Shown piece by piece: positions 1-64,000 of a stretch of DNA of 64,000 nt. Below the pieces are notes generated by a model. It made no database searches. It was not told the DNA's origin and worked only from the letters and a program-made list of their open reading frames with translations. The translations under genes and the position numbers were made by a program. The first letter of the stretch is position 1. Each line of letters starts with the position of its first letter. The DNA is from Rhodohalobacter sp. 614A (GTDB lineage Bacteria > Bacteroidota > Rhodothermia > Balneolales > Balneolaceae), in contig NZ_JAKEDS010000003.1 of the NCBI RefSeq assembly GCF_021462415.1, forward strand, positions 276,743-340,742, given 5' to 3'.

Positions 1-99
1 CCCGTTCAATCTGCCGATGCTCCCGGCTATTTCCACAGTGGTGATGAAGAAGACATCATCGACGTTCGTCCTTCCAACGGTTATGACGACAGAGAATAA
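1..99 (+). CDS. Small acidic lipoprotein, 3' end only (tandem copy 1)
   Basis: Only the last 32 codons and the TAA stop are in the window; position 1 falls on a codon boundary. The encoded tail is identical to the C-terminus of the next gene (149-385). Over 102 bases the two copies differ at a single site, 78 versus 364, a silent AAC/AAT change. The tail is acidic and has an ADAP repeat followed by an EEDIID segment. The function is unknown. The near-perfect DNA identity points to a recent tandem duplication, or to gene conversion keeping the copies alike. Confidence 0.8.
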   Translation, partial: PVQSADAPGYFHSGDEEDIIDVRPSNGYDDRE

Positions 100-102
100 T
101 CA
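1..102 (+). repeat. Direct repeat, left copy (lipoprotein 3' end)
   Basis: Bases 1-102 match 287-388 with one mismatch (78/364). The match stops three bases after the stop codons, so the duplicated unit ends with the coding sequence. Its left limit is outside the window. Confidence 0.95.
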
Positions 103-148
103 CATTTCATTCTGAACCAACGAATCTAATTCTAAATCAACCAATACC

Positions 149-385
149 ATGAAAGCAAAACTTAACCTCCGACTTGCAACCGCCTCTTTAATCGTAGCCC
201 TGTTCACCGGATGTGCCGGTATCACCGAAGCCAATCTGGACACCGACACCCAGGCTCTCGACGCTCCCGCTGTTTCCGCTGACGCTCCCGTTCAATCTGC
301 CGATGCTCCCGGCTATTTCCACAGTGGTGATGAAGAAGACATCATCGACGTTCGTCCTTCCAATGGTTATGACGACAGAGAATAA
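149..385 (+). CDS. Small acidic lipoprotein (tandem copy 2)
   Basis: This 78-residue protein starts with a lipoprotein signal peptide: positively charged K2/K4/R8, a hydrophobic core at residues 9-18, and a lipobox-like LFTGC ending at Cys22. Processing would leave a mature peptide of only about 57 residues. That peptide carries three DAP triplets at about residues 38-54 and an acidic C-terminus. I recognise no family. It is the second copy of a tandem pair and lies 80 bases upstream of the TPR-CHAT gene on the same strand, so co-transcription is possible. A role as a partner or substrate of the CHAT protein is only a guess from position. Confidence 0.75.
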   Translation: MKAKLNLRLATASLIVALFTGCAGITEANLDTDTQALDAPAVSADAPVQSADAPGYFHSGDEEDIIDVRPSNGYDDRE

Positions 386-388
386 TCA
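287..388 (+). repeat. Direct repeat, right copy (lipoprotein 3' end)
   Basis: This is the partner of 1-102, offset by 286 bases and identical except for one silent substitution. Downstream of it the two intergenic sequences diverge at once. Confidence 0.95.
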
Positions 389-465
389 ATAAGATAACCC
401 ACACATAAAGTTTTGGAAGATTTACTAAATTATGATCGAATTAAAGAAGGATTCTTCCAGAAATT

Positions 466-3400
466 ATGTCCCAAATTAGGTTTAAGCATCTATTTTTCGC
501 TGGCATTGTAATAATTGGTACATGTATCATTTCGCAGAAATCATTCTCAATACAAGTTGATTCACATGACCTAGCCATTTATGACAATTGGCTCTCTGTT
601 CAAAAATCAGTCAATCTTGATACAACACAATATGACGTATCGATTTATGACCGACTGAGTGAAAAATATTTTTTACTGTATCAAACGACTCATCATGAAG
701 CATATCTAAATTTCGCATTACACGAAGCTGGAAGAAGCAAAAGGAATGAAATACTAAATAGAATCCCGGAGGATGAATTAGAAAATATTAATTCAGTTAT
801 TGCCATTTTGAATAACAGAACGATCAGTTCCGAATTCTATTCAATTCATCCCTTCTCTTATCAAGATATCTATAGATTTCTAATATTTGGCATCCCCGAT
901 AGCCTTAAAATTGAAGCAGATGAACTTCTTGATTTTTGGTTTGAGAGTCTTCCGAATACCTACCAAACTAGTAGTGTTGTTGGAGCCATGAAAGCTCAAG
1001 CTTTAGTTCATGGATATAACAGGTTGGATAACTTTCAAAAGGTTTATGAAGTAGGAAGATATTTAGTGAATTCACATCCCTTCCCTAATTCAAATTCTGC
1101 CTTTCATTTATTCAACATCATAGCCTACTCAGCAAGAGCTAGTGGTTACTATTCGGATGCTATTGATATTTATGAAAACATTCTATTCCCAATGGCTGAA
1201 AATTTAAACTACAGAGAGAGATATCTAATAATCAGAATGGATTATGCTAACACGCTATTTCGTTTTGGAAATTTGAACACTGCTCTTAATGAATATGAAT
1301 ATGTATACTCCCAGGGTATTCAGAATTTAGATTCCAGATACAGGCCAGCACTCTTAAATAATCTTGCTATAAGCTATCTCAATGCGGGAAAATTTGATCA
1401 ATATGTTCAATTTCAACTAGACGCATTTGAAATTGCCAGAGAAGAAGAAAATTTCGATCAACAATTAGACATTCTACGAAATCTCTTCATTTTTTATCGG
1501 CGCCAAAATGAAACTGAATTAGCCGTAAACTATCTAAATCAAGCCCTTGAGCTTGCTAAGACAAATAATCTATTATCTGAAACATCATCCATATTACTTT
1601 CGCTTGGCGTTTACAAAAGAGAAACGCAAAATAATCCTCAAGAAGCTTTACAACATTTTTTAGATGCACTAGATTTATCACAAAACTCGAATAATTACCA
1701 ACAACTCTTCAATAGTTATGTCGATCTATCAGAGACTTTCTACTTGCTAAATGACTTCGAAAATGCGGAAAAATACATAACCTCTGCTATAGAAGTGAGT
1801 CAATCAAGAGATGACAGAATCAATTACACTAAGGCAAGTATTCGATATGGAAATTTGCTAACAGATTATGGGCGTTTTGAAGATGCTAAGAGTACTATTC
1901 GAGGTATTACAAATGAAGATCTCAACCAAATCCAATTTTATCTAAAAGTTCTTGGAAAGAATGTACAAATCAAACTTCTAATTCAAGACCAAAAAGTCTT
2001 GGAAGCGATTGAAATTTCATCCTCAATAATTGATGAAATCTTGAACTGGTTGCAAGAGAGTACGGATTTACAGACTGGCCACATGCGAATGGATGAGGAA
2101 TTTTCGGAGGCTTTTCGTTTACACACTGAGCTTCTCTATGAACTTGGAAATTATGAGGAAGCAATTGCAATAACAGGCAAGCTAAGAAATTTATCGAGAG
2201 CAGGATTCTACAATAATCCACTTCTGAAATCTCAAATATTGTCGGAAGAACAACTGATTGAAGACTACAATTTAAGTAATCGCATTCAGGACCTTCGAAA
2301 TAGATATGCCAACGCTAACGAAGAACAAAAGGTTTATCTTGGCAATCAACTTGTAGAAGCCGTTTCCGAAAGGAACACTTTGCAAAATGAGGCATTTCCA
2401 AATTATAGTGAAAACAGTTTTGAAGACACACTTCCGCTGGCTATGGAAAAATTAGATTCCGACCAACTAGTCATCTATTTCTCCATCTTTGAAAACCAGG
2501 TGTTCCAGTTTTTTGTATCGAATGATGATATCGGGATGAAAGCATATCCGGCTGAAGATCAATACCTGGATGTATTGGAAGAAGCAGTTGCAAGTTTTGG
2601 ACACGGATCAACAGATCTCAATTTACTACATAACGTATATCAAACTTTCTATGCCGGAAATATACCGGAACACATCAATCATATTTATGTAATTCCGGAT
2701 GGCATTTTTTACAGGTTGCCTGTTGAAATTTTACCAACTGAACCTACTCATTTTGCCAATAGTTATGGTTCGGCATCTTATTTGATAGAAAATTACAGTG
2801 TCAGTTATCTCAATACTCTTTCTGATTTAATCTCTGAATCCCCCGATGCAAACTTCAGTTTTGATATGGCGGGTTTTGGTATTAGCGATTTCTCAGCAGC
2901 AGGACACCCGGAATTACCAGACTTACCTTTCAGTCCAAAAGAAATTACAGACAGTGCTAATAAACTGGAAAAGCTGACAAACAAACGTTTCTTTCTTGAT
3001 GAAAACAGTACCGAGTCGAACTTCAGAGATGTTGCGGGAAAGGCTAAAATAATACACCTTGCAACTCACAGTAAAGTGAATGATGAAAGCCCTCTTTTTT
3101 CATCACTCTATTTACATTCGGGAGCCATCGATAACACTACAACCGTTGTTGATAGCAGCTTCGTTACACAAAATGATGGGATCATCTACGCTTACGAACT
3201 CTTTGATCTGAACCTGAATGCAGATTTAATTTTTCTTAGTTCATGTGAATCCGGGACCGGAGGTTATTTGAAAGGTTCCGGAATTTTGGGTTTTTCACGT
3301 GCATTTACTTATGCAGGTGCACAAAGTTTATCTATAAATCTTTGGCCAATCCGGGATCAAACCGCATCCGACATATCTCTCCATTTTTATGAAGCGCTGA

Positions 3401-3636
3401 ATGAAGGAAAAAATAAGGCAGACGCCCTCCGCGAAGCGCGTCTCTCTTATCTAAATAATACAAATAGTGATCCGTACTTGTGGGGGGCATTTATTATGTA
3501 CGGCAATATTGAATCACCCGTCAGCAATAATCAATTTTATGTGCAACTGCTGATCTTGGTTTTTCTGATAGCTGGCTTATTCTTAGCAGTATATGTATAT
3601 CAGAAGAAGTCTCTGATTAAATCCTGGATTTTTTAG
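466..3636 (+). CDS. TPR-CHAT domain protein, putative membrane-anchored caspase-like protease
   Basis: The 1056-residue protein has a hydrophobic N-terminal segment (about residues 9-25) that could be a signal peptide or anchor. A long helical TPR-like region follows (about 200-650), then a C-terminal CHAT domain (about 660-1010), then a transmembrane helix (about 1025-1046) with a basic tail. The CHAT dyad is visible as His868 in HLATHSK and Cys927 in LSSCESG, followed by a typical GSGILGFSRAF segment. CHAT is a clan CD fold related to caspase and separase. With a cleaved signal peptide the protease would lie in the periplasm, tethered at its C-terminus; this topology is inferred. The stop overlaps the converging gene at 3633-4418 by four bases. 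Tandem lipoprotein genes lie just upstream. The substrate is unknown. Confidence 0.9.
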   Translation: MSQIRFKHLFFAGIVIIGTCIISQKSFSIQVDSHDLAIYDNWLSVQKSVNLDTTQYDVSIYDRLSEKYFLLYQTTHHEAYLNFALHEAGRSKRNEILNRIPEDELENINSVIAILNNRTISSEFYSIHPFSYQDIYRFLIFGIPDSLKIEADELLDFWFESLPNTYQTSSVVGAMKAQALVHGYNRLDNFQKVYEVGRYLVNSHPFPNSNSAFHLFNIIAYSARASGYYSDAIDIYENILFPMAENLNYRERYLIIRMDYANTLFRFGNLNTALNEYEYVYSQGIQNLDSRYRPALLNNLAISYLNAGKFDQYVQFQLDAFEIAREEENFDQQLDILRNLFIFYRRQNETELAVNYLNQALELAKTNNLLSETSSILLSLGVYKRETQNNPQEALQHFLDALDLSQNSNNYQQLFNSYVDLSETFYLLNDFENAEKYITSAIEVSQSRDDRINYTKASIRYGNLLTDYGRFEDAKSTIRGITNEDLNQIQFYLKVLGKNVQIKLLIQDQKVLEAIEISSSIIDEILNWLQESTDLQTGHMRMDEEFSEAFRLHTELLYELGNYEEAIAITGKLRNLSRAGFYNNPLLKSQILSEEQLIEDYNLSNRIQDLRNRYANANEEQKVYLGNQLVEAVSERNTLQNEAFPNYSENSFEDTLPLAMEKLDSDQLVIYFSIFENQVFQFFVSNDDIGMKAYPAEDQYLDVLEEAVASFGHGSTDLNLLHNVYQTFYAGNIPEHINHIYVIPDGIFYRLPVEILPTEPTHFANSYGSASYLIENYSVSYLNTLSDLISESPDANFSFDMAGFGISDFSAAGHPELPDLPFSPKEITDSANKLEKLTNKRFFLDENSTESNFRDVAGKAKIIHLATHSKVNDESPLFSSLYLHSGAIDNTTTVVDSSFVTQNDGIIYAYELFDLNLNADLIFLSSCESGTGGYLKGSGILGFSRAFTYAGAQSLSINLWPIRDQTASDISLHFYEALNEGKNKADALREARLSYLNNTNSDPYLWGAFIMYGNIESPVSNNQFYVQLLILVFLIAGLFLAVYVYQKKSLIKSWIF

Positions 3637-4418
3637 CTATTCGGATTGCTTAAATTCTGTAACTTTTGTTTTGCAACCCGGCTGAATGAGCCATCAAGCT
3701 CAATAACTTCCTGCATGCTATTTCTGGCTTCATCAATCATTCCCAATTGTAATTGAGTATTCGCAAGGTACCAGGTACTTTTCTCAAGGCTCAATCGATC
3801 AATCTCTTCGATGAGATTAATATTTTCGAAAGTTTGTAACGCATCGGAATAGTTTTGAGAATTGTACTGAATAGCTCCTCTTACCATTTGCAAATCAATA
3901 ACCTGGTTCGGAGTTAAATTCAAAGTTGATGCCTGATCAAGCTGTGAGAATGCTGCTTCAAGACTACCATTTGTAGCTAAACTTACAGCTTCCTGAAGGT
4001 AGTTATCTAAAATTGTTTGGTTGTCAACCCCACGTTCAATCTCATATTCAATCATAGAAATTGCTCCGGTGGTTTGAGGCTGTTGTACACTGACCAACAG
4101 GTTAAACAGAATCGCAAATCCAATAATTAAAACAGATGCAGCAACAAGATATGGTTTAAATTTCTCATAGAATGTTGGAACTGCCTCTTCTTTACTGCGA
4201 GCTGCAGAAAGTGGAATAACATTGGGCTCTGTATCATAGAGGTGATCGAATTTACCTTCATTTCCCATTTTTTTAAGGGTAGCAAGGGTTTGCAGGTAAT
4301 CCAGATCATCGGGACGGCCAATTAGTTGCGCCCAAAGTTCATCAACTTCGTTTTCGGCTAGATTACCATCTACAAAGTCGTGAATTTTAGTTTTAATAGA
4401 TGTTGGTTGACTGGTCAT
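3633..4418 (-). CDS. Membrane protein with anti-sigma-like N-terminus and TPR C-terminus
   Basis: The protein has 261 residues. The N-terminal 88 are soluble and begin with a short helical segment containing DFVDGNLAENEVDELW, the sort of opening seen in Bacteroidota anti-sigma-like proteins. One transmembrane helix follows at about 89-111. The rest is helical, TPR-like, with paired ANTQLQLGMIDEA-type helices, and would face the periplasm. No zinc-binding His/Cys motif of the ZAS type is visible, and no sigma factor gene is nearby, so an anti-sigma role is tentative. It lies 12 bases downstream of the response regulator in the same direction, which suggests an operon. It converges on the CHAT gene with a four-base overlap of the coding ends. 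Confidence 0.75.
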   Translation of the reverse strand: MTSQPTSIKTKIHDFVDGNLAENEVDELWAQLIGRPDDLDYLQTLATLKKMGNEGKFDHLYDTEPNVIPLSAARSKEEAVPTFYEKFKPYLVAASVLIIGFAILFNLLVSVQQPQTTGAISMIEYEIERGVDNQTILDNYLQEAVSLATNGSLEAAFSQLDQASTLNLTPNQVIDLQMVRGAIQYNSQNYSDALQTFENINLIEEIDRLSLEKSTWYLANTQLQLGMIDEARNSMQEVIELDGSFSRVAKQKLQNLSNPNS

Positions 4419-4430
4419 ATCAAAAAATGT

Positions 4431-5018
4431 TTAGCTTGTTTTTTTTGCCTGATGCTTATTAATCTCTTGGATAGTTCCTAAAAGGTATGCTTTATCAAAT
4501 GGTTTTTGAATATATGCATTGATTCTTGAAGAAATACACTCATCGCGAACATGATCATAATCATTGGTCGTAAGAGCGATAATTGGGGTCTCGTTATACT
4601 CGGCGAGTTCCCTGATCTTTCGTGAAGTTTCAAATCCATCTAATCCGCTGCCAAGATTGATATCCATCAAAATAAGATCGTAATGATTGGATTTTGCATG
4701 CTTGATAGCTTCTTCGCCGCTTTCTACACTCTCAATTTCAAATTCGTTTTTTAAGAAGATCGAAACCAGCAATCTGATTTGAGCACTATCTTCAACATGG
4801 AGCAATTTAGGCTTTTCGTTTTCCTTGGTTTTCTCTTTAGCACTTGATGTAAAAAGAGATAAACTTCTTCTCATTCTTCTTCTGGTGGGCAGAGTTTCAC
4901 TTAAATCCTGGGGACTTAAATGAAGTTCCTGAGATGTTGGAGCATCAAGTGAATGGGCTACTGCACCATCCATATAGTTGTAAGAAAAAGCGTTGGGAAA
5001 CAATACACAGGTTTTCAT
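4431..5018 (-). CDS. Response regulator, stand-alone receiver domain with N-terminal extension
   Basis: Residues about 70-190 of this 195-residue protein form a receiver domain. The acidic pair is E76/D77 in HVED, the phosphoacceptor is Asp119 in LILMD, the switch Thr150 is in IIALT, and the conserved Lys172 is in QKPF. There is no DNA-binding or enzymatic output domain. The first 70 residues are an unusual extension with a basic RRRMRRS stretch; a later start is possible, but no better Met lies near the domain. It is the first gene of a likely operon with the membrane TPR protein. The cognate kinase is not in the window. Confidence 0.88.
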   Translation of the reverse strand: MKTCVLFPNAFSYNYMDGAVAHSLDAPTSQELHLSPQDLSETLPTRRRMRRSLSLFTSSAKEKTKENEKPKLLHVEDSAQIRLLVSIFLKNEFEIESVESGEEAIKHAKSNHYDLILMDINLGSGLDGFETSRKIRELAEYNETPIIALTTNDYDHVRDECISSRINAYIQKPFDKAYLLGTIQEINKHQAKKTS

Positions 5019-5231
5019 GTCAATAAAACTTCAGTTGCTGATCAATTTAATTCAAAAGCTGCAATGGTTGCTTCTATTGTTATGATGCCTGAAAACCAGC
5101 TTTGTTACATTTTTCCTGAAATTAATTCTTACTCCATTCTATTAAACAATCATCATCCAAATCTTCATATAGTTTATATCATCCATTAGTACATTTCTTT
5201 ATTGCAACAACTTTATAATCAAAGGAGAGAT

Positions 5232-5717
5232 ATGGCTGACATTAAAAAAGCTGCTGAGTCATTCCTCGGGCTTCATACCATAGCAGTTGTTGGGGTTTCA
5301 TCAAAAGGAGATACAGCAGCCAATATTATCTACAAAAAATTGAGGGAACAGGGATATAAGGTCTTCGCAGTGAACCCTAATGCTAAAAAAGCAGAAGGAG
5401 ATGCATGTTATCCTTCTCTTCAATCCATTCCCGATCAAGTAGATGGAGTAGTTATTGGTACAGCACCTGATGTTACTCCAATCATTGTTTCGGAATGCGC
5501 TTCACTTGGAATTAAAAATATCTGGATACACCGTTCTTTTGGCGTTGGAAGTTTTCATCCGGAAGCATTAAAAATTGCCGCAGAGAATAATCTATCCCTC
5601 ATTCCGGGTGGTTGCCCGATGATGTTTTCGGAACCCGTGGATCCCGGTCATAAATGTATGCGATGGTTTTTGAAAGTAACCGGCAAACAAGCTCGGCCGG
5701 TTGGCTTTCACCCTTAG
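5232..5717 (+). CDS. CoA-binding domain protein (YccU/Rossmann type)
   Basis: This is a 161-residue single-domain protein. After a short helix comes a Rossmann segment IAVVGVSSKGD (about residues 17-27), then FAVNPN and a late GGCPMMF segment, all typical of the CoA_binding_2 family related to the alpha subunit of succinyl-CoA synthetase. The biochemical role of these proteins is poorly defined. I chose the ATG at 5232 because AAAGGAG lies just before it; an in-frame start 30 bases upstream has no such site and would add residues that the family lacks. It diverges from the response regulator gene. Confidence 0.9.
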   Translation: MADIKKAAESFLGLHTIAVVGVSSKGDTAANIIYKKLREQGYKVFAVNPNAKKAEGDACYPSLQSIPDQVDGVVIGTAPDVTPIIVSECASLGIKNIWIHRSFGVGSFHPEALKIAAENNLSLIPGGCPMMFSEPVDPGHKCMRWFLKVTGKQARPVGFHP

Positions 5718-5867
5718 ATTTATTACCATTGTAATCGTTTTAAGACGACTATTTTTTATTCGATGTCATAATCAAATAGACACCAAGATTTGCATTCTCA
5801 CGATTTTATTTCTGACAATGTGGAATCTCTTCGCTTTTTTTGAACGCCAGGAATCCTTGCTGCTAAC

Positions 5868-6869
5868 ATGTCATCTTTAAAGAATCCCTTTCGCATCTTT
5901 TTATCGTTAGCGCTTTTATTGGTTGCTGGGTGGGCGATTCTCATGTATTCAACACAAAACTGGTTTTTGTTTGAGGAAAACTGGTTTATGACGGTAACGA
6001 TGATCTTCGGATCCTTTATTGCAGGTGCAAGCTCAGAAGGTGGTGGCGCCATTGCCTACCCGGCTATGACACTCCTTTTTAATATTGGTCCGGATGTAGC
6101 TCGAAATTTTAGCCTGGCCATACAAAGTTTTGGGATGACTTTCGCCGCCATCTGGATTTTCCTTTCCCGAATAAAAATTGAAAAAAATTACCTGCTCATT
6201 GCCGGACTCGGGGGAGCTATTGGAATACTGTTTGGCACTTATTTTATCGTCCCTCTTATTAAACCAAGTTATGCCAAAATGATGTTCGTCTCATTTTGGT
6301 TGAGCTTCGGATTTGCACTCTGGGTTGTAAATTTTATTCGAAAACGCGAAAGTGTAGAGCAGCTACCGGTTTTATCACTTTACCAAAAAACGGAGCTTCT
6401 GGTAATTGGAGTACTTGGCGGAATTTTTAGTTCCGTTTTTGGGAATGGTATTGACATCTGTACATTTGCTTTTGTTGTGCTGAAGTATGGTTTATCAGAA
6501 AAAGTAGCCACTCCAACATCCGTCATCTTAATGGCTTCCAATGCCGTTATTGGTGCACTTTTACACACATTTGTACTTGACACCATGCAGGCTGAAGCAA
6601 TAAACTATCTTTTGGTTTGCCTGCCTGTTGTAATATTTGGAGCGCCTTTGGGAGCATTTGTCATCAATCAGATCGGGAGAAAAACAATCGCAGTTCTTCT
6701 GATTACAATTATCGTGGTACAATTTGTTACAGCCCTGATCATTATTCAGCCAAGCCTTCTTCTGCTCTCGTTCTCGTTGGGAATATTCCTTCTTGGCATG
6801 ATCATCTTTTTTCTTCTAACAAATTTTAAACCATCATGGAGAAAGCAGGGCTCTGTTTCCACAAAGTGA
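5868..6869 (+). CDS. TauE/SafE family membrane permease (first of two)
   Basis: The 333-residue polytopic membrane protein has the TauE/SafE pattern. A first half contains GASSEGGGAIAYP (about residues 53-65), a central charged loop follows, and a second half contains a matching FGNGIDICTF segment. Members export or import small organic or inorganic anions such as sulfite, sulfoacetate or taurine-derived compounds; the substrate cannot be read from sequence. The N-terminal helix and about 25 extra residues make it longer than the second TauE-like gene. It ends at the base before the converging TauE gene ends, with no space between them. Confidence 0.87.
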   Translation: MSSLKNPFRIFLSLALLLVAGWAILMYSTQNWFLFEENWFMTVTMIFGSFIAGASSEGGGAIAYPAMTLLFNIGPDVARNFSLAIQSFGMTFAAIWIFLSRIKIEKNYLLIAGLGGAIGILFGTYFIVPLIKPSYAKMMFVSFWLSFGFALWVVNFIRKRESVEQLPVLSLYQKTELLVIGVLGGIFSSVFGNGIDICTFAFVVLKYGLSEKVATPTSVILMASNAVIGALLHTFVLDTMQAEAINYLLVCLPVVIFGAPLGAFVINQIGRKTIAVLLITIIVVQFVTALIIIQPSLLLLSFSLGIFLLGMIIFFLLTNFKPSWRKQGSVSTK

Positions 6870-7676
6870 TCAGGCTATGCTTCCGATCATCATGGTAGCA
6901 ATGATCAATATCAAAACAGAAAACCCTATCTGAATATAATGTTGATCAACAGAATGGCCGATACGAACCCCTAAAAATCCGCCGGCAAAAGCTCCAATAA
7001 TGAGCGGCAGCCCGGAACCAAAATCAACATAACCAATTGTAAATTGTGTAAGCCCTTCATGAGTACCTGATAAAAAAGCGAACTGGAGCCAACCTGAGAG
7101 CGAAATCAATACGATGGCCAGTGATGAAATGCTAACTGCTTTTGCGAGTTTTAACTTATAGAGAAGGTTCATAATGGGAACAAGCACAATTCCGCCTCCT
7201 ACCCCGGCCAAAGATGCAACAATACCGCCAAGCACACCGGCAATCCCTGCTTTGACTACTCCGAAGGTGTTATTTATAACCTGAAATGTTATATCGGTTC
7301 TGCTTCGCCGATAAAAAAGAATGGCGACAATAAATAGAAGAATGGAAAAAAGTGCCACAAAAACATCCTTCGTATAATATGGAGAAGTAACTGTCACTTT
7401 TCCGAAGTACACCCCGATACTTCCTAAAAGCCCCACAAGAAATCCCTCCTTCCAATGAAAATTCCGTTCTTTCCTTTGCTGGATAGAACTGCTTATTGAT
7501 GCAGTAAAAGTGCAAAAAAGGGAGGTGGCAATTGTCCACGGAGTGGGATTTTCCAGACCTGTAGATGTGAACAGAAAAAAAAGAATGGGAGTAAACAGAA
7601 TACCTCCTCCAATTCCAAAAAGACCGGCTAAAGTACCTGCTAAAACCCCACAAAGCACAAGAAGAATGAAAATCAT
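6870..7676 (-). CDS. TauE/SafE family membrane permease (second of two)
   Basis: The 268-residue protein has about eight hydrophobic segments and two internal repeats, each with the family glycine motif: LFGIGGGILFTP at residues 19-30 and LAGVGGGIVLVP in the second half. This is the compact canonical form of the family and differs from the neighbouring permease at 5868-6869. Its start codon shares one base with the stop of the PhzF gene (TGATG), so the two are probably translationally coupled. That hints that the PhzF-type enzyme and this transporter act on related small molecules. Confidence 0.9.
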   Translation of the reverse strand: MIFILLVLCGVLAGTLAGLFGIGGGILFTPILFFLFTSTGLENPTPWTIATSLFCTFTASISSSIQQRKERNFHWKEGFLVGLLGSIGVYFGKVTVTSPYYTKDVFVALFSILLFIVAILFYRRSRTDITFQVINNTFGVVKAGIAGVLGGIVASLAGVGGGIVLVPIMNLLYKLKLAKAVSISSLAIVLISLSGWLQFAFLSGTHEGLTQFTIGYVDFGSGLPLIIGAFAGGFLGVRIGHSVDQHYIQIGFSVLILIIATMMIGSIA

Positions 7677-8452
7677 CAGATATTAATCTCGCCAATCATA
7701 TAAGTCACCGCACTGCCCCCGATTTCAACCCGGTCGCCTTTTTGGTTGCATTGAATGTTACCGCCCCGTTTAGAAATCTGCCGCGCATTGAGTGAGGATT
7801 TACCCAGGCGTTTTCCCCAAAATGGAGCTAACAAGGTATGGGCAGAACCTGTAACCGGATCTTCATAAATCCCCATGGATGGAGCAAAATAACGGCTCAC
7901 AAAATCACAATCATTTCCTTCTGCCGTTACAACAATTCCGCGTACTTCCATCCTTTCAAGAAGACCGTAATCGGGCTTTAATGTCTGAACGGTTTCTTCA
8001 TCGTGCAATAATACAATCATATCTCTGTTCACACCCGTAAAAATAGGAATCGTACCAATAGCATCCGGCAGCAACTTTGGAACCGGTATGGGCTCGGGCG
8101 GCGTGGCAGGAAAATTCATCCAATAAATATCCTCCCTTTTTTCCACGGTCAATTCACCACTTTTGGATTGAAAAACAACTTTTTCTCCATCAAAGTCCAG
8201 GTGTTCAAAAAGAACATGAGCAGAAGCAAGTGTTGCGTGTCCGCAGATATCAACTTCTGTTTTGGGAGTAAACCATCGAATAGTAAACGTACCGTCCGGT
8301 TCTTTCACAAAATAAGCTGTTTCAGAAAGATTATTCTCAGCCGCAATGTTTTGCATTGCATCCGCATCAAGCCATTCCTCTAAAGGGATGACCGCTGCGG
8401 GATTGCCTGAGAAAACTTCGTCTGTAAATGCGTCTACCTGGTACAATTTCAT
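7676..8452 (-). CDS. PhzF family isomerase/epimerase
   Basis: The 258-residue protein begins MKLYQVDAFT, the standard PhzF opening. It has the catalytic-type Glu44 in NLSETAYF, the substrate-loop motif DICGHATLASAH, and the second-lobe motif EDPVTGSAH. PhzF proteins have two diaminopimelate-epimerase-like lobes; the founding member isomerises a phenazine precursor. No phenazine genes are nearby, so this is one of the many uncharacterised members and should not be read as evidence for phenazine production. It overlaps the downstream TauE gene by one base. Confidence 0.92.
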   Translation of the reverse strand: MKLYQVDAFTDEVFSGNPAAVIPLEEWLDADAMQNIAAENNLSETAYFVKEPDGTFTIRWFTPKTEVDICGHATLASAHVLFEHLDFDGEKVVFQSKSGELTVEKREDIYWMNFPATPPEPIPVPKLLPDAIGTIPIFTGVNRDMIVLLHDEETVQTLKPDYGLLERMEVRGIVVTAEGNDCDFVSRYFAPSMGIYEDPVTGSAHTLLAPFWGKRLGKSSLNARQISKRGGNIQCNQKGDRVEIGGSAVTYMIGEINI

Positions 8453-8617
8453 TTTATACGATTGTTTGTTTTTCTTTTTCTTTTAATGTAATGAATCTCA
8501 GCCACTCGATGAATAAATCAACAAGTTTGATTTGCCACAAGTTTATTTTATTCCTTTTCCATGGACAGATACGCTTCCCGGCTTCATATTTCCTGAAAAG
8601 TTCACGACCTTTCTTTC

Positions 8618-11020
8618 ATGGAATCTGAAATAATTATCGACACAAAAACTCCATACCAAAAACTTGGATTTGGTGCCGTTCTTGAAGCGGCCGTGAAGTA
8701 CACGTTTACTCCATATGGAAAAAGGTACATCAAAAATCTGACGCCGGCTACAGATCCCCAAACCGTTTCTGAAAACCTGGATTATGCTTCTGAATGGATG
8801 TCGATTCTCCAAAGCGGCAGTTCTCATCCTCTATCCGTTGTTGATGATGTAAACGATATTCTAAGAGCCAGCAGAATCAGAGATAATACAATTGCACTGG
8901 ACGATTTCTTGGTTGTACTTGATAATGCCCGGCTCGGACGTCTGATTAAAAACTTCTTTAAGAATAATGAGTTAGAACTCACAAATCTAAAGAATATTTC
9001 AGAACAGCTCATTAATCATCAACCGCTGGAAGATGCCATCGAAAAAGTGGTAACAGATCGTGGAGAGTTGCGGGATGATGCCAGTTCCGATCTCAAAAAA
9101 ATCCGGGGACGGCTGAATCGCGAACGAAATCGTCTGAGAGATACCATTCATTCGGTGATGAGGCGGGTATCAAAACAAGGCATGACTTCGGATGAAGGCC
9201 CCACAATCCGAAATGGAAGAATGGTAATACCCGTCCAGGCCGAGTATAAAAGAAAAGTGGACGGGTTTATTCATGATGTATCCTCAACGGGCCAAACGAT
9301 TTACCTCGAACCGGTTGAAGCACTCCAGATCAATAATGAAATTCGTCAGCTCGAATTGGAGGAGCAGCGCGAAATTGAGCGAATTCTGCGTACCCTGACA
9401 TCAGAGGTTCGTAAATATGCTGACTCACTGGAACATAATATTCCCATCATCGCCCGTTTTGATGCGATCCATTGTCGTGTAAAACTGGGGCTTGATCTCG
9501 ATGGAAATATTCCTGAATTGAGCTCTGACGGGCATCTTCATCTTATCCGGGCGATGAACCCCAATTTGCTTTTGAAAAATCGCTCTGTTGAAAATCCAGA
9601 ACCAGTCGTTCCGCTTGATCTTGAAATGAATCCCGGGGAATTGGCCCTGGTCATAACGGGACCCAACGCCGGGGGTAAATCCGTTGCCATGCGAACGGTT
9701 GGATTACTGAATTTGATGCTTCAGAGTGGCTTCCCGATCCCCGTTCAGCCGGATTCCAAAATTCCCGTTTTGGACGGGATTTATATTGATATCGGAGATG
9801 ACCAATCCATTGAAAACGATTTGAGTACTTTTTCTTCCAGGCTACAATGGATGCGAACCACTCTCGAAAAACTAAAAAAGGATTCTCTCGTTTTGATTGA
9901 TGAAGCCGGTTCCGGAACCGATCCCGAAGAAGGAGGAGCCCTTTTCCAGGCATTTGTTGAGAAAGCTATCGAAACCGGGGCACGCGTCATTGTTACGACT
10001 CATCACGGATCACTCAAAGTGTTTGCTCATGAACATGAGAATGTGGTAAACGGTGCCATGGAATTTAATCAGGAAAACCTCACTCCCACCTATCGCTTCA
10101 AAAAGGGATATCCGGGAAGCAGTTATGCTTTTGAGATTGCCGATCGTTTGAATATTTCAAAAAAAGTCATGATACGGGCCCGTGAACTCTTGGGGGAAAA
10201 ACGAGATGCGATGGGTGATCTCCTCATCAATCTTGAACAAAAAATGCAGGAGTCTGAGCACCTGAAACTGGAGTACGAAAAACGACTTCACTCGCTTGAA
10301 AAACGGGAAAAAGATGTGGAAGAGCATCAAAAAAATATGCAGAGCAAGCGGAAAAAAATTCTCGAAAAAGCTTATAAAGACGCCGAAGAGATCATGAAAG
10401 GTGCCAATCAGCGCATCGAGCAAGCTGTTGAAAAAGTTGTGAGCGAGGGGCGTGAAGACAAAGAAAAAATCACAGAAGCCCGCCGGGACATTCTCAATGC
10501 CAAAAAAGAGATCGCTTCAGAAAAAGAAAAAAATCAGCAGGAAGAAAAGCCATTCCGAAGCAAGGAAAAACCCAAAATTGGTGACTATGTTCTTATTGAG
10601 GAAAGCAATACGTCCGGTGAGCTTGTTGAACTTTCCGGGAAGAAAGCCACTGTTTTGATGAACGGAATGAAGATCAAATCGAACCTGACCAAACTTGTGA
10701 AAACCCATCCGCCAAAGAAAGAAAAGAGGTCTATAAAAACCCGTGCGTATAGTCTGTCAGAGGATACGGATTTATCGGTGAGTCCGAGACTCGATCTTCG
10801 GGGAAAGCGCGGTGATGAAGCCATGAAAGAACTTACCAAATACCTTGACAAAGCTTTGACCCGCGGACTCAGCCAGGTTGAAATTATTCACGGCAAAGGC
10901 GAAGGGATTCTTCATAAATTAGTCCATGAACATCTTGAAAAGCGCTCTGAAGTGAAGTCGTTCGATATCGCTCCCTGGGACAGCGGCGGATCCGGGTGTA
11001 CGGTTGTTCATTTGAGTTAA
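8618..11020 (+). CDS. mutS2: Endonuclease MutS2 with C-terminal Smr domain
   Basis: The 800-residue length is close to the family norm. A MutS core and lever region precede the ABC-type ATPase, with Walker A GPNAGGKS (about residues 349-355) and Walker B LVLIDEAGSGTDP (Asp428/Glu429). A charged coiled coil follows (about 530-640), then the C-terminal Smr nuclease domain starting at LDLRGKRGDEA and containing IIHGKGEG. MutS2 lacks mismatch-recognition function; in other bacteria it suppresses recombination or acts on collided ribosomes. All key motifs are intact. It is transcribed alone, divergent from the phzF-tauE pair. Confidence 0.97.
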   Translation: MESEIIIDTKTPYQKLGFGAVLEAAVKYTFTPYGKRYIKNLTPATDPQTVSENLDYASEWMSILQSGSSHPLSVVDDVNDILRASRIRDNTIALDDFLVVLDNARLGRLIKNFFKNNELELTNLKNISEQLINHQPLEDAIEKVVTDRGELRDDASSDLKKIRGRLNRERNRLRDTIHSVMRRVSKQGMTSDEGPTIRNGRMVIPVQAEYKRKVDGFIHDVSSTGQTIYLEPVEALQINNEIRQLELEEQREIERILRTLTSEVRKYADSLEHNIPIIARFDAIHCRVKLGLDLDGNIPELSSDGHLHLIRAMNPNLLLKNRSVENPEPVVPLDLEMNPGELALVITGPNAGGKSVAMRTVGLLNLMLQSGFPIPVQPDSKIPVLDGIYIDIGDDQSIENDLSTFSSRLQWMRTTLEKLKKDSLVLIDEAGSGTDPEEGGALFQAFVEKAIETGARVIVTTHHGSLKVFAHEHENVVNGAMEFNQENLTPTYRFKKGYPGSSYAFEIADRLNISKKVMIRARELLGEKRDAMGDLLINLEQKMQESEHLKLEYEKRLHSLEKREKDVEEHQKNMQSKRKKILEKAYKDAEEIMKGANQRIEQAVEKVVSEGREDKEKITEARRDILNAKKEIASEKEKNQQEEKPFRSKEKPKIGDYVLIEESNTSGELVELSGKKATVLMNGMKIKSNLTKLVKTHPPKKEKRSIKTRAYSLSEDTDLSVSPRLDLRGKRGDEAMKELTKYLDKALTRGLSQVEIIHGKGEGILHKLVHEHLEKRSEVKSFDIAPWDSGGSGCTVVHLS

Positions 11021-11053
11021 AAGTCTCAACTTCAGTCTGACACGGTTCCCATA

Positions 11054-11596
11054 CTAATACCTCAAATGAAGCAACTTCCGCCCCCCGTTATCTGAAATCG
11101 AAATCATCAACAGATTTCCGTAATCGGATTCATCAAATCCTGATTCGAAATGTTGTCTCCCCAGAATTTCATTTGCAAAAGCAGGCGTGGAGTTTGAGTG
11201 ACCACTGACCAGAATAGTCTCTCCACTATGATTGCTTAACCATTTTCTAGCTTCACTCGCAGAATTTCCTGGATCATACGGTATGATGGACAAATTATTT
11301 GCTTCTGCAACAGGCTTAGCTGTTTCCCTGGTTCGAATAAAATCTGTTGAATAAACGGCATCAAACTTAACATGATGGAGTATTTCCGCCAGTTTCGCTG
11401 CCCGTTCATATCCATCTTCACTTAAATCCGGATCACTGCTGTTGTCTACCTTTTCGGCATGTCTTACCAAAATAATCGTCGTTATTCCATCTCCTGTTAC
11501 CTGTGCATTTCCAGGTTTGCTCAAAAAAGAAACAAATATTCCCAGAAGAAACAGAGCTTTTATAATTTGATGACGGCTTCTTAATCTTTTTTTCAT
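11054..11596 (-). CDS. Exported histidine phosphatase superfamily protein (SixA-like)
   Basis: The 180-residue protein has a basic N-terminus and hydrophobic segment (about residues 11-31), consistent with a signal peptide. The catalytic motif is ILVRHAEK, with Arg45 and the phospho-accepting His46. The second His is in ILVSGHSNSTP. Its small size fits the single-domain branch that includes SixA and broad phosphatases. An exported member would act on periplasmic phosphate esters; the substrate is unknown. It is divergent from the GDPD lipoprotein gene, another phosphoester-cleaving exported enzyme, and the pair may be functionally linked. Confidence 0.87.
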   Translation of the reverse strand: MKKRLRSRHQIIKALFLLGIFVSFLSKPGNAQVTGDGITTIILVRHAEKVDNSSDPDLSEDGYERAAKLAEILHHVKFDAVYSTDFIRTRETAKPVAEANNLSIIPYDPGNSASEARKWLSNHSGETILVSGHSNSTPAFANEILGRQHFESGFDESDYGNLLMISISDNGGRKLLHLRY

Positions 11597-11685
11597 CAGT
11601 ATTCGCGATATATTGCAGTAATAATTTTAATGAAGAACCACTGATAGTAAGTCTTCCAGACTTCTCAAAACAAATATAGGTAACC

Positions 11686-12594
11686 ATGAGATTTTTATTT
11701 GCAGCATTTTTCTCACTTGCCCTTGTGACTTGCACCAACCAACAACCCCCCAAAGATTTTGATCTTCAAGGCCATCGCGGAGCGCGGGGCTTACTACCCG
11801 AAAATACAATTCCAGCTTTTTTAAAAGCTGTGGATCTGGGTGTTGATACGATTGAGCTTGACGCTGTAATTACAGCAGATGATAAAATTCTGGTTTCACA
11901 TGAACCCTGGTTTCATCACAATATCAGTTTAAAACCGGATGGAACTCCTGTGACCGAAGAAGAGGAAATGTCACTTAATATTTATGAGATGACATATGAA
12001 GAAACTCGTCAATTTGATGTGGGAATGAGTGAACATCCTTCGTTTCCTAAACAGCAGAAAATCAACGTTCAAAAACCTCTGTTAGAAGATGTCATCCGTG
12101 CGGTAGAGAATTATGTTCAAGAACAGGAAGCCGAACCTGTCCATTATAATATCGAAATCAAAAGTAAACCCGAACTCTATGATCTTTATTATCCACAGCC
12201 GGATGAGTTTGCCCGCTTGCTGAATAATCTATTGATAAATTTAGACGAAGAATTCGACCTCGCTGAAAGAACGATTATTCAGTCTTTTGATCCCACTGCA
12301 TTGGCAGAGTTTAATGAGGTCAATCCAGATATTAAACTTTCCATGTTGGTTTCAGGTGACCAGAACATCCAGCAATACATTGACCTTCTCGGGTTTACGC
12401 CAGAAATCTGGAGTCCGTCAAAAAATGCGGTTACTCCTGAATTAATCAAAGAAGCTCATGAGCGAAATATGAAGGTGATTCCATGGACGGTAAATACCAC
12501 CCATGAAATGAGATCTTTACTGGACATGGGTGTGGATGGAATTATTACCGATTATCCCGACAGTGCAGTTACTTTGCGTCCATCTGGTATGTAA
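11686..12594 (+). CDS. Glycerophosphodiester phosphodiesterase lipoprotein
   Basis: This is a 302-residue GDPD family enzyme. The lipobox LVTC places the lipid on Cys16. The catalytic elements of the TIM barrel are present: HRGARG with His30/Arg31, PENT, the metal-binding Glu/Asp in IELDAV, and the second His in SHEPWFH. Late motifs VIPWTVN and DGIITDYP match the family. It would hydrolyse glycerophosphodiesters to glycerol-3-phosphate and an alcohol at the cell envelope. A DUF985 gene follows after 29 bases on the same strand. Confidence 0.94.
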   Translation: MRFLFAAFFSLALVTCTNQQPPKDFDLQGHRGARGLLPENTIPAFLKAVDLGVDTIELDAVITADDKILVSHEPWFHHNISLKPDGTPVTEEEEMSLNIYEMTYEETRQFDVGMSEHPSFPKQQKINVQKPLLEDVIRAVENYVQEQEAEPVHYNIEIKSKPELYDLYYPQPDEFARLLNNLLINLDEEFDLAERTIIQSFDPTALAEFNEVNPDIKLSMLVSGDQNIQQYIDLLGFTPEIWSPSKNAVTPELIKEAHERNMKVIPWTVNTTHEMRSLLDMGVDGIITDYPDSAVTLRPSGM

Positions 12595-12623
12595 TCATAG
12601 TTTTAACGAAAAACCTATTTGAA

Positions 12624-13124
12624 ATGAATTCCAGAATTGAAGAACTATCGAAAGCGTTGAACCTGCAACCTCATCCCGAAGGTGGTTTTTATACTGAAGT
12701 TTACAGAAGTGACGGAATTATTGAGACTGAAGAAGATGGTTTTCCTGACGGACGTCATTACAACACATCCATTTATTACCTGTTAGAAAGTGGTGATCAG
12801 TCTCATTTTCACCGAATCAAGTCCGATGAGGTTTGGCATCATTATGAAGGCTCTTCTGTTACGATTCATATCATCAGCCAAACGGGTTCATATAGAAAAC
12901 TGCTTGTTGGAAAGGACTTTAACGAAGGACAAAAACCACAGCAGATTGTACCTGCAAACTGTTGGTTTGGCGTAACCGTTGACGAACCTGACAGCTATGC
13001 TCTCTGCGGATGTACAGTCTCACCCGGTTTTGATTTTGAAGATTTTGAAATGGCTGATCAATCTAATTTATTGGAAAAATATCCTGAGCATGCCGAGATC
13101 ATTAAACAGTTAACCCAGGAATGA
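12624..13124 (+). CDS. Cupin_5 (DUF985) domain protein
   Basis: The 166-residue protein opens with LNLQPHPEGGFYTEVYRS, the diagnostic start of DUF985 cupins. It continues with SIYYLL, SHFHRIKSDEVWHHYEG and the late CTVSPGFDFEDFE motif. These small cupins have a double-stranded beta-helix fold related to epimerases, but no agreed reaction. All family landmarks are present and the length is normal. It is likely co-transcribed with the GDPD gene. Confidence 0.93.
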   Translation: MNSRIEELSKALNLQPHPEGGFYTEVYRSDGIIETEEDGFPDGRHYNTSIYYLLESGDQSHFHRIKSDEVWHHYEGSSVTIHIISQTGSYRKLLVGKDFNEGQKPQQIVPANCWFGVTVDEPDSYALCGCTVSPGFDFEDFEMADQSNLLEKYPEHAEIIKQLTQE

Positions 13125-13188
13125 AATAATGGACCCAGCCAATACGGCCAGCACCTGCAGCATCAGAACGTAATTGATCTTCGAAAAT

Positions 13189-13932
13189 TTATTTAGTTAG
13201 AATAGTCAGTAGAGAACGCCAGGAACCCCGCGCTTCGAGAGTGGGTGGAATATCAGATTCAAGAAGCTTCTGTGTTACGGCCTGTCCTGAAGAAATGCAA
13301 TTAAGCGAATGAAAATCCAGCTCAGGAAAAGCAGTCAGAATTCTTGTAACAGACGAACGGCTGTGAAAAATCACGGCATCCAATTTTGCTGAATACACCT
13401 TTTCTCTGAATTCCTGTAGAGTCTCTGCAGCTAAAGAATCTTCCTTACACACCTGAAATTCTACAACCGGCATTTCCAATTCTTTCAACAAACCCGGCAC
13501 TTCTTCATCTTTTTGATCGGTTGTGGGATAAAGTACGGTTCCCTCTCTCGTAATCCGAAGCATAAATTCAATGATATCAATGGGACGCGCATCCTCCCGA
13601 GGCATCACAGCCGGAATATCATATTCAGACAGAAAATCTACAGAAGCCTGGTTGGGAACCAGGTGAACAATGTTACGGACTTCTTCAAGAACACTCAGTT
13701 CCTGAACCCATTGAATAAAGAATCGGGCATTTCTCAGATTCCCGTGAATGATGTAGGAAAATGAGTCCATTTTTTCTGAGATAACCTCCTCTTCTTCCAG
13801 GTTAACGGCGTAGGAATAATTCTCAAGTGAAAGATGGAGAAGCTCCCATCCTTTTGAACTCTCGATTGCATGTAAAAAAGAGGTCGAAACATCTTTGTTC
13901 GCTGTAAATAAAGCCAGCTGAGTATCACTCAT
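13189..13932 (-). CDS. hemD: Uroporphyrinogen-III synthase
   Basis: The 247-residue protein fits HemD, a fast-evolving family with few invariant residues. It shows two alpha/beta lobes, the LVPNQASVDFLSEYDI linker region, LYPTTDQKDEEVPGLL entering the second lobe, and the late AVIFHSRSSV, CISSGQAV and SWRSLL segments. The enzyme closes hydroxymethylbilane to uroporphyrinogen III in tetrapyrrole synthesis. Protoporphyrinogen oxidase lies 3 kb away, so part of the haem pathway is clustered here. It follows the Omp85-like gene by 14 bases. The assignment rests on overall pattern, so confidence is moderate to high. Confidence 0.82.
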   Translation of the reverse strand: MSDTQLALFTANKDVSTSFLHAIESSKGWELLHLSLENYSYAVNLEEEEVISEKMDSFSYIIHGNLRNARFFIQWVQELSVLEEVRNIVHLVPNQASVDFLSEYDIPAVMPREDARPIDIIEFMLRITREGTVLYPTTDQKDEEVPGLLKELEMPVVEFQVCKEDSLAAETLQEFREKVYSAKLDAVIFHSRSSVTRILTAFPELDFHSLNCISSGQAVTQKLLESDIPPTLEARGSWRSLLTILTK

Positions 13933-13946
13933 AAATCGTCATTTTT

Positions 13947-15113
13947 TTAAAAAGCATAACCCGCACCGAAATAAACTCGATACGTCTCATCAGAAAAACC
14001 AACATCCATTCTCAACATTAAGTCGGGATTAAAGAAGGAAAATATCAATCCTCCTCCAAATGAATGTTTCCAGTTATTAAAGAATTCATTCGAATCATAT
14101 TCAGAAAAAACACGCCCGGTATCCCAAAAAATCTGGTTACCAACGCGAATCTCATCATTCCAGAATGAAAACAACCAACTTCGAAGCTCCAGCAAGTGAT
14201 AAATGGATTGGTTGCCGCGAAAACGATCTAAATGATAGCCCCTCAGTCCGTCATCGCCACCGATTATTGCAAGATCCCAAAAGGGAGCATCTCCCTGAAT
14301 AGAAACAAAATCGAGTTTATGCGCCAATACCACACTTCTGAACAATTTTGAATAATGCCTTACATCCAAACGTATGTCGGTATAGCTATAATCACTTCCT
14401 ATGATTGATGTACTTGCTTCAATTGAAGCTTCGTACCGAAACCCGCGTGAGGGAGAAAATTCGTTATTTCTACTGTCTGCCAACAGGCCAATTCCCAGCT
14501 TGTTAGCCCAGCTCTTTCCAGATCCAAAGGGAGTGTCTTCTCCATATTTTGTTTCTTCGCCACGGCTTACACCGTTCAGGTACGAAAAATCTGCAGATGC
14601 GGTGACATCCAACTGACCGAACTCTCCAAATTCCACAATTTCTTTCCTGGCCTGATAGTAGATGGAGAATTCACGGTTTTCAAAATAGAAATACTCATCA
14701 TCATACAAATCATTCGAGAATTCTGTCTCATTTCCAATCCCAAAGTAGTGGTCGTACGAGAATCTCTGTCCATTAAATTCAACCAGACTTCTGACGTCTG
14801 TTCCAAACGTTTTGGTTCGTTCAAAATTAATATCAACAATGACGTTACTTTTTGTAGAGATGGTAAAATCAGCTGTGGTTTTGCTTAAGAATGGCCGGAT
14901 ATTATTTGCATAATTAATCCTCTGAAGAAGCGCTCCGCCGAACAACCCCATATCCGAACTGTAACCTGCCACTGGCAGCAATGTGTATTGGCTGCCAATC
15001 CGTATTTCCGGTTCCTCACTTTCACCGGTATCGGGCGGAATGATTTGTCCAAAAGTATTCGTAATTGATGCAAAAAAGAAAATCAGAAAGAGCAGAAAGA
15101 ACCTGAAGATCAT
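13947..15113 (-). CDS. Omp85-like outer-membrane beta-barrel protein (BamA/TamA superfamily, no POTRA)
   Basis: The 388-residue protein has a signal peptide ending near TFGQ (residue 23). After it come alternating beta strands and the late surface-antigen motifs GDDGLRGYHLDRFRGN and FWDTGRVF, ending in an aromatic-Ala-Phe C-terminus typical of outer-membrane barrels. No POTRA repeats fit in its length, so it corresponds to the bare barrel of the family. Such short members are common in Bacteroidota and have no fixed role. It lies between the AhpD-like and hemD genes in one minus-strand run and abuts the former directly. Confidence 0.85.
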   Translation of the reverse strand: MIFRFFLLFLIFFFASITNTFGQIIPPDTGESEEPEIRIGSQYTLLPVAGYSSDMGLFGGALLQRINYANNIRPFLSKTTADFTISTKSNVIVDINFERTKTFGTDVRSLVEFNGQRFSYDHYFGIGNETEFSNDLYDDEYFYFENREFSIYYQARKEIVEFGEFGQLDVTASADFSYLNGVSRGEETKYGEDTPFGSGKSWANKLGIGLLADSRNNEFSPSRGFRYEASIEASTSIIGSDYSYTDIRLDVRHYSKLFRSVVLAHKLDFVSIQGDAPFWDLAIIGGDDGLRGYHLDRFRGNQSIYHLLELRSWLFSFWNDEIRVGNQIFWDTGRVFSEYDSNEFFNNWKHSFGGGLIFSFFNPDLMLRMDVGFSDETYRVYFGAGYAF

Positions 15114-15488
15114 TTATAGAGAACCCTCCTCTTCCAATGCTTCAATGGTTGCTACCGAATGCCTGAGATGAGGAATAACAATGCTGCCGCCCACTACTAA
15201 GGCTACATTCAAAGCATCTACAATTTCCTGTTTGGTTGAGCCCGTTTTTGCACATTGCTCAAGGTGGTAGTCAATGCAATCATTACATCGTAAAACGGCA
15301 GACGCTACTAATCCCAACAACTCTTTGGTTTTTGCTGGTAAAGCTCCCTCCTGATACGTATTGTGATCGAGATTAAAAAATCGTTTGATCCCCAGATGGT
15401 CTAATCCCAGAATTTTTTCATTCATCACCTCACGATTCTTGCGAAAATCATCAAGTTCGTTTGTTTTTGATGTCATATTCTTATTCAT
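15114..15488 (-). CDS. Carboxymuconolactone decarboxylase / AhpD-like protein
   Basis: The 124-residue all-helical protein has the AhpD-type active site: Cys68-x-x-Cys71 in RCNDC followed by His75. This arrangement gives alkylhydroperoxidase or disulfide-reducing activity in characterised members. The C-terminal half carries the family signature VDALNVALVVGGS. It could also be a gamma-carboxymuconolactone decarboxylase relative, but the paired cysteines favour a redox role. It heads the minus-strand run into the Omp85-like gene and diverges from the SGNH gene after only 47 bases. Confidence 0.88.
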   Translation of the reverse strand: MNKNMTSKTNELDDFRKNREVMNEKILGLDHLGIKRFFNLDHNTYQEGALPAKTKELLGLVASAVLRCNDCIDYHLEQCAKTGSTKQEIVDALNVALVVGGSIVIPHLRHSVATIEALEEEGSL

Positions 15489-15535
15489 TTATGCTGATCA
15501 GAATGTTTAATAGTTTAAAGTAAGAATTAATAGCG

Positions 15536-17041
15536 TTGTTTCTGAGCAGAAGATCCTACAAACATAAACTTGTTGCCATGGGAGATAGCATGGCACAAGG
15601 GTTTAAAAACGGGGGAATATACCGAACAGATCTCAGCTTCCCGGCGATTCTGGCCAAAGCTATGGGATATTCTTCAACCTTCGAGCGCCCATCCTTCTCC
15701 GCGCAAGCGGGTATTCCCATCAATCTTGAAGTATTGATCCGGGGACTGGCAGAAAAGTATAGTGATGGATTTACACTTGGTAATTCAATCGGCGCCGGAA
15801 CCGAAGTGTACAAAACGCTTCGGCGAATAAAATCGTACTGGGAAGGTCATTTAAAATCTCTTGCGGTGGAGCAGTTTACGCCTTATCACAATCAGGCTAT
15901 CTGGGGATTATCCATCAGCGATTCCATGACGATGGATGAAGAATATTGCCGCACATACATTGAAAACAACAAGCCGGAGTATTCTGTTTTTAGTGTTCTT
16001 CCTGATCATGCCATGTACATCACGGCACGAATGGTTTTAAACCCACCGTTCAGCAAAAAGTTTGAGAAAAATTCCATGCTGGATAACATTGCACTTCTCA
16101 GCGAAGATGGCGGAATAGAAAACCTGATTGTTTGTATCGGACATAACAACATTGTGGGTGCGGTAACAAACCTGAACATCCAATATTCTGAAGAATCGGA
16201 TGTAATGACGCAGTACGCCAACCGGACCTGTACGGTTTTCCGGCCGGAACATTTCAAAAAAGAAATGAGAACCCTGTATGAAAAAGTTGCCGCTCTTGAT
16301 ATCAAGCGTGTATTTGTGCCAACGATACCCTACATAACCATTCCGCCGGCCATTCGAGGTGTAAATGATGACAAATCCAAACCACGAACCGGTTACTTCG
16401 ATTACTATTCCCGCTTTTGGATTTGGGATGAGGATTTTGATCCCGGCAAACATCCGCATATCACTAAAGAACAAGCCATAGAACTGGATATTGTAGTGGA
16501 TCAATACAATGCCATTATTCAAGAGCTGGCCGATGAATTTGAATTTTGTGTGGTTCCCGTTCAAAAATATGTAAAGGCGGCTGCCCGAAGACGGTTAGGA
16601 ACGGAGAACGTACGGCCATTTCCTCCACTGTTTGTGAAAGCTCTGAAAAATAATAAAACCACCAGCTATCTTGTAGATGATTTGGAGCATATTCGACTTT
16701 CTACAGATTACCTTCGATTGGACGATAAAACCGGAAAGATAGACCGGGGCGGGATTTTCAGCCTTGACGGACTCCATCCATCTACAATTGGTTATGGCAT
16801 GATAGCGAACATCTACAAAATGTCGATGGAAAAGAGGGGTGTAAATTTCGAGAATCCGATTGACTGGAATTTTATAATTGAAAACGAAACACTTATCACC
16901 AATCCTCCTCCCCTCATGAAGGATTTACGTTTGTTGTTGAGATTTCTTTCACTCGGACGACAGGAACGAATTACTTTTCTTGGAAAAAATCTGCTTCAAC
17001 TTATACTCGAAGCTTTTTCATCGCGACCGGAATTGGATTAA
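15536..17041 (+). CDS. Large SGNH/GDSL hydrolase-like protein
   Basis: The product has about 501 residues. The first SGNH block is AMGDSMAQGF with nucleophile Ser18, an Asn-containing block is CIGHNNIVG, and the last block is DGLHPSTIGYG with Asp411 and His414. Together they make a complete triad. It is roughly twice the usual GDSL length because of long inserts between blocks and a C-terminal helical tail. No signal peptide is seen, so a cytoplasmic esterase or lipase acting on an unknown substrate is likely. The only early in-frame start is TTG at 15536; the next ATG, at 15578, falls inside the GDS block. Its 3' end overlaps the converging hemY gene by four bases. Confidence 0.8.
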   Translation: MFLSRRSYKHKLVAMGDSMAQGFKNGGIYRTDLSFPAILAKAMGYSSTFERPSFSAQAGIPINLEVLIRGLAEKYSDGFTLGNSIGAGTEVYKTLRRIKSYWEGHLKSLAVEQFTPYHNQAIWGLSISDSMTMDEEYCRTYIENNKPEYSVFSVLPDHAMYITARMVLNPPFSKKFEKNSMLDNIALLSEDGGIENLIVCIGHNNIVGAVTNLNIQYSEESDVMTQYANRTCTVFRPEHFKKEMRTLYEKVAALDIKRVFVPTIPYITIPPAIRGVNDDKSKPRTGYFDYYSRFWIWDEDFDPGKHPHITKEQAIELDIVVDQYNAIIQELADEFEFCVVPVQKYVKAAARRRLGTENVRPFPPLFVKALKNNKTTSYLVDDLEHIRLSTDYLRLDDKTGKIDRGGIFSLDGLHPSTIGYGMIANIYKMSMEKRGVNFENPIDWNFIIENETLITNPPPLMKDLRLLLRFLSLGRQERITFLGKNLLQLILEAFSSRPELD

Positions 17042-18381
17042 GAAGAAAGTTTATCAGCCAGGGCAATTCCTTTTTTAATACAATCGGGAACCGAAACACC
17101 ATCTCTAAAATTCCCAGCCAGATGCAGTCCCGGATTTCTTTCCTCGATGGACTGAAATGTATCCAGTACGCGATCATACCCAACATGATAACCCGGTATG
17201 GCCCTGGGCCAAAATACATGTTCTTTAAAAACAGGTTTTTCTGATACTCCAATCAGGCCCGTTAATTCGTTCATTACAATTTCCAGGAGTTCAGTACTAT
17301 CTTTTGGAGCCAATTCCGGCTGGCGTCCACCCCCGATAAAAATGGTCAAAAGATGATGATCTTGTGGAGCTCTGCCGGGAAAAAGTGTTGATGAAAATAA
17401 AGCACCCAAAATACTTAACTTCTCTTTTTCCGGAACCAAAAACCCAAATCCTTCAAGTGGATGATTTACATCTTCTTTCTTAAACCCAAGGTGCATTACG
17501 GAGAGCGGCGGATACTCAACTTTTCCAATTTCATCAAGTTCATGTGGTTCCGCGGGTAACAAGTTCCGGTTCCATTTGTAAAGTGGAACGTTGAAGATTA
17601 CCTGATCATAGGGTCCATGATCTCCAAATGTACTTTGAATAAACCAATCTTTACCCGATTTGCGAATTTTTTTTACTTCATGATTGTAATGCACATCGTC
17701 AAGTTGGTCTGTAATGGAATCAATCAGTTGATGAAGGCCCTGATCAAAAGAAAGCAACTCCCGCGAAATCCTCCCCTTTTTCTTCCGCTCATTTCGTCCG
17801 GCAAAAGTTCCCCAAATCAGTGAACCGTACTTCTGTTCCATCTCATACATCGCCGGAAAAGTATGACGCATGGATAATTTTTCCGGCTGATTGGCATAAA
17901 TTCCAGCAATAAACGGATTGAGAGCATAATCAAGAATTTCATTTCCCAATCGTCTTTTCACAAAGCCGGCAACCGACTCTCCCGGATTCGCGGTTTTTGA
18001 AATAAAAGGTTCTTTTAGAACCCTCAACTTTCCTGTGGTACTGAAAAGCGGTGTGGATATGGCATCAACCAAGGAAGTCGGTACCGCAACCAGTTCTCCA
18101 TTTTTTACGATATAGCGTTTCGAACTCTCAGCATTGGCGATAACCCTGTCTTCCCATAATCCAATGTCTCCGAGAAAATCAGCAACTTGTCTGTCCTTCA
18201 ACAAAAGAGTATTGGGGCCATATTCAAGCAGCCAGCCGTTTTGCTTTTCGGATCGTATAGAACCGCCGGCATATCCATGTTGTTCGAAAAGATCTGCATT
18301 CTTCCCTTTTTTCTTCAGATTCCAGGCTGCTGTTAAACCCGTAATTCCAGCACCAACTATCGCTATCTTATTATCTGACAT
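17038..18381 (-). CDS. hemY: Protoporphyrinogen oxidase (HemY/HemG type, FAD-dependent)
   Basis: The 447-residue flavoprotein has the dinucleotide motif IVGAGITGLTAAW at residues 8-20 and the amine-oxidase-superfamily motif GGSIRSEKQNGWLLEYGPNT. The substrate-domain region contains AGIYANQPEKLSMRHTFP, and the C-terminal FAD motif is GLHLAGNFRDGVSVPDCI, typical of oxygen-dependent protoporphyrinogen IX oxidases. It carries out the penultimate step of protohaem synthesis, or the last step of the coproporphyrin branch if the substrate is coproporphyrinogen. The sequence alone does not separate these two. Confidence 0.94.
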   Translation of the reverse strand: MSDNKIAIVGAGITGLTAAWNLKKKGKNADLFEQHGYAGGSIRSEKQNGWLLEYGPNTLLLKDRQVADFLGDIGLWEDRVIANAESSKRYIVKNGELVAVPTSLVDAISTPLFSTTGKLRVLKEPFISKTANPGESVAGFVKRRLGNEILDYALNPFIAGIYANQPEKLSMRHTFPAMYEMEQKYGSLIWGTFAGRNERKKKGRISRELLSFDQGLHQLIDSITDQLDDVHYNHEVKKIRKSGKDWFIQSTFGDHGPYDQVIFNVPLYKWNRNLLPAEPHELDEIGKVEYPPLSVMHLGFKKEDVNHPLEGFGFLVPEKEKLSILGALFSSTLFPGRAPQDHHLLTIFIGGGRQPELAPKDSTELLEIVMNELTGLIGVSEKPVFKEHVFWPRAIPGYHVGYDRVLDTFQSIEERNPGLHLAGNFRDGVSVPDCIKKGIALADKLSS

Positions 18382-18474
18382 TACGTTACCGAATTTTTAC
18401 TAATTCTCTTTTCAATCAAGCAAATGCTTTCATCGTTCTCTTTTTAAAACTACTGAAATCCCACAAGCAACACG

Positions 18475-18509
18475 AAGAGTTTTTTAAGGTATTGATACTA
18501 TAAACTCTT
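18475..18509 (+). other. Possible hairpin in the hemY/epimerase divergent gap
   Basis: AAGAGTTT (18475-18482) and AAACTCTT (18502-18509) are perfect inverted repeats with a 19-base loop. A T-rich stretch follows on the plus strand. The stem is AT-rich and weak. It lies about 60 bases before the epimerase start, so it could be a leader attenuator or chance. Confidence 0.25.
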
Positions 18510-18565
18510 TTTATTTTTAGATGAGTTGTGCTTAGTTTCCTGCCGAATTAATGGAGAATAGTTTT

Positions 18566-19384
18566 ATGGTAATATCTGTTTTGGGTTGTGGCTGGCTTGG
18601 TTTTCCGCTGGCTGAAAGATTGCTTTCCGAGGAACACACCGTCAAAGGATCGACAACAACCCCGAAAAAAGTCAGCATTTTAAAACAGAGTGGAATTGAA
18701 TCATTTTTAATCAACCTGCCCGAATCATTATCTGATGAGAAATCAGAGTCATTTTGGGAATGCGATTTATTGATTTTGAATTTACCCCCCGGCCGACGCA
18801 ATCCGAATGTAAAAGATGAGTTTCCCGCACTTGTTGAAAAAGTTGTAGAGAAGGCTAAATCGCACGAGATCTCGTGGATTATCTTTACGAGTTCTACATC
18901 TGTCTACCCGGAATTTGGAGGAATCACACGCGAGCAGGATGCGCAACCTGGCAAAGCGACCAGAGCAAGTGGCGAGGCCCTTCTGAAAGCTGAAGAGGTA
19001 ATAATCAATGCCGGTATAGACTACACCATTTTACGGCTTGGTGGATTGTACGGGTATGATCGCCACCCGGTTAAACATCTTAGCGGGAAAAAAAATCTGG
19101 ATGGAGCGTTGAAACCGGTTAACCTTGTCCATCAACTGGATTGCGTAAATCTTATTACGGAAGTGATCGATCAGAAGAAGAGAAATGAGATCTACAATAT
19201 TGTATCAGATGGCCACCCGCCGAGAAAAGAGTTTTACCAGTGTGCTGCGCGACATTTTAACCTGCCTGAACCAACATTTGCAGAAGATTCGAACAAGAAC
19301 TATAAAATTGTTTCAAACGAAAAAATTAAGAACGATCTGTTCTACGAATTCTTTTACCCAAACCCGATGGATCACACACATTAA
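18566..19384 (+). CDS. NAD-dependent epimerase/dehydratase-like protein (YeeZ type)
   Basis: The product has about 272 residues. The N-terminal Rossmann motif is LGCGWLGFPLAERL. The extended-SDR active-site region reads FTSSTSVYP, giving Ser and Tyr in the expected order although the following Lys is not obvious. These features match the YeeZ-like atypical SDR branch. I chose the ATG at 18566 because GGAG lies at proper distance before it; the ATG at 18551 would add five residues and has no ribosome-binding site. The substrate is unknown. Confidence 0.85.
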   Translation: MVISVLGCGWLGFPLAERLLSEEHTVKGSTTTPKKVSILKQSGIESFLINLPESLSDEKSESFWECDLLILNLPPGRRNPNVKDEFPALVEKVVEKAKSHEISWIIFTSSTSVYPEFGGITREQDAQPGKATRASGEALLKAEEVIINAGIDYTILRLGGLYGYDRHPVKHLSGKKNLDGALKPVNLVHQLDCVNLITEVIDQKKRNEIYNIVSDGHPPRKEFYQCAARHFNLPEPTFAEDSNKNYKIVSNEKIKNDLFYEFFYPNPMDHTH

Positions 19385-19409
19385 AAATCTTTCTCGGTAG
19401 ACTTAAAAT

Positions 19410-20087
19410 CTAATCTATCGTTTCATTTTCAACAACAAAAATGTCTTCGGCAATGTTGTTAGCAATCGTCACCGTTTGATTTTCAACCCTGATTTGAACG
19501 GGCCCGTCAAACGGTTCTTTATTTAAAACTTCTACCTTTACGCCGGGAATTAATCCTTGCTTTTCGAGATAGCGCAAAAGTTCCGGGTTTTGATTTTTTA
19601 CTCTCCGTACAATGAAAGGCGTTTTAATGGGTACGGAATGCAAAGGTTTCAGTTTGATCTTCGGCATTTTGCCATCTTTGGATGGTATCGGGTCGCCATG
19701 GGGATCTTCGGTAGGATGGTTTAGCAGCTCAGCAATTTTATCTTCAAACTGTTCGGAAATATGGTGTTCAAGCTTTTCCGCTTCGTCATGAACTTCATCC
19801 CAGGAGTATCCCAAAATCTCTTTCAAATAAAGCTCTAGCAAACGGTGATGGCGAATAATTTCAAGAGCAATTTTCTCCCCTGTTTCTGTCAGCCGGCTAC
19901 CGTAATACGACTCATAGTTTACCATTTTCATCTCGGACAAACGCTTCAACATGTTCGTTACTGAAGCATTCGCTACACCCATTTTTTCGGCAAGCCTGGA
20001 GGTCGAAACTCCCTTTTCGGGGCTGATTTCGCTCTCCAGTTTATAAATGGTTTTTAAATAATCTTCTACGGATTGGCTCCGGGACAT
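19410..20087 (-). CDS. DtxR/MntR family metal-dependent transcriptional regulator
   Basis: The 225-residue protein begins SVEDYLKTIYKLE, the standard winged-helix opening. The recognition region is STSRLAEKMGVANASVTNMLKRL. The dimerisation and metal-binding domain has the LEHHISEQFE and HPTEDPHGDPIP motifs that carry the DtxR ligands. A C-terminal FeoA/SH3-like domain is also present (about residues 150-225). It is expected to repress metal-uptake genes when Fe(II) or Mn(II) is plentiful; no such gene is adjacent. It is the last gene of a possible run with the thioredoxin and SpoIIE-type genes. Confidence 0.93.
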   Translation of the reverse strand: MSRSQSVEDYLKTIYKLESEISPEKGVSTSRLAEKMGVANASVTNMLKRLSEMKMVNYESYYGSRLTETGEKIALEIIRHHRLLELYLKEILGYSWDEVHDEAEKLEHHISEQFEDKIAELLNHPTEDPHGDPIPSKDGKMPKIKLKPLHSVPIKTPFIVRRVKNQNPELLRYLEKQGLIPGVKVEVLNKEPFDGPVQIRVENQTVTIANNIAEDIFVVENETID

Positions 20088-20135
20088 ATCAGAAAACTTT
20101 TGTCAGTTGTATACAGTCGTATTAAATCGGTAAAG

Positions 20136-20633
20136 TTATTCGCCTTCCGTGTATTCCTTGAATGATTGATCCAGATAAGCATCGCTTCCTACAAAATTCA
20201 GAAGGTTGGAAAATACTGCTTCTTCCAGATATCCTGGCTGAGAGCCAATAATGGCACCTTCATCATTCAAAAAATAGACAGTAGGTACATTCTGATTTTC
20301 AAGAGCCTGGGCAAATTGTGCCTCTGTCATCTCTTCACCGTGATAATTCACCGTCGCGTCTGATTCAACATCTATCTTTACCCAAAGAAAATATTTTGAG
20401 ATGGCTTCCTGAACCGCATCTGACGGATACACTTCTGAATGCATACGCTTGCAATACGGACACCAAGTGGCAAATACATCTATAAGTATTTTCTTGCCTT
20501 CATCGGGTGCCAGCTTCAATGCCCTTTCAAGCGAAATGGGCTGAGGGCCTGGGACAGATACGTCCTGAGCCAATACAAATGAAGGAAACAAGAGCAGAAT
20601 AATGGTAATGATATAGAGAGAAATTCGCTTCAT
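20136..20633 (-). CDS. Exported thioredoxin-fold protein
   Basis: The 165-residue protein has a signal peptide (residues 1-22, cleavage near VLAQ). The redox motif is WCPYC with Cys58 and Cys61. The VPTVYFLNDEG segment supplies the conserved cis-Pro. This matches exported thioredoxin-like proteins related to the DUF255/thioredoxin_7 groups. It probably reduces or oxidises periplasmic disulfides. It sits 28 bases after the SpoIIE phosphatase gene on the same strand. Confidence 0.88.
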   Translation of the reverse strand: MKRISLYIITIILLLFPSFVLAQDVSVPGPQPISLERALKLAPDEGKKILIDVFATWCPYCKRMHSEVYPSDAVQEAISKYFLWVKIDVESDATVNYHGEEMTEAQFAQALENQNVPTVYFLNDEGAIIGSQPGYLEEAVFSNLLNFVGSDAYLDQSFKEYTEGE

Positions 20634-20661
20634 GCTTTAAAATAAATAAGATTTATGACTT

Positions 20662-23253
20662 TTATTTCTTTTTGATAATGATCATCGTAAGATCGTCGTG
20701 CTGTGTCGATTTCTCTCCAAAATTCTCCAGATCTTCTTCCACTATATTCAATAATTCTTTGGCAGACAGCATATAATTTTTCTTCAATAAATCATGCAGT
20801 CTTTGATCTCCATAAAGCTTGTTTGTTTTACTGATGGATTCTACAACTCCGTCTGTAAATAAAATCAGTATATCATCTTTGTGGAGTTTAATATTTTCTT
20901 CCGAAATATTCTTTTTAAACATTTCATCATTCGCCATGCCGATTGCAATTCCTTCCGGCTGGTATTCATGCAATGAACCTTCTTTATTGTTGAAAAAGAG
21001 GACCGGATTATGCCCCGCTCTTGAAAAGCTGAACAGATTCTGATTTGTGTCCAGGATTCCAAATATGAGAGATATAAATGTCCCGCGATTTGCATTATTC
21101 CTGAACATCGTATTGGTCTTCGAAAGGATGTCAATCGTGGAGTTAAAGTCGGAACAGAGTGCGTGGAGAACTCCTTTGGTAAATGTCATAAAGAACGCCG
21201 CCTGAATTCCTTTGCCGCTCACGTCCCCGATTGTAACCGCAAGCCGGTCGTTACTTAATGATATAAAATCATAATAATCCCCACCTGTTTCGTACGCGGG
21301 TTTACAGATAGCGGCTATTTCATATCCCTCAATACTCGGAGTTCTTAATGGCAAAAATGACTGCTGAACATTCCTGGCAATTTTTAACTCCTGGCGAATA
21401 CGATCTTCCTGGGCCAGTTCCTCGATGTAATCAGGCACAAATTTTGGCAGATCCCGAACGGAACTGCCCTTGTAGATACTGTATCCTCCCGAAATAAACC
21501 CGGCAATAATCAAAAATATCAATGAATAGAAAACACTGGCATCGGGAGAATTTTCAATAAGCCAACCATTGGCTGTTGATAACAGGGAGACAAAAACAAA
21601 CAATGCAATAAACGTAGTGAGAAAATCTTCCCGGTAATAAATAATCCCCAGAAGAAGACCAATAACTCCCGCTGTTACAAGTTCTGTTGTGAACCCTCCT
21701 ACATCGAACGGAAATGGATAAACGATAATGAAAAGTAGTGAGGGAACGAGAACCGCCGCGAATACAGATTTAAACGATGACCGTAACTGGCCTACAAAAA
21801 CCAGAAAAATGACCTCGGCAATAAGCAGGTAAAAAAAGAAATTTCCCAATAACTCAGAAAAATATGGGAGAAAAGTAGTGTCTGCTTCAAAGTTCGGCTC
21901 GAGCGTGATGTACGAACCCGGAATGAGAAAAAGGATTAAACACCATACCAACGCCAGTAAAAATCCAAAAGAAATTCCCCTTATAAGGGTTAACCCAACC
22001 GGTATATTATTGAAATAACCAACCCGTAATACATCAATCGTTCTGAGTTTCTCGATCCAATACTGCCTTGTTATTGAGTCGGCTATTGCTGTGACGGCAA
22101 AAAATCCCAGAGTGGCAATAGCTGCCGTAAATCCAATAACGATTAGCAGCAGAACTACAAACTCGACATTTACAGTTCCAAATGAGTTTAAATGGTCGTA
22201 AACCATCCAAAGTGTAACGACAAATGGAAAAATCAATCCTGCCAAAACGGCTAAAAGTGTTGCTGCTTTAATATCAATCAAGCGCATGCGAAAACGAAGA
22301 AAGAGCAAAACAATAATCCAGAAACTGCCAATCAGGAGTACAATTGCGCGAACTCCCTCTTTGATTGTTGAAAACAGATTCTCATCGCCGGTGGGGTTTG
22401 GATGATTGTATTCCATCGAAAGCAAACCGCCCGAAGGTAAAATTCTCACATCAACCTGGATAAGCTGTCTTACATCAGAGGCACTCCGTTCAAACCTTAC
22501 GGTGGCTCCTTCAACATCATTAATCGGCACTCTTTCGGTTGAAATGATTTCAAAATCTTTATCTCCCCAGGCCGATCTTTGGAGATAAAAATGAGCCATA
22601 CGCTCCGCTACGGATTGGCCAAGATAGTTTACCTGATTTCTTTGCAGCCGTGTTCTTGAGGTATTCTGTTCGGTTCCATTGTTGAAACGAAATTCAAGAG
22701 ATCGGGTAAAAATACTGTCATTTGAAAATGAATAGACATTTAGTGAATCCCCCTGAATTCCATAATTGAGAACATCAGGCCGAAACACAGGGGTTGGCAG
22801 GATATTTTCGTTATTGTGAAGTGCAATCAGTTTTCCGGATTCTGAAAGTTCAACCGCAACGGCATCTGTTGACTCATCGCCAATATCAAGGCTAAACTCC
22901 TCTTCTGCTTTTGAATGATTCTGCATTTTCAAATAAGCAATCCAATAAAATGCAGGAAAAAGAGACCGGTTTACAGAATCTGCATAAAAGTCCTTAAACG
23001 CAGTTTGTTTCTGAAGAGAGTCGAGTAATTCCGTATTGGTTTGAAAGCGTGTAAAAGGCGGGCTTTCTGATTCGTACCCAAATTCCATAGCAAATTTGGC
23101 TGCCAGCTCACGTGCAGCAGAATTCCCCAAACTATTATCAGCGGCCGGGAGAGGGTGAAAATCCGAATAGAGCCAAAAAAAGAGCAATAAAGCTACTGCC
23201 CCGGCTATAATCAACACTAAGTCCTGTTTTGCAGTATCACTTCCGAAATTCAA
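20662..23253 (-). CDS. Membrane-bound PP2C-type (SpoIIE) serine phosphatase with large sensor region
   Basis: This is an 863-residue protein. One transmembrane helix (about residues 12-30) is followed by an extracytoplasmic region of about 270 residues with mixed beta and helix character. A cluster of about seven or eight transmembrane helices comes next (about 310-600). The cytoplasmic C-terminus (about 640-863) is a SpoIIE/PPM phosphatase: ETGGDYYDF, GDVSGKGIQAAFFM with metal-binding Asp, and QHDDLTMIII. Such proteins (RsbU-like) dephosphorylate anti-anti-sigma factors. No anti-sigma or STAS gene is in the window, so the partner is unknown. The N-terminal region resembles a sensor, but I do not recognise its family. 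Confidence 0.9.
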   Translation of the reverse strand: MNFGSDTAKQDLVLIIAGAVALLLFFWLYSDFHPLPAADNSLGNSAARELAAKFAMEFGYESESPPFTRFQTNTELLDSLQKQTAFKDFYADSVNRSLFPAFYWIAYLKMQNHSKAEEEFSLDIGDESTDAVAVELSESGKLIALHNNENILPTPVFRPDVLNYGIQGDSLNVYSFSNDSIFTRSLEFRFNNGTEQNTSRTRLQRNQVNYLGQSVAERMAHFYLQRSAWGDKDFEIISTERVPINDVEGATVRFERSASDVRQLIQVDVRILPSGGLLSMEYNHPNPTGDENLFSTIKEGVRAIVLLIGSFWIIVLLFLRFRMRLIDIKAATLLAVLAGLIFPFVVTLWMVYDHLNSFGTVNVEFVVLLLIVIGFTAAIATLGFFAVTAIADSITRQYWIEKLRTIDVLRVGYFNNIPVGLTLIRGISFGFLLALVWCLILFLIPGSYITLEPNFEADTTFLPYFSELLGNFFFYLLIAEVIFLVFVGQLRSSFKSVFAAVLVPSLLFIIVYPFPFDVGGFTTELVTAGVIGLLLGIIYYREDFLTTFIALFVFVSLLSTANGWLIENSPDASVFYSLIFLIIAGFISGGYSIYKGSSVRDLPKFVPDYIEELAQEDRIRQELKIARNVQQSFLPLRTPSIEGYEIAAICKPAYETGGDYYDFISLSNDRLAVTIGDVSGKGIQAAFFMTFTKGVLHALCSDFNSTIDILSKTNTMFRNNANRGTFISLIFGILDTNQNLFSFSRAGHNPVLFFNNKEGSLHEYQPEGIAIGMANDEMFKKNISEENIKLHKDDILILFTDGVVESISKTNKLYGDQRLHDLLKKNYMLSAKELLNIVEEDLENFGEKSTQHDDLTMIIIKKK

Positions 23254-23360
23254 AATCGGGATTTTAACGGTTATTGATTATCACAATAGATATCTAAATT
23301 TACAGCGAAAATGAAATGATAATGTTACGATTAAATGTTTCGTAATTTAAAACCAATTAT

Positions 23361-24128
23361 ATGTGTCTCATTGTTTTTTCCTACAAAAATCATCCTGATT
23401 ATCCATTTATTCTTGCCACAAACCGTGATGAGTTCTACGGCAGACCTACTCAACCTGCGCATGTATGGAATACGTCGCCTAAAATTTTAGCCGGTAAAGA
23501 TGAAAAGGCCGGCGGTACCTGGCTTGGAATATCCCAAAATGGACGATTTGCCGCGTTAACCAATTACCGGCAAATGGATGACATCAGGGAAGATACGACA
23601 AGCAGAGGCATAATTGTTAAAGATTTTCTTTTATCTGATGCCAATCCTCGCAAATATCTTGCGGAATTGCAAAAGAAGCGAGAACAATTCAATGGTTTTA
23701 ACCTCATTGCCGGCTATTTTGATGATCTGTATTACATTTCAAATAAGAAGGAAGGTGTGTACAAAATTAAGCCGGGTAACCATTCTGTAAGCAATGCTTT
23801 TCTGAATACTCCGTGGCCCAAAACAGTGCAGGCGACCAACTCATTCACAAAAATTGTAAGTGATGAGAAACCAGACGAGGAAAAACTTTTTCATATGCTT
23901 CACAATGATGAGCGATTTCCACTGGATAAACTTCCTGATACCGGCCTACCCCGGGAAATGGAAAAAGCTGTTTCATCCATCTTCATAGAAACAGAAAATT
24001 ACGGAACGCGATCATCCACAGTTATTGCTGTTGATAAAAACAGAAAAGTCCATTTTGCCGAACGGTCCTATACGTCCGGTTCAAAAGAAACGAATAAAAC
24101 GGTCTGGTTTGATTTTAAACTTCGATAA
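23361..24128 (+). CDS. NRDE (TANGO2-like) family protein
   Basis: The 255-residue protein begins MCLIVF and contains ATNRDEFYGRPT, the NRDE signature. GTWLGISQNGRFAALTNYR and a late GTRSSTVIAV segment are also typical. The Cys at position 2 could become the N-terminal nucleophile after Met removal, as in Ntn-type folds. Eukaryotic TANGO2 is linked to Golgi organisation and haem or lipid handling; the bacterial role is unsettled. Transcribed alone, convergent with the TPR gene at 24151. Confidence 0.93.
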   Translation: MCLIVFSYKNHPDYPFILATNRDEFYGRPTQPAHVWNTSPKILAGKDEKAGGTWLGISQNGRFAALTNYRQMDDIREDTTSRGIIVKDFLLSDANPRKYLAELQKKREQFNGFNLIAGYFDDLYYISNKKEGVYKIKPGNHSVSNAFLNTPWPKTVQATNSFTKIVSDEKPDEEKLFHMLHNDERFPLDKLPDTGLPREMEKAVSSIFIETENYGTRSSTVIAVDKNRKVHFAERSYTSGSKETNKTVWFDFKLR

Positions 24129-24150
24129 ACCTTAACCGGAAGGGGAATTC

Positions 24151-25362
24151 CTATAAGTTTTTTAACTGATCTCTTGAACGGTTTCGGGCTTCGGGAACGG
24201 CTTTTTGGTCGGCCGCAATTTCATAGTATTTCTTCGCTTCCTTTTTTTGATCGAGATTCTCCAGTGCTCGTCCGGCAAAATATGCAGCCATGGCGTATAT
24301 ATCCCTCTCTTCGCTATTCACAAGTTTTTTTCCTGCCTGAACGGACCGCTCTAAGAATGGAAGAGCTGACGACCAATCGCCAAAGTGATAATACGCTCTG
24401 CCTATCCAGTAACTTACTTCCAGTTCAATACCGGGATCATCCTGAAGATTTCCGGCAGACCAATAATCTAAAGTACTTTGTGCGAAAGTGAGTATTTCAT
24501 CATACTGCCCAAGTTGGGATAGCGTCCTCAGGTATTGACGCCGGTAGTACCCGTTATTCGGATATTTCTCAAGCAAATAGGTAAATTTTTGCTTCGCTTT
24601 TTCAAAGTCTTTCTCATAATTGAGCAAAATAGAAGCTAAAAAATAATTGGCTTCTGGACGCGCAAAAACAGCATTCCTTGCAGCATATTCCAGCGTTTCA
24701 AGGCCTTCCGTCCGATCGCCTTCCGGGAAAAACCAGGATACGGCCTTCACAACAGGATAAGCATCGGGGATGTAGGCTGCATAGTAGAGTTTCATCCCTT
24801 CCGCAAAATGGTTGTCAGGCAAGTCTGGTGAGACTTCCATCAACTCTTGGTGAGCCTGGTATGCCCGCCGCCCAACTTGCACACTGGTTACCCATTCTTC
24901 ACGGTTTGCGTGCAGGCGTGCAATATACCCATTTGCTACAGCCCGAATAATGAGCGCATCAGGATGGCCGGGTTCCGAGCGCAAAATTTTACCGGCTTCG
25001 TAATCGGCCCGCTGCATTCTGGACATGAATTCCCGATCATGAGAATGGTCGTTCAAATCCTCTAGTACATTCCACCAAAGCTCCATACCATCCCAGAGCA
25101 TCCAAAGCGGGTGTTCCGGGTACTCGTCCCGCCAGGGTTTCAGCTCACTCCTTGCAACATCCGTATTCCTGTTGTAAAGCGAATCAATCGCTTCACGTGC
25201 ATCAATTTCAAAAAAAGCATCTTCAATCAAAACTTTGGTCTGCCCCAGAATTGGCTGAGAAATGCACACACAGAACAAACCGATTACAAAGCAAAATCTG
25301 AGTGTCCCTTTGGCATATAGGCGTCCCTCTCTCTTTGTAAAACCAGCTGTCTGTCTGTTCAT
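24151..25362 (-). CDS. Exported TPR-repeat protein
   Basis: This is a 403-residue protein with a basic N-terminus, hydrophobic segment and Ala/Gln-type cleavage region (about residues 20-42), so probably exported. The remainder is helical with TPR-like pairs (for example residues about 230-400: YFLASILLNYEKDFEKA and YWIGRAYYHFGDWSSAL). No catalytic motif is visible. It follows the alpha/beta hydrolase gene by six bases and ends a minus-strand run. A scaffold or interaction role is inferred only from the repeats. Confidence 0.78.
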   Translation of the reverse strand: MNRQTAGFTKREGRLYAKGTLRFCFVIGLFCVCISQPILGQTKVLIEDAFFEIDAREAIDSLYNRNTDVARSELKPWRDEYPEHPLWMLWDGMELWWNVLEDLNDHSHDREFMSRMQRADYEAGKILRSEPGHPDALIIRAVANGYIARLHANREEWVTSVQVGRRAYQAHQELMEVSPDLPDNHFAEGMKLYYAAYIPDAYPVVKAVSWFFPEGDRTEGLETLEYAARNAVFARPEANYFLASILLNYEKDFEKAKQKFTYLLEKYPNNGYYRRQYLRTLSQLGQYDEILTFAQSTLDYWSAGNLQDDPGIELEVSYWIGRAYYHFGDWSSALPFLERSVQAGKKLVNSEERDIYAMAAYFAGRALENLDQKKEAKKYYEIAADQKAVPEARNRSRDQLKNL

Positions 25363-25368
25363 AAAGCT

Positions 25369-26244
25369 TTATCTAAGATGATCAAGAAACCAACCTTCTG
25401 TGAGATCCAGTGCTTCTGAAAACGCAGGCGGAAAGTCTTTCTCATTAAACGGATGAGAAATCTCAAAGGTATGTCCGGCATTCTCAATCAGGCGAATTTC
25501 TTTCTCATCTGCCGGTGATTTTCGGTATAAAACTTCCGATTCACTAAATGGAACGGTTTCGTCACTCTTTCCGGCAATAAACATCGATGGAATGTATAAC
25601 TCGGGTACACGCTTGATTGCCATCAGGCGATCTGCATTTTCCATAGCGTCGTCATATACAATTTTATCAAGGGGTAAAGATTCTCCAGTTCGGGAATTTA
25701 GAATATTGGTATACCCTTGTTTATTCCAATTGCTAATCATCTCTTTGCTCCAACGCTTATTGTAATCAGCCACGGCCGACCAGGTTACCAGGCACTGAAT
25801 TTCAGAATATTCGGCGGCAGCAACGATGGCTGTATGTCCACCGCGCGAGTGACCCAGGATTCCAATCCGATCTGTATCTAAAACAGCTTTTTCACTTTGA
25901 ATTTCTTTGGATTTTAAAGCCTCAATAACGGAACCTACATCTTGTAAATCCTGGCTGAATGTTTGCCTGCGAAATAGTTCGGGCTGATCAAATTCAAGCA
26001 TTCCCGAACCAACACCATTTAAAGATAAATTGAATGCCACTACGGCAAATCCGGCTCTGGCAAGTTCTTCATAAAGATCAGGGAAAGCTCCCCAATCTTT
26101 AAATCCTTTAAACCCGTGAACGAACAGAATTACGGGAAGAACCGTACCGCTCTCCACTCCCGGAACCAATAAATCGTAATAAATTGGAAGACCTTCTGTT
26201 GATGAGATTTCGCCGTCTGTCTTTTTTATCGTGCTGTAATTCAT
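25369..26244 (-). CDS. Alpha/beta hydrolase family protein
   Basis: The 291-residue protein has the oxyanion segment FVHGFKGFKDWG, the nucleophile elbow GHSRGG with Ser133, an acid in AGKSDETVPF, and the catalytic His in ENAGHTFEISHPF. It resembles dienelactone-hydrolase and peptidase_S9-like esterases. No signal peptide is present, so it is cytoplasmic. Its start overlaps the stop of the pseudouridine synthase gene by four bases. The natural substrate is unknown. Confidence 0.88.
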   Translation of the reverse strand: MNYSTIKKTDGEISSTEGLPIYYDLLVPGVESGTVLPVILFVHGFKGFKDWGAFPDLYEELARAGFAVVAFNLSLNGVGSGMLEFDQPELFRRQTFSQDLQDVGSVIEALKSKEIQSEKAVLDTDRIGILGHSRGGHTAIVAAAEYSEIQCLVTWSAVADYNKRWSKEMISNWNKQGYTNILNSRTGESLPLDKIVYDDAMENADRLMAIKRVPELYIPSMFIAGKSDETVPFSESEVLYRKSPADEKEIRLIENAGHTFEISHPFNEKDFPPAFSEALDLTEGWFLDHLR

Positions 26245-27119
26245 TTGTCTTCTTTATTGAATTCTAATGTATCCAGTTTTACGAGCCTTCGAAGATCGTT
26301 AATCTCCTTTTGCCTGAGAAAACGCCAGCGGCCAACCCGAAGATCTTTATCCGTGAGGCCTGCGTACCGTATTCTTTTCAATTTTGTTACTTCCGCCCCA
26401 AAATAAGCAATCATCCGACGAATCAAATGATTACGTCCTTCAAATACCGAGATGGTAACTGTATGCGGATCATTAATAATCTGTTGAATTTCGGCTGCTT
26501 TGGCAGGTCCGTCCTCCAGTTCAATACCTCTTAACAATTCACTGAGTTCAGAATCTCCAAGAGGTCGGTTGGCGGTTACCTCATACGTTTTCTTCACTTT
26601 GTAACTTGGGTGCATTAATCGATGAGCGAGGTCTCCGTCGTTGGTCAGAATCAACAAACCCATTGTATTCCTGTCTAACCGCCCTACAGGATACACCCGG
26701 TGTCCGGTGGCATCTTCAACAGCATCCAAAACAGTATTTCTGTCTTTTTCATCATCGGTGGTACTGATCGTATCTTTTCCTTTGTTCAACAAAATGTAGG
26801 TAAAAGGTTCCAGCGAAAGAGACTGCCCGTCAACTTTAACCGAATCGCCCTGTTTTACTTTGGTCCCCAATTCTGTCGTAACCTTGCCATTTACCTCAAC
26901 TTTTCCCGCTGCAATGTATTCATCAGCCTCTCTTCGCGAACAAAAACCGGCATGCGCAATGTATTTATTGAGACGGATTTTGTCTCTCAGATATTTTTTT
27001 TGAGAGATTGTATTGGCTTCATCCGGAGATGATGAAGACTTCCTGCCTTTCTTGGAATACTTTTTTGAAGGTCGTCTTTTTTTATTGTTCCGGTTGTTAT
27101 TTTTTCGATGATTCGTCAT
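26241..27119 (-). CDS. rRNA pseudouridine synthase (RsuA/RluB family)
   Basis: The 292-residue protein has three parts. A lysine/arginine-rich disordered tail occupies residues 1-45. An S4 RNA-binding domain follows (about 48-105; IRLNKYIAHAGFCSRREAD). The catalytic domain has GRLDRNTMGLLILTNDG with the nucleophilic Asp149. The late HLIRRM segment is also conserved. It isomerises a specific uridine in rRNA, most likely 23S rRNA as in RluB, but RsuA-type 16S targeting cannot be excluded. Confidence 0.94.
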   Translation of the reverse strand: MTNHRKNNNRNNKKRRPSKKYSKKGRKSSSSPDEANTISQKKYLRDKIRLNKYIAHAGFCSRREADEYIAAGKVEVNGKVTTELGTKVKQGDSVKVDGQSLSLEPFTYILLNKGKDTISTTDDEKDRNTVLDAVEDATGHRVYPVGRLDRNTMGLLILTNDGDLAHRLMHPSYKVKKTYEVTANRPLGDSELSELLRGIELEDGPAKAAEIQQIINDPHTVTISVFEGRNHLIRRMIAYFGAEVTKLKRIRYAGLTDKDLRVGRWRFLRQKEINDLRRLVKLDTLEFNKEDK

Positions 27120-27195
27120 AAAATGAGTTTAAAAATTTTTGCGGAATATCCCATGAATTCAATGTAATGAATCCATGATTAATGAAATCTTTGAG

Positions 27196-27468
27196 TTATT
27201 TGGGATTTTTTTTTGGAACAGGATCATACCCGGATGTTCCCCAGGGATGACATTTTAAGATTCGTTTTAAACCCAGCCAGAATCCTTTTGCAGCTCCCCA
27301 TTCCTGAATGGCTTCTACCATGTAATTGGAACAAGTGGGTGTATGGCGGCAGTTAGATCCCAAATATGGAGAGATGGCAAACTGATAAAATTTAACCAGC
27401 GAAATCATGACTTTTCCCGTGATTCTTCCGGTAAAGTCAATGGTCGATTTCAAAAGTTGTTTTGCCAT
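27196..27468 (-). CDS. yidD: Membrane protein insertion efficiency factor YidD
   Basis: About 90 residues. The core [27 protein letters not shown] with the three-Cys pattern, and the later [11 protein letters not shown] and GYDPVP, are diagnostic of YidD, which assists YidC-dependent insertion. I place the start at 27468 because GAAGGA lies eight bases upstream. An ATG at 27477 abuts that site too closely, and one at 27408 would give the 70-residue form common elsewhere. With the chosen start the gene overlaps cysS by 32 bases. The usual neighbours rnpA, rpmH and yidC are not here. Confidence 0.92.
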
Positions 27469-28900
27469 TTTTTTCATCCTTCAGGAGAATACCGATCTCA
27501 GCCAAATCATCCCGGATTTTATCTGAGGTGGCAAAATCCTTCTTCTGGCGGGCCTCAGACCGGATTTCAATCAGCAGGTTTACCAGTTCTTCTGTTTTGC
27601 TGTCCTGAGTTTCTGCAATGGGTTGAAGGCCAAGAACTTCTTCCACTACGGTATGAAGAAATATTTTAACGGCATCCAGGTTCGAAGGAGTATCCCCTTC
27701 ATTTATTTGTTTTCGGATCTCTTTCAATTTTTCGAATAGCACAGCAATGGCCTGGGCCGAATTGAAATCATCATTCATTGCTGTTTCAAATGCATTCTTA
27801 AAACTTTTGATGTCAATATCCGATCCATCTCCAGCCTCTGATTTTTCAATCAGCGAAATCATGGAGTGCAGGTTTTTGAGCCCTGTTTCTGCTCCTGCAA
27901 GTGCGCTTTCAGAAAAATCGGTTGTACTTCTGTAATGGCTTTGAAGCAGAAAGAAACGAATCACTTCGGGCGACCAGGATCCTGTCAACAGTTTATGGTT
28001 GCCTGTAAAAAATTCGTGCAGGTTGATGGCATTCCCGAGAGATTTACCCATTTTTTGCCCTTCAAGGGTAACCATATTGTTGTGCAGCCAATATTTCACA
28101 AAATCTTTATCGTGAGCGCATTCGGCCTGGGCAATTTCACATTCATGATGAGGAAACTGGTTTTCCAATCCGCCGCCATGAATATCAAAACTTTCTCCAA
28201 GGTATTTGGTACTCATTGCTGAACATTCGATGTGCCAACCCGGATAACCCTCTCCCCACGGCGAATCCCATTTCATAATGTGTCCGTCATCCGCTTTTTT
28301 CCAAAGTGCAAAATCTTCAGGATTGCGTTTGTCTGATGCCGTTTGAACCCTCGTACCGGCCTCGGCATCTTCGGTTTTTCGCCCGCTCAGCTTGCCATAT
28401 CCGGGATCGGATGATACATCAAAATACACATTCCCATTCACTTCGTAGGCATGGCCATTTTCTATTAATTTCTTGACCATTGCAATTTGTTCGGGAATAT
28501 GTCCTGAGGCTCTTGGAGCGATATCCGGCCGAAGTACATTCAGCGCATCCATATCCCGGAAATAAGTGAACGTATATTTCTCGGCGATCTCCATCGGCTG
28601 AACTTTCTCAATCCGGGCCTGTTTGCTGAGCTTATCTTCACCTTCTTCCGCATCATCCACCAAATGCCCCACATCGGTGATGTTCTGCACGTATCGAACG
28701 TTATAGCCAAGATAACGCAGATATCGAAGAATTAAATCAAACGACACGTAGCTTTTGGCATGGCCGAGATGTGCGTCACCGTATACAGTGGGCCCACAAA
28801 CATACAGACCTACAAACGGCGGATTGATGGGCTCGAAAAGCTCCTTTTGTCTTGATAAGCTATTGTAAAGATATAGTGGTGATGATTCACTGTTCGCCAT
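27437..28900 (-). CDS. cysS: Cysteinyl-tRNA synthetase
   Basis: The 487-residue class I synthetase has the zinc-linked Cys35 in [14 protein letters not shown], where HLGH (residues 44-47) is the HIGH motif. WHIECSAMS and HHECEIAQ supply further zinc ligands. The KMSKS loop appears as KMGKS in [11 protein letters not shown], a variant I also associate with Bacteroidota. The C-terminal DALR-type helical domain is present. It charges tRNA-Cys. It follows folE by 21 bases and runs into yidD. Confidence 0.97.
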
Positions 28901-28921
28901 GAAAGCTTTGAAATACTCTTT

Positions 28922-29623
28922 TTACATTCTGGTTTCTGCCTTAATGTAATCAATAAAGCGTTGTTGGGTTCGCTCGTTTTTGAAAGCACCTCTGAATTCG
29001 GTGGTAACCGTACTGCTTTCTCTGTCCTGAATGCCCCGCGTGGATACGCACAAATGCTTACTTTCAATAAAAACAGCTACATCATCGGTTTCCAATGCAT
29101 TTTGCAGTTCCTGGGCAACTTGCAGAGTCAGGCGCTCCTGTACCTGCGGACGCCGTGAATAATAATCCACAATACGATTGATTTTTGACAGCCCTATCAC
29201 TTTGCCTGAACTAATATAAGCCACATGGGCCTTGCCGAGAAACGGAAGAAAATGGTGCTCACAAAAAGATGTCACATTGATATTCTTCTCAACCACCATC
29301 TCCTCATAATTGTATTTATTGGAGAATTTTCGAACAACAGGTTTGTTATCAGGTTTCAGGCCATGAAAAATTTCGTTTACATACATTTTGGCCACGCGGT
29401 AGGGTGTTCCACTTAAACTCTCGTCTTTTGTATCCAGCCCAAGAGCTTCCATGATTTCCCTGAAGTGTTTCGATATCGTTTCAATCTTCTCATCATCGCT
29501 CATTTTAAAAGCATCCTTACGCAGCGGGGTATCGGCGGATGTAGAAGTATGGGCATCTCCCATTTCTTCGGCTTCATCATGGTCAACTGCAAGCGAATTG
29601 TACGCGTCGTTATCTTTACTCAT
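28922..29623 (-). CDS. folE: GTP cyclohydrolase I
   Basis: The 233-residue length is typical. An acidic extension occupies the first 50 residues. The catalytic domain shows the zinc ligands Cys and His in SFCEHHFLPF, the GKVIGLSKINRIVDYYSRRPQVQE stretch in two adjoining blocks, and the second Cys in SKHLCVSTRGI. It converts GTP to 7,8-dihydroneopterin triphosphate, the first step of tetrahydrofolate and, in many bacteria, queuosine synthesis. It is followed closely by cysS, a pairing I read as operon structure only. Confidence 0.97.
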   Translation of the reverse strand: MSKDNDAYNSLAVDHDEAEEMGDAHTSTSADTPLRKDAFKMSDDEKIETISKHFREIMEALGLDTKDESLSGTPYRVAKMYVNEIFHGLKPDNKPVVRKFSNKYNYEEMVVEKNINVTSFCEHHFLPFLGKAHVAYISSGKVIGLSKINRIVDYYSRRPQVQERLTLQVAQELQNALETDDVAVFIESKHLCVSTRGIQDRESSTVTTEFRGAFKNERTQQRFIDYIKAETRM

Positions 29624-29732
29624 CGATTATGGTGGTGAAACTTTGTGATCGTTCAAAGAGCGTAAAGTTACGGGTTCCCACAGCAATATCATAATAAACG
29701 GCAGCACTGAAATGAATCCGTACAGAACCATT

Positions 29733-31691
29733 TTACATGTTTTTTCGCTTATAAGTATTGATGACACTTCCATCTAAAAGTGCCTGTAATTGCCGGCCGC
29801 TCAAAGTATGATATGCTGTAAACGTGGTGCCTTTTGTTGAATTGGTTACCTGAATGTTGTCTCCATTTTTCAGTTGCTCCTGAACAGATTCAATTTTAAT
29901 CAGATCGCCCTGATCAATCGTATCAAAATCAGCCGGGTTTTTAAATTCCAACGGAATGATGCCAAAATTGGCCAGATTCTGCCATCCTATTCTCGCATAA
30001 CTTTTTGCGATTACCGCTTTCTGGCCTAAATATCGCGGGGCAATTGCAGCATGTTCACGGCTGGATCCCTGGGCATAATTTTCTCCCGCCACTACAACAT
30101 GGCCTCCATGATTGTCTCTGGCAGTTAATGCCCGATCGTAAAAATTCTCATCAATTACCGTAAATGAGAACTTGCTGATTTCCGGGATATTACTGCGAAA
30201 AGGAAGTACTTCAGCACCTGCTCTAAGGATTTCATCTGTTGAAACGTTATCTCCCATTTTCAACAACACCGGTACCTCAAAATCAGAAGGTTCTTCAAAC
30301 TCGGGCATGGTAGAGATATTCGGTCCCTTAACCAATTCAACATCTTTACCACTTTCCGGGGGAGGTGTCAGCATTTCCTTATTGATGAGATAATCGGCCG
30401 GCTCCTCATATTTCGGATAAGTCATATCATAGAGACTTTCGAGATGCCTTGGATCCGTAATTTTCCCGGTTAATGCAGATGCCGCCGCTGTTTCCGGACT
30501 GCATAAGAAAACCGAATCTTCTTTTGTACCCGATCTGTCGGGGAAATTTCGCGGAACCGTTCGCAGACTATTTCTGCCGCTTGCAGGTGCCTGTCCCATT
30601 CCAATACAGCCATTGCAGCCTGCCTGGTGTATTCGTGCTCCAGCTTGAATCAGGTTAAGCATCACCCCGTTTTGCACCATATTCTGAATAATTTGCCGCG
30701 ATGTGGGGTTCACATCCAAACTTACTTCATCATGAACCCTCTTGCCTTTCACAATTTCGGATGCAATCCAGAAATCCCTGTAACCCGGATTTGCTGAAGA
30801 GCCAATGTACGATTGGTAAATGCTTTTCCCTTCTACTTCTTTCACCGGAACTACATTTCCGGGACTACTGGGAAGAGCAATCATCGGGACAATTTCACTC
30901 AGATCAACTTCTTCAATTTTATCGTACTCTGCGCCTTCATCGGCTTTTAACTCACTCCATTCATCTTCTCTGTTGTTTTGAGCCATGAACCGGCGAACTT
31001 CATCATCTGCCGGAAAAACAGTGGTTGTCGCTCCCATTTCAGTTCCCATATTTGCAATAACGTGCCGATCCATCGTGTCGAGCTGATCGAGTCCGGGACC
31101 AAAATATTCGATCACATACCCTCGTGCGCCTTTTACATCGTATCGGCGAAGCATCTCTAAAACTACATCCTTTGCACCGACCCAATCCGGCAATTCTCCC
31201 GTAAGCCTAACACCCAACACTTTTGGCATTTTCAAATACATTGGCTCACCGGCAATGGCGAATGCTACATCAAGTCCCCCGGCCCCGATTGCAAACATCC
31301 CCAAACAACCCGATGCAGGAGTATGGCTGTCAGATCCCGCCAAGGTTTTTCCCGGCTTTGCGAAATGCTCGGAATGCACAGGATGGCTCACCCCATTTCC
31401 CGGACGGCTAAACCACAATCCGAAACGCTCGGCAGCCGATTTCAAAAAAAGGTGATCGTCTGGATTTTTATTGTCCGTTTGCAGCAGGTTATGATCCACA
31501 TATTGACAGGATACATCCGTTTTTGCTTTATCCAGATTCATCGCTTCCAGCTCCAGCATTACCAGGGTTCCGGTTGCATCCTGGGTGAGTGTCTGGTCAA
31601 TCTTGATTCCAATTTCCGATCCCGGTTTCATCTCACCATCCACAAGATGGGCTTTGATAAGTTTCTGTGTAACATTTAAAGCTTCTGACAT
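29733..31691 (-). CDS. Aconitate hydratase (short, about 650-residue type)
   Basis: The 652-residue protein of the aconitase superfamily has DSHTPASGCLGM with the first cluster Cys and AGCNGCIGMGQAP with the other two, the ligands of the [4Fe-4S] cluster. The swivelling C-terminal domain begins near residue 480 and includes GENYAQGSSREHAA. It interconverts citrate and isocitrate in the TCA cycle. The length is shorter than AcnA (about 890) and matches the form found in Bacteroidota and archaea. A homoaconitase or isopropylmalate isomerase role is less likely because both domains are in one chain. Confidence 0.93.
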   Translation of the reverse strand: MSEALNVTQKLIKAHLVDGEMKPGSEIGIKIDQTLTQDATGTLVMLELEAMNLDKAKTDVSCQYVDHNLLQTDNKNPDDHLFLKSAAERFGLWFSRPGNGVSHPVHSEHFAKPGKTLAGSDSHTPASGCLGMFAIGAGGLDVAFAIAGEPMYLKMPKVLGVRLTGELPDWVGAKDVVLEMLRRYDVKGARGYVIEYFGPGLDQLDTMDRHVIANMGTEMGATTTVFPADDEVRRFMAQNNREDEWSELKADEGAEYDKIEEVDLSEIVPMIALPSSPGNVVPVKEVEGKSIYQSYIGSSANPGYRDFWIASEIVKGKRVHDEVSLDVNPTSRQIIQNMVQNGVMLNLIQAGARIHQAGCNGCIGMGQAPASGRNSLRTVPRNFPDRSGTKEDSVFLCSPETAAASALTGKITDPRHLESLYDMTYPKYEEPADYLINKEMLTPPPESGKDVELVKGPNISTMPEFEEPSDFEVPVLLKMGDNVSTDEILRAGAEVLPFRSNIPEISKFSFTVIDENFYDRALTARDNHGGHVVVAGENYAQGSSREHAAIAPRYLGQKAVIAKSYARIGWQNLANFGIIPLEFKNPADFDTIDQGDLIKIESVQEQLKNGDNIQVTNSTKGTTFTAYHTLSGRQLQALLDGSVINTYKRKNM

Positions 31692-31732
31692 ACGGGGCCT
31701 CTTTTGTTAACTATTTATAACTCATAAAGATA

Positions 31733-31752
31733 TTGAACTATTTTTCGTTCAA
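31733..31752. promoter_or_regulatory. Small dyad in the aconitase/HU divergent gap
   Basis: TTGAAC (31733-31738) and GTTCAA (31747-31752) form a perfect six-base dyad with an eight-base spacer. A TATAAT box for the plus strand lies just after it (31761-31766). The pair could be an operator plus promoter for the HU genes; the evidence is weak. Confidence 0.25.
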
Positions 31753-31866
31753 AATCTTTGTATAATCCATCCTATAGAAGTTTTTCTAATTCTCAGATGA
31801 AGAGTGTCTATTAGGTTTTTTATGCTTTTTTTCCTTTTATTTATATGAAATGAATGTTTTTACCTC

Positions 31867-32160
31867 ATGAACTACAGCGAATTAATAGAGCAGCTTTCTG
31901 AGCAAACAGGTCACTCAAAAACCAAGACAAAAGAGATATTAAGTGAAGCGATATCTGTGATGTCTAATCAATTGAGTGACGGAACAGGTATTTCCATACC
32001 TGATTTGGGGACGTTTCATACAAAGGTTAATGAGGAAAAAAAGGTATATAATCCCCACTATGAATCTTATATGATTGTTCCACCCAAGCGGGTTGTTGAT
32101 TTTAACCCCGCCACCGGGCTTAAAGAGGAAGTCAAGTTTTTGAGGCCAGAAAATGAGTGA
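31867..32160 (+). CDS. HU/IHF family DNA-binding protein
   Basis: The 97-residue protein has the two-helix N-terminal half (LIEQLSEQTGHSKTKTKEILSEA) and the beta-arm region DLGTFHTKVNEEKKVYNP, a divergent HU-like form common in Bacteroidota. It should bind and bend DNA as a dimer. The stop overlaps the start of the next gene by eight bases (ATGAGTGA), so the two HU-domain proteins are made together. They may form a heterodimer; that is inference. Confidence 0.9.
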   Translation: MNYSELIEQLSEQTGHSKTKTKEILSEAISVMSNQLSDGTGISIPDLGTFHTKVNEEKKVYNPHYESYMIVPPKRVVDFNPATGLKEEVKFLRPENE

Positions 32161-33595
32161 AAAAATCACATTCAAAGAATTGGTTCGCCTCATTGCAAAG
32201 CAATCCGAGCAGAGCGAATCTTCGGCCAACAGCTTTATTCATGAGTTGGTACAAATTATTGAAGGTGGATTGAAGCAGAGCGGCTCAGTCAGTATCTCGG
32301 GGTTTGGGAAATTTGAGCTCAGGTGGATGAAAGAACGCCCGGGAGTTAATCCTCAAACGGGTGATGAAATTACAATCCCCGGACAAAACAAGGTTGTTTT
32401 TAAACCCTTCAAAGCTCTGCGCGAAACCGTTAACAAGCCTTTTGAAAATCTTGAACCTGAAGTCCTTTCAGAAGAACCGACGTCTGAAAAGCCCTTATCT
32501 GAAGAAAAAGAACAGACTACCGAGGAGAAGAAAGAAACCTCAGGGGAGTTTGATGACGATCCCTTTGGACTTGAAGGAGTTTTTGCGACGGATGCCCCGT
32601 TTCATGCAGACGATGATGACCCATTCGACTCAGAACCTCCTTCCGGTTCAAGCGCTCCTTTTGAGGATGACGAAGACCTGGATCCGTTTGATGATGAATA
32701 TTTCTTTGAAGAGGAAGAGGCCCCTTTCGAAGCTGACGAGCCAATACAATCCGGCAAGAAAGAAACCGTTGATGATCTGATTTTTGAGTGGGATAATCCC
32801 CATTTTGGGAAGAAAGAAGTGGTAGCTTTAGAAGTGGAAGACGATGACGTTCTCGTCATCGCCAAAGAAGAGGAAGAAGAGCTCGTTGAGAAAAAACCGG
32901 CTGAGAAACCGAAAATGGCTCCTTTCATCCCCGATGAGTCGAAAATGGCCAAAGAGGTTCAAAAATCCGGGAGCTTCAGATGGTCGTATGCTGCCGCTGT
33001 AATCATCGTTATGATTGCTTTAATTCTCCTGTTTTGGATGATGCAACGAGACACCGAACCATCGGAGCAATTGACTACTGCAACGGATGAGCCAACCGAA
33101 CAGGTTTTTCAAGATCCCTCAACAACGGATGAAGCTACTGAACAAGGAACAGCATCAACTGAACCTCAATCTACAGTCGATGAAGAATCACCACCGTCAA
33201 CGGGCGGATCACCCCCTCAAACCGAGCTTGAAACAGAAAATTTTACGGTACAAAACGGCCAGTCATTATGGGATATCGCAGAAAGCCAGTTAGGAAATCC
33301 ATATTTATGGCCGGTTATTTATCATCTGAATCAGGATATTTTAAATAATCCAAATCAACTGTTGGCTAACGCTAATATCGAAATTCCCACCTTCTCCAAT
33401 CCGGATAATCTGAGTGAATTCGAGAGAGAGCAGGTTGCCCTTGGTTATTTCTCATTATATCAATGGAACCGGGAAAATAACCCTGATGAAGCACGCTACT
33501 TTTTATGGGCCGTTGGCGTTTTTTCTCAGGATTTACTGGATCAACCCCCATCTGAAGTTGATCCTCAGGATCTGGCTTTCGCGAGAAACCGATAG
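32153..33595 (+). CDS. HU domain - transmembrane - LysM fusion protein
   Basis: The 480 residues fall into four parts. Residues 1-90 are an HU DNA-binding domain (FKELVRLIAKQSEQ, SISGFGKFELRWM, GVNPQTGDEITIPG). Residues about 100-270 are a very acidic, Asp/Glu/Pro-rich linker. A single transmembrane helix spans about 277-299. After a Thr/Glu/Pro-rich stretch comes a LysM-like domain (about 363-415; VQNGQSLWDIAESQLGNPYLW). If oriented as expected, the HU part is cytoplasmic on DNA and the LysM part binds peptidoglycan in the periplasm, linking chromosome and wall. Bacteroidota have comparable HU-SPOR membrane proteins. It is coupled to the stand-alone HU gene by an eight-base overlap. Confidence 0.9.
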   Translation: MSEKITFKELVRLIAKQSEQSESSANSFIHELVQIIEGGLKQSGSVSISGFGKFELRWMKERPGVNPQTGDEITIPGQNKVVFKPFKALRETVNKPFENLEPEVLSEEPTSEKPLSEEKEQTTEEKKETSGEFDDDPFGLEGVFATDAPFHADDDDPFDSEPPSGSSAPFEDDEDLDPFDDEYFFEEEEAPFEADEPIQSGKKETVDDLIFEWDNPHFGKKEVVALEVEDDDVLVIAKEEEEELVEKKPAEKPKMAPFIPDESKMAKEVQKSGSFRWSYAAAVIIVMIALILLFWMMQRDTEPSEQLTTATDEPTEQVFQDPSTTDEATEQGTASTEPQSTVDEESPPSTGGSPPQTELETENFTVQNGQSLWDIAESQLGNPYLWPVIYHLNQDILNNPNQLLANANIEIPTFSNPDNLSEFEREQVALGYFSLYQWNRENNPDEARYFLWAVGVFSQDLLDQPPSEVDPQDLAFARNR

Positions 33596-33631
33596 TATAA
33601 CATCACATCGAATTTTAAAAGGAGTATTGCT

Positions 33632-33943
33632 ATGATACGTCATATTGTAATGTGGAAACTAAAAGAAAATGCTGCCGGTGCCACAAAAAAGAAAAATGCA
33701 GAAAAACTAAAACTCATCCTGGAAGGACTTCGGACAAATATCGAAGAAATCAAAGCGGTTGAAGTAGGCATTCAAATAAACGATGACGAAAAAGACGCGA
33801 TGGATGTTGTATTAATCTGCGATTTTGAAACGCAGCTCGATTTCCAGATGTATACCAGGAATCCCCATCATAAAAAAGCAAGGAGTTTTATAGAATCCGT
33901 TGCAGACAAACGATACTTCGTTGACTATAACGTAGATTTGTAA
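33632..33943 (+). CDS. Dabb (stress-responsive alpha/beta barrel) family protein
   Basis: The 103-residue protein begins MIRHIVMWKLKE, the standard Dabb opening, and ends with the RSFIESVADKRYFVDY segment. It forms a dimeric ferredoxin-like barrel in solved relatives. No catalytic residues are evident and the physiological role is unknown. AAAGGAG lies nine bases before the ATG, one of the clearest ribosome-binding sites in the window. It is probably co-transcribed with the HU-LysM gene 36 bases upstream. Confidence 0.92.
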   Translation: MIRHIVMWKLKENAAGATKKKNAEKLKLILEGLRTNIEEIKAVEVGIQINDDEKDAMDVVLICDFETQLDFQMYTRNPHHKKARSFIESVADKRYFVDYNVDL

Positions 33944-34086
33944 AAAAAACAGATTTCTGAATTTCTATACGAAAACGGAGATTTCTGAACGAGTTTGCTT
34001 TTTCTATTTCGTATTTTTGGATCGTTTAATCCCGAACGGGCCGGCATCCCCCGCCCTATTTATTTGTACTATATTTAATCCAAAGT

Positions 34087-34971
34087 ATGATTTCACAAAT
34101 TGGCAGTAAAACCTCGTCAGAACTCTCCGATCAACTCAGCGCTGTTTTTAAAAATATAAAAGATGAGATTTCCGGTTTCGCCGAGCAGGCACCTGAAAAC
34201 ATTGTGGAATCCGTTCACCTTATTCGCAAGCGGTTCAAGCTTCTAAGAGCATTCGTGAAGCTTACGCAATTCTGCAGCGAAGGAGATCAATACAAACAAA
34301 TCAACATTCTTTTTCGAGACTGCGGGCGATTGATTTCCGATTGCAGGGATGTTCATGTCCGCGGCCTGTTGCTTGATGAGTTCAGACAAACAAAAACCGA
34401 CAGGCCCTACTTTTCCTATCTTAAAAAACTTATTGAACTGAATAACAATCAGACGACAGAAATTGAAAATCAACTTCTGTCGGGAACAAGTGTCTTTGAT
34501 GAGTTGATTGCTGATCTGAATAGTGAACCGGTTTTAAACTACTTCTTCTCTCTAAAGCCGGATGCAGAATCGCTTATTACAGGATATGCGCGTTGTTATC
34601 AGAAAAGTTACAGAGCCTTTCATTCAGAACTAACCAATCATGAAGCGGATTTACTGCATGAATGGAGAAAACGGACCAAAGATTTGCAGTACCAGCTCGA
34701 ATTAATGACAGAATCGGTTCCGGTCGATCTCCCTCCTTCGCTGGAAGAAGTCTCTGAATTGTGTGAAGTTCTCGGAAGGATTAATGATCTTTTCATGTTG
34801 TCGGACTGGATCAAAACTCACAGAAGTTCAAAGAACAGATCTGCACTTTTAGAGGAAATTCACCACGAACTTGAATCTCTTGAAGCTGACGCAGACAATC
34901 GGGGACATTCACTCTACCGGCTTGCGCCTGAAGAATATAGCCGGCAACTTCAACAAGCCGTATTGCAATGA
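34087..34971 (+). CDS. CHAD domain protein
   Basis: The 294-residue, mostly helical protein has the CHAD pattern of paired four-helix bundles with conserved basic residues: VHLIRKRFKLLRAF (about residues 42-55), DCRDVHVR, and LHEWRKRTKDLQYQLEL. CHAD domains bind inorganic polyphosphate through the basic groove, and some occur with CYTH triphosphatases. No CYTH gene is visible nearby. It overlaps the following Smr gene by four bases (ATGA). Confidence 0.9.
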   Translation: MISQIGSKTSSELSDQLSAVFKNIKDEISGFAEQAPENIVESVHLIRKRFKLLRAFVKLTQFCSEGDQYKQINILFRDCGRLISDCRDVHVRGLLLDEFRQTKTDRPYFSYLKKLIELNNNQTTEIENQLLSGTSVFDELIADLNSEPVLNYFFSLKPDAESLITGYARCYQKSYRAFHSELTNHEADLLHEWRKRTKDLQYQLELMTESVPVDLPPSLEEVSELCEVLGRINDLFMLSDWIKTHRSSKNRSALLEEIHHELESLEADADNRGHSLYRLAPEEYSRQLQQAVLQ

Positions 34972-35243
34972 GTTCGGACGAACCTTACCGAATAGAGATA
35001 AATGGCGTTCTGGATCTGCACGCCTTCAGTCCAAAAGATCTTTCTACTTTGATTGATGAGTATATCGATGCATGCCTTGAAAAAGAGATCTACGAAGTTC
35101 GGTTCATACATGGAAAAGGAATGGGAAATATCCGGCGGAGTGTGCATTCCCTGCTTGACCGGAATCCACATGTGATTGAATATCAAAATGCTAATGAATC
35201 GGGTGGCGGCTGGGGAGCTACGATCGCCAATCTTAAACCTTGA
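34968..35243 (+). CDS. Stand-alone Smr domain protein
   Basis: The 91-residue protein is a single Smr domain: LDLHAFSPKDL (the LDLHG box, here with Ala for Gly), VRFIHGKGMGNIR, and a terminal GGGWGATI. Smr domains are nucleases or RNA-cleavage modules acting in MutS2 or ribosome rescue. The DLH and HGKG motifs are intact. It is translationally coupled to the CHAD gene. It resembles the C-terminus of MutS2 at 8618-11020 in motif order only. Confidence 0.88.
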   Translation: MSSDEPYRIEINGVLDLHAFSPKDLSTLIDEYIDACLEKEIYEVRFIHGKGMGNIRRSVHSLLDRNPHVIEYQNANESGGGWGATIANLKP

Positions 35244-35303
35244 CTCAAGAGAGTCATCGAATGAGTGTAAAAGGTTCAAATAGAAACTTTATTTTCAGAT
35301 AAA

Positions 35304-36512
35304 TTATTCGCCTATTTTCAGCCAAAAGAAACGTGGCCGATAACTGTGTGGATAGTTTAAAATATCGTTAAAATAATCCATCGTGATGGTATTATAGCTT
35401 ATCAACAACTCCTCCTCTGTAGATAGTACCGGATGGGCTTTTGCATTGTAAGGAATTATTCCCGGCGGATCGGTTAGTTCAGGAACTTTTCTGATTTTCT
35501 GTACGGGGCCGAACGGCCCAACCGGCGAATCTCCGATGCGAATAGCGGTATAATCACCAATACCATCGAGCTGAAAAACCAATAAATATCGTCCGGCTTT
35601 CAGCGGAGTAAGACTCACTTCATTTGACACCCTCTCAGTTACCGGTTTCACGCTGTTGATTGACCTGTTCCAATTTGTACCATCCCAAAATCGCCATGCA
35701 TTAAACTTCTTCAGTTCGGATGGCTTCACCCTGGCAACGACCAACTGTTTCCCCGGATCCACAAGTCCGTAAATATATAAAAACCCATCGGGATTCGGAG
35801 CGCCGGCCCAGTCCGTGTTTACATATATCCCCGAACCAAAAGTCCCTTTCCCAAGGCCCGGAATGTCTATATAAAGGGGAGTATCTGTTTGCTGCTGATT
35901 TTCAAACGGCGGATGAATATCATCCCCGGGAATAGTGATCAGCGTGGTTCCGGTTACTTCGAAATCCCAGGATTGATTGCTATTGTCGATTACTCTGTAT
36001 GCAAAAATATTGAGCGAATTCCCGTCCTCCTTGTTTATAAAACCATCCCCCAACCAGTAGTATTCGTCTGGTCTGGAATTCTCAGTTTCAGGACTAAAAT
36101 AGTTGACTGGATTTCCGTCCGTGTCATGATTCAAAAGAATCTCCACGGTTTCATCAGAGGGTTGAATTCCGGTGATGTAAGCCACCGAATTATTCACCAT
36201 TTTAAAGTTGTATACCGTATTCTCTCTGACGTCCCCGGTCATTGTGTCTGAAAAAATGAGAAGGTTTTTTCCGCCGTTTCCGGCTCCAATACTCTCTCGC
36301 CCATCTAATGAAAAAGAAAAAACACCATCGGCTCCAAACCACTCGCCAGTCCTGTAAAACATTTCTGTCCACTCTGGGGCATCCCTGACACTAAATGAGC
36401 TGAGAGTATCGGACAGATTGGATGTATTGATTTGAGCGCCGGCATTTTCCGGAAACACCTCACTGAGAAAAAGAAAAACTGACAGCGCGAGAAGTGGTTT
36501 AATTTTCCACAT
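35304..36512 (-). CDS. Exported propeller-like protein, DUF4185/DUF5005-like (PUL copy A)
   Basis: About 402 residues with a signal peptide (about 1-27, ending AGAQ). The mature part is beta-rich with the feel of a five-bladed propeller: FSDTMTGD, YYWLGDGFI, YIYGLVDP, YNAKAHPVLS and a final YRPRFFWL. The last motifs recur in the protein at 51594-52676 (YNALAHP, YRPRFIR), so the two are paralogues. The family may be a carbohydrate-active enzyme, but I cannot prove it. I chose the ATG at 36512: the earlier ATG at 36551 would overlap the GH92 gene by 53 bases, the chosen one by 14. It is the last gene of the PUL. Confidence 0.72.
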   Translation of the reverse strand: MWKIKPLLALSVFLFLSEVFPENAGAQINTSNLSDTLSSFSVRDAPEWTEMFYRTGEWFGADGVFSFSLDGRESIGAGNGGKNLLIFSDTMTGDVRENTVYNFKMVNNSVAYITGIQPSDETVEILLNHDTDGNPVNYFSPETENSRPDEYYWLGDGFINKEDGNSLNIFAYRVIDNSNQSWDFEVTGTTLITIPGDDIHPPFENQQQTDTPLYIDIPGLGKGTFGSGIYVNTDWAGAPNPDGFLYIYGLVDPGKQLVVARVKPSELKKFNAWRFWDGTNWNRSINSVKPVTERVSNEVSLTPLKAGRYLLVFQLDGIGDYTAIRIGDSPVGPFGPVQKIRKVPELTDPPGIIPYNAKAHPVLSTEEELLISYNTITMDYFNDILNYPHSYRPRFFWLKIGE

Positions 36513-39492
36513 AATCTTTAATGATTTCTTTCCAAACCTGATATCCGGCACCGTTCAGGTGCAAACCGTCGATGCTGTATTCCGGATTGAGTTTACTATC
36601 TTTTTTGAATGTTGAAGCCAGATCTATGTAGGTTAGCTTCAGCTCTTCAGTGATCCTTTGAAGCTCCTCGTTAATGTGTTCAATATCCGCGTTTGGTCTT
36701 GTATAATGAACGCTTTCATCTACCGGCAGAATACTCTGTACATAAATTTCGGTTTCAGGCGATTCATTCTGAATCCGCTCCAAAATTTTACGATAGTTCT
36801 CCAGAATTTGCTCTTTCGATTTTCCATAAGCAAGATCATTTGTACCCATCATGACAAAAACCTTGGCCGGGCGGGATTCAATGATCTCATCGAGACGTTC
36901 CAAAACGCCATCGGTATCATCTCCTCCAATTCCACGGTTTTTTATTTTCGAATTGTTACCAAACAACTCACCCCATTCGGCATTGTCGGTAATACTATCT
37001 CCAAGAAACAGGATTTCATTTGAAGTATTCGGCAACATTTCAAAATGTTCTTTTTTATGATAATAATAAGCTTTCACTGCACGATTCCATTCAGCCAACT
37101 CTTCAGCCTGACGGTCGTAGGCCATAATGGAGTCGATTTCAGTTTGAGTCAAAATCGTACTCATTGATGGCGGCGCGTCTTCCGGTCTGCTTCCCCAGTT
37201 TTTATTCGGCTCGTCTCCCATCTCCAGTTCAAGAATTCCACCATCCACAAGATCTTTATGATAGAACCAAGGCTTGTTCAAGGGGTTTCCATCCAGAGAG
37301 GCCGACTGAATATATCGGTTCTTCTGGGAGGTGCCATTGGCTTTAATTACAAAGTCACCGCCGGGATAATATTTCTCATCCAGGTGAATTGTTATTTTCT
37401 CAAACAGCGGACTGCCTATTTCATAAATCGGATCGACTGAAGCGCCACCATTCATCTCAAAAAGTCCCATCGCACTCATAACAAACCATGCTCCCATCTG
37501 TCCCTGGTCTTCATCACCCAGCCAACCGTCGGCCGGAGTCACTCCATAATAATTATCCATAATTTCCCGAGACCAATATTGGGTAAGCCACGGTTTGCCG
37601 GAATAGTTAAAAAGATAAGCTGCCTGCATATTTGGCTGATTGCCATGGTTAATAGGCAGTACCCCCATTCCTGTTAAACTGTTGGATCCGAGGTGTTCGG
37701 AATTAAACTTGTGTGGCGCTGAAGTTTGAAATCCCTCTTCCAGCCGGTTGTTAAACTCGTCTTTACCCATAAGGTCAATCAGTCCATTCACATCATGAGG
37801 CACAAAATATGTAAACTGCCAGGCATTTCCCTCCACCCAGCCGGAACCTAAAAATGTAACTTGTCCAAACGGTTGAAAATCCTCAACCCAGGAACCGTCA
37901 GCATATTTTCTGCGCATGTACCCCACTTCGGCATCAAAAATATTCTTGTAGTTAAAAGCTCTTTTCGTGAATTCCTTGTAGTCTTTCTCTTTATTCAGGG
38001 CTTTTGCCATTTGAGCGACTGTCCAGTCATCGTAGGCGTATTCAAGTGTATTGGAAACCGGCCCTTCTTCGTCAGGCACAAATCCATAACGTATATATTC
38101 TTCAAGATTTCGATTCCCAACATATCCACCTGCTTCGTGTGGATGCCCCGGAACGGTTTGAAGCTTATGAATTGCCTGGTACATTTTATCTACATCATAA
38201 TCCCTGATTCCTTTGTGATAGGCATTGGTAAGCAGGCTGATCTGGTGGGATGCAACCATGATGCCCGAATACTCAATTCCAGTCGGACCTTTGGGAAGCC
38301 ATCCTCCTTTGTCCGAAATTTCAAGCATTGATTTCACCCAATTATTGGCGATATCAGGAGTGGCAAGACTCCATAATTGATTCAGATTCCAAAACGTCAT
38401 CCAGAAGCCATCGCTTCCATAAACCGGCATTTCGGGATCGGGAACCTGTTGCACGTTTTCATACATATCCATGTACTTGCCGTTCACATCGCTCCAGGTT
38501 GTTCTTCCGGCATAGGCTCTGTAGAGATTGGTATAGAACTTGGTTTTATTCTCCTCCGTGCCTCCTTCTACTTCAATCACGGAAAGCAGATCATTCCAGG
38601 TTTGTTTATTATCTGCCCGTACTTTGTTGAAATTCCAATCGTACGGATCCATTTCGGTTTCCAGGTTGAGGCGTGCCTGCTCTATACTCACCAGTGAAAT
38701 ACCGGTTTGCATCATGATTTGCTCTCCTTCTTCAGTCTCAAATTCGAGAAATGTGCCTACATCCTTATGGCCAAATCCCGAAGAAACCTGCTGCACATTC
38801 CTGTAGATCTCTTCCTTCACCCATCCGTTCATGCTTTTAAACGGTTTGTTGAAACGGATCACAAAATTGAGCACATACTCATTGTAGTTGGCTTTCCGTA
38901 AACTTTGCTGGTACGAAACTCCCTCAATCTCATAATCACTTACTTTCGTGATATTGGTGTACCCGATTTCATAGTTGTATTCCGAAGGTGTCAGCAGATC
39001 GATCAAAATTCGCGATGAATCGCTTTCCGGAAAAGTATATCGGTGGAATCCGGCTCTTGTGGTCGTTGTCAATTCGGCCTTGATTCCGTAATCATCCAGC
39101 ATTACAGAATAATAACCTGGTTCGGCTTCCTCTGTATCATGATTGAATTTTGACCGGTATCCACGACCGGGGTCCTTCTCTGTTCCCGGCTTGATTTTCA
39201 ACTCTCCATTCGTTGGAATGGTAAGAAGTCCGGCCATTGTCCAGGAATGAATATGGCTGAATCCGGCGATGTTATTGATGTTGTAATCGTACCCTGCCTT
39301 CCATCCTCTCTCCTGGTTATCGGGACTCAGTTTGACCATTCCAAACGGCATCGTTGGCCCGGGGAACATGATCCAACGGGAATCATGGCTGCCAATCAGC
39401 GGATCTACATAATCAGCAGGTTTTTTCTGTTGTGCGTAAACAGATCCCGCAAGGCAAACTGAACAGATAAGAAGTAGGATTTTTTTCATCAT
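36499..39492 (-). CDS. GH92 alpha-mannosidase fused to an SGNH/GDSL esterase domain
   Basis: The 997-residue protein has a signal peptide (1-20, ending VYAQ). Residues about 25-740 are glycoside hydrolase family 92: DYVDPLIGS, PGPTMPFGMV, FSHIHSW, GNAWQFTYFVPHD, and GWLGDEDQGQMGAW with the conserved Asp/Glu of the calcium-dependent catalytic site. The C-terminus (about 820-997) is a full SGNH hydrolase: FLGDSITDN with Ser833, MGTNDLAYG, and DGLHLNGAGY with Asp975/His978. GH92 enzymes are exo-acting alpha-mannosidases. The added esterase could remove acyl groups that block mannosidase action. Both active sites look intact. The likely location is the periplasm. Confidence 0.92.
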   Translation of the reverse strand: MMKKILLLICSVCLAGSVYAQQKKPADYVDPLIGSHDSRWIMFPGPTMPFGMVKLSPDNQERGWKAGYDYNINNIAGFSHIHSWTMAGLLTIPTNGELKIKPGTEKDPGRGYRSKFNHDTEEAEPGYYSVMLDDYGIKAELTTTTRAGFHRYTFPESDSSRILIDLLTPSEYNYEIGYTNITKVSDYEIEGVSYQQSLRKANYNEYVLNFVIRFNKPFKSMNGWVKEEIYRNVQQVSSGFGHKDVGTFLEFETEEGEQIMMQTGISLVSIEQARLNLETEMDPYDWNFNKVRADNKQTWNDLLSVIEVEGGTEENKTKFYTNLYRAYAGRTTWSDVNGKYMDMYENVQQVPDPEMPVYGSDGFWMTFWNLNQLWSLATPDIANNWVKSMLEISDKGGWLPKGPTGIEYSGIMVASHQISLLTNAYHKGIRDYDVDKMYQAIHKLQTVPGHPHEAGGYVGNRNLEEYIRYGFVPDEEGPVSNTLEYAYDDWTVAQMAKALNKEKDYKEFTKRAFNYKNIFDAEVGYMRRKYADGSWVEDFQPFGQVTFLGSGWVEGNAWQFTYFVPHDVNGLIDLMGKDEFNNRLEEGFQTSAPHKFNSEHLGSNSLTGMGVLPINHGNQPNMQAAYLFNYSGKPWLTQYWSREIMDNYYGVTPADGWLGDEDQGQMGAWFVMSAMGLFEMNGGASVDPIYEIGSPLFEKITIHLDEKYYPGGDFVIKANGTSQKNRYIQSASLDGNPLNKPWFYHKDLVDGGILELEMGDEPNKNWGSRPEDAPPSMSTILTQTEIDSIMAYDRQAEELAEWNRAVKAYYYHKKEHFEMLPNTSNEILFLGDSITDNAEWGELFGNNSKIKNRGIGGDDTDGVLERLDEIIESRPAKVFVMMGTNDLAYGKSKEQILENYRKILERIQNESPETEIYVQSILPVDESVHYTRPNADIEHINEELQRITEELKLTYIDLASTFKKDSKLNPEYSIDGLHLNGAGYQVWKEIIKDYVEN

Positions 39493-39512
39493 ATTGAGGT
39501 AAACACTTTGGA

Positions 39513-41852
39513 TTAATCAGATGAGCGATCCTGCCGAACCATTTCTACATCACCATCTTTTAAAATCAAATCGAAATAGGACTCACCATATTTCACATTA
39601 TAAAGAGTACCGTTCATATCCGGTTTGTCTTGATTGGAGATAACGGAACCGTTCCCATCGGGATAAAAACCGAAGAAGTTTTTCAGCATAACCTGAGACA
39701 TTGCAATTCCTGATGATGATTCCCGGTTATGCCATCCTCTTTGAGCGATCCGAACACGTGCATTCTTCTCACGTTTATTCTCTCCCCACAACTCATGAGC
39801 CTGTGCCCAAATTCCTTCCTTCGTGACAGGAGCAATATTATGATAGAAATCCAGTGCTTTATTTGGATAACCAAGCTGTGTGAGTGCATCCATCGTGCCG
39901 GCAGGCCATCCGTCAAATGCGCCTAACGGTCCGTGATCGGGTCTGTCTGAATCCTCAGCCGCAATATCCTGCAATGATTGGGCTCTCATCCAGTGGTCTG
40001 TAATTAACTCTCTGTAGAGGAAATCCATCATCTCCTGCTTGATCTCTTCCGGGATATCCTGTGATACGTATCGTCCCAAAAACATAAAATCGAGGGAGTG
40101 GCGTACTTCCACAGTTTTTCCATTGGGATATAGACTGTTCCAAACGCCATTACCTGCATATAGTTTGAGAAGACGGTCCATCATCTCGTCCGATTCATTT
40201 CTGAGCTGTTGTGCTTTGGACTGATCTCCTTCCAATTCGGCAAAATCAGCCAACTCTCTCATCATCCAGATGTATGCGGCATTGAATGACGGCACGATAT
40301 GTTTGTAGGTGGGAACGGCCTCAAGAAGGTTCCATTCATCATCTCCGAAATCAGCCAGTTTATAGATATCTTCCTGAGCTCCATCCTGGCCATAAATAGA
40401 GATCCGTTTCCAATTCATTGCATAATCTTCAAGATGATCGTAAACGGTTTTTCCGTCAATCATTTCATCCAGAAACGCATAATCTTTTGAGATCGTCAGG
40501 TACGATCGAATCATTTGAAAGAGTGCCCAATAGTTGGCCGAATAACCATTGCCAACACCCACTCCGCTGATATTATCTTTTCCATAGTGCAGACTTGGAT
40601 CGATCAAAATCCAGGAAGACAGATGCTCTTTCATCATTTCGGGATCAACAACCGCCCAAAGTGTAGACCATTCTGTGATATCCCAGAAAAACGTGATAGA
40701 CGCTCCCCAGCGTGGACCTCCTGTCAGGAAGACTTTTTCATGCTGAGGAAGATTCGTATTCATCAGGTAGAGCATGGTCAGCGGACCGGTATAATACACT
40801 CTCTTTGCGAGTGAATCTGCCGTTTCAAGAACTGGAAATGATCCCGACAGCCATTGATTTCCCGGATGGAAAATATCCTTCCAACGCGTTCTCCACTCCT
40901 CCTCTATCTTCTGAAATTCCTCGTCAAAATCATGAACCAATTCACTCACATTCTCTGCGACTTCTTTCTCATCTGAAGCCACCGTCATTGCATATCTAAT
41001 GGTGTAAGATTCCCCGGGATTCAATGTTACTGATTTTTGAGCCGTGGCTCCGCTATTGAAAACTTCATATTCCCATTCCAAATCAGTTATTTGAAAAGCT
41101 GTTTTTGCCGAAGTTTCCCGATCATTCACAAGAAGAATGTTCTCTCTAAGAGCGGACGAATATTTATCACTTCCAAGAATTTCCCGGTCAGTTGGCCAGG
41201 TAAGCGTTACTTGTTTTTGTTGAGGCTTTCCATTCACCAATTCGGTTGCAGTGGTCTCAAGAGAATTAAAATCTTTATTGAAATACGTTCGGACATTTTC
41301 CACCTCCTCATCCCGGTTCGTGGTCTTTCCATCCATTTTGGGATACGGATACCACCATTGCCACTCCCCTCCATATTGGCTGTTAAACCCGATCATATCC
41401 AATTCAAGATCTAAATTTTGTGAGTTTTCACTTCTATTGGTAATGGTGATTTCCCACATTAAGCCGTCTTTATCAATTGGCATCCGGGTTGAGCTTTCCA
41501 ACTCCAGTCCATTCCATTCGGCTTTTCTCAGGGCCTGCCACGCCTGCCAGCGGAAAGAACTTACCTCGGGAGTCTCACCATTAATTCGTAATCGACCGGT
41601 GTGATATCCACCAGAATATGGAGCAGATACAAACCAGCTCACAGAATTAATGTCCCGATTGGTCAGAGCCTGACCACGAAAATTCCGAATAGACGGTTCC
41701 ATATCCGCAGTATCTGCTGATACCCACTCTCCCGGCATTTCATCTAATGAGGGGATATTTGAATAGATGTCCTTTGGGGTAGACTGACATCCAGATATCA
41801 TGAACACGATGAATAACCCCAAAAACAGTATCCGGTCTGGTCGTTTCATCAA
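39513..41852 (-). CDS. Lipoprotein glycosidase with (alpha/alpha)6 barrel, GH63/trehalase-like
   Basis: The 779-residue protein has a lipobox MISGC ending at Cys22. The N-terminal half is beta-rich (about 40-320), and the C-terminal half has the look of a six-hairpin helical toroid: GGPRWGASITFFWDITEW, SFNAAYIWMMRELADFA, HGPLGAFDGWPAGTMD, GWHNRESSSGIAMSQ. This layout fits clan GH-G/GH63-like or related exo-glycosidases. I cannot fix the family or the catalytic pair. It follows the ROK gene with a four-base overlap and precedes the GH92 gene by 20 bases, so it is part of the locus. Confidence 0.75.
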   Translation of the reverse strand: MMKRPDRILFLGLFIVFMISGCQSTPKDIYSNIPSLDEMPGEWVSADTADMEPSIRNFRGQALTNRDINSVSWFVSAPYSGGYHTGRLRINGETPEVSSFRWQAWQALRKAEWNGLELESSTRMPIDKDGLMWEITITNRSENSQNLDLELDMIGFNSQYGGEWQWWYPYPKMDGKTTNRDEEVENVRTYFNKDFNSLETTATELVNGKPQQKQVTLTWPTDREILGSDKYSSALRENILLVNDRETSAKTAFQITDLEWEYEVFNSGATAQKSVTLNPGESYTIRYAMTVASDEKEVAENVSELVHDFDEEFQKIEEEWRTRWKDIFHPGNQWLSGSFPVLETADSLAKRVYYTGPLTMLYLMNTNLPQHEKVFLTGGPRWGASITFFWDITEWSTLWAVVDPEMMKEHLSSWILIDPSLHYGKDNISGVGVGNGYSANYWALFQMIRSYLTISKDYAFLDEMIDGKTVYDHLEDYAMNWKRISIYGQDGAQEDIYKLADFGDDEWNLLEAVPTYKHIVPSFNAAYIWMMRELADFAELEGDQSKAQQLRNESDEMMDRLLKLYAGNGVWNSLYPNGKTVEVRHSLDFMFLGRYVSQDIPEEIKQEMMDFLYRELITDHWMRAQSLQDIAAEDSDRPDHGPLGAFDGWPAGTMDALTQLGYPNKALDFYHNIAPVTKEGIWAQAHELWGENKREKNARVRIAQRGWHNRESSSGIAMSQVMLKNFFGFYPDGNGSVISNQDKPDMNGTLYNVKYGESYFDLILKDGDVEMVRQDRSSD

Positions 41853-42961
41853 TCTCCTGAAGAATTATCATTCAACAATTTTTGCACGGCAAAGGTATAA
41901 GCGCCAAGGCTTACTGCATTACTGGTTCCCAAAACGGTTTTTCCGATACCGATTCGTGGAGATTCGTCGTATTCAATGGTCTTATCACTTCCGGGAATTT
42001 TCACGGTTTGCGGATTTCCCTTGATGAATTTTTCTATCTCTTTTTCATCTTCGAGATTATACACTTCTAAAGATAACCTGTCAGATTTTTCGCCTTTAAA
42101 GTTTTCGTATTTCTTTTTGATGGTATCGAACATAACCGGCGCAAAAAGATCCCAACTTCCAACCAATCCCCCGCCTAAAACAACAAGACCGTCAATCAGA
42201 GTAACCGTATTTACTATTGAGTGCCCTAATGCCATCCCAAGCTGATGAAAGGCTTCTCTTGCTGCGTTTGAATCTCCTTCCATGTCACCTTTTGCAATTT
42301 TGTAGATATCACCCGGCATGAGGGCGGCATCAAAAGGTAGATTGGCTGATTCGGCATAAACCCTTTGTACGGCTCTTGTACTTACGGATTCTTCTGCATT
42401 CCAATCGGGATTGACAACATTCAGCGTGTTGTGGATTTCAGCTCCGCATGAATTGTCCCCGTTCAGCAATGTTCTGTTCAGTATGATGCCGCTTCCGAAA
42501 CCGGTTCCGATTGTCAGGCCAATTAAATTATTGAACCTTTTTACGCTTCCGGCCGCTTCCAATTTTTTGTTAACTGCCGGAAGAATACCGGTCAGTGCTT
42601 CTCCATATGCAAAAAGATCTCCGTCATTATTGATAAATACCGGGACCCCGAATTTTTCCTCAAGCATAGGCCCCAAAGCCACCCCACCCTGAAAAGCTTT
42701 AAAATTCGGCAAATTTCCAATAATCCCCTTCGGATAGTCCGCCGGGCCCGGAAAAGCGAAGCTGACTGCATCCGGTTTCATGTCCAGTTTTTTTATAACT
42801 CCTTCAAATCCACTGACCAGGTTTTCGAGACATAAGGTCAGATCGTGAGCATTAGAAGGAAGCGTAACCGGTTCAACAATTTCTTTCTTGTCCTTCATTG
42901 CAGAAAAGACAAAATTTGTACCTCCTGCATCCAACGTTAGAATAGTTTTTGAAACGTTCAT
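41849..42961 (-). CDS. ROK family sugar kinase lacking the zinc motif
   Basis: This 370-residue protein has the ATP phosphate-binding motif LTLDAGGTNFVFS (residues about 8-20), AFPGPADYPKG, INNDGDLFAYGEA with the catalytic Asp, and the second glycine loop IGTGFGSGII. The CxCGxxGCxE zinc motif of classical ROK kinases is absent; in its place is GAEIHNTLNVV followed by a conserved-looking AEESVS. It would phosphorylate a hexose in the cytoplasm; mannose or fructose fits the pathway here. It lies between the MFS and glycosidase genes with 12-base and minus-4-base spacing. Confidence 0.85.
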   Translation of the reverse strand: MNVSKTILTLDAGGTNFVFSAMKDKKEIVEPVTLPSNAHDLTLCLENLVSGFEGVIKKLDMKPDAVSFAFPGPADYPKGIIGNLPNFKAFQGGVALGPMLEEKFGVPVFINNDGDLFAYGEALTGILPAVNKKLEAAGSVKRFNNLIGLTIGTGFGSGIILNRTLLNGDNSCGAEIHNTLNVVNPDWNAEESVSTRAVQRVYAESANLPFDAALMPGDIYKIAKGDMEGDSNAAREAFHQLGMALGHSIVNTVTLIDGLVVLGGGLVGSWDLFAPVMFDTIKKKYENFKGEKSDRLSLEVYNLEDEKEIEKFIKGNPQTVKIPGSDKTIEYDESPRIGIGKTVLGTSNAVSLGAYTFAVQKLLNDNSSGD

Positions 42962-42973
42962 ACTTATTCAGAT

Positions 42974-44137
42974 TTATATTTTTTCTGTGTCTTTTGCCAA
43001 CATGTACATTGCCGCATAGGATACGTACAGCATACAGCCTGCCAATACAAAAATAGGTGCAATATTTCCGAAATTCTGATTTACATATCCCATAAGCGGA
43101 GGAATAACCGCACCTCCTGAAACCGATAGAATAATCAAACCGGAAACCTCATTGGCATAATCCGGCATACGGTTAATAGCAATAGAGAAAAGCAATGGAA
43201 AGATATTTGAAAACCCTAAACCGGTTAGAAAAATCATTGCCCAGGTAACTTCCAGAATTGGGATCATAATAATGCCTGCAAGCCCTATGAACGTCAGCAA
43301 CAAGCTCACGATAATAAAATTTCGTTCGGTAATGTAGCGTAGTAAAATTCCGCCCGAAAAACGTCCTACCATTAACGACGCGAAGTAAACACTAATTCCG
43401 AAACCCGCAGTTGCCAAATCGAGATCAAAACGGGATGTGAGAAAGATGGCAATATTTGAGTTCATTCCTACATCAAAACCTACAATCAGAAAGATGCCCA
43501 GTACAAGAATAATAACCATTTTCTCTTTTAATAGGCGCAATACACTCCTAAAAGTAGCCGGCGGTTTTTCTGATTTTTTTTCTTCTATCTTGATGGTCAG
43601 CAACCATATCGCAATAAGTATTGAAATGGCGGCATAGATAGGAAAAATCAATCTCCAGTCTCCAAATGTTCGCACCAAAATGGCGATAAATATTGGACTT
43701 AACAGAGCTGCCGATGCTTTTACAAATTGGGAGAAACTCAGATTTGCCGATTGTGTACTCTTAGTTGATATATCAATCAACAAAGGATTTGCAGATACCT
43801 GCAGAATTGTGTTCCCGATTCCGAGTAAACAAAATCCCAAAACAACGGCAGGATATGTGTATATCAGAAAGGGAATCAGAAGTCCTGCACCGGTAACAAA
43901 AATACCAATGCTTAGCGTCAGCTTTTTGCTCTTTCGGTCCTGGAAGATCCCCGTTGGAAGAGAAATTAATGCAAACCAGACGAATACCATACTGGGCAAA
44001 AGCTGAGCAACACTGTCAGACAGAGAAAAATCCTTTTGCACATATCCGGTTGCCACTCCCACCAGGTCCACAAATCCCATGATGTAGAATGATATCATAA
44101 CCGGAGCAAACTTTTGAAACGAGGCAGATTTTGTCAT
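42974..44137 (-). CDS. MFS sugar transporter (FucP/glucose-galactose type)
   Basis: The 387-residue protein has about twelve hydrophobic helices in two halves. Features include FVDLVGVATGYV in helix 1, the cytoplasmic loop motif LPTGIFQDRKSKK, and GNTILQVSANPLL in helix 4, which resembles FucP and GluP-type sugar/proton symporters. It would bring the released monosaccharide across the inner membrane. Its position between the isomerase-like gene and the ROK kinase supports mannose or a related hexose as substrate. Confidence 0.88.
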   Translation of the reverse strand: MTKSASFQKFAPVMISFYIMGFVDLVGVATGYVQKDFSLSDSVAQLLPSMVFVWFALISLPTGIFQDRKSKKLTLSIGIFVTGAGLLIPFLIYTYPAVVLGFCLLGIGNTILQVSANPLLIDISTKSTQSANLSFSQFVKASAALLSPIFIAILVRTFGDWRLIFPIYAAISILIAIWLLTIKIEEKKSEKPPATFRSVLRLLKEKMVIILVLGIFLIVGFDVGMNSNIAIFLTSRFDLDLATAGFGISVYFASLMVGRFSGGILLRYITERNFIIVSLLLTFIGLAGIIMIPILEVTWAMIFLTGLGFSNIFPLLFSIAINRMPDYANEVSGLIILSVSGGAVIPPLMGYVNQNFGNIAPIFVLAGCMLYVSYAAMYMLAKDTEKI

Positions 44138-44162
44138 CTACTTATCCTTTAATCAATTGTTG

Positions 44163-45908
44163 TTAGGTACGGACATAGGCTTTGATCGTCATGATCTCTT
44201 TCCCGCGGCTATTACCTGTAGGGGCAATTTCATATTCACGAATGGAAGCCGGAATGATAAATGTCTCCGCATAATTAACGATAAACGGCTCGAACTCATC
44301 ATTCGGGCTTGAAACCATTGCTTGTTCTCCTTCTACCAGGTTAAATACAGCTACACTTCCATTGGCTTTGTGAGGGACAGCTTTGCTGAAACGATGCCTC
44401 CGGGTTTCAATAAACTGGGTTTCATAAAGACCTGTTTTTTCTTCTACCCAGCCATCGCCTTCATCTACTTTTTGAAATTGATTGATGAGATTCTGAGGAA
44501 CCCATTCGTCATCTCTATCCCATTTTATGACTTTTTCTCCCCTGTCAATGTTAATGGGCCGTGGTTTTCCATCCAGTCCCAGCCGATTCCAATCCCAAAG
44601 TTTAAAGGTAAAAATGTATGGGGTTGCACTGATTTCAAGAACCATACATCCTTCTCCCGAACAATGAACCGTTCCATTCGGAATCAAAAAATGATCATGC
44701 TTTCTTGCCGGCCAAGAGGCCACATATTGATCTGCATCAAATCCCGGCCCGCCATTGTTGGCATGTTTGAGATTTTCAACCATCACATCAGGATCAATTC
44801 CATTCTTTAGGCCGAGATACACTTTGGCTTCACCCTGAACATCCATCAGATAGTAACTTTCATCCTGTGTGTATGAAAGGCCAAATTCGTCCCGAATATA
44901 TTCTTTCGAAGGGTGAACCTGGAGACTTAAATTTCCTCCTTCAATCGTATCTAAGAAGTCAAAACGGATTGGAAATTCATCTCCAAATCGTTGAAATACC
45001 TTTTCACCTAACAATTCCTCCGGATGGAAAAATACTACGTTGAGAGATGGCAATTCCATAACCACATCATTATCAAACTGATAAAGAATACTGTTTTCTT
45101 CCGGAACGCAGTTAAAACACCAGGCGTAGTTTTCAGGACCATCGTCAAGATTGCACACCTCTCTCATCCATTGGCCACCCCAAGGTCCCGGATCAAAAAA
45201 GGGAACCACACTAAATGGTTGCTGAATGGTTTGTTGAAGGGCAAAATCATAAGTCTCTTTATCTATGAAAGTTGGCTGCCCTTTTTTGTTGGTATCCAGA
45301 ACAAAATCAATATTTTCAAAAATCTGCTTTTTCAGTTTGTCACAAATTCTCCAGTCAACAAAAAAGCCTCTTTTATATTTGTCTTCTATACCTTCTTGCT
45401 TGTTTTGAATGCCGATATTATTGACTTCGTTGTTCCGCATTCTCTGTTGTATTTCCCATCGGGCCATATCGGCATAAACCAGTATGTCAACTTTTTCCGG
45501 GATCAACGACGCTCCGGGGCCCATAACCACGGTTAAACGGGAATCTCCATTTCTTAATCTTTTCCGAATGGATTCCACTTTATCGGGATCGACCAAATCT
45601 TTCATTTCAAGCTGAGTGATTCGTCCGAAGATGCGATCATCCGTAACATCATCCTGTGTAATCTGGCGGATTTTTTGCTCTTCGTACAAATAATCTTCCG
45701 GGTTTATCACTACATCCGGATTCAATGCATCGGTCAGATCTTCTTTAATCTCGGCCAGGCGAACTCCCTGGTAACATTCAATAGCTATGGTTATCGGTCC
45801 GATTTGTAAACTTTCAAGATGCTTGATTAACCTTTTTGATACAGCTTCCCAGCCGGCTGTACACTCTTTACCAGATATTCGAATAGCAGGGTTTTTTCTA
45901 AAATTCAT
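44163..45908 (-). CDS. Class I mannose-6-phosphate isomerase-like protein with N-terminal extra domain
   Basis: The C-terminal part of this 581-residue protein (about residues 230-581) is a cupin-type phosphomannose isomerase. Metal-ligand motifs are LSLQVHPSKEY (Gln330, His332), DESYYLMD and FLIPNGTVH (His415), with GEGCMVLEIS after. It would convert mannose-6-phosphate to fructose-6-phosphate. The first 200 residues look like an alpha/beta nucleotide-kinase-like fold (PITIAIECYQGV, TVVMGPGASL, DILVYADMARWEIQQRM), but no GxxGxGK[ST] P-loop is seen. The extra domain may be a degenerate kinase or a regulatory unit. The length is well above the 310-390 residues of simple ManA. Confidence 0.82.
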   Translation of the reverse strand: MNFRKNPAIRISGKECTAGWEAVSKRLIKHLESLQIGPITIAIECYQGVRLAEIKEDLTDALNPDVVINPEDYLYEEQKIRQITQDDVTDDRIFGRITQLEMKDLVDPDKVESIRKRLRNGDSRLTVVMGPGASLIPEKVDILVYADMARWEIQQRMRNNEVNNIGIQNKQEGIEDKYKRGFFVDWRICDKLKKQIFENIDFVLDTNKKGQPTFIDKETYDFALQQTIQQPFSVVPFFDPGPWGGQWMREVCNLDDGPENYAWCFNCVPEENSILYQFDNDVVMELPSLNVVFFHPEELLGEKVFQRFGDEFPIRFDFLDTIEGGNLSLQVHPSKEYIRDEFGLSYTQDESYYLMDVQGEAKVYLGLKNGIDPDVMVENLKHANNGGPGFDADQYVASWPARKHDHFLIPNGTVHCSGEGCMVLEISATPYIFTFKLWDWNRLGLDGKPRPINIDRGEKVIKWDRDDEWVPQNLINQFQKVDEGDGWVEEKTGLYETQFIETRRHRFSKAVPHKANGSVAVFNLVEGEQAMVSSPNDEFEPFIVNYAETFIIPASIREYEIAPTGNSRGKEIMTIKAYVRT

Positions 45909-45958
45909 TTCAGTAGATTCTTGCCTTAATTTTTTCAGGAGAAATTGGATTATATGTT

Positions 45959-47470
45959 TTAGTATCCCGGGTTTTGGGTCAGGTTTTTATTGATGTTTAG
46001 TTCTCTTTGTGGAATAGGAAAAAGCTTATGAAAAGGTTCGGGTGAAGCGTTTTCTTTGCCGGAAGCATTTACGATATCTACCAGCTTATCCATTCTTACC
46101 AGGTCGCCCCAGCGCTGACCTTCCAATACAAATTCCCAGCGTCTTTCTTTTAGAATGGCATCTTTAAATTGCTGATAATTCAGCCCGGCTATGTCAGGCA
46201 GCACATTTCTTTCAGTTGTTCCATCGAACCGGGCCCGTCTTCTCACCTGATTAATCGCATCATAAGCCTGTGGTGTTGGCCCATTGTTCACTTCGTTTAG
46301 TGCCTCCGCGTAGATAAGCAAAACATCCGCATAGCGAAGATAGATTACATCCATATCGGTATTGTTCGCACGCGGTTCGGCTTCCTGATCCCAAAACTTT
46401 CCAAAGTGTGGTTCGAATTGAACAGTGCTGCCGTCGCTGTATGTAAATGATTCAATAAACGTAACTTCTTTGCGACGATCTAAATTGTAGAAACTGTTGT
46501 AAAGATCGTCTGTAGGGACTTCCCAGCCTTGGGCATTTTCGGGGCCTTCGCCATCTTGATCCAAACCTGACGGCAATAACCGAACCAAATACTGATTGGG
46601 TTTAAAGCCTTCACTCTGGGTACCACTGAAATTGACTGCAAAAATAATTTCACCTTCATTCATGTTTTCAATTTTGAAGATGTCTGCAAAATCGTCCCAC
46701 AAGAAATATTCATTGGACTCAATCACCTCCTGTGCTTTTTCTGCGGCCATCTCGTAGTTCTCCATATACAGATAGACCTTTGATAATAAAGCGGTAGCTG
46801 CCATCGGCGTTGGCCTTCCTTTGCCAACACGGTATGAATCGCTGAGATTTTGCTCGGCAAATTCCAAATCACTGATTACCTGGGCATAAACAGCTTCCTT
46901 GCTGGTTCTCGGCTGGTATGATGTACTGACATCAGCCGTAGCCTGAATGATGAGTGGAACATCCCCAAAAGTGCGGGCAAGTTCGAAATACATCATAGCC
47001 CTGATAAACCGCGCTTCCGATATCAAATGTTGCTTGCGCATGTTATCAAAATCAATCGGAGGAATTTTATCAACTACTGTATTTGCTGCGTTGATAGTTT
47101 TGTAGAGATCCTGCCAGTAATATTCAATCCGAACATTATCGGCGGTATGATTGAACAGAGACAGATTTCGATATTCCTGGCCTGTCAGCTTCTCGGTAAC
47201 ATTATCAGAGACCAAATCGTGAAAGACCCAATAATCATTAAAGAATATACCTCCAAAGGTAGGATCAAAAATGCCCGCAGTTCCCACGCTCAGGTAATCA
47301 TACAGAGCATTTGTTGCGGCAACAGCATCTTCTTCCGACTGATAATAATTATCTGATGTAATTGTGGATACAGGATTCTCTTCCAAAAAATCGCAGCCAG
47401 CTATTGTGAGGATCATTAATATAACTGCAAGAAATCCCGTACCATATTTGTTATCCATAGTTTTCTTCAT
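45959..47470 (-). CDS. SusD/RagB family outer-membrane lipoprotein
   Basis: This is a 503-residue protein. The lipobox TIAGC places the lipid at about Cys26. FLEENPVSTITSDNYY and SEEDAVAATNALYDYL are the classic SusD N-terminus. TPR-like helices follow, and the C-terminal RagB/SusD region has IYLRYADVLLIYAEALNE and RRWEFVLEGQRWGDLVRM. It binds oligosaccharide at the cell surface and forms the lid of the SusC barrel. It follows susC by 12 bases. The specificity cannot be read from the sequence; the neighbours suggest mannose-containing glycan. Confidence 0.96.
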   Translation of the reverse strand: MKKTMDNKYGTGFLAVILMILTIAGCDFLEENPVSTITSDNYYQSEEDAVAATNALYDYLSVGTAGIFDPTFGGIFFNDYWVFHDLVSDNVTEKLTGQEYRNLSLFNHTADNVRIEYYWQDLYKTINAANTVVDKIPPIDFDNMRKQHLISEARFIRAMMYFELARTFGDVPLIIQATADVSTSYQPRTSKEAVYAQVISDLEFAEQNLSDSYRVGKGRPTPMAATALLSKVYLYMENYEMAAEKAQEVIESNEYFLWDDFADIFKIENMNEGEIIFAVNFSGTQSEGFKPNQYLVRLLPSGLDQDGEGPENAQGWEVPTDDLYNSFYNLDRRKEVTFIESFTYSDGSTVQFEPHFGKFWDQEAEPRANNTDMDVIYLRYADVLLIYAEALNEVNNGPTPQAYDAINQVRRRARFDGTTERNVLPDIAGLNYQQFKDAILKERRWEFVLEGQRWGDLVRMDKLVDIVNASGKENASPEPFHKLFPIPQRELNINKNLTQNPGY

Positions 47471-47482
47471 AATTGAACCTCC

Positions 47483-50400
47483 TTACAATGAAATGTTTAC
47501 ACCAGCCATGAACATCCTGGAGCGTGGATAGGAACCATAATCTGCTCCCATACTCAGATTGTCGTTGGAAAACCGACTCACTTCGGGATCATATCCTTTA
47601 TAGTTTGTGAGTGTATAAACGTTTTTTGCGCTTATATAAAACCGAACTGTCCTGAGATGTAATTTCTCCGACAGATCAGCAGGAAGGCTGTAAGCCAATG
47701 TTACATCCTGAACCCGAAGAAAAGAACCGTCCTCAACCTGAACATCAGATAACACATTTGGAGGCGGAAGTGCATTCGCCCGTGGATATTTATTGGTAGG
47801 GTTTTCGGGAGTCCAGCGGTCTAAAGCTGCTGTTGAGTTGTTCTTAGTACCATCAAAACTCTCCAGACCAAACCGATTAAAATTCACGATTTCGTTTCCA
47901 TACACTCCCTGCAGAAAAACATTCAACGAAAAGTTTTTGTAATAGAACTCATTTCCTATGCCAAAAGTAAAATCCGGATTGGCATTTCCAAGAACCACTT
48001 TATCCTGTTCGTTAATAAATCCATCTCCATTTTGGTCGATGTATTTCCGATCGCCATACGTAGGTGAGTAACTTGAAAACCTGGGAACTTCATCCAGGTT
48101 CTCTTCTAACTGGACAATTCCGTCTGATTTATAACCGTAGAATGTACCAATGGGCTGCCCTTCTGTTATGCGGGTCCAACCATTGATTCCAAGGATGTTC
48201 TGGCCTGTTAAGCCGCCATCTTCCTCACCGGTCAGCTTTGTTATTTCATTTCTGTTTTGAGCAAATGTAATGCTCGTATTCCATTGGAATTTGTCTCTGA
48301 AATTCTCCGTTCTCAGGGCAATTTCGAACCCGGCATTTTTTAATTCTCCAATATTTGTGTAAGCATATCTGAATCCTGATGTATAAGGCACCGGTGCGTT
48401 TAAGAGCAGGTCTGTGGTTTTCTTATAATAATAATCGAAGGTTAACGAGATTCGATCATCCAGGAATCCCACATCCATACCGGTGTTGAACTGTCCGGTT
48501 GTTTCCCATTTCAAATCATCATTTTTCAGAGTAGCCGGACCTGCACCTTTTGCAATCTCATTTTCACCGAAATAGGCCTCGGTTACTTCCAGAGTTCCCA
48601 TAGAACTGTATGGCGGAATTCCCTCATTCCCTACAATTCCATATCCAGCACGCACTTTCCATTGAGTTAAGACATCAACATTACGCAGGAATTCTTCCTC
48701 CTTTAAACGCCATGCCAAGGAAACTGACGGGAAAAACCCATACTTGTTACCGGCTCCAAACTTTGAGGAACCATCCACACGCCCAGATATCGTAGCCAGA
48801 TATTTGTTGCGGTAACTATAATTTACTCTGGATAGAACCGACTGCATCTGCCAGGCAGTTGCTCCGCTCAGAGAAAGTGTTTTCTCGTTACCACTTTGTA
48901 TGGAATGATACCCCAGGCGATTGTCGTCAAAATCAGAGGTGGCTGCATATAGAAAATTACTATTGAATTTCTGAAGGGTATGGCCAAGAACTACATTCAA
49001 TGAATGCTCATTATTGAAGCGGTTATTGTATGACAAAATGTTTTCAATCAGCCATGTATATCCTTTCGAATCTCCCAAAGCAGCTTGTCCATTACTGGCT
49101 TCGGCTCTTTTTAAATAGTTTGGCACGAAATAGAACTCCTCATTGAGAAAGCCGTCAACACCGACTGAACTTTTAAATTCAAGATTGTCGATGATATTCC
49201 AACGCACAAAAGCATTTCCAATAAAGCGCGTTGTTTTATTGATTTGTTCTGTCTCAAAAGCATCAGCAACAGGATTTCCAATAGCCGGCCGAGAGGTGTT
49301 ATTTTCATAGGTGTATCCTCCCTCCGCATTGTAAACCGGAAGTCCCGGATTAAATTCCAGCGCCCATGACGTTATACTTGAGGCTGTTGCGGCTTCTGCA
49401 TCGGTAACCACCCCATCCATTAAACTCCTGTTCAGATTCAGATTGGTAGCTACGGTTATTTTATCTGAAAGATCCTGATTCAGATTTACCCTCAGATTCC
49501 CTTTTTCAAAAGCAGAGCTGATGATAATTCCATCCTGATTAAAGTAATTTCCGGAGATTGTATATCTCGTATCCTCATCTCCGCCATTGATGGAAAGCTG
49601 ATAATTGCTGATTGGAGCAGGCTCAAATATCTGATCCTGCCAATTTATGCCTTCACCAAGGTTATTGGGACTGGCATAAATAATTCTGCGAAGTACATCT
49701 GAATTGTCGGCAGCTTCATTTCCAAGAATAGCTAATTGCCGGGCATTCAACATCGGGATTGTCCGGGAAATGGTTTGAATCCCCCTGTAGTACCCGAGAG
49801 AGATTTCCGGTCCCGAGCTGCTGCCTTGCTTTGTAGTTACAAGTATCACTCCATTTGCACCTCTTGCCCCATAAATAGCCGTAGCGGAGGCGTCTTTTAA
49901 CACTTCTATAGATTCAATATCACTTGGATTGATACTTGCCAGCGGATTCATGGAAGGTCCGCTTGTGGCACCAATAGACATCTGCCCGGCATCACTGATA
50001 ATAGGCACGCCATCAATTACGTACAGGGGTTCATTATTTCCATTAATTGACGTGGTTCCCCGAATACGAATGGTTGATCCAGCGCCGGGTTGACCGGATG
50101 TTTGCCGAATAACCACACCGGCAGCTTTTCCCTGCAATCCCTGGTCTATCGACGATATAGAACTGGCCTCGATTGACTCGGCATCAACAGAAGAAACGGA
50201 ACCGGTCAGATCGCTCCTCCGAATTGATCCATACCCTACAACAACAAGCTCTTCTCCCTGAATCAGGCTTTCATGCAGTTCAATTTCCAAATAGTCATCT
50301 GTAGAAATAATACGCTCCTCTGGTTCGAAACCAATAAAGCGTATAACAATCGTAGAATCTTTTGGCACATTTATAAAAAACTCTCCATTGATATCTGTTA

Positions 50401-50566
50401 CAGTACCTATCTCCGTCTCATTTTTTACAAGGACGTGAGCACCGGCAAGTGGCTCCCCATCAACAAGAACCACCCCTGAAACCGGGATAATTTCCTGGGC
50501 ATATGCTGTAGCAGAAACTACTGACAATAAAATAGTTATGAGCATCCATTTGACAATACCTTTCAT
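47483..50566 (-). CDS. SusC/RagA family TonB-linked outer-membrane transporter
   Basis: About 1027 residues with signal peptide MKGIVKWMLI to TAYAQ. A carboxypeptidase-D-like domain follows (VSGVVLVDGEPLAGAHV). The TonB-dependent plug has VVVGYGSIRRSDLTGSV, LQGKAAGVVIRQTSGQPGAG and EVLKDASATAIYGARGANGVILVTTK, in separate blocks typical of SusC. The beta barrel ends MFMAGVNISL. It imports surface-captured oligosaccharides with SusD. I chose the ATG at 50566, which has GGAG eight bases before it and starts the signal peptide; the longer reading frame to 50749 would run across a terminator and into the upstream gene. Confidence 0.95.
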   Translation of the reverse strand: MKGIVKWMLITILLSVVSATAYAQEIIPVSGVVLVDGEPLAGAHVLVKNETEIGTVTDINGEFFINVPKDSTIVIRFIGFEPEERIISTDDYLEIELHESLIQGEELVVVGYGSIRRSDLTGSVSSVDAESIEASSISSIDQGLQGKAAGVVIRQTSGQPGAGSTIRIRGTTSINGNNEPLYVIDGVPIISDAGQMSIGATSGPSMNPLASINPSDIESIEVLKDASATAIYGARGANGVILVTTKQGSSSGPEISLGYYRGIQTISRTIPMLNARQLAILGNEAADNSDVLRRIIYASPNNLGEGINWQDQIFEPAPISNYQLSINGGDEDTRYTISGNYFNQDGIIISSAFEKGNLRVNLNQDLSDKITVATNLNLNRSLMDGVVTDAEAATASSITSWALEFNPGLPVYNAEGGYTYENNTSRPAIGNPVADAFETEQINKTTRFIGNAFVRWNIIDNLEFKSSVGVDGFLNEEFYFVPNYLKRAEASNGQAALGDSKGYTWLIENILSYNNRFNNEHSLNVVLGHTLQKFNSNFLYAATSDFDDNRLGYHSIQSGNEKTLSLSGATAWQMQSVLSRVNYSYRNKYLATISGRVDGSSKFGAGNKYGFFPSVSLAWRLKEEEFLRNVDVLTQWKVRAGYGIVGNEGIPPYSSMGTLEVTEAYFGENEIAKGAGPATLKNDDLKWETTGQFNTGMDVGFLDDRISLTFDYYYKKTTDLLLNAPVPYTSGFRYAYTNIGELKNAGFEIALRTENFRDKFQWNTSITFAQNRNEITKLTGEEDGGLTGQNILGINGWTRITEGQPIGTFYGYKSDGIVQLEENLDEVPRFSSYSPTYGDRKYIDQNGDGFINEQDKVVLGNANPDFTFGIGNEFYYKNFSLNVFLQGVYGNEIVNFNRFGLESFDGTKNNSTAALDRWTPENPTNKYPRANALPPPNVLSDVQVEDGSFLRVQDVTLAYSLPADLSEKLHLRTVRFYISAKNVYTLTNYKGYDPEVSRFSNDNLSMGADYGSYPRSRMFMAGVNISL

Positions 50567-50593
50567 AAAACTCTCCGTATCATATTTGGCTCC

Positions 50594-50639
50594 AAAAAAA
50601 GTGATTGCAGGTTGCAATCTGTTTGCTGCAACCTGCAAT
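50594..50639 (-). terminator. Intrinsic terminator or attenuator ahead of susC
   Basis: On the minus strand, ATTGCAGGTTGCA (50639-50627) pairs perfectly with TGCAACCTGCAAT (50616-50604) across a ten-base loop. CAC and then seven T (50600-50594) follow. This 13-base-pair stem plus T-tract meets the form of a Rho-independent terminator. It comes 12 bases after the stop of the lipoprotein gene and 28 bases before the susC start. Confidence 0.85.
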
Positions 50640-50651
50640 GATCGATCATTT

Positions 50652-51512
50652 CTAAAATTCAACGTCCAGGCATGATCCGGCAGGTCCTGCATCATCTGCG
50701 CTTCCCGGCTTGTATGGATCAAAATTGTTTCCTTTTGGTTGAGCAACAAAAACTTTCACATACTCTTCCTGTGATTCATAAGGCACATCTTCAGTTCCGG
50801 TATTGAAAGCGTCCAACCCGTAGTAAATCACATCAGCTCTCAACTCCTCTGTATCCACGCTATTTACATATAGAGTATCTCTTACATCTTCGCCAAAAGC
50901 ACCCGTTCGGGTCATGATTAATACATCCTGATCATCCAAATTCCAATAACAGTGATTATACCAGGCATCGCCAAAATCATCTTGCTTTTCGCCGATGCTT
51001 TTATCGTATGAACCATCTGCGTGAAAACGGTACACATCATCCGTATACGCTTCGCTAATATCATTTTCACCGGTTTTTTGTCTGATCTCTTCGCTGAGCA
51101 GCCAGTCGTAGTTGGTAAGCAGTTGTTCTTTGGTCAATTCAACTGCAACAACCAGATCCTTACTTGCAGATGCGTCTGTCTCATCAAATATTGTGAATGT
51201 AAATGAGAGAATTCCTTCAGAATCTTCAACGAGAACTTCATATTCAAACTGATAAGTACCTCCCCCCTCATTTGTGATGTTTTCCGTATCTAAAACATCA
51301 CCATCTAATTTTTTTTCAATCATTAAATGGTCAAATCCTTCGGGAGTTGTATAGTTAACCCCGATTGAAATCATATCCCCCGCTTTAGCTTCAACAGATT
51401 GTGCATCCAGTGTTATGGTAGGTAATTCCGGACTGGAATCGCTGCTACAAGAGTAAAAAAAGATTCCAAGCAGTACAGTGACGATCGATAGTTTAGGTAA
51501 GTAATTATTCAT
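50652..51512 (-). CDS. Surface lipoprotein of the PUL, probable glycan-binding protein
   Basis: The 286-residue lipoprotein has a lipobox FFYSC (Cys at about 22) followed by SSDSSPELP, which lacks basic residues. The N-terminal half (about 30-130) looks like an immunoglobulin-type beta domain. The C-terminal half (about 130-286) has YDWLLSEEIR, VYRFHADGSYD and CYWNLDDQDVLIM, a pattern reminiscent of lipocalin-like domains of Bacteroidota. No SusE/SusF signature is recognisable. Its place directly before susC suggests a surface glycan-binding role. This is inferred from context. Confidence 0.75.
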   Translation of the reverse strand: MNNYLPKLSIVTVLLGIFFYSCSSDSSPELPTITLDAQSVEAKAGDMISIGVNYTTPEGFDHLMIEKKLDGDVLDTENITNEGGGTYQFEYEVLVEDSEGILSFTFTIFDETDASASKDLVVAVELTKEQLLTNYDWLLSEEIRQKTGENDISEAYTDDVYRFHADGSYDKSIGEKQDDFGDAWYNHCYWNLDDQDVLIMTRTGAFGEDVRDTLYVNSVDTEELRADVIYYGLDAFNTGTEDVPYESQEEYVKVFVAQPKGNNFDPYKPGSADDAGPAGSCLDVEF

Positions 51513-51541
51513 GATCTTTTTATTATGTTGGTATGTTTGAA

Positions 51542-51548
51542 CAAAATA
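51542..51548 (-). promoter_or_regulatory. Possible -7 element before the PUL lipoprotein gene
   Basis: TATTTTG on the minus strand, 30 bases before the lipoprotein start, is one base short of the Bacteroidota -7 consensus TAnnTTTG. I see no good -33 TTTG at 19-21 bases. The same heptamer occurs before the TonB receptor at 56656. Confidence 0.25.
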
Positions 51549-51593
51549 GCATTTAAAAAAATTTTAAAAAAGTATTGATTCATTTTTAATGGT

Positions 51594-52676
51594 TTATTTC
51601 AGTTGTTGTATGGGAACGCGAATAAAACGTGGGCGGTAAATATTTGCATTCCGGTAGTGATCTTCCAACTCATGGCTATTCATATTATATGAGATAAGAA
51701 TAGAATCATGTTCATCAATAAACTGGGGATGAGCCAACGCATTATAGGTGAACAAGTTTGGATTATCGAAAGGAATCTCAATTGTATGAATTTTTTTACC
51801 CTTTTTGGCGCTCCATTTAAACGGTGAATCTGAATGAAATGCCCAGATCTCATTACTCAATCCACCAAGCTGTGTGATTAAATAGTACTCGTCATTTAAT
51901 TTTAAAACACTAAATTGCTCCGATATTCCTACATCCAGTATTGGAGAGACCGTTTTAACATCATCTGTCCACTCGTTACCAGAAAAGTATTCCCACTCAC
52001 CTTCTGGCATGCCGTTTGGAAAACGGGCGCAATAGGCTTTTCCATCCCTCAAACCATATATGTAGGTATATTCCTCATCTTCAAACAAAGCATGCCCAAA
52101 GTGTATAGAGCTGACTTTCTCTTCCGGGAGGATTTCAATATCTACCTGTTGAAGATCCGGCAAGGAAAAACTGGCTATTGCTGAACCAGTCCACATAAAA
52201 TCCCACATCCCCGAACCGTTTTGTCGAAACTCAGAGAAAAAAACTTTTAATTGATCGTCTACCACAAACCCATCTCCGGGCCAGTACCAAACAGAATCTT
52301 CAGGTATTTCACCATTCGATTCCAAAACAAGCGGCGGAATAACCATAGATCGATCTCCCTGAGGAGTTTCTCTAAAAAGCGTCTTTAGAGTTTCCCCCTC
52401 TTGTATCACAAAAGAGTTACGGATATAGATGGGATCCATCTTTTCGCGAGTGCCATCGGCATTTACGGTTCCCAAAAAAGTATCTCCAAATATCCATACA
52501 GAGCGACCATCGGGCAGAAGAACCGAATACGTACCATCCGCTCCGGTTAAGCCACCGCCGCTTCGGGTGAATAAATGGTTAAACTCGGTTGCCGGGCGAA
52601 CATTTTGTGCCTGTCCTCCGCTCCGGCCAATTAACAAAAGAAAAACTATTACTCCTATAACAAACCTTACGTACAT
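51594..52676 (-). CDS. Exported propeller-like protein, DUF4185/DUF5005-like (PUL copy B)
   Basis: The 360-residue protein has a signal peptide (about 1-24). Beta-rich blocks include SVLLPDGRSVWIFGDTFLG, VWYWPGDGFVVDD, YTYIYGLRDG, TYNALAHPQF and IYRPRFIR. FGDT plus the YNALAHP and PRF motifs place it with DUF4185-like propellers and make it a paralogue of the gene at 35304-36512. A role in glycan binding or cleavage is suggested only by company. It is the second gene of the locus, nine bases after the GntR gene. Confidence 0.72.
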   Translation of the reverse strand: MYVRFVIGVIVFLLLIGRSGGQAQNVRPATEFNHLFTRSGGGLTGADGTYSVLLPDGRSVWIFGDTFLGTVNADGTREKMDPIYIRNSFVIQEGETLKTLFRETPQGDRSMVIPPLVLESNGEIPEDSVWYWPGDGFVVDDQLKVFFSEFRQNGSGMWDFMWTGSAIASFSLPDLQQVDIEILPEEKVSSIHFGHALFEDEEYTYIYGLRDGKAYCARFPNGMPEGEWEYFSGNEWTDDVKTVSPILDVGISEQFSVLKLNDEYYLITQLGGLSNEIWAFHSDSPFKWSAKKGKKIHTIEIPFDNPNLFTYNALAHPQFIDEHDSILISYNMNSHELEDHYRNANIYRPRFIRVPIQQLK

Positions 52677-52685
52677 CTTTTTTAA

Positions 52686-53423
52686 TCAAACATTCTGATC
52701 TCTTTCACTCTCAACACTGTAAACAATGCTGTCTCCACGATAATAGCCTACATTATACTCAATCGGCCGATTTCCGGGATCGTATACAAATCGTGTTCTT
52801 TTTAGAATCGGGTCTCCTTTGTCCATATCCAGCATTTTTGAGAGCGGTAAGTCTGCCGACCTAGCAGAAATTTCCTCTTTTGATAGTTTGGCGATCACGG
52901 AGAATTGATTTCTCAAAATTTCATACAATGGTTTTGAAAAATCTTCTCTTCCTGTAAGTCCAATTCTCGGATGGAAATATGATATAAAAAACACAAAGGG
53001 CCCGTCTTCTCCACCTCTCAATCGTTCCATTTTCAATACTTTTGTCCCCCTGTCAACCATAAAAAAGTTGCGAACTTCTTCAGGCGGTTCTTCCCAGGTC
53101 AGGTTAATGTTATAATTAACCACCTTTATTCCCTTGGCCTTCATTTCCTGGGTAAAGCTGATCCAGTTTTTGGCCTTACTGTCTACATGTTTTACAACTT
53201 TTGTCCCAACACCCTTTTTCCGATGTAACAAGCCTTCATACACAAGTTTATTTGTGGCTTGCCTCAGCGTATTTCGCGAAATCCCCAACTCCTTTGCCAG
53301 ATCAACTTCTTTTGGTAATAATTTCCCGCTTTTGTATTCAGGTAACTGAATCATTTCACGTAGAAGTTCTTCTACCTGAACGTGCAAAGGAATCGGGCTT
53401 TTGTGATCAATTGAAAGATTCAT
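52686..53423 (-). CDS. GntR family regulator with UTRA domain (HutC subfamily)
   Basis: The 245-residue protein has an N-terminal winged helix: PIPLHVQVEELLREMI, KELGISRNTLRQATNKLVYEG (recognition helix) and HRKKGVGTKV. The C-terminal UTRA ligand-binding domain spans about 85-240 (LKMERLRGGEDGPFVFFISYF, ILKRTRFVYDP, IEYNVGYYRGDSIVY). UTRA domains bind small ligands such as sugar phosphates. As the first gene of the locus it probably controls it; mannose-6-phosphate would be a sensible inducer, but that is inference. Confidence 0.92.
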   Translation of the reverse strand: MNLSIDHKSPIPLHVQVEELLREMIQLPEYKSGKLLPKEVDLAKELGISRNTLRQATNKLVYEGLLHRKKGVGTKVVKHVDSKAKNWISFTQEMKAKGIKVVNYNINLTWEEPPEEVRNFFMVDRGTKVLKMERLRGGEDGPFVFFISYFHPRIGLTGREDFSKPLYEILRNQFSVIAKLSKEEISARSADLPLSKMLDMDKGDPILKRTRFVYDPGNRPIEYNVGYYRGDSIVYSVESERDQNV

Positions 53424-53437
53424 ATTATCATACTTTA

Positions 53438-53455
53438 ACTATGTATGAACATAGT
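53438..53455. promoter_or_regulatory. Candidate GntR operator
   Basis: ACTATGT (53438-53444) and ACATAGT (53449-53455) are a perfect seven-base inverted repeat around ATGA. The site lies 15-32 bases before the GntR start, where an autoregulatory operator would be. A GT...AC core agrees with GntR-type operators in general. Confidence 0.5.
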
Positions 53456-53624
53456 AATTTTTTCAAACTTTAGAAATAGGTATACAAAAGTTTGTCTTAA
53501 ATAATTGAAAATCTCACAGATTTGAATGTGCCATCCTGAGCCTTATTTCAATATCCAATAGAAGTGCCAATATGCAAAGGCTTTTCTCTCTGAAAAAGGT
53601 CGAAATGTATTCTATCCTTTATTT

Positions 53625-53656
53625 AAAAGAGTGCAGGTTTTCACCTGCACTCTTTT
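53625..53656 (-). terminator. Intrinsic terminator after the TonB receptor gene
   Basis: A perfect 14-base-pair stem (53625-53638 with 53643-53656) has a four-base loop and ends in TTTT on the minus strand, 19 bases after the receptor stop. The stem includes GAGTGCAGGT. It separates the receptor from the GntR-led locus. Confidence 0.88.
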
Positions 53657-53674
53657 TGACTTGTCCCCCAATTC

Positions 53675-56656
53675 TTAGTTCAAAAACTGGTCAAACGTTA
53701 GAGAAACGTAGTAGATGGCGCCGAGGTTCGGACCGCCGTAGTTTAGAATGTGCTGGTTATTTGTGATATTCGAACCGCCAACCTTCACGATCGACTTGAG
53801 GTCCGGTACACGATAGGTAACCTGTGCATCAAGCGTAGAAACAGACGGAACCATTCCACTTGCGAAAGATGACGTCCATTCGAACTCTTCCTGCCATCTC
53901 CAGCTCACTTTAAATCCAAGTTGATCAGTCAATCTTCGATTTTCAATAGACACATTTACTTTGTGTTCGGGTGTGTTAAAATCAAAAATAAAGCCTTCAT
54001 CCCGATCAGTAATCAGCTCATTCCAATTGTAGTTTGCTGATAAAAGAAAGCTTTTGGGCAGGCTGTATTCAAACCCAACCACGGCTCCCTGAGATTTTAC
54101 AGTTTCTTCAACATTTGTGTAGAGCTGGAAGGTATTCAATGCCGTTCCTGATAAAAGCAGTGGCAGTGTATCTGCGCCGGGCGCTAAAATTTCTCCGGCC
54201 TGAATAATGCCATCGTCATTAAAATCGGAGTTTATTTGCCGTACCCTGAACTGGGCGATAAAATCATCATAGATGTTATAGTAATATGCAGCATCAATTA
54301 ACAATTTGTTACCCAAGAGGCCTTTATAGCCCACTTCAAAAGATTGAATTTGTTCGGGACGAACCGGATCAAAACCCTGATAGGGTTGTAACTGCCCGGC
54401 AGCTTGCACCTGTTCTTGCGGTGTTTCTGCTTCGAGAAGTGCATCCGTAAATCGTTCTACAGATTCAAGCGTATATGAACTCTGAGTCACATTGTATTTA
54501 TCAGCCAAATATGGCAATCCGCCAAGCAGACGTGCTGTAAGTACATTCAAATCAATATACTGGCCCTGGGTAGTTGGATTTCTAAAACCGGTTTGATAGG
54601 ATGCCCTGATATTGTGAGAATCTGCAACCTTAACAACCGCAGAAATTCGGGGATTAAACTGTCCATCGAAATTCTCGTTCTTATCGTATCGAATAGAACC
54701 GGTTAACTGAAGCCTGTCATCAAGAAGGGCTTTGGAAGCTTGTAAAAATCCACCAAATTCGTTGATATCTACACCGCCATCTGCATCATCAAAAATCGTT
54801 CCGTTAGACCGCAACTGGTATTGCCGGTAACTCGCTCCCACTTGCAAATCAACAAATGAAATTTCATTCTTGAAGTTGTACAGTCCCTCAACATGCAAGA
54901 ACCTGGATTGATCGTCGAACCGCGCTCCATTTGGCACAACATCCGCTAAAGCATTCTCATATGCGGTATCAAATGCATCCGTTCCGGGTTGAATGCGGTT
55001 GGCATCGGCTGTACTTCTTGCAGCGCTATGAAGTTGGGCAACTGCTTGTGGATTATTCAAAATTGCATTTACAGTAGCCGGATTATAGGCAGGATTACCG
55101 CCTTGAGCTTCTGCGGCGGCTCCCATCAAACCACCTGCAAATACGGCCCCATATGTACCAAACCATTGCGTTGTTGGCATATATTGGTCATTGATAGAAA
55201 ATCCTACAAAATCGGCGATGTAAGAGTCACCGGAATTTTCAAAAGTTCCATATCCGCGAACCATAAAATTATCGCCTTCGAACTGAACTTTGTGCTGGTG
55301 AATGTAGAAATCTTTTAAGCTGTATCGTTGCGCCCCACTGTAAACCGACGTTCCCGATCCGTAATTCATTGTGTAACTGGCTTCAAGGTTGTCTGTGAGG
55401 CGATAGTGAAGTGAACCTCCTGCTTTGAGATTATTTGCATCATGATCCACCAAAAATTCTTCTCTATATCCGGTTCTTGTAACTGGTTGTGCAGGCAACG
55501 AGGCAACATACTGTTCTGTAACTGAAGCCGGAACCCCTGTCTGAGCAGAAATTTGTTGCGCAATAGCAGTTCTGTTATCACTTGGCAAGCCCAATAAACC
55601 AAGGTTAAAGGAACCATCATCTCCATACAGATGGACGCCATCGTAAGCAGGATTATTTGAGAGTCCTGAAGGTGTAAATACAGCATTCTTATCTGAATAG
55701 TTGATACCCACCCAGTCCTCGGCTTGTGAGTAACTGAAATTTATTTTGAATGCAAACTTATCGTTGATCACTTTTGCATATCGGGCAGAAAAATCAAGCA
55801 TGGGCTGGGCCCCATCGGGTTCACCCAAGGTAGCGTCACTGTCGATATGATTTACACCTGTCTGAACATTCACACTCAACCCCGGATATCGAAACGGATT
55901 TTTACTGTTCACAAGCAGAATTCCATTAAACGCATTGGGACCGTATAGTGCCGATGAAGCCCCCGGAATAAATTCAACACTTTCCACATCTAAAACAGAT
56001 GGGCCATTCAGATTACCAATGGGAAAATTAAGCGCCGGAGCCTGGGTATCCATTCCGTCGGTTAACTGAACCATTCGGGTATTTCCGGTTGAATTAAAAC
56101 CCCGTGCATTAATAATCTGAAAATTGATACTGCTTGTGGTCATATCCACACCTTTCAGGTTCGAAAGCGCCTGATAGTAGCTTGGAGATGCCGTTTGGTT
56201 AACGGCAATAATATCCATTTTTTCAATCGAAACAGGTGCTTCTAAAATACTTTGCTCCACACGGGAAGCAGATACAACTACATCATTTCCAAGAATGGTT
56301 TCCTCAGAAAGCTCAATCTCGAGGTCGGAAACATTCTGTTCGGAAATCACAATTTCGCGTGTTCGGTAACCAATGATTGATACCAAGATGGTAAGCGGCG
56401 GTTCATCATTGATGTTGAGCGTAAACTCGCCTTGTGAATTTGTGGCAACACCGACCATGGTTCCTTCAACAATAATATTCACTCCTGCAAGCGATTCGCC
56501 CGTTTGGGCATCGATTACAGTCCCCGATACGGTAGTACGGGCACTATTTTGTTGAAAAGCCGGAGCGGCTAAAAGGTTGTTAATATTAGTTATTTGAAAA
56601 AGAAAAGAGAAGAAAAAGCATAATAGTATTTTGGTAGCGGCTATCTTAAGATTCAT
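53675..56656 (-). CDS. TonB-dependent receptor with carboxypeptidase-like N-terminal domain
   Basis: About 993 residues. After a signal peptide comes a carboxypeptidase-D-like domain (VSGTVIDAQTGESLAGVNI). The plug has DVVVSASRVEQSILEAPVS and SALYGPNAFNGILLV, and a large barrel ends in LTFDQFLN. The SusC signature GKAAGV is missing and no SusD gene is adjacent, so this is a general receptor; its cargo could be peptide, glycan or chelate. I placed the start at 56656, where the signal peptide begins; the frame is open to 56809 but those residues look non-coding. A LacI-like operator lies upstream. Confidence 0.9.
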   Translation of the reverse strand: MNLKIAATKILLCFFFSFLFQITNINNLLAAPAFQQNSARTTVSGTVIDAQTGESLAGVNIIVEGTMVGVATNSQGEFTLNINDEPPLTILVSIIGYRTREIVISEQNVSDLEIELSEETILGNDVVVSASRVEQSILEAPVSIEKMDIIAVNQTASPSYYQALSNLKGVDMTTSSINFQIINARGFNSTGNTRMVQLTDGMDTQAPALNFPIGNLNGPSVLDVESVEFIPGASSALYGPNAFNGILLVNSKNPFRYPGLSVNVQTGVNHIDSDATLGEPDGAQPMLDFSARYAKVINDKFAFKINFSYSQAEDWVGINYSDKNAVFTPSGLSNNPAYDGVHLYGDDGSFNLGLLGLPSDNRTAIAQQISAQTGVPASVTEQYVASLPAQPVTRTGYREEFLVDHDANNLKAGGSLHYRLTDNLEASYTMNYGSGTSVYSGAQRYSLKDFYIHQHKVQFEGDNFMVRGYGTFENSGDSYIADFVGFSINDQYMPTTQWFGTYGAVFAGGLMGAAAEAQGGNPAYNPATVNAILNNPQAVAQLHSAARSTADANRIQPGTDAFDTAYENALADVVPNGARFDDQSRFLHVEGLYNFKNEISFVDLQVGASYRQYQLRSNGTIFDDADGGVDINEFGGFLQASKALLDDRLQLTGSIRYDKNENFDGQFNPRISAVVKVADSHNIRASYQTGFRNPTTQGQYIDLNVLTARLLGGLPYLADKYNVTQSSYTLESVERFTDALLEAETPQEQVQAAGQLQPYQGFDPVRPEQIQSFEVGYKGLLGNKLLIDAAYYYNIYDDFIAQFRVRQINSDFNDDGIIQAGEILAPGADTLPLLLSGTALNTFQLYTNVEETVKSQGAVVGFEYSLPKSFLLSANYNWNELITDRDEGFIFDFNTPEHKVNVSIENRRLTDQLGFKVSWRWQEEFEWTSSFASGMVPSVSTLDAQVTYRVPDLKSIVKVGGSNITNNQHILNYGGPNLGAIYYVSLTFDQFLN

Positions 56657-56731
56657 CTGATAGGTAATTGGTTCATGTTGGCAGACACTGTGAATCGAAC
56701 ACTTATTGATCGTTTTAAAAAACAATCTCTC

Positions 56732-56762
56732 CAAAATAACTGTCATTTTTTGGTTTATGCAA
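56732..56762 (-). promoter_or_regulatory. Possible promoter of the TonB receptor
   Basis: On the minus strand TTG (56762-56760) and TATTTTG (56738-56732) are separated by 21 bases. This approximates the Bacteroidota -33/-7 pattern (TTTG, TAnnTTTG) with one base missing in each. The -33 side lies inside the palindrome at 56758-56771, so binding there would block it. Confidence 0.35.
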
Positions 56763-56771
56763 GCGCTTTCA
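56758..56771. promoter_or_regulatory. LacI/cre-like operator palindrome
   Basis: TGCAAGCGCTTTCA matches the catabolite-responsive-element consensus TGWAARCGYTWNCW at all but one fixed position. It has the CpG-centred AAGCGCTT core typical of LacI-family operators. It is about 100 bases upstream of the TonB receptor start. No LacI gene is present in the window. Confidence 0.55.
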
Positions 56772-56930
56772 TAACAATTTATTAATAGCTGATAAATTAA
56801 AAATGACACCTCCCTTCTTTGTTTAAAAAAATATACGCTTATACTTTTGCTAATTGCTTTCGACTGTATACCAATTTTATTTTCCCGTTCGTTGGAGTTT
56901 TAAAAAACAATAAACCTACAGACCTTCATC

Positions 56931-57629
56931 ATGAAAAAATCATCTATTATTTCAGTTATTTCCCTTTTTCTTCTGGTGGCATTATTTACTGATGCCTCTT
57001 CACAATCTTCCGATTACGACTCTCGAATTACAGTTGATGCTGTTGGTGAGGTTCAGGTATCGGCCGACCTCATCCATTTCCGGGTGAACATTACACAGTT
57101 CAAAGAAGATGCTCGGGAAGCTTTTCAAATTCACAAAGAGCAGGAGCAGTATTTAACAGAATTGCTGCTTGAGGAAGGAATTGCAGATAGTAATATTACG
57201 GCAAACCCCATTAGCATATCACATATCAGAAGATATAATAACACTGGTGAGAGTGGTTATGAAACTCAGCAGCAGGTGCTTATTTCTCTGGATGATGTGA
57301 CTCAATTTGAATCGATGCAAATAAAATTGATTGAGAATGGATTTACGAATTTCTCAGGCTCATTTACTTCATCTGAAATAAAGCAAGCCAGTGATGAGGC
57401 TCTTAAAAAAGCAGTTGAGGAAGCCCGAAAAAAAGCAGAGATATTGGCTGATGCCGCCGGAAAATCTATTACCGATGTGTTGACTATCAATTATCATTCA
57501 TCACGGCCTTATGCTGCCAGGGCTGAATCCGTACAAATGGCTTTTGATGCAAGTGGCGGATCACTTCTTCAATTTGAGCGAACAATCTCTGTAACGGAGA
57601 ACGTATCCGTTCAATTCAGGATTGAATAA
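56931..57629 (+). CDS. SIMPL (DUF541) domain exported protein
   Basis: The 232-residue protein has a signal peptide (about 1-25). ITVDAVGEVQVSADLIHFRV is the usual SIMPL opening. ALKKAVEEARKKAEILADAAGKSI is the conserved helix, and the chain ends with a beta strand SVQFRIE. Family members are periplasmic or envelope proteins of unclear function; E. coli YggE is linked to oxidative-stress tolerance. It is transcribed alone, divergent from the TonB receptor. Confidence 0.92.
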   Translation: MKKSSIISVISLFLLVALFTDASSQSSDYDSRITVDAVGEVQVSADLIHFRVNITQFKEDAREAFQIHKEQEQYLTELLLEEGIADSNITANPISISHIRRYNNTGESGYETQQQVLISLDDVTQFESMQIKLIENGFTNFSGSFTSSEIKQASDEALKKAVEEARKKAEILADAAGKSITDVLTINYHSSRPYAARAESVQMAFDASGGSLLQFERTISVTENVSVQFRIE

Positions 57630-57713
57630 TCATTTTTGGTTCAGTCTTTTGAAAACTGCCGGATGAAGAATCACTCTTAAAAAGAATACATAAGAGGTAA
57701 GCTTTGCGGGAGA

Positions 57714-58331
57714 TTACAATAGAGGTTTAAGAATGTCCCAAAGATTCTCAGCCAAAATTTTATGACCTTCAACGGTTGGATGAATTCCATCCGGCAGATT
57801 TAACTCTGGATTTCCCGCTACATCCTGGAGTATAAACGGCATAAATATTACATCATTTTCTGAAGCTAATTCCTGGTAAACACCCCGAAATTCATTCGTA
57901 TAAAGGTTGCCTAGATTTGGCGGAGCTTCCATTCCGGTTAGGACAATTTCAGCATCCGGGTAAGTTTCCTGAACTTTGTCGATGATTCCCTGGAGATTCT
58001 CTTTGGTATTCTGTGGATCAATTCCTCTCAAACCGTCATTCCCGCCAAGCTCCAGTACAAAAACATCCACGCTCTGACGCAGAATCCAATCCACTCGACG
58101 CAGTCCGCCGGCGGATGTCTCCCCACTGAGACCGGCATTTACTACTGCATAGTTCAAGCCAAGTGAATCAATTTTTTGCTGAATAACGGCGGGAAAAGCC
58201 TGTTCGGTTTCCAATCCATAGCCGGCAGTAATACTATCCCCAAAAAAAAGAATTGTTTTGGAATTCTGACCAAAACTGTTTGTAAAACAAAGTAACAACA
58301 GGCTTGTAAGTGCAACCTTTAAAAATCTCAT
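57714..58331 (-). CDS. tesA: TesA-like arylesterase / lysophospholipase (SGNH)
   Basis: The 205-residue protein has a signal peptide (about 1-21). Complete SGNH blocks are FFGDSITAGYGL (Ser33), NAGLSGETSAGG, ELGGNDGLRG and LPDGIHPTVEGH. This matches the E. coli TesA branch of periplasmic thioesterase/lysophospholipase L1 in length and motif order. The gene is divergent from an ABC exporter of YbbA/YbbP type, the same arrangement as in E. coli, which strengthens the assignment. Confidence 0.93.
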   Translation of the reverse strand: MRFLKVALTSLLLLCFTNSFGQNSKTILFFGDSITAGYGLETEQAFPAVIQQKIDSLGLNYAVVNAGLSGETSAGGLRRVDWILRQSVDVFVLELGGNDGLRGIDPQNTKENLQGIIDKVQETYPDAEIVLTGMEAPPNLGNLYTNEFRGVYQELASENDVIFMPFILQDVAGNPELNLPDGIHPTVEGHKILAENLWDILKPLL

Positions 58332-58417
58332 ACGTTATTTTTGGTAAATTAAACTCTTTCGGGGAATGGTTTATATTATCCCTTCTGTTTACTGATTGTC
58401 AATTTAATAAATACAGG

Positions 58418-59152
58418 ATGCCGAATAGTTCCATTTTATCAGTCGAAAATTTATCAAAAACATTTACAAGCGGTAATAAACAACTAACGGTCTTAAAAGA
58501 TATTACATTTTCTGTAGAAAAAGGGGTTACCTGCGCCATTGTTGGACCTTCCGGCAGTGGCAAAACCACCCTTTTAGGAGTTTGTGCCGGATTGGATAAA
58601 CCCTCAACCGGTGTTGTAAATCTCAATGATCAGAAAATATCCGAACTGAGTGAATCTGAACTTTCGTCAATTCGAAACGAACAGATTGGATTCGTATTTC
58701 AATCATTTCAGCTCATTCCTACCCTTACAGCTCTGGAAAATGTAATGGTTCCTATCGAACTGAGAGGATTAGCCTATAAAAATGTAGAGAAAAAAGCTAT
58801 TGAATTGCTTGATAAAGTAGGTTTAAAAGATCGGATCACACACTATCCCACACAGCTTTCCGGAGGAGAACAACAACGTGTTGGCCTTGCAAGAGCGTTT
58901 ATCCACAAACCCGACATCCTGTTTGCTGATGAACCGACCGGTAACCTGGACGGCGATACCGGGGCTCAGATTGAAGATCTGCTGTTCGACTTAAACCGTG
59001 ATGAAGGAACCACACTGATCATTGTTACCCATGATAGGGAACTGGCTGCTAAATGCAACCGGATTATCGAACTAAAGAGCGGGGCTATTATTTTGGATAC
59101 GATCACTCCGGCGGCACGACCTGAAACCATCCAGGAAAATGTAGCGCAATGA
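58418..59152 (+). CDS. ABC transporter ATP-binding protein (YbbA/LolD type)
   Basis: About 244 residues. Walker A is GPSGSGKTT, the Q-loop is [13 protein letters not shown], the signature is LSGGEQQR, Walker B is [12 protein letters not shown], and the switch His is in IIVTHD. These are hallmarks of the MacB/LolD/FtsE group. I start at the ATG at 58418, preceded by AGGA, and not at the in-frame ATG at 58310, whose extra 36 residues would reach into tesA. The stop overlaps the permease start by four bases (ATGA). Confidence 0.94.
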
Positions 59153-61701
59153 AATTTTTCCGAGAATTGATTTCCTCCTACAGCTGGAGGCTTGCCTACA
59201 AAGATGCCAAACCTCAGTGGAAAAGCCTGTTGCTTTACACATCGTCCATGATTGCCGGAATTGCGGCGCTGGTGGCTATTTTATCATTCCGAAGTGATGT
59301 TCTATTAACCGTTGATGACCAGGCGAAGGAATTGCTTGGAGCCGATCTTGAGATGGATTCAAGTCAGCCCTACCCCGAGGAAGCGGTCGCGTTTATTGAC
59401 TCTATTGGAGGGAGTGATGCCAATTCCATTGAGTTTAATTCGATGGTATTATTCAAACATAACGGCTCCACCCGGCTCTCCCAGATTCGGGCGATTGAAG
59501 GCCCCTTTCCACTTTATGGAGCTTTAAAGACGGAACCGGAAAGTGCTGCCGACAGGTATAAAGAAGAAAAGTTTGCCATTGTTGAGCAATCCGCTCTCAA
59601 CCAATATGGAGCAGAAGTCGGCGACAGTATCCAGGTTGGGAATGTGACACTTGAAATTGGCGGCGCTTTGATTAGTGTGCCCGGAGAAGCCGCAGCATTC
59701 TCATTGATCGGCCCCCGGGTGTTTATCCCAAAATCCATTGTTGAAGATTCCGGCCTTTTAGAACGTGGAAGCCGTGTTGAGTACAAACAATTCTTTAAAT
59801 TCGATTCTGAAGAAAAAGCCGGTGAAATCGAAGAAGCATTTGATCCCATCTCCGATAAATATCGAATCCGGACAGAAACTGTAGCTGAGGAAAAAGAAGA
59901 GTTTGAGGAAGTGGTAAATGGAATGTCGAAATTTCTCGGGCTGATAGCTTTTGTGGCCATCCTGCTTGGCGGTTTAGGAGTATCAAGTGCGGTGTACGTT
60001 TACATCAAACGAAAATCAAATACCGTTGCTACTCTTCGCTGTTTGGGGATCACAAAAGAGAAAATCCTGGCAATATTTGCAATTCAGATTTCCGCAATCG
60101 GCTTCATGGGAGCTTTGATCGGTACCGGGTTAGGTATTTTTATTCAATTGTACATTCCCACACTTTTTGAAGGTTTATTACCATTTGAAATTGTGCAATC
60201 TGTGTCCATTTCTGCAGTAGCCCTTGGATTATTGACCGGTTTGTTGATCAGCCTGGTCTTTTCACTTTTGCCGCTTATTACAATCAGTACAATCTCTCCA
60301 CTTCTGACGATTCGGACTGTAGAATTTTCTCCTATTAAGGCGTTATCAAAACGCGCAAAAATTGTGGCATTTACCTCTACAATTCTAATTTTGGTTGCCG
60401 TAGTGGGACTTCTGACGGAAAGTTTTCTTGTAGCTCTCGGTTTTACAATCGGTTTGATTGTATGTGTTTTGCTTCTTTGGGCTATGGCAGCAGTCCTGAT
60501 GATGACGATTAAGAAACTCCGCCTCAAATCACTTTCATACACCGTACGCCAGGGAATGGCCAACCTTTTCAGGCCAAACAACCAAACCTCCATGTTGATG
60601 ATAACATTGGGAATGGGAATGCTGTTGATTGGAATTCTCTATATGAGCCAGGAAATGCTTCTACAGCGAATAGAATTCCAAACCGGGGAGCAAATGCCCG
60701 ATGCTGTTTTCTATGATATACAGATTGATCAAAATGAATCTTTTCTTGGAATTATGGAGGATGCGGATGTTAATGTAACCCAAAATGTGCCCATCGTGTC
60801 CATGCGTTTAGCCAGCCGAAAAGGTGTTCCTGTTTCGGAAATCAGGACTGATACCACTCTTGATATTAGCAGTTGGGCTCTTTCCAGGGAGTACCGGGTA
60901 ACGTACAGAGATTCTCTTATTGATTCTGAAACAATTATTGAAGGTGAATGGATTGGTGAATCTAACGGTATCGATTCTGTTGTTCCGATCTCCATTGCCG
61001 ACCAGATTGATGAAGACCTGAAAGTTGAAATTGGGGACACACTTGGATTTAATGTCCAGGGAGTTCCCGTAACCACGGTTGTTGCCAGTATTCGGGAAGT
61101 AGATTTTGACCGCCCTCAACCCAATTTCTTTGTTCTGTTCCCCAAAGGAGTTTTGGAAGAAGCGCCTCAATTTTTTGCTGCGACAATTAAAACCAACTCC
61201 CGCGAACAAACCATTGCCCTGCAACAACAGGTCACTGCACAGTTTCCGAATATATCTTCTATTGATATTTCCGTAGCCCTCCAAAGCGTTCGGGAGTTTC
61301 TTGACAAAATGGCTCTCGCTATTCAGTTTATGGCATTTTTTAGTATTCTTACCGGCTTTATCGTTCTTGCGAGTTCAATCGCTATCAGTCGAAAACAGAG
61401 AACCCGTGAGTCTGTCCTTCTGCGAACCCTCGGGGCTGCCAAATCACAAATCGGAACCATCCAAACAATTGAATACGCTTTGTTAGGCCTCCTCTCTGGG
61501 CTGACTGGACTTCTGCTCGCTGTTCTTTCAAGCTGGGCCCTGGCTTATTTTTATTTTGAGCTTGTTTTTGTCCCGGATCTGGTAACCGTCTCTGTATTAT
61601 CGATACTGATCACTATCTCAGCCATATTAATCGGATGGAGTGGCAGCAGACATATTTTCAGTCATTCACCACTCGAAATCCTGAGGCTTGAAAACGGATA
61701 A
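59149..61701 (+). CDS. ABC transporter permease with two FtsX domains (YbbP type)
   Basis: This is an 850-residue membrane protein. A first helix (about 30-47) precedes a periplasmic domain of about 200 residues. Three helices follow (about 265-385, the first FtsX unit), a central pair of helices (about 405-450), a second periplasmic domain (about 500-715), and three final helices (about 725-835). The large size and ten-helix layout match YbbP rather than LolC/E. With its ATPase partner it probably moves a lipid or hydrophobic compound out of the inner membrane. The neighbouring tesA would act on acyl compounds. Confidence 0.9.
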   Translation: MKFFRELISSYSWRLAYKDAKPQWKSLLLYTSSMIAGIAALVAILSFRSDVLLTVDDQAKELLGADLEMDSSQPYPEEAVAFIDSIGGSDANSIEFNSMVLFKHNGSTRLSQIRAIEGPFPLYGALKTEPESAADRYKEEKFAIVEQSALNQYGAEVGDSIQVGNVTLEIGGALISVPGEAAAFSLIGPRVFIPKSIVEDSGLLERGSRVEYKQFFKFDSEEKAGEIEEAFDPISDKYRIRTETVAEEKEEFEEVVNGMSKFLGLIAFVAILLGGLGVSSAVYVYIKRKSNTVATLRCLGITKEKILAIFAIQISAIGFMGALIGTGLGIFIQLYIPTLFEGLLPFEIVQSVSISAVALGLLTGLLISLVFSLLPLITISTISPLLTIRTVEFSPIKALSKRAKIVAFTSTILILVAVVGLLTESFLVALGFTIGLIVCVLLLWAMAAVLMMTIKKLRLKSLSYTVRQGMANLFRPNNQTSMLMITLGMGMLLIGILYMSQEMLLQRIEFQTGEQMPDAVFYDIQIDQNESFLGIMEDADVNVTQNVPIVSMRLASRKGVPVSEIRTDTTLDISSWALSREYRVTYRDSLIDSETIIEGEWIGESNGIDSVVPISIADQIDEDLKVEIGDTLGFNVQGVPVTTVVASIREVDFDRPQPNFFVLFPKGVLEEAPQFFAATIKTNSREQTIALQQQVTAQFPNISSIDISVALQSVREFLDKMALAIQFMAFFSILTGFIVLASSIAISRKQRTRESVLLRTLGAAKSQIGTIQTIEYALLGLLSGLTGLLLAVLSSWALAYFYFELVFVPDLVTVSVLSILITISAILIGWSGSRHIFSHSPLEILRLENG

Positions 61702-61703
61702 GC

Positions 61704-61868
61704 ATGACAAACAATCAAACCGTATGGCTTATTTCGTTCGTCATTCTTCTTGTGTGCATTCTCATTACGGTGATTCTCTATATCTATATGGGGCAGATAT
61801 TTATCGCAATTATTCTTGCTCCGCCCATCATCCATTGGATTTTGAAAAGGAGAAACAGGAACTCATGA
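61704..61868 (+). CDS. Small two-helix membrane protein
   Basis: This frame encodes 54 residues starting MTNNQTVWLI, just two bases after the YbbP-type stop. Two hydrophobic helices (about 7-27 and 31-46) flank a short turn with GQ, and the C-terminus is basic and polar (KRRNRNS). No family is recognised. Its tight spacing suggests translation with the permease, perhaps as an accessory subunit. The hydrophobic, positive-inside pattern supports a real gene, but a short frame can arise by chance. Confidence 0.65.
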   Translation: MTNNQTVWLISFVILLVCILITVILYIYMGQIFIAIILAPPIIHWILKRRNRNS

Positions 61869-61927
61869 AATAAATCGGAGTTTTACATTTATTTCCTTTA
61901 TTTAAGAGTACATTATCTGTTTACGTT

Positions 61928-61955
61928 TTACTGTATTTTAGAGAAATTACAGTAA
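61928..61955. promoter_or_regulatory. Inverted repeat upstream of the universal stress protein gene
   Basis: TTACTGTA (61928-61935) and TACAGTAA (61948-61955) are perfect inverted repeats with a 12-base spacer. They lie 47 bases before the start at 62003. The site could bind a dimeric regulator or form a leader hairpin. I do not recognise the motif. Confidence 0.4.
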
Positions 61956-62002
61956 GAGATAACGAGCTATAAAACCATAAAATTCAACTAACTATTACTT
62001 CA

Positions 62003-62869
62003 ATGAAAATTCTTGTCCCAATTGATTTTTCCGATCGAAGCAAAAAAGCTTTACAGGTGGCTGATAAATTCGCTCAACTGTTTGATGGCAAAATAACCCC
62101 GTTTTATTCTCATTTACCGATCTCGGAATTGGATGAACCGTACGCACTCGGGATGAGTTCAAAAATCTATCAAAATTTTGAGAATCTCGAAGAGCAACTC
62201 ACAAACCGGGTAAAAGAAGTGGCTGAAAACAATGTAGACCCAAGCCGGCTCGATAAGCCTTCTGTAGTTTTAGGGAATGCGGCAGAAGGAATTATTGATG
62301 CTTCGGAGGGATATGACTATATCATTATGAGTAGCCACGGCCGAACCGGATTTTCACGTTTCCTCCTCGGCTCAGTTGCAGAAAAAGTTTTGCGGCTCGC
62401 TCATACTCCGGTAATGGTAGTTGAAAATGAATCGGAAGTAGACGATTTCAAGAAAATTATGGTCACAACCGATTTTTCTGACAATGCAGCAGAAGCCTAC
62501 CCCTACGCGATTGATATCGCAGAGAGATCTGGTGCAAAAGTTGATTTGGTGCATGTATTGAGTTTCGAACAGTTTGATGAAGAAGAAAAAGATCTTTCAC
62601 TTCGGAAAATCCGTGAAGAACGGCTTAAACTTCTTGAAAAAGAGCATTTCGGACGAATATCAAACCAGGTTAATCATGAAGTCATTGTCTCGCAGGACTC
62701 GGTTCACGAGGCGATTTTCAATCATGTCCAAAATAATGAATACAACCTGATTATAATGGCAACGGTGGGCAGAACCGGAATCAATTATCTGATGATGGGA
62801 AGTACAACTGCCAATGTGGTTCGCCATGTTAACACTGCCGTTCTCAGTGTGAATCCCAAGAAAGACTAA
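62003..62869 (+). CDS. Tandem universal stress protein (two UspA domains)
   Basis: The 288-residue protein carries two Usp domains in tandem (about 1-140 and 148-288). Each has the ATP-binding loop: SSHGRTGFSRFLLGSVAEKV in the first and ATVGRTGINYLMMGSTTANV in the second. Each domain begins with the usual beta strand (KILVPIDFS and KIMVTTDFS). The loops fit the G-2x-G-9x-G-S/T pattern, so both domains may bind ATP. Tandem Usp proteins respond to starvation or anoxia in other bacteria. Confidence 0.94.
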   Translation: MKILVPIDFSDRSKKALQVADKFAQLFDGKITPFYSHLPISELDEPYALGMSSKIYQNFENLEEQLTNRVKEVAENNVDPSRLDKPSVVLGNAAEGIIDASEGYDYIIMSSHGRTGFSRFLLGSVAEKVLRLAHTPVMVVENESEVDDFKKIMVTTDFSDNAAEAYPYAIDIAERSGAKVDLVHVLSFEQFDEEEKDLSLRKIREERLKLLEKEHFGRISNQVNHEVIVSQDSVHEAIFNHVQNNEYNLIIMATVGRTGINYLMMGSTTANVVRHVNTAVLSVNPKKD

Positions 62870-62902
62870 ATAGAAGCGAATAAAATAAATTTTCGGGATA
62901 AA

Positions 62903-62936
62903 AAAAGCCCGTAACTCGTAAGAATTACGGGCTTTT
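62903..62936. terminator. Bidirectional intrinsic terminator
   Basis: AAAAGCCCGTAA (62903-62914) and TTACGGGCTTTT (62925-62936) form a perfect 12-base-pair stem with a ten-base loop. Each strand ends in a T-run. It lies between the converging Usp and FadL-like genes and probably serves both. Confidence 0.92.
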
Positions 62937-62959
62937 AATTTAGTCAGCACCAAAAGCCG

Positions 62960-64000
62960 TTATATATCCACCCGGATGGTACCAAATATTTGCCAGCGGT
63001 CAACCGTTCGGTTTGCTGTTTCTGATCGGGTACTAACTTCAGGAAGCTGATCGGGAAGGTCATCATAGTCATACACGCCATAATCATACACCGCGCTTGT
63101 CTCTTCCCATGCAGTATACCGGGCAGCGGCTTCGAACCGAACGCCATTTCCAAGCCTGAAACCGGCTCCGAATGAGTATGAAGTTCTGTCGTCCAGGCCA
63201 TTTACAAACCGGCTCGGCTGGAAACCATATCCTCCACGAACGGTAAAATCTGGTGTTAAATCATAAGCCAATCCTGCTCTGTAGCTCCACACCGATTGAT
63301 AGGCTTCTTTGATAAAATCATTCTCGGCAAGTTCATCTTCAAAAAGATCGCTCTCTTCAAATTCAATTTCCGTATTGGAGTAGTCCACATATTCTGCAGA
63401 AAACGAAATGGATAAACCGGAAAAATCCTGAAGAGCAGCCCCTAATGAAACCCTCCCCGGATACTTCACATTGTAAGAAAATTCACTATTTGTAAAATCG
63501 TTGTAATCCGTGCCGTTGTCGAAAGTGGTTGTTATGGAGGCATCGAATTCCTCATCCACAAAAATCCTGGTTGGCAATGTATAACTTATTCCAAAATTGA
63601 CGTTATCGGTTGCTTTATAAAGGAGCCCAGCACGTGCACGAAAACCGTTATAACGGCTAGTCAGATTATCGTCCAATAGAATATTGTCTATATCCGTATC
63701 CCCGATCCCGTTTTCATCACTATCTATAATAGTGCTGTTATAATCATCTAATTCATCGATTTCCTGGAAAACCCGGTCGTACTTGAACTTACCTGTTAAG
63801 AGTCCAATACTTGCACCAACCATCACATTTTTTTGAAACTCAGTTGCAAAAAAGAGCGAGTATTCTCCGCCATTTCCGCTTTGTAATACCTCTCCTTGCT
63901 GGTGTATCCCAAAAAAATCACCGTATTCGTCGAACCCAATTCTGAAAATAGATTCGTCCCAATCTTCAAAGGTATCACCGTAATCGGTTGCAAAAGTGTT
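62960..64000 (-). CDS. FadL/OmpP1/TodX-like outer-membrane transport protein (5' end outside window)
   Basis: Reading leftwards from the edge, the frame is open for 346 codons to a stop at 62960; no start is needed inside the window because the codons from 64000 to 63827 stay open in frame. The sequence is beta-strand rich: FGISYTLPTRI, YPGRVSLGAALQDF, LAYDLTPDFTVRGGYGF, SFGAGFRLGNGVRFEAAARYT and a final aromatic-poor strand FGTIRVDI. This is the C-terminal barrel of a FadL-like channel for hydrophobic compounds. An internal GTG/ATG at 63826 could be mistaken for the start. The acidic GIGDTDID loop resembles an extracellular insert. Confidence 0.85.
   Translation of the reverse strand, partial: NTFATDYGDTFEDWDESIFRIGFDEYGDFFGIHQQGEVLQSGNGGEYSLFFATEFQKNVMVGASIGLLTGKFKYDRVFQEIDELDDYNSTIIDSDENGIGDTDIDNILLDDNLTSRYNGFRARAGLLYKATDNVNFGISYTLPTRIFVDEEFDASITTTFDNGTDYNDFTNSEFSYNVKYPGRVSLGAALQDFSGLSISFSAEYVDYSNTEIEFEESDLFEDELAENDFIKEAYQSVWSYRAGLAYDLTPDFTVRGGYGFQPSRFVNGLDDRTSYSFGAGFRLGNGVRFEAAARYTAWEETSAVYDYGVYDYDDLPDQLPEVSTRSETANRTVDRWQIFGTIRVDI

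Follow-up and report, generated by a model that had tools for sequence, protein, structure and literature searches.

Direct physical attachment of a bacterial chromosome to the cell wall has rarely been documented. The closest described systems are membrane-anchored HU proteins carrying a SPOR domain, a predicted kind reportedly set out by Burroughs and co-workers in Cell Cycle in 2017 (PF18174/PF18175). The HU-LysM pair analyzed here resembles the HU-CCDC81_bac/HU-SPOR system in that two HU domains are joined through a flexible linker and a single transmembrane helix to a domain of a peptidoglycan-binding type at the C terminus, but the wall domain is SPOR there and LysM here, and the arms, which are shortened or lost in both HU-SPOR subunits, are full length in the HU-LysM pair. 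TsaP and Kbp (YgaU) have the LysM subtype in common with the fusion, by sequence and by fold, but are without an HU domain, and we know of no DNA role for either of them. A nucleoid-associated protein that is likewise fixed in the membrane is Rv3852 of Mycobacterium tuberculosis, which has a C-terminal helix in the membrane and a link to cell-wall synthesis via Wag31; it differs from the fusion in being annotated as H-NS-like rather than HU and in lacking a partner-gene pair, and its abstract describes no peptidoglycan-binding domain in the protein itself (PMC8233713).

The earlier note on this DNA knew of no characterized HU-LysM fusion, and none is described in the open-access literature searched, which covers few subscription papers; a mention in the 2017 HU-superfamily paper is possible. 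The same search found no experiment on any member of the HU-TM-LysM group. The article of Burroughs et al. (2017, Cell Cycle) is cited in PMC12218091.

The window analyzed is a stretch of 64,000 nucleotides from Rhodohalobacter sp. 614A (contig NZ_JAKEDS010000003.1). A stand-alone HU gene overlapping a gene for HU, linker, transmembrane helix and LysM had been described in it, and both open reading frames were confirmed to the base on the plus strand of the window. The first (31867..32160) encodes a soluble HU partner of 97 amino acids and the second (32153..33595) a membrane HU-LysM fusion of 480 amino acids; they share an overlap of 8 bp, ATGAGTGA (32153..32160), through which we infer that the two genes are translationally coupled. 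Open reading frames on the opposite strand across the locus were rejected as lacking independent support. Further separate HU genes are found elsewhere in the genome, the strongest on contig C1. The soluble HU gene lies directly upstream of the fusion gene in 27/27 named Balneolaceae loci, with the identical 8-bp overlap in 24/27, and the fusion HU domain is under purifying selection (dN/dS 0.00-0.09), indicating that the pair is not a product of chance. The reading that we favor, and consider somewhat probable, is that a heterodimeric, membrane-anchored HU pair tethers the nucleoid to peptidoglycan, which partly bears out the tie between the two suggested in the earlier note.

The distribution of the HU-TM-LysM architecture was surveyed at several taxonomic levels. 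The nearest named relatives of the fusion belong to Rhodohalobacter and other Balneolaceae, and a search with the family alignment gave HU-LysM matches in 74 of the 92 Balneolaceae genomes and in 55 of the 66 good ones. Its absence from 11 of these 66 (G032, G064, G066, G069, G070, G074, G075, G092, G104, G108 and G113) indicates that the module is dispensable and can be lost. In the same class outside Balneolaceae, none of the matches listed covers both HU and LysM. A restriction to Balneolaceae, suggested by this class-level survey, was overturned by the surveys of the phylum and of orders: a different Bacteroidota order has an HU-LysM fusion in at least 25 of the 247 genomes surveyed, counting matches that cover the protein as one segment or as two. 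That order would be Bacteroidales, judging from named tblastn matches with the same gene order, the named carriers being Bacteroides finegoldii, Phocaeicola massiliensis, Parabacteroides distasonis and a Prevotella. The soluble partner was present at 20 of the 22 Bacteroidales-type loci from which the fusion ORF was recovered. The architecture, for which such a survey had been envisaged when the pair was first noticed, is thus widespread in Bacteroidota and not peculiar to one genome. Since it recurs both in halophilic Balneolaceae and in Bacteroidales of the human gut, the pair may be a widespread strap between chromosome and wall.

A tree built from 46 HU domains placed those of the Balneolaceae and the Bacteroidales-type fusions on one branch (support 99/96), indicating that the fusion HU domain has a single origin. 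The soluble partners grouped by lineage in the same tree, which did not resolve a common origin of the two partner groups. The whole two-gene module was likely inherited intact. A candidate pre-fusion HU neighbor in G125/G126 was rejected, the close HU matches there being plain stand-alone HUs.

Both HU domains were well above the curated Pfam cut-off of PF00216 (22.4 bits), the soluble HU scoring 73.0 bits over positions 1-90 of the 90-position profile and the fusion 81.9 bits over positions 3-90. The match in the fusion covers residues 7-94 of an HU domain that occupies residues 1-97 (32153..32443), and the Foldseek matches for this domain were HU and IHF. Like canonical HU/IHF proteins (PF00216), the pair has the full HU fold, the arm-tip proline in Balneolaceae and conserved basic C-terminal residues; it differs from them in its membrane anchor and LysM domain, its overlapping genes and its NCBIfam scores, which for both HU domains were far below the cut-offs of the HU-alpha, HU-beta and IHF-subunit models. 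Identity with an IHF equivalog was rejected on this basis (59.6 vs 111 bits for IHF-alpha, with other models lower). The families of the HU-SPOR type were not matched either, PF18175 giving 17.2 bits on the fusion (cut-off 35) and PF18174 also 17.2 bits on the soluble partner (cut-off 26).

Loss of the DNA-contact residues across homologues had been named earlier as an observation that would speak against a DNA-binding membrane HU. With positions numbered by E. coli HU-alpha, R58, P63, K83 and R86 were retained in all 27 Balneolaceae fusion HU domains, and the arm-tip P63 and K86 in all 25 Balneolaceae soluble partners. In Bacteroidales, P63 was lost in 23/25 fusions (V or I in 22/25) and present in 23/23 partners, giving 48/48 for the soluble partners of both lineages together. 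Since the Bacteroidales membrane HU is mostly without P63, it may itself contribute little contact with DNA. The mean net charge of the arm was +3.6 in Balneolaceae and +5.4 in Bacteroidales for the soluble HU, against -0.6 and -0.9, respectively, for the membrane HU. This computed asymmetry between a basic, P63-tipped soluble arm and a near-neutral membrane arm suggests that the soluble partner, and not the membrane HU, carries what looks like the main DNA-binding arm, the membrane HU acting as anchor.

The same genome contains a second overlapping pair, on the minus strand of contig C1 at about 455613-456978 (L006). The products of this sister pair are an HU of 69 aa with a short arm and an HU-linker-TM-SPOR protein of 401 aa whose HU domain is armless, so that the asymmetry between soluble and membrane HU is carried further than in the LysM pair. 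Matches to the HU-TM-SPOR protein were found in 90 of the 92 Balneolaceae genomes, some of them to SPOR only, and both sister genes were found at 23 of 25 fetched loci; split HU and HU-TM-SPOR genes also occur in a second Rhodothermia family. In other Bacteroidota HU-HU-TM-SPOR exists as one chain, suggesting by the Rosetta-stone argument that the two HU products act together. By analogy this argument may be extended to the LysM pair, and we infer that its two HUs are heterodimer partners.

In the tether that we favor, the small HU would dimerize with the HU domain of the membrane protein, its basic arm with the proline tip accounting for most of the hold on DNA. The fusion would complete the HU body and add a flexible cytoplasmic linker, cross the membrane once, N-in/C-out, and extend through some 60 residues of periplasmic linker to a LysM domain that grips the sacculus, anchoring the nucleoid to the wall with a putative role in nucleoid positioning or segregation. 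If this is true, what holds the nucleoid in place could be tested through deletion of two small genes. More tentatively, and with the balance tilting against it, we suggest that Bacteroidota may possess two parallel trans-envelope chromosome tethers, HU with HU-TM-SPOR and HU with HU-TM-LysM, in each of which a soluble, DNA-gripping HU would lock onto a membrane HU to form a direct mechanical link, switchable by the supply of the soluble partner.

The sister HU-SPOR pair adjoins a TolQ/ExbB-type gene, SPOR domains are established binders of septal peptidoglycan, and LysM modules are sometimes enriched at septa. The adjoining gene, together with this general knowledge of SPOR and of a possible septal enrichment of LysM, would suit a division or septum factor, in which LysM, in the manner of SPOR proteins, gathers the two HUs at the constriction site and links the position of the chromosome to division, through nucleoid occlusion or terminus handling. 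Such a role appears unlikely, because the HU-LysM pair of Balneolaceae has no adjacent division gene and a LysM domain by itself is no sign of septal targeting; it also overlaps the main explanation, namely a tether between nucleoid and peptidoglycan.

The tether requires a membrane-spanning protein with its HU domain inside and its LysM domain outside. Between the HU domain and the helix the fusion has a linker of 181 residues with a net charge of -44 and pLDDT mostly below 50, so that an acidic, predicted disordered cytoplasmic linker can be placed at about residues 98-276 (32444..32980). Across Balneolaceae the cytoplasmic linker ranges from 83 to 264 residues and from -81 to +3 in net charge. 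The acidic character noted before thus holds for this protein but not as a feature of the Balneolaceae family, being typical of the Rhodohalobacter sp. 614A fusion and of the Bacteroidales forms and not required. The proposal that a long acidic linker mimics DNA was rejected as a general function on account of this variation in length and charge.

The one transmembrane helix claimed for the fusion was borne out as a single predicted hydrophobic helix at residues 277-299 (32981..33049), placed there by AlphaFold; hydropathy averaged over 19 residues peaks at residue 279 (2.70). Its N-terminal flank has a charge of +3 and its C-terminal flank of -3. A topology with both ends on one side, raised earlier as an argument against the tether, was not what the Balneolaceae proteins suggested, since flank charge predicts N-in/C-out in 27 of 28 of them; among Bacteroidales proteins the same prediction is obtained in only 12 of 22. 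No N-terminal signal sequence was seen on inspection of the fusion. Judged from these sequence features, the fusion would be a single-pass inner-membrane protein with N-in/C-out orientation. Next comes the periplasmic linker, some 60 residues long (33050..33232) and predicted to be disordered from its low pLDDT. Among relatives the median length of this linker is about 50-60 residues, medians being used because the lengths come partly from a loose motif search in which single values (L066, L226) are unreliable. A linker of this length would in principle be long enough to span to the wall.

The AlphaFold model of the fusion, built with 29 sequences, consists after the HU domain of a disordered linker, the helix, a second disordered stretch and a very confident block at residues 361-480. 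The LysM domain (residues 361-413, 33233..33391) was modeled at pLDDT 94-97 with the order beta-alpha-alpha-beta and is followed by helices. It superposed on the LysM domain of Kbp with an rmsd of 1.1 A over 55 residues (Z 9.4); in a phmmer search against solved structures TsaP was the best match (1.3e-4), with Kbp at 0.0086, and NCBIfam PRK11198 matched the fusion at 3.6e-7. The Pfam LysM family PF01476 alone remained sub-threshold on the fusion (12.3 vs a cut-off of 20.9 bits), indicating that the domain can escape annotation. Eight of the 29 fusion homologues matched PF01476 at E up to 0.01, and the distant homologue L197 passed the cut-off (22.6 vs 20.9 bits). A LysM fold in the C-terminal part of the fusion, as first read from the sequence, is therefore well founded. 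SPOR was matched neither in the fusion nor among the families listed for the 29 homologues. The C-terminal helical tail (residues 420-480, 33410..33592), modeled as helices at pLDDT 94-97, is strongly conserved in Rhodohalobacter relatives and mostly missing from the Bacteroidales forms, and would be an accessory element.

The Kbp-type LysM fold also occurs in the baseplates of injection systems and in the potassium-binding protein Kbp, which are not known wall binders, so that the fold is no proof of peptidoglycan binding. These proteins are the closest structural matches, and together with the sub-threshold Pfam score they would fit a domain that serves as an ion or protein-interaction module, making the protein a membrane scaffold without a link to the wall. 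We regard this as highly improbable, given that no solved structure matched the LysM sequence better than TsaP, that chitin-oligomer-binding LysM structures superpose on the domain as well, and that the domain is predicted to be periplasmic, beyond a linker that could extend as far as the wall.

The gene next downstream in the window (33632..33943, plus strand) encodes a Dabb (stress-responsive A/B barrel) protein (PF07876, 78.6 bits). A Dabb gene follows HU-LysM in 27/27 related named Balneolaceae loci, and aconitase is divergent upstream in 13/27, some contigs ending close by. In two annotated Bacteroidales records the order is ftsY, rimO, HU, HU-TM-LysM, AAA ATPase and DUF58, and both genes of the pair are annotated there merely as "HU family DNA-binding protein"; if the tether is real, human gut Bacteroidales contain a ready-made one that is now recorded simply as HU family proteins. 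Conserved neighbors of this kind, Dabb in Balneolaceae and ftsY-rimO or MoxR-DUF58-Bat in Bacteroidales, are also what a membrane-anchored regulator might show, the HU pair binding or bending certain membrane-proximal promoters, LysM only localizing the protein or sensing peptidoglycan, and the output being gene expression instead of a mechanical tether. Among NCBIfam models the fusion HU scores best against IHF-alpha, though below the curated cut-off. On the other hand, the HU arms predict no sequence specificity and the neighborhoods vary by lineage, leaving no constant target gene, and a regulator therefore seems improbable.

The Bacteroidales pair lies between ftsY-rimO and the MoxR-DUF58-Bat cluster at loci L229, L230 and L196-L198. 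In one genome a transposase-like ORF (L198, 5869-7107) separates the HU-LysM and MoxR genes. Three records deposited as plasmids (NZ_OY725888.1, NZ_OY725834.1 and OY726008.1) resemble chromosome fragments, since they carry ftsY, ribosomal-protein genes or the conserved HU-LysM module.
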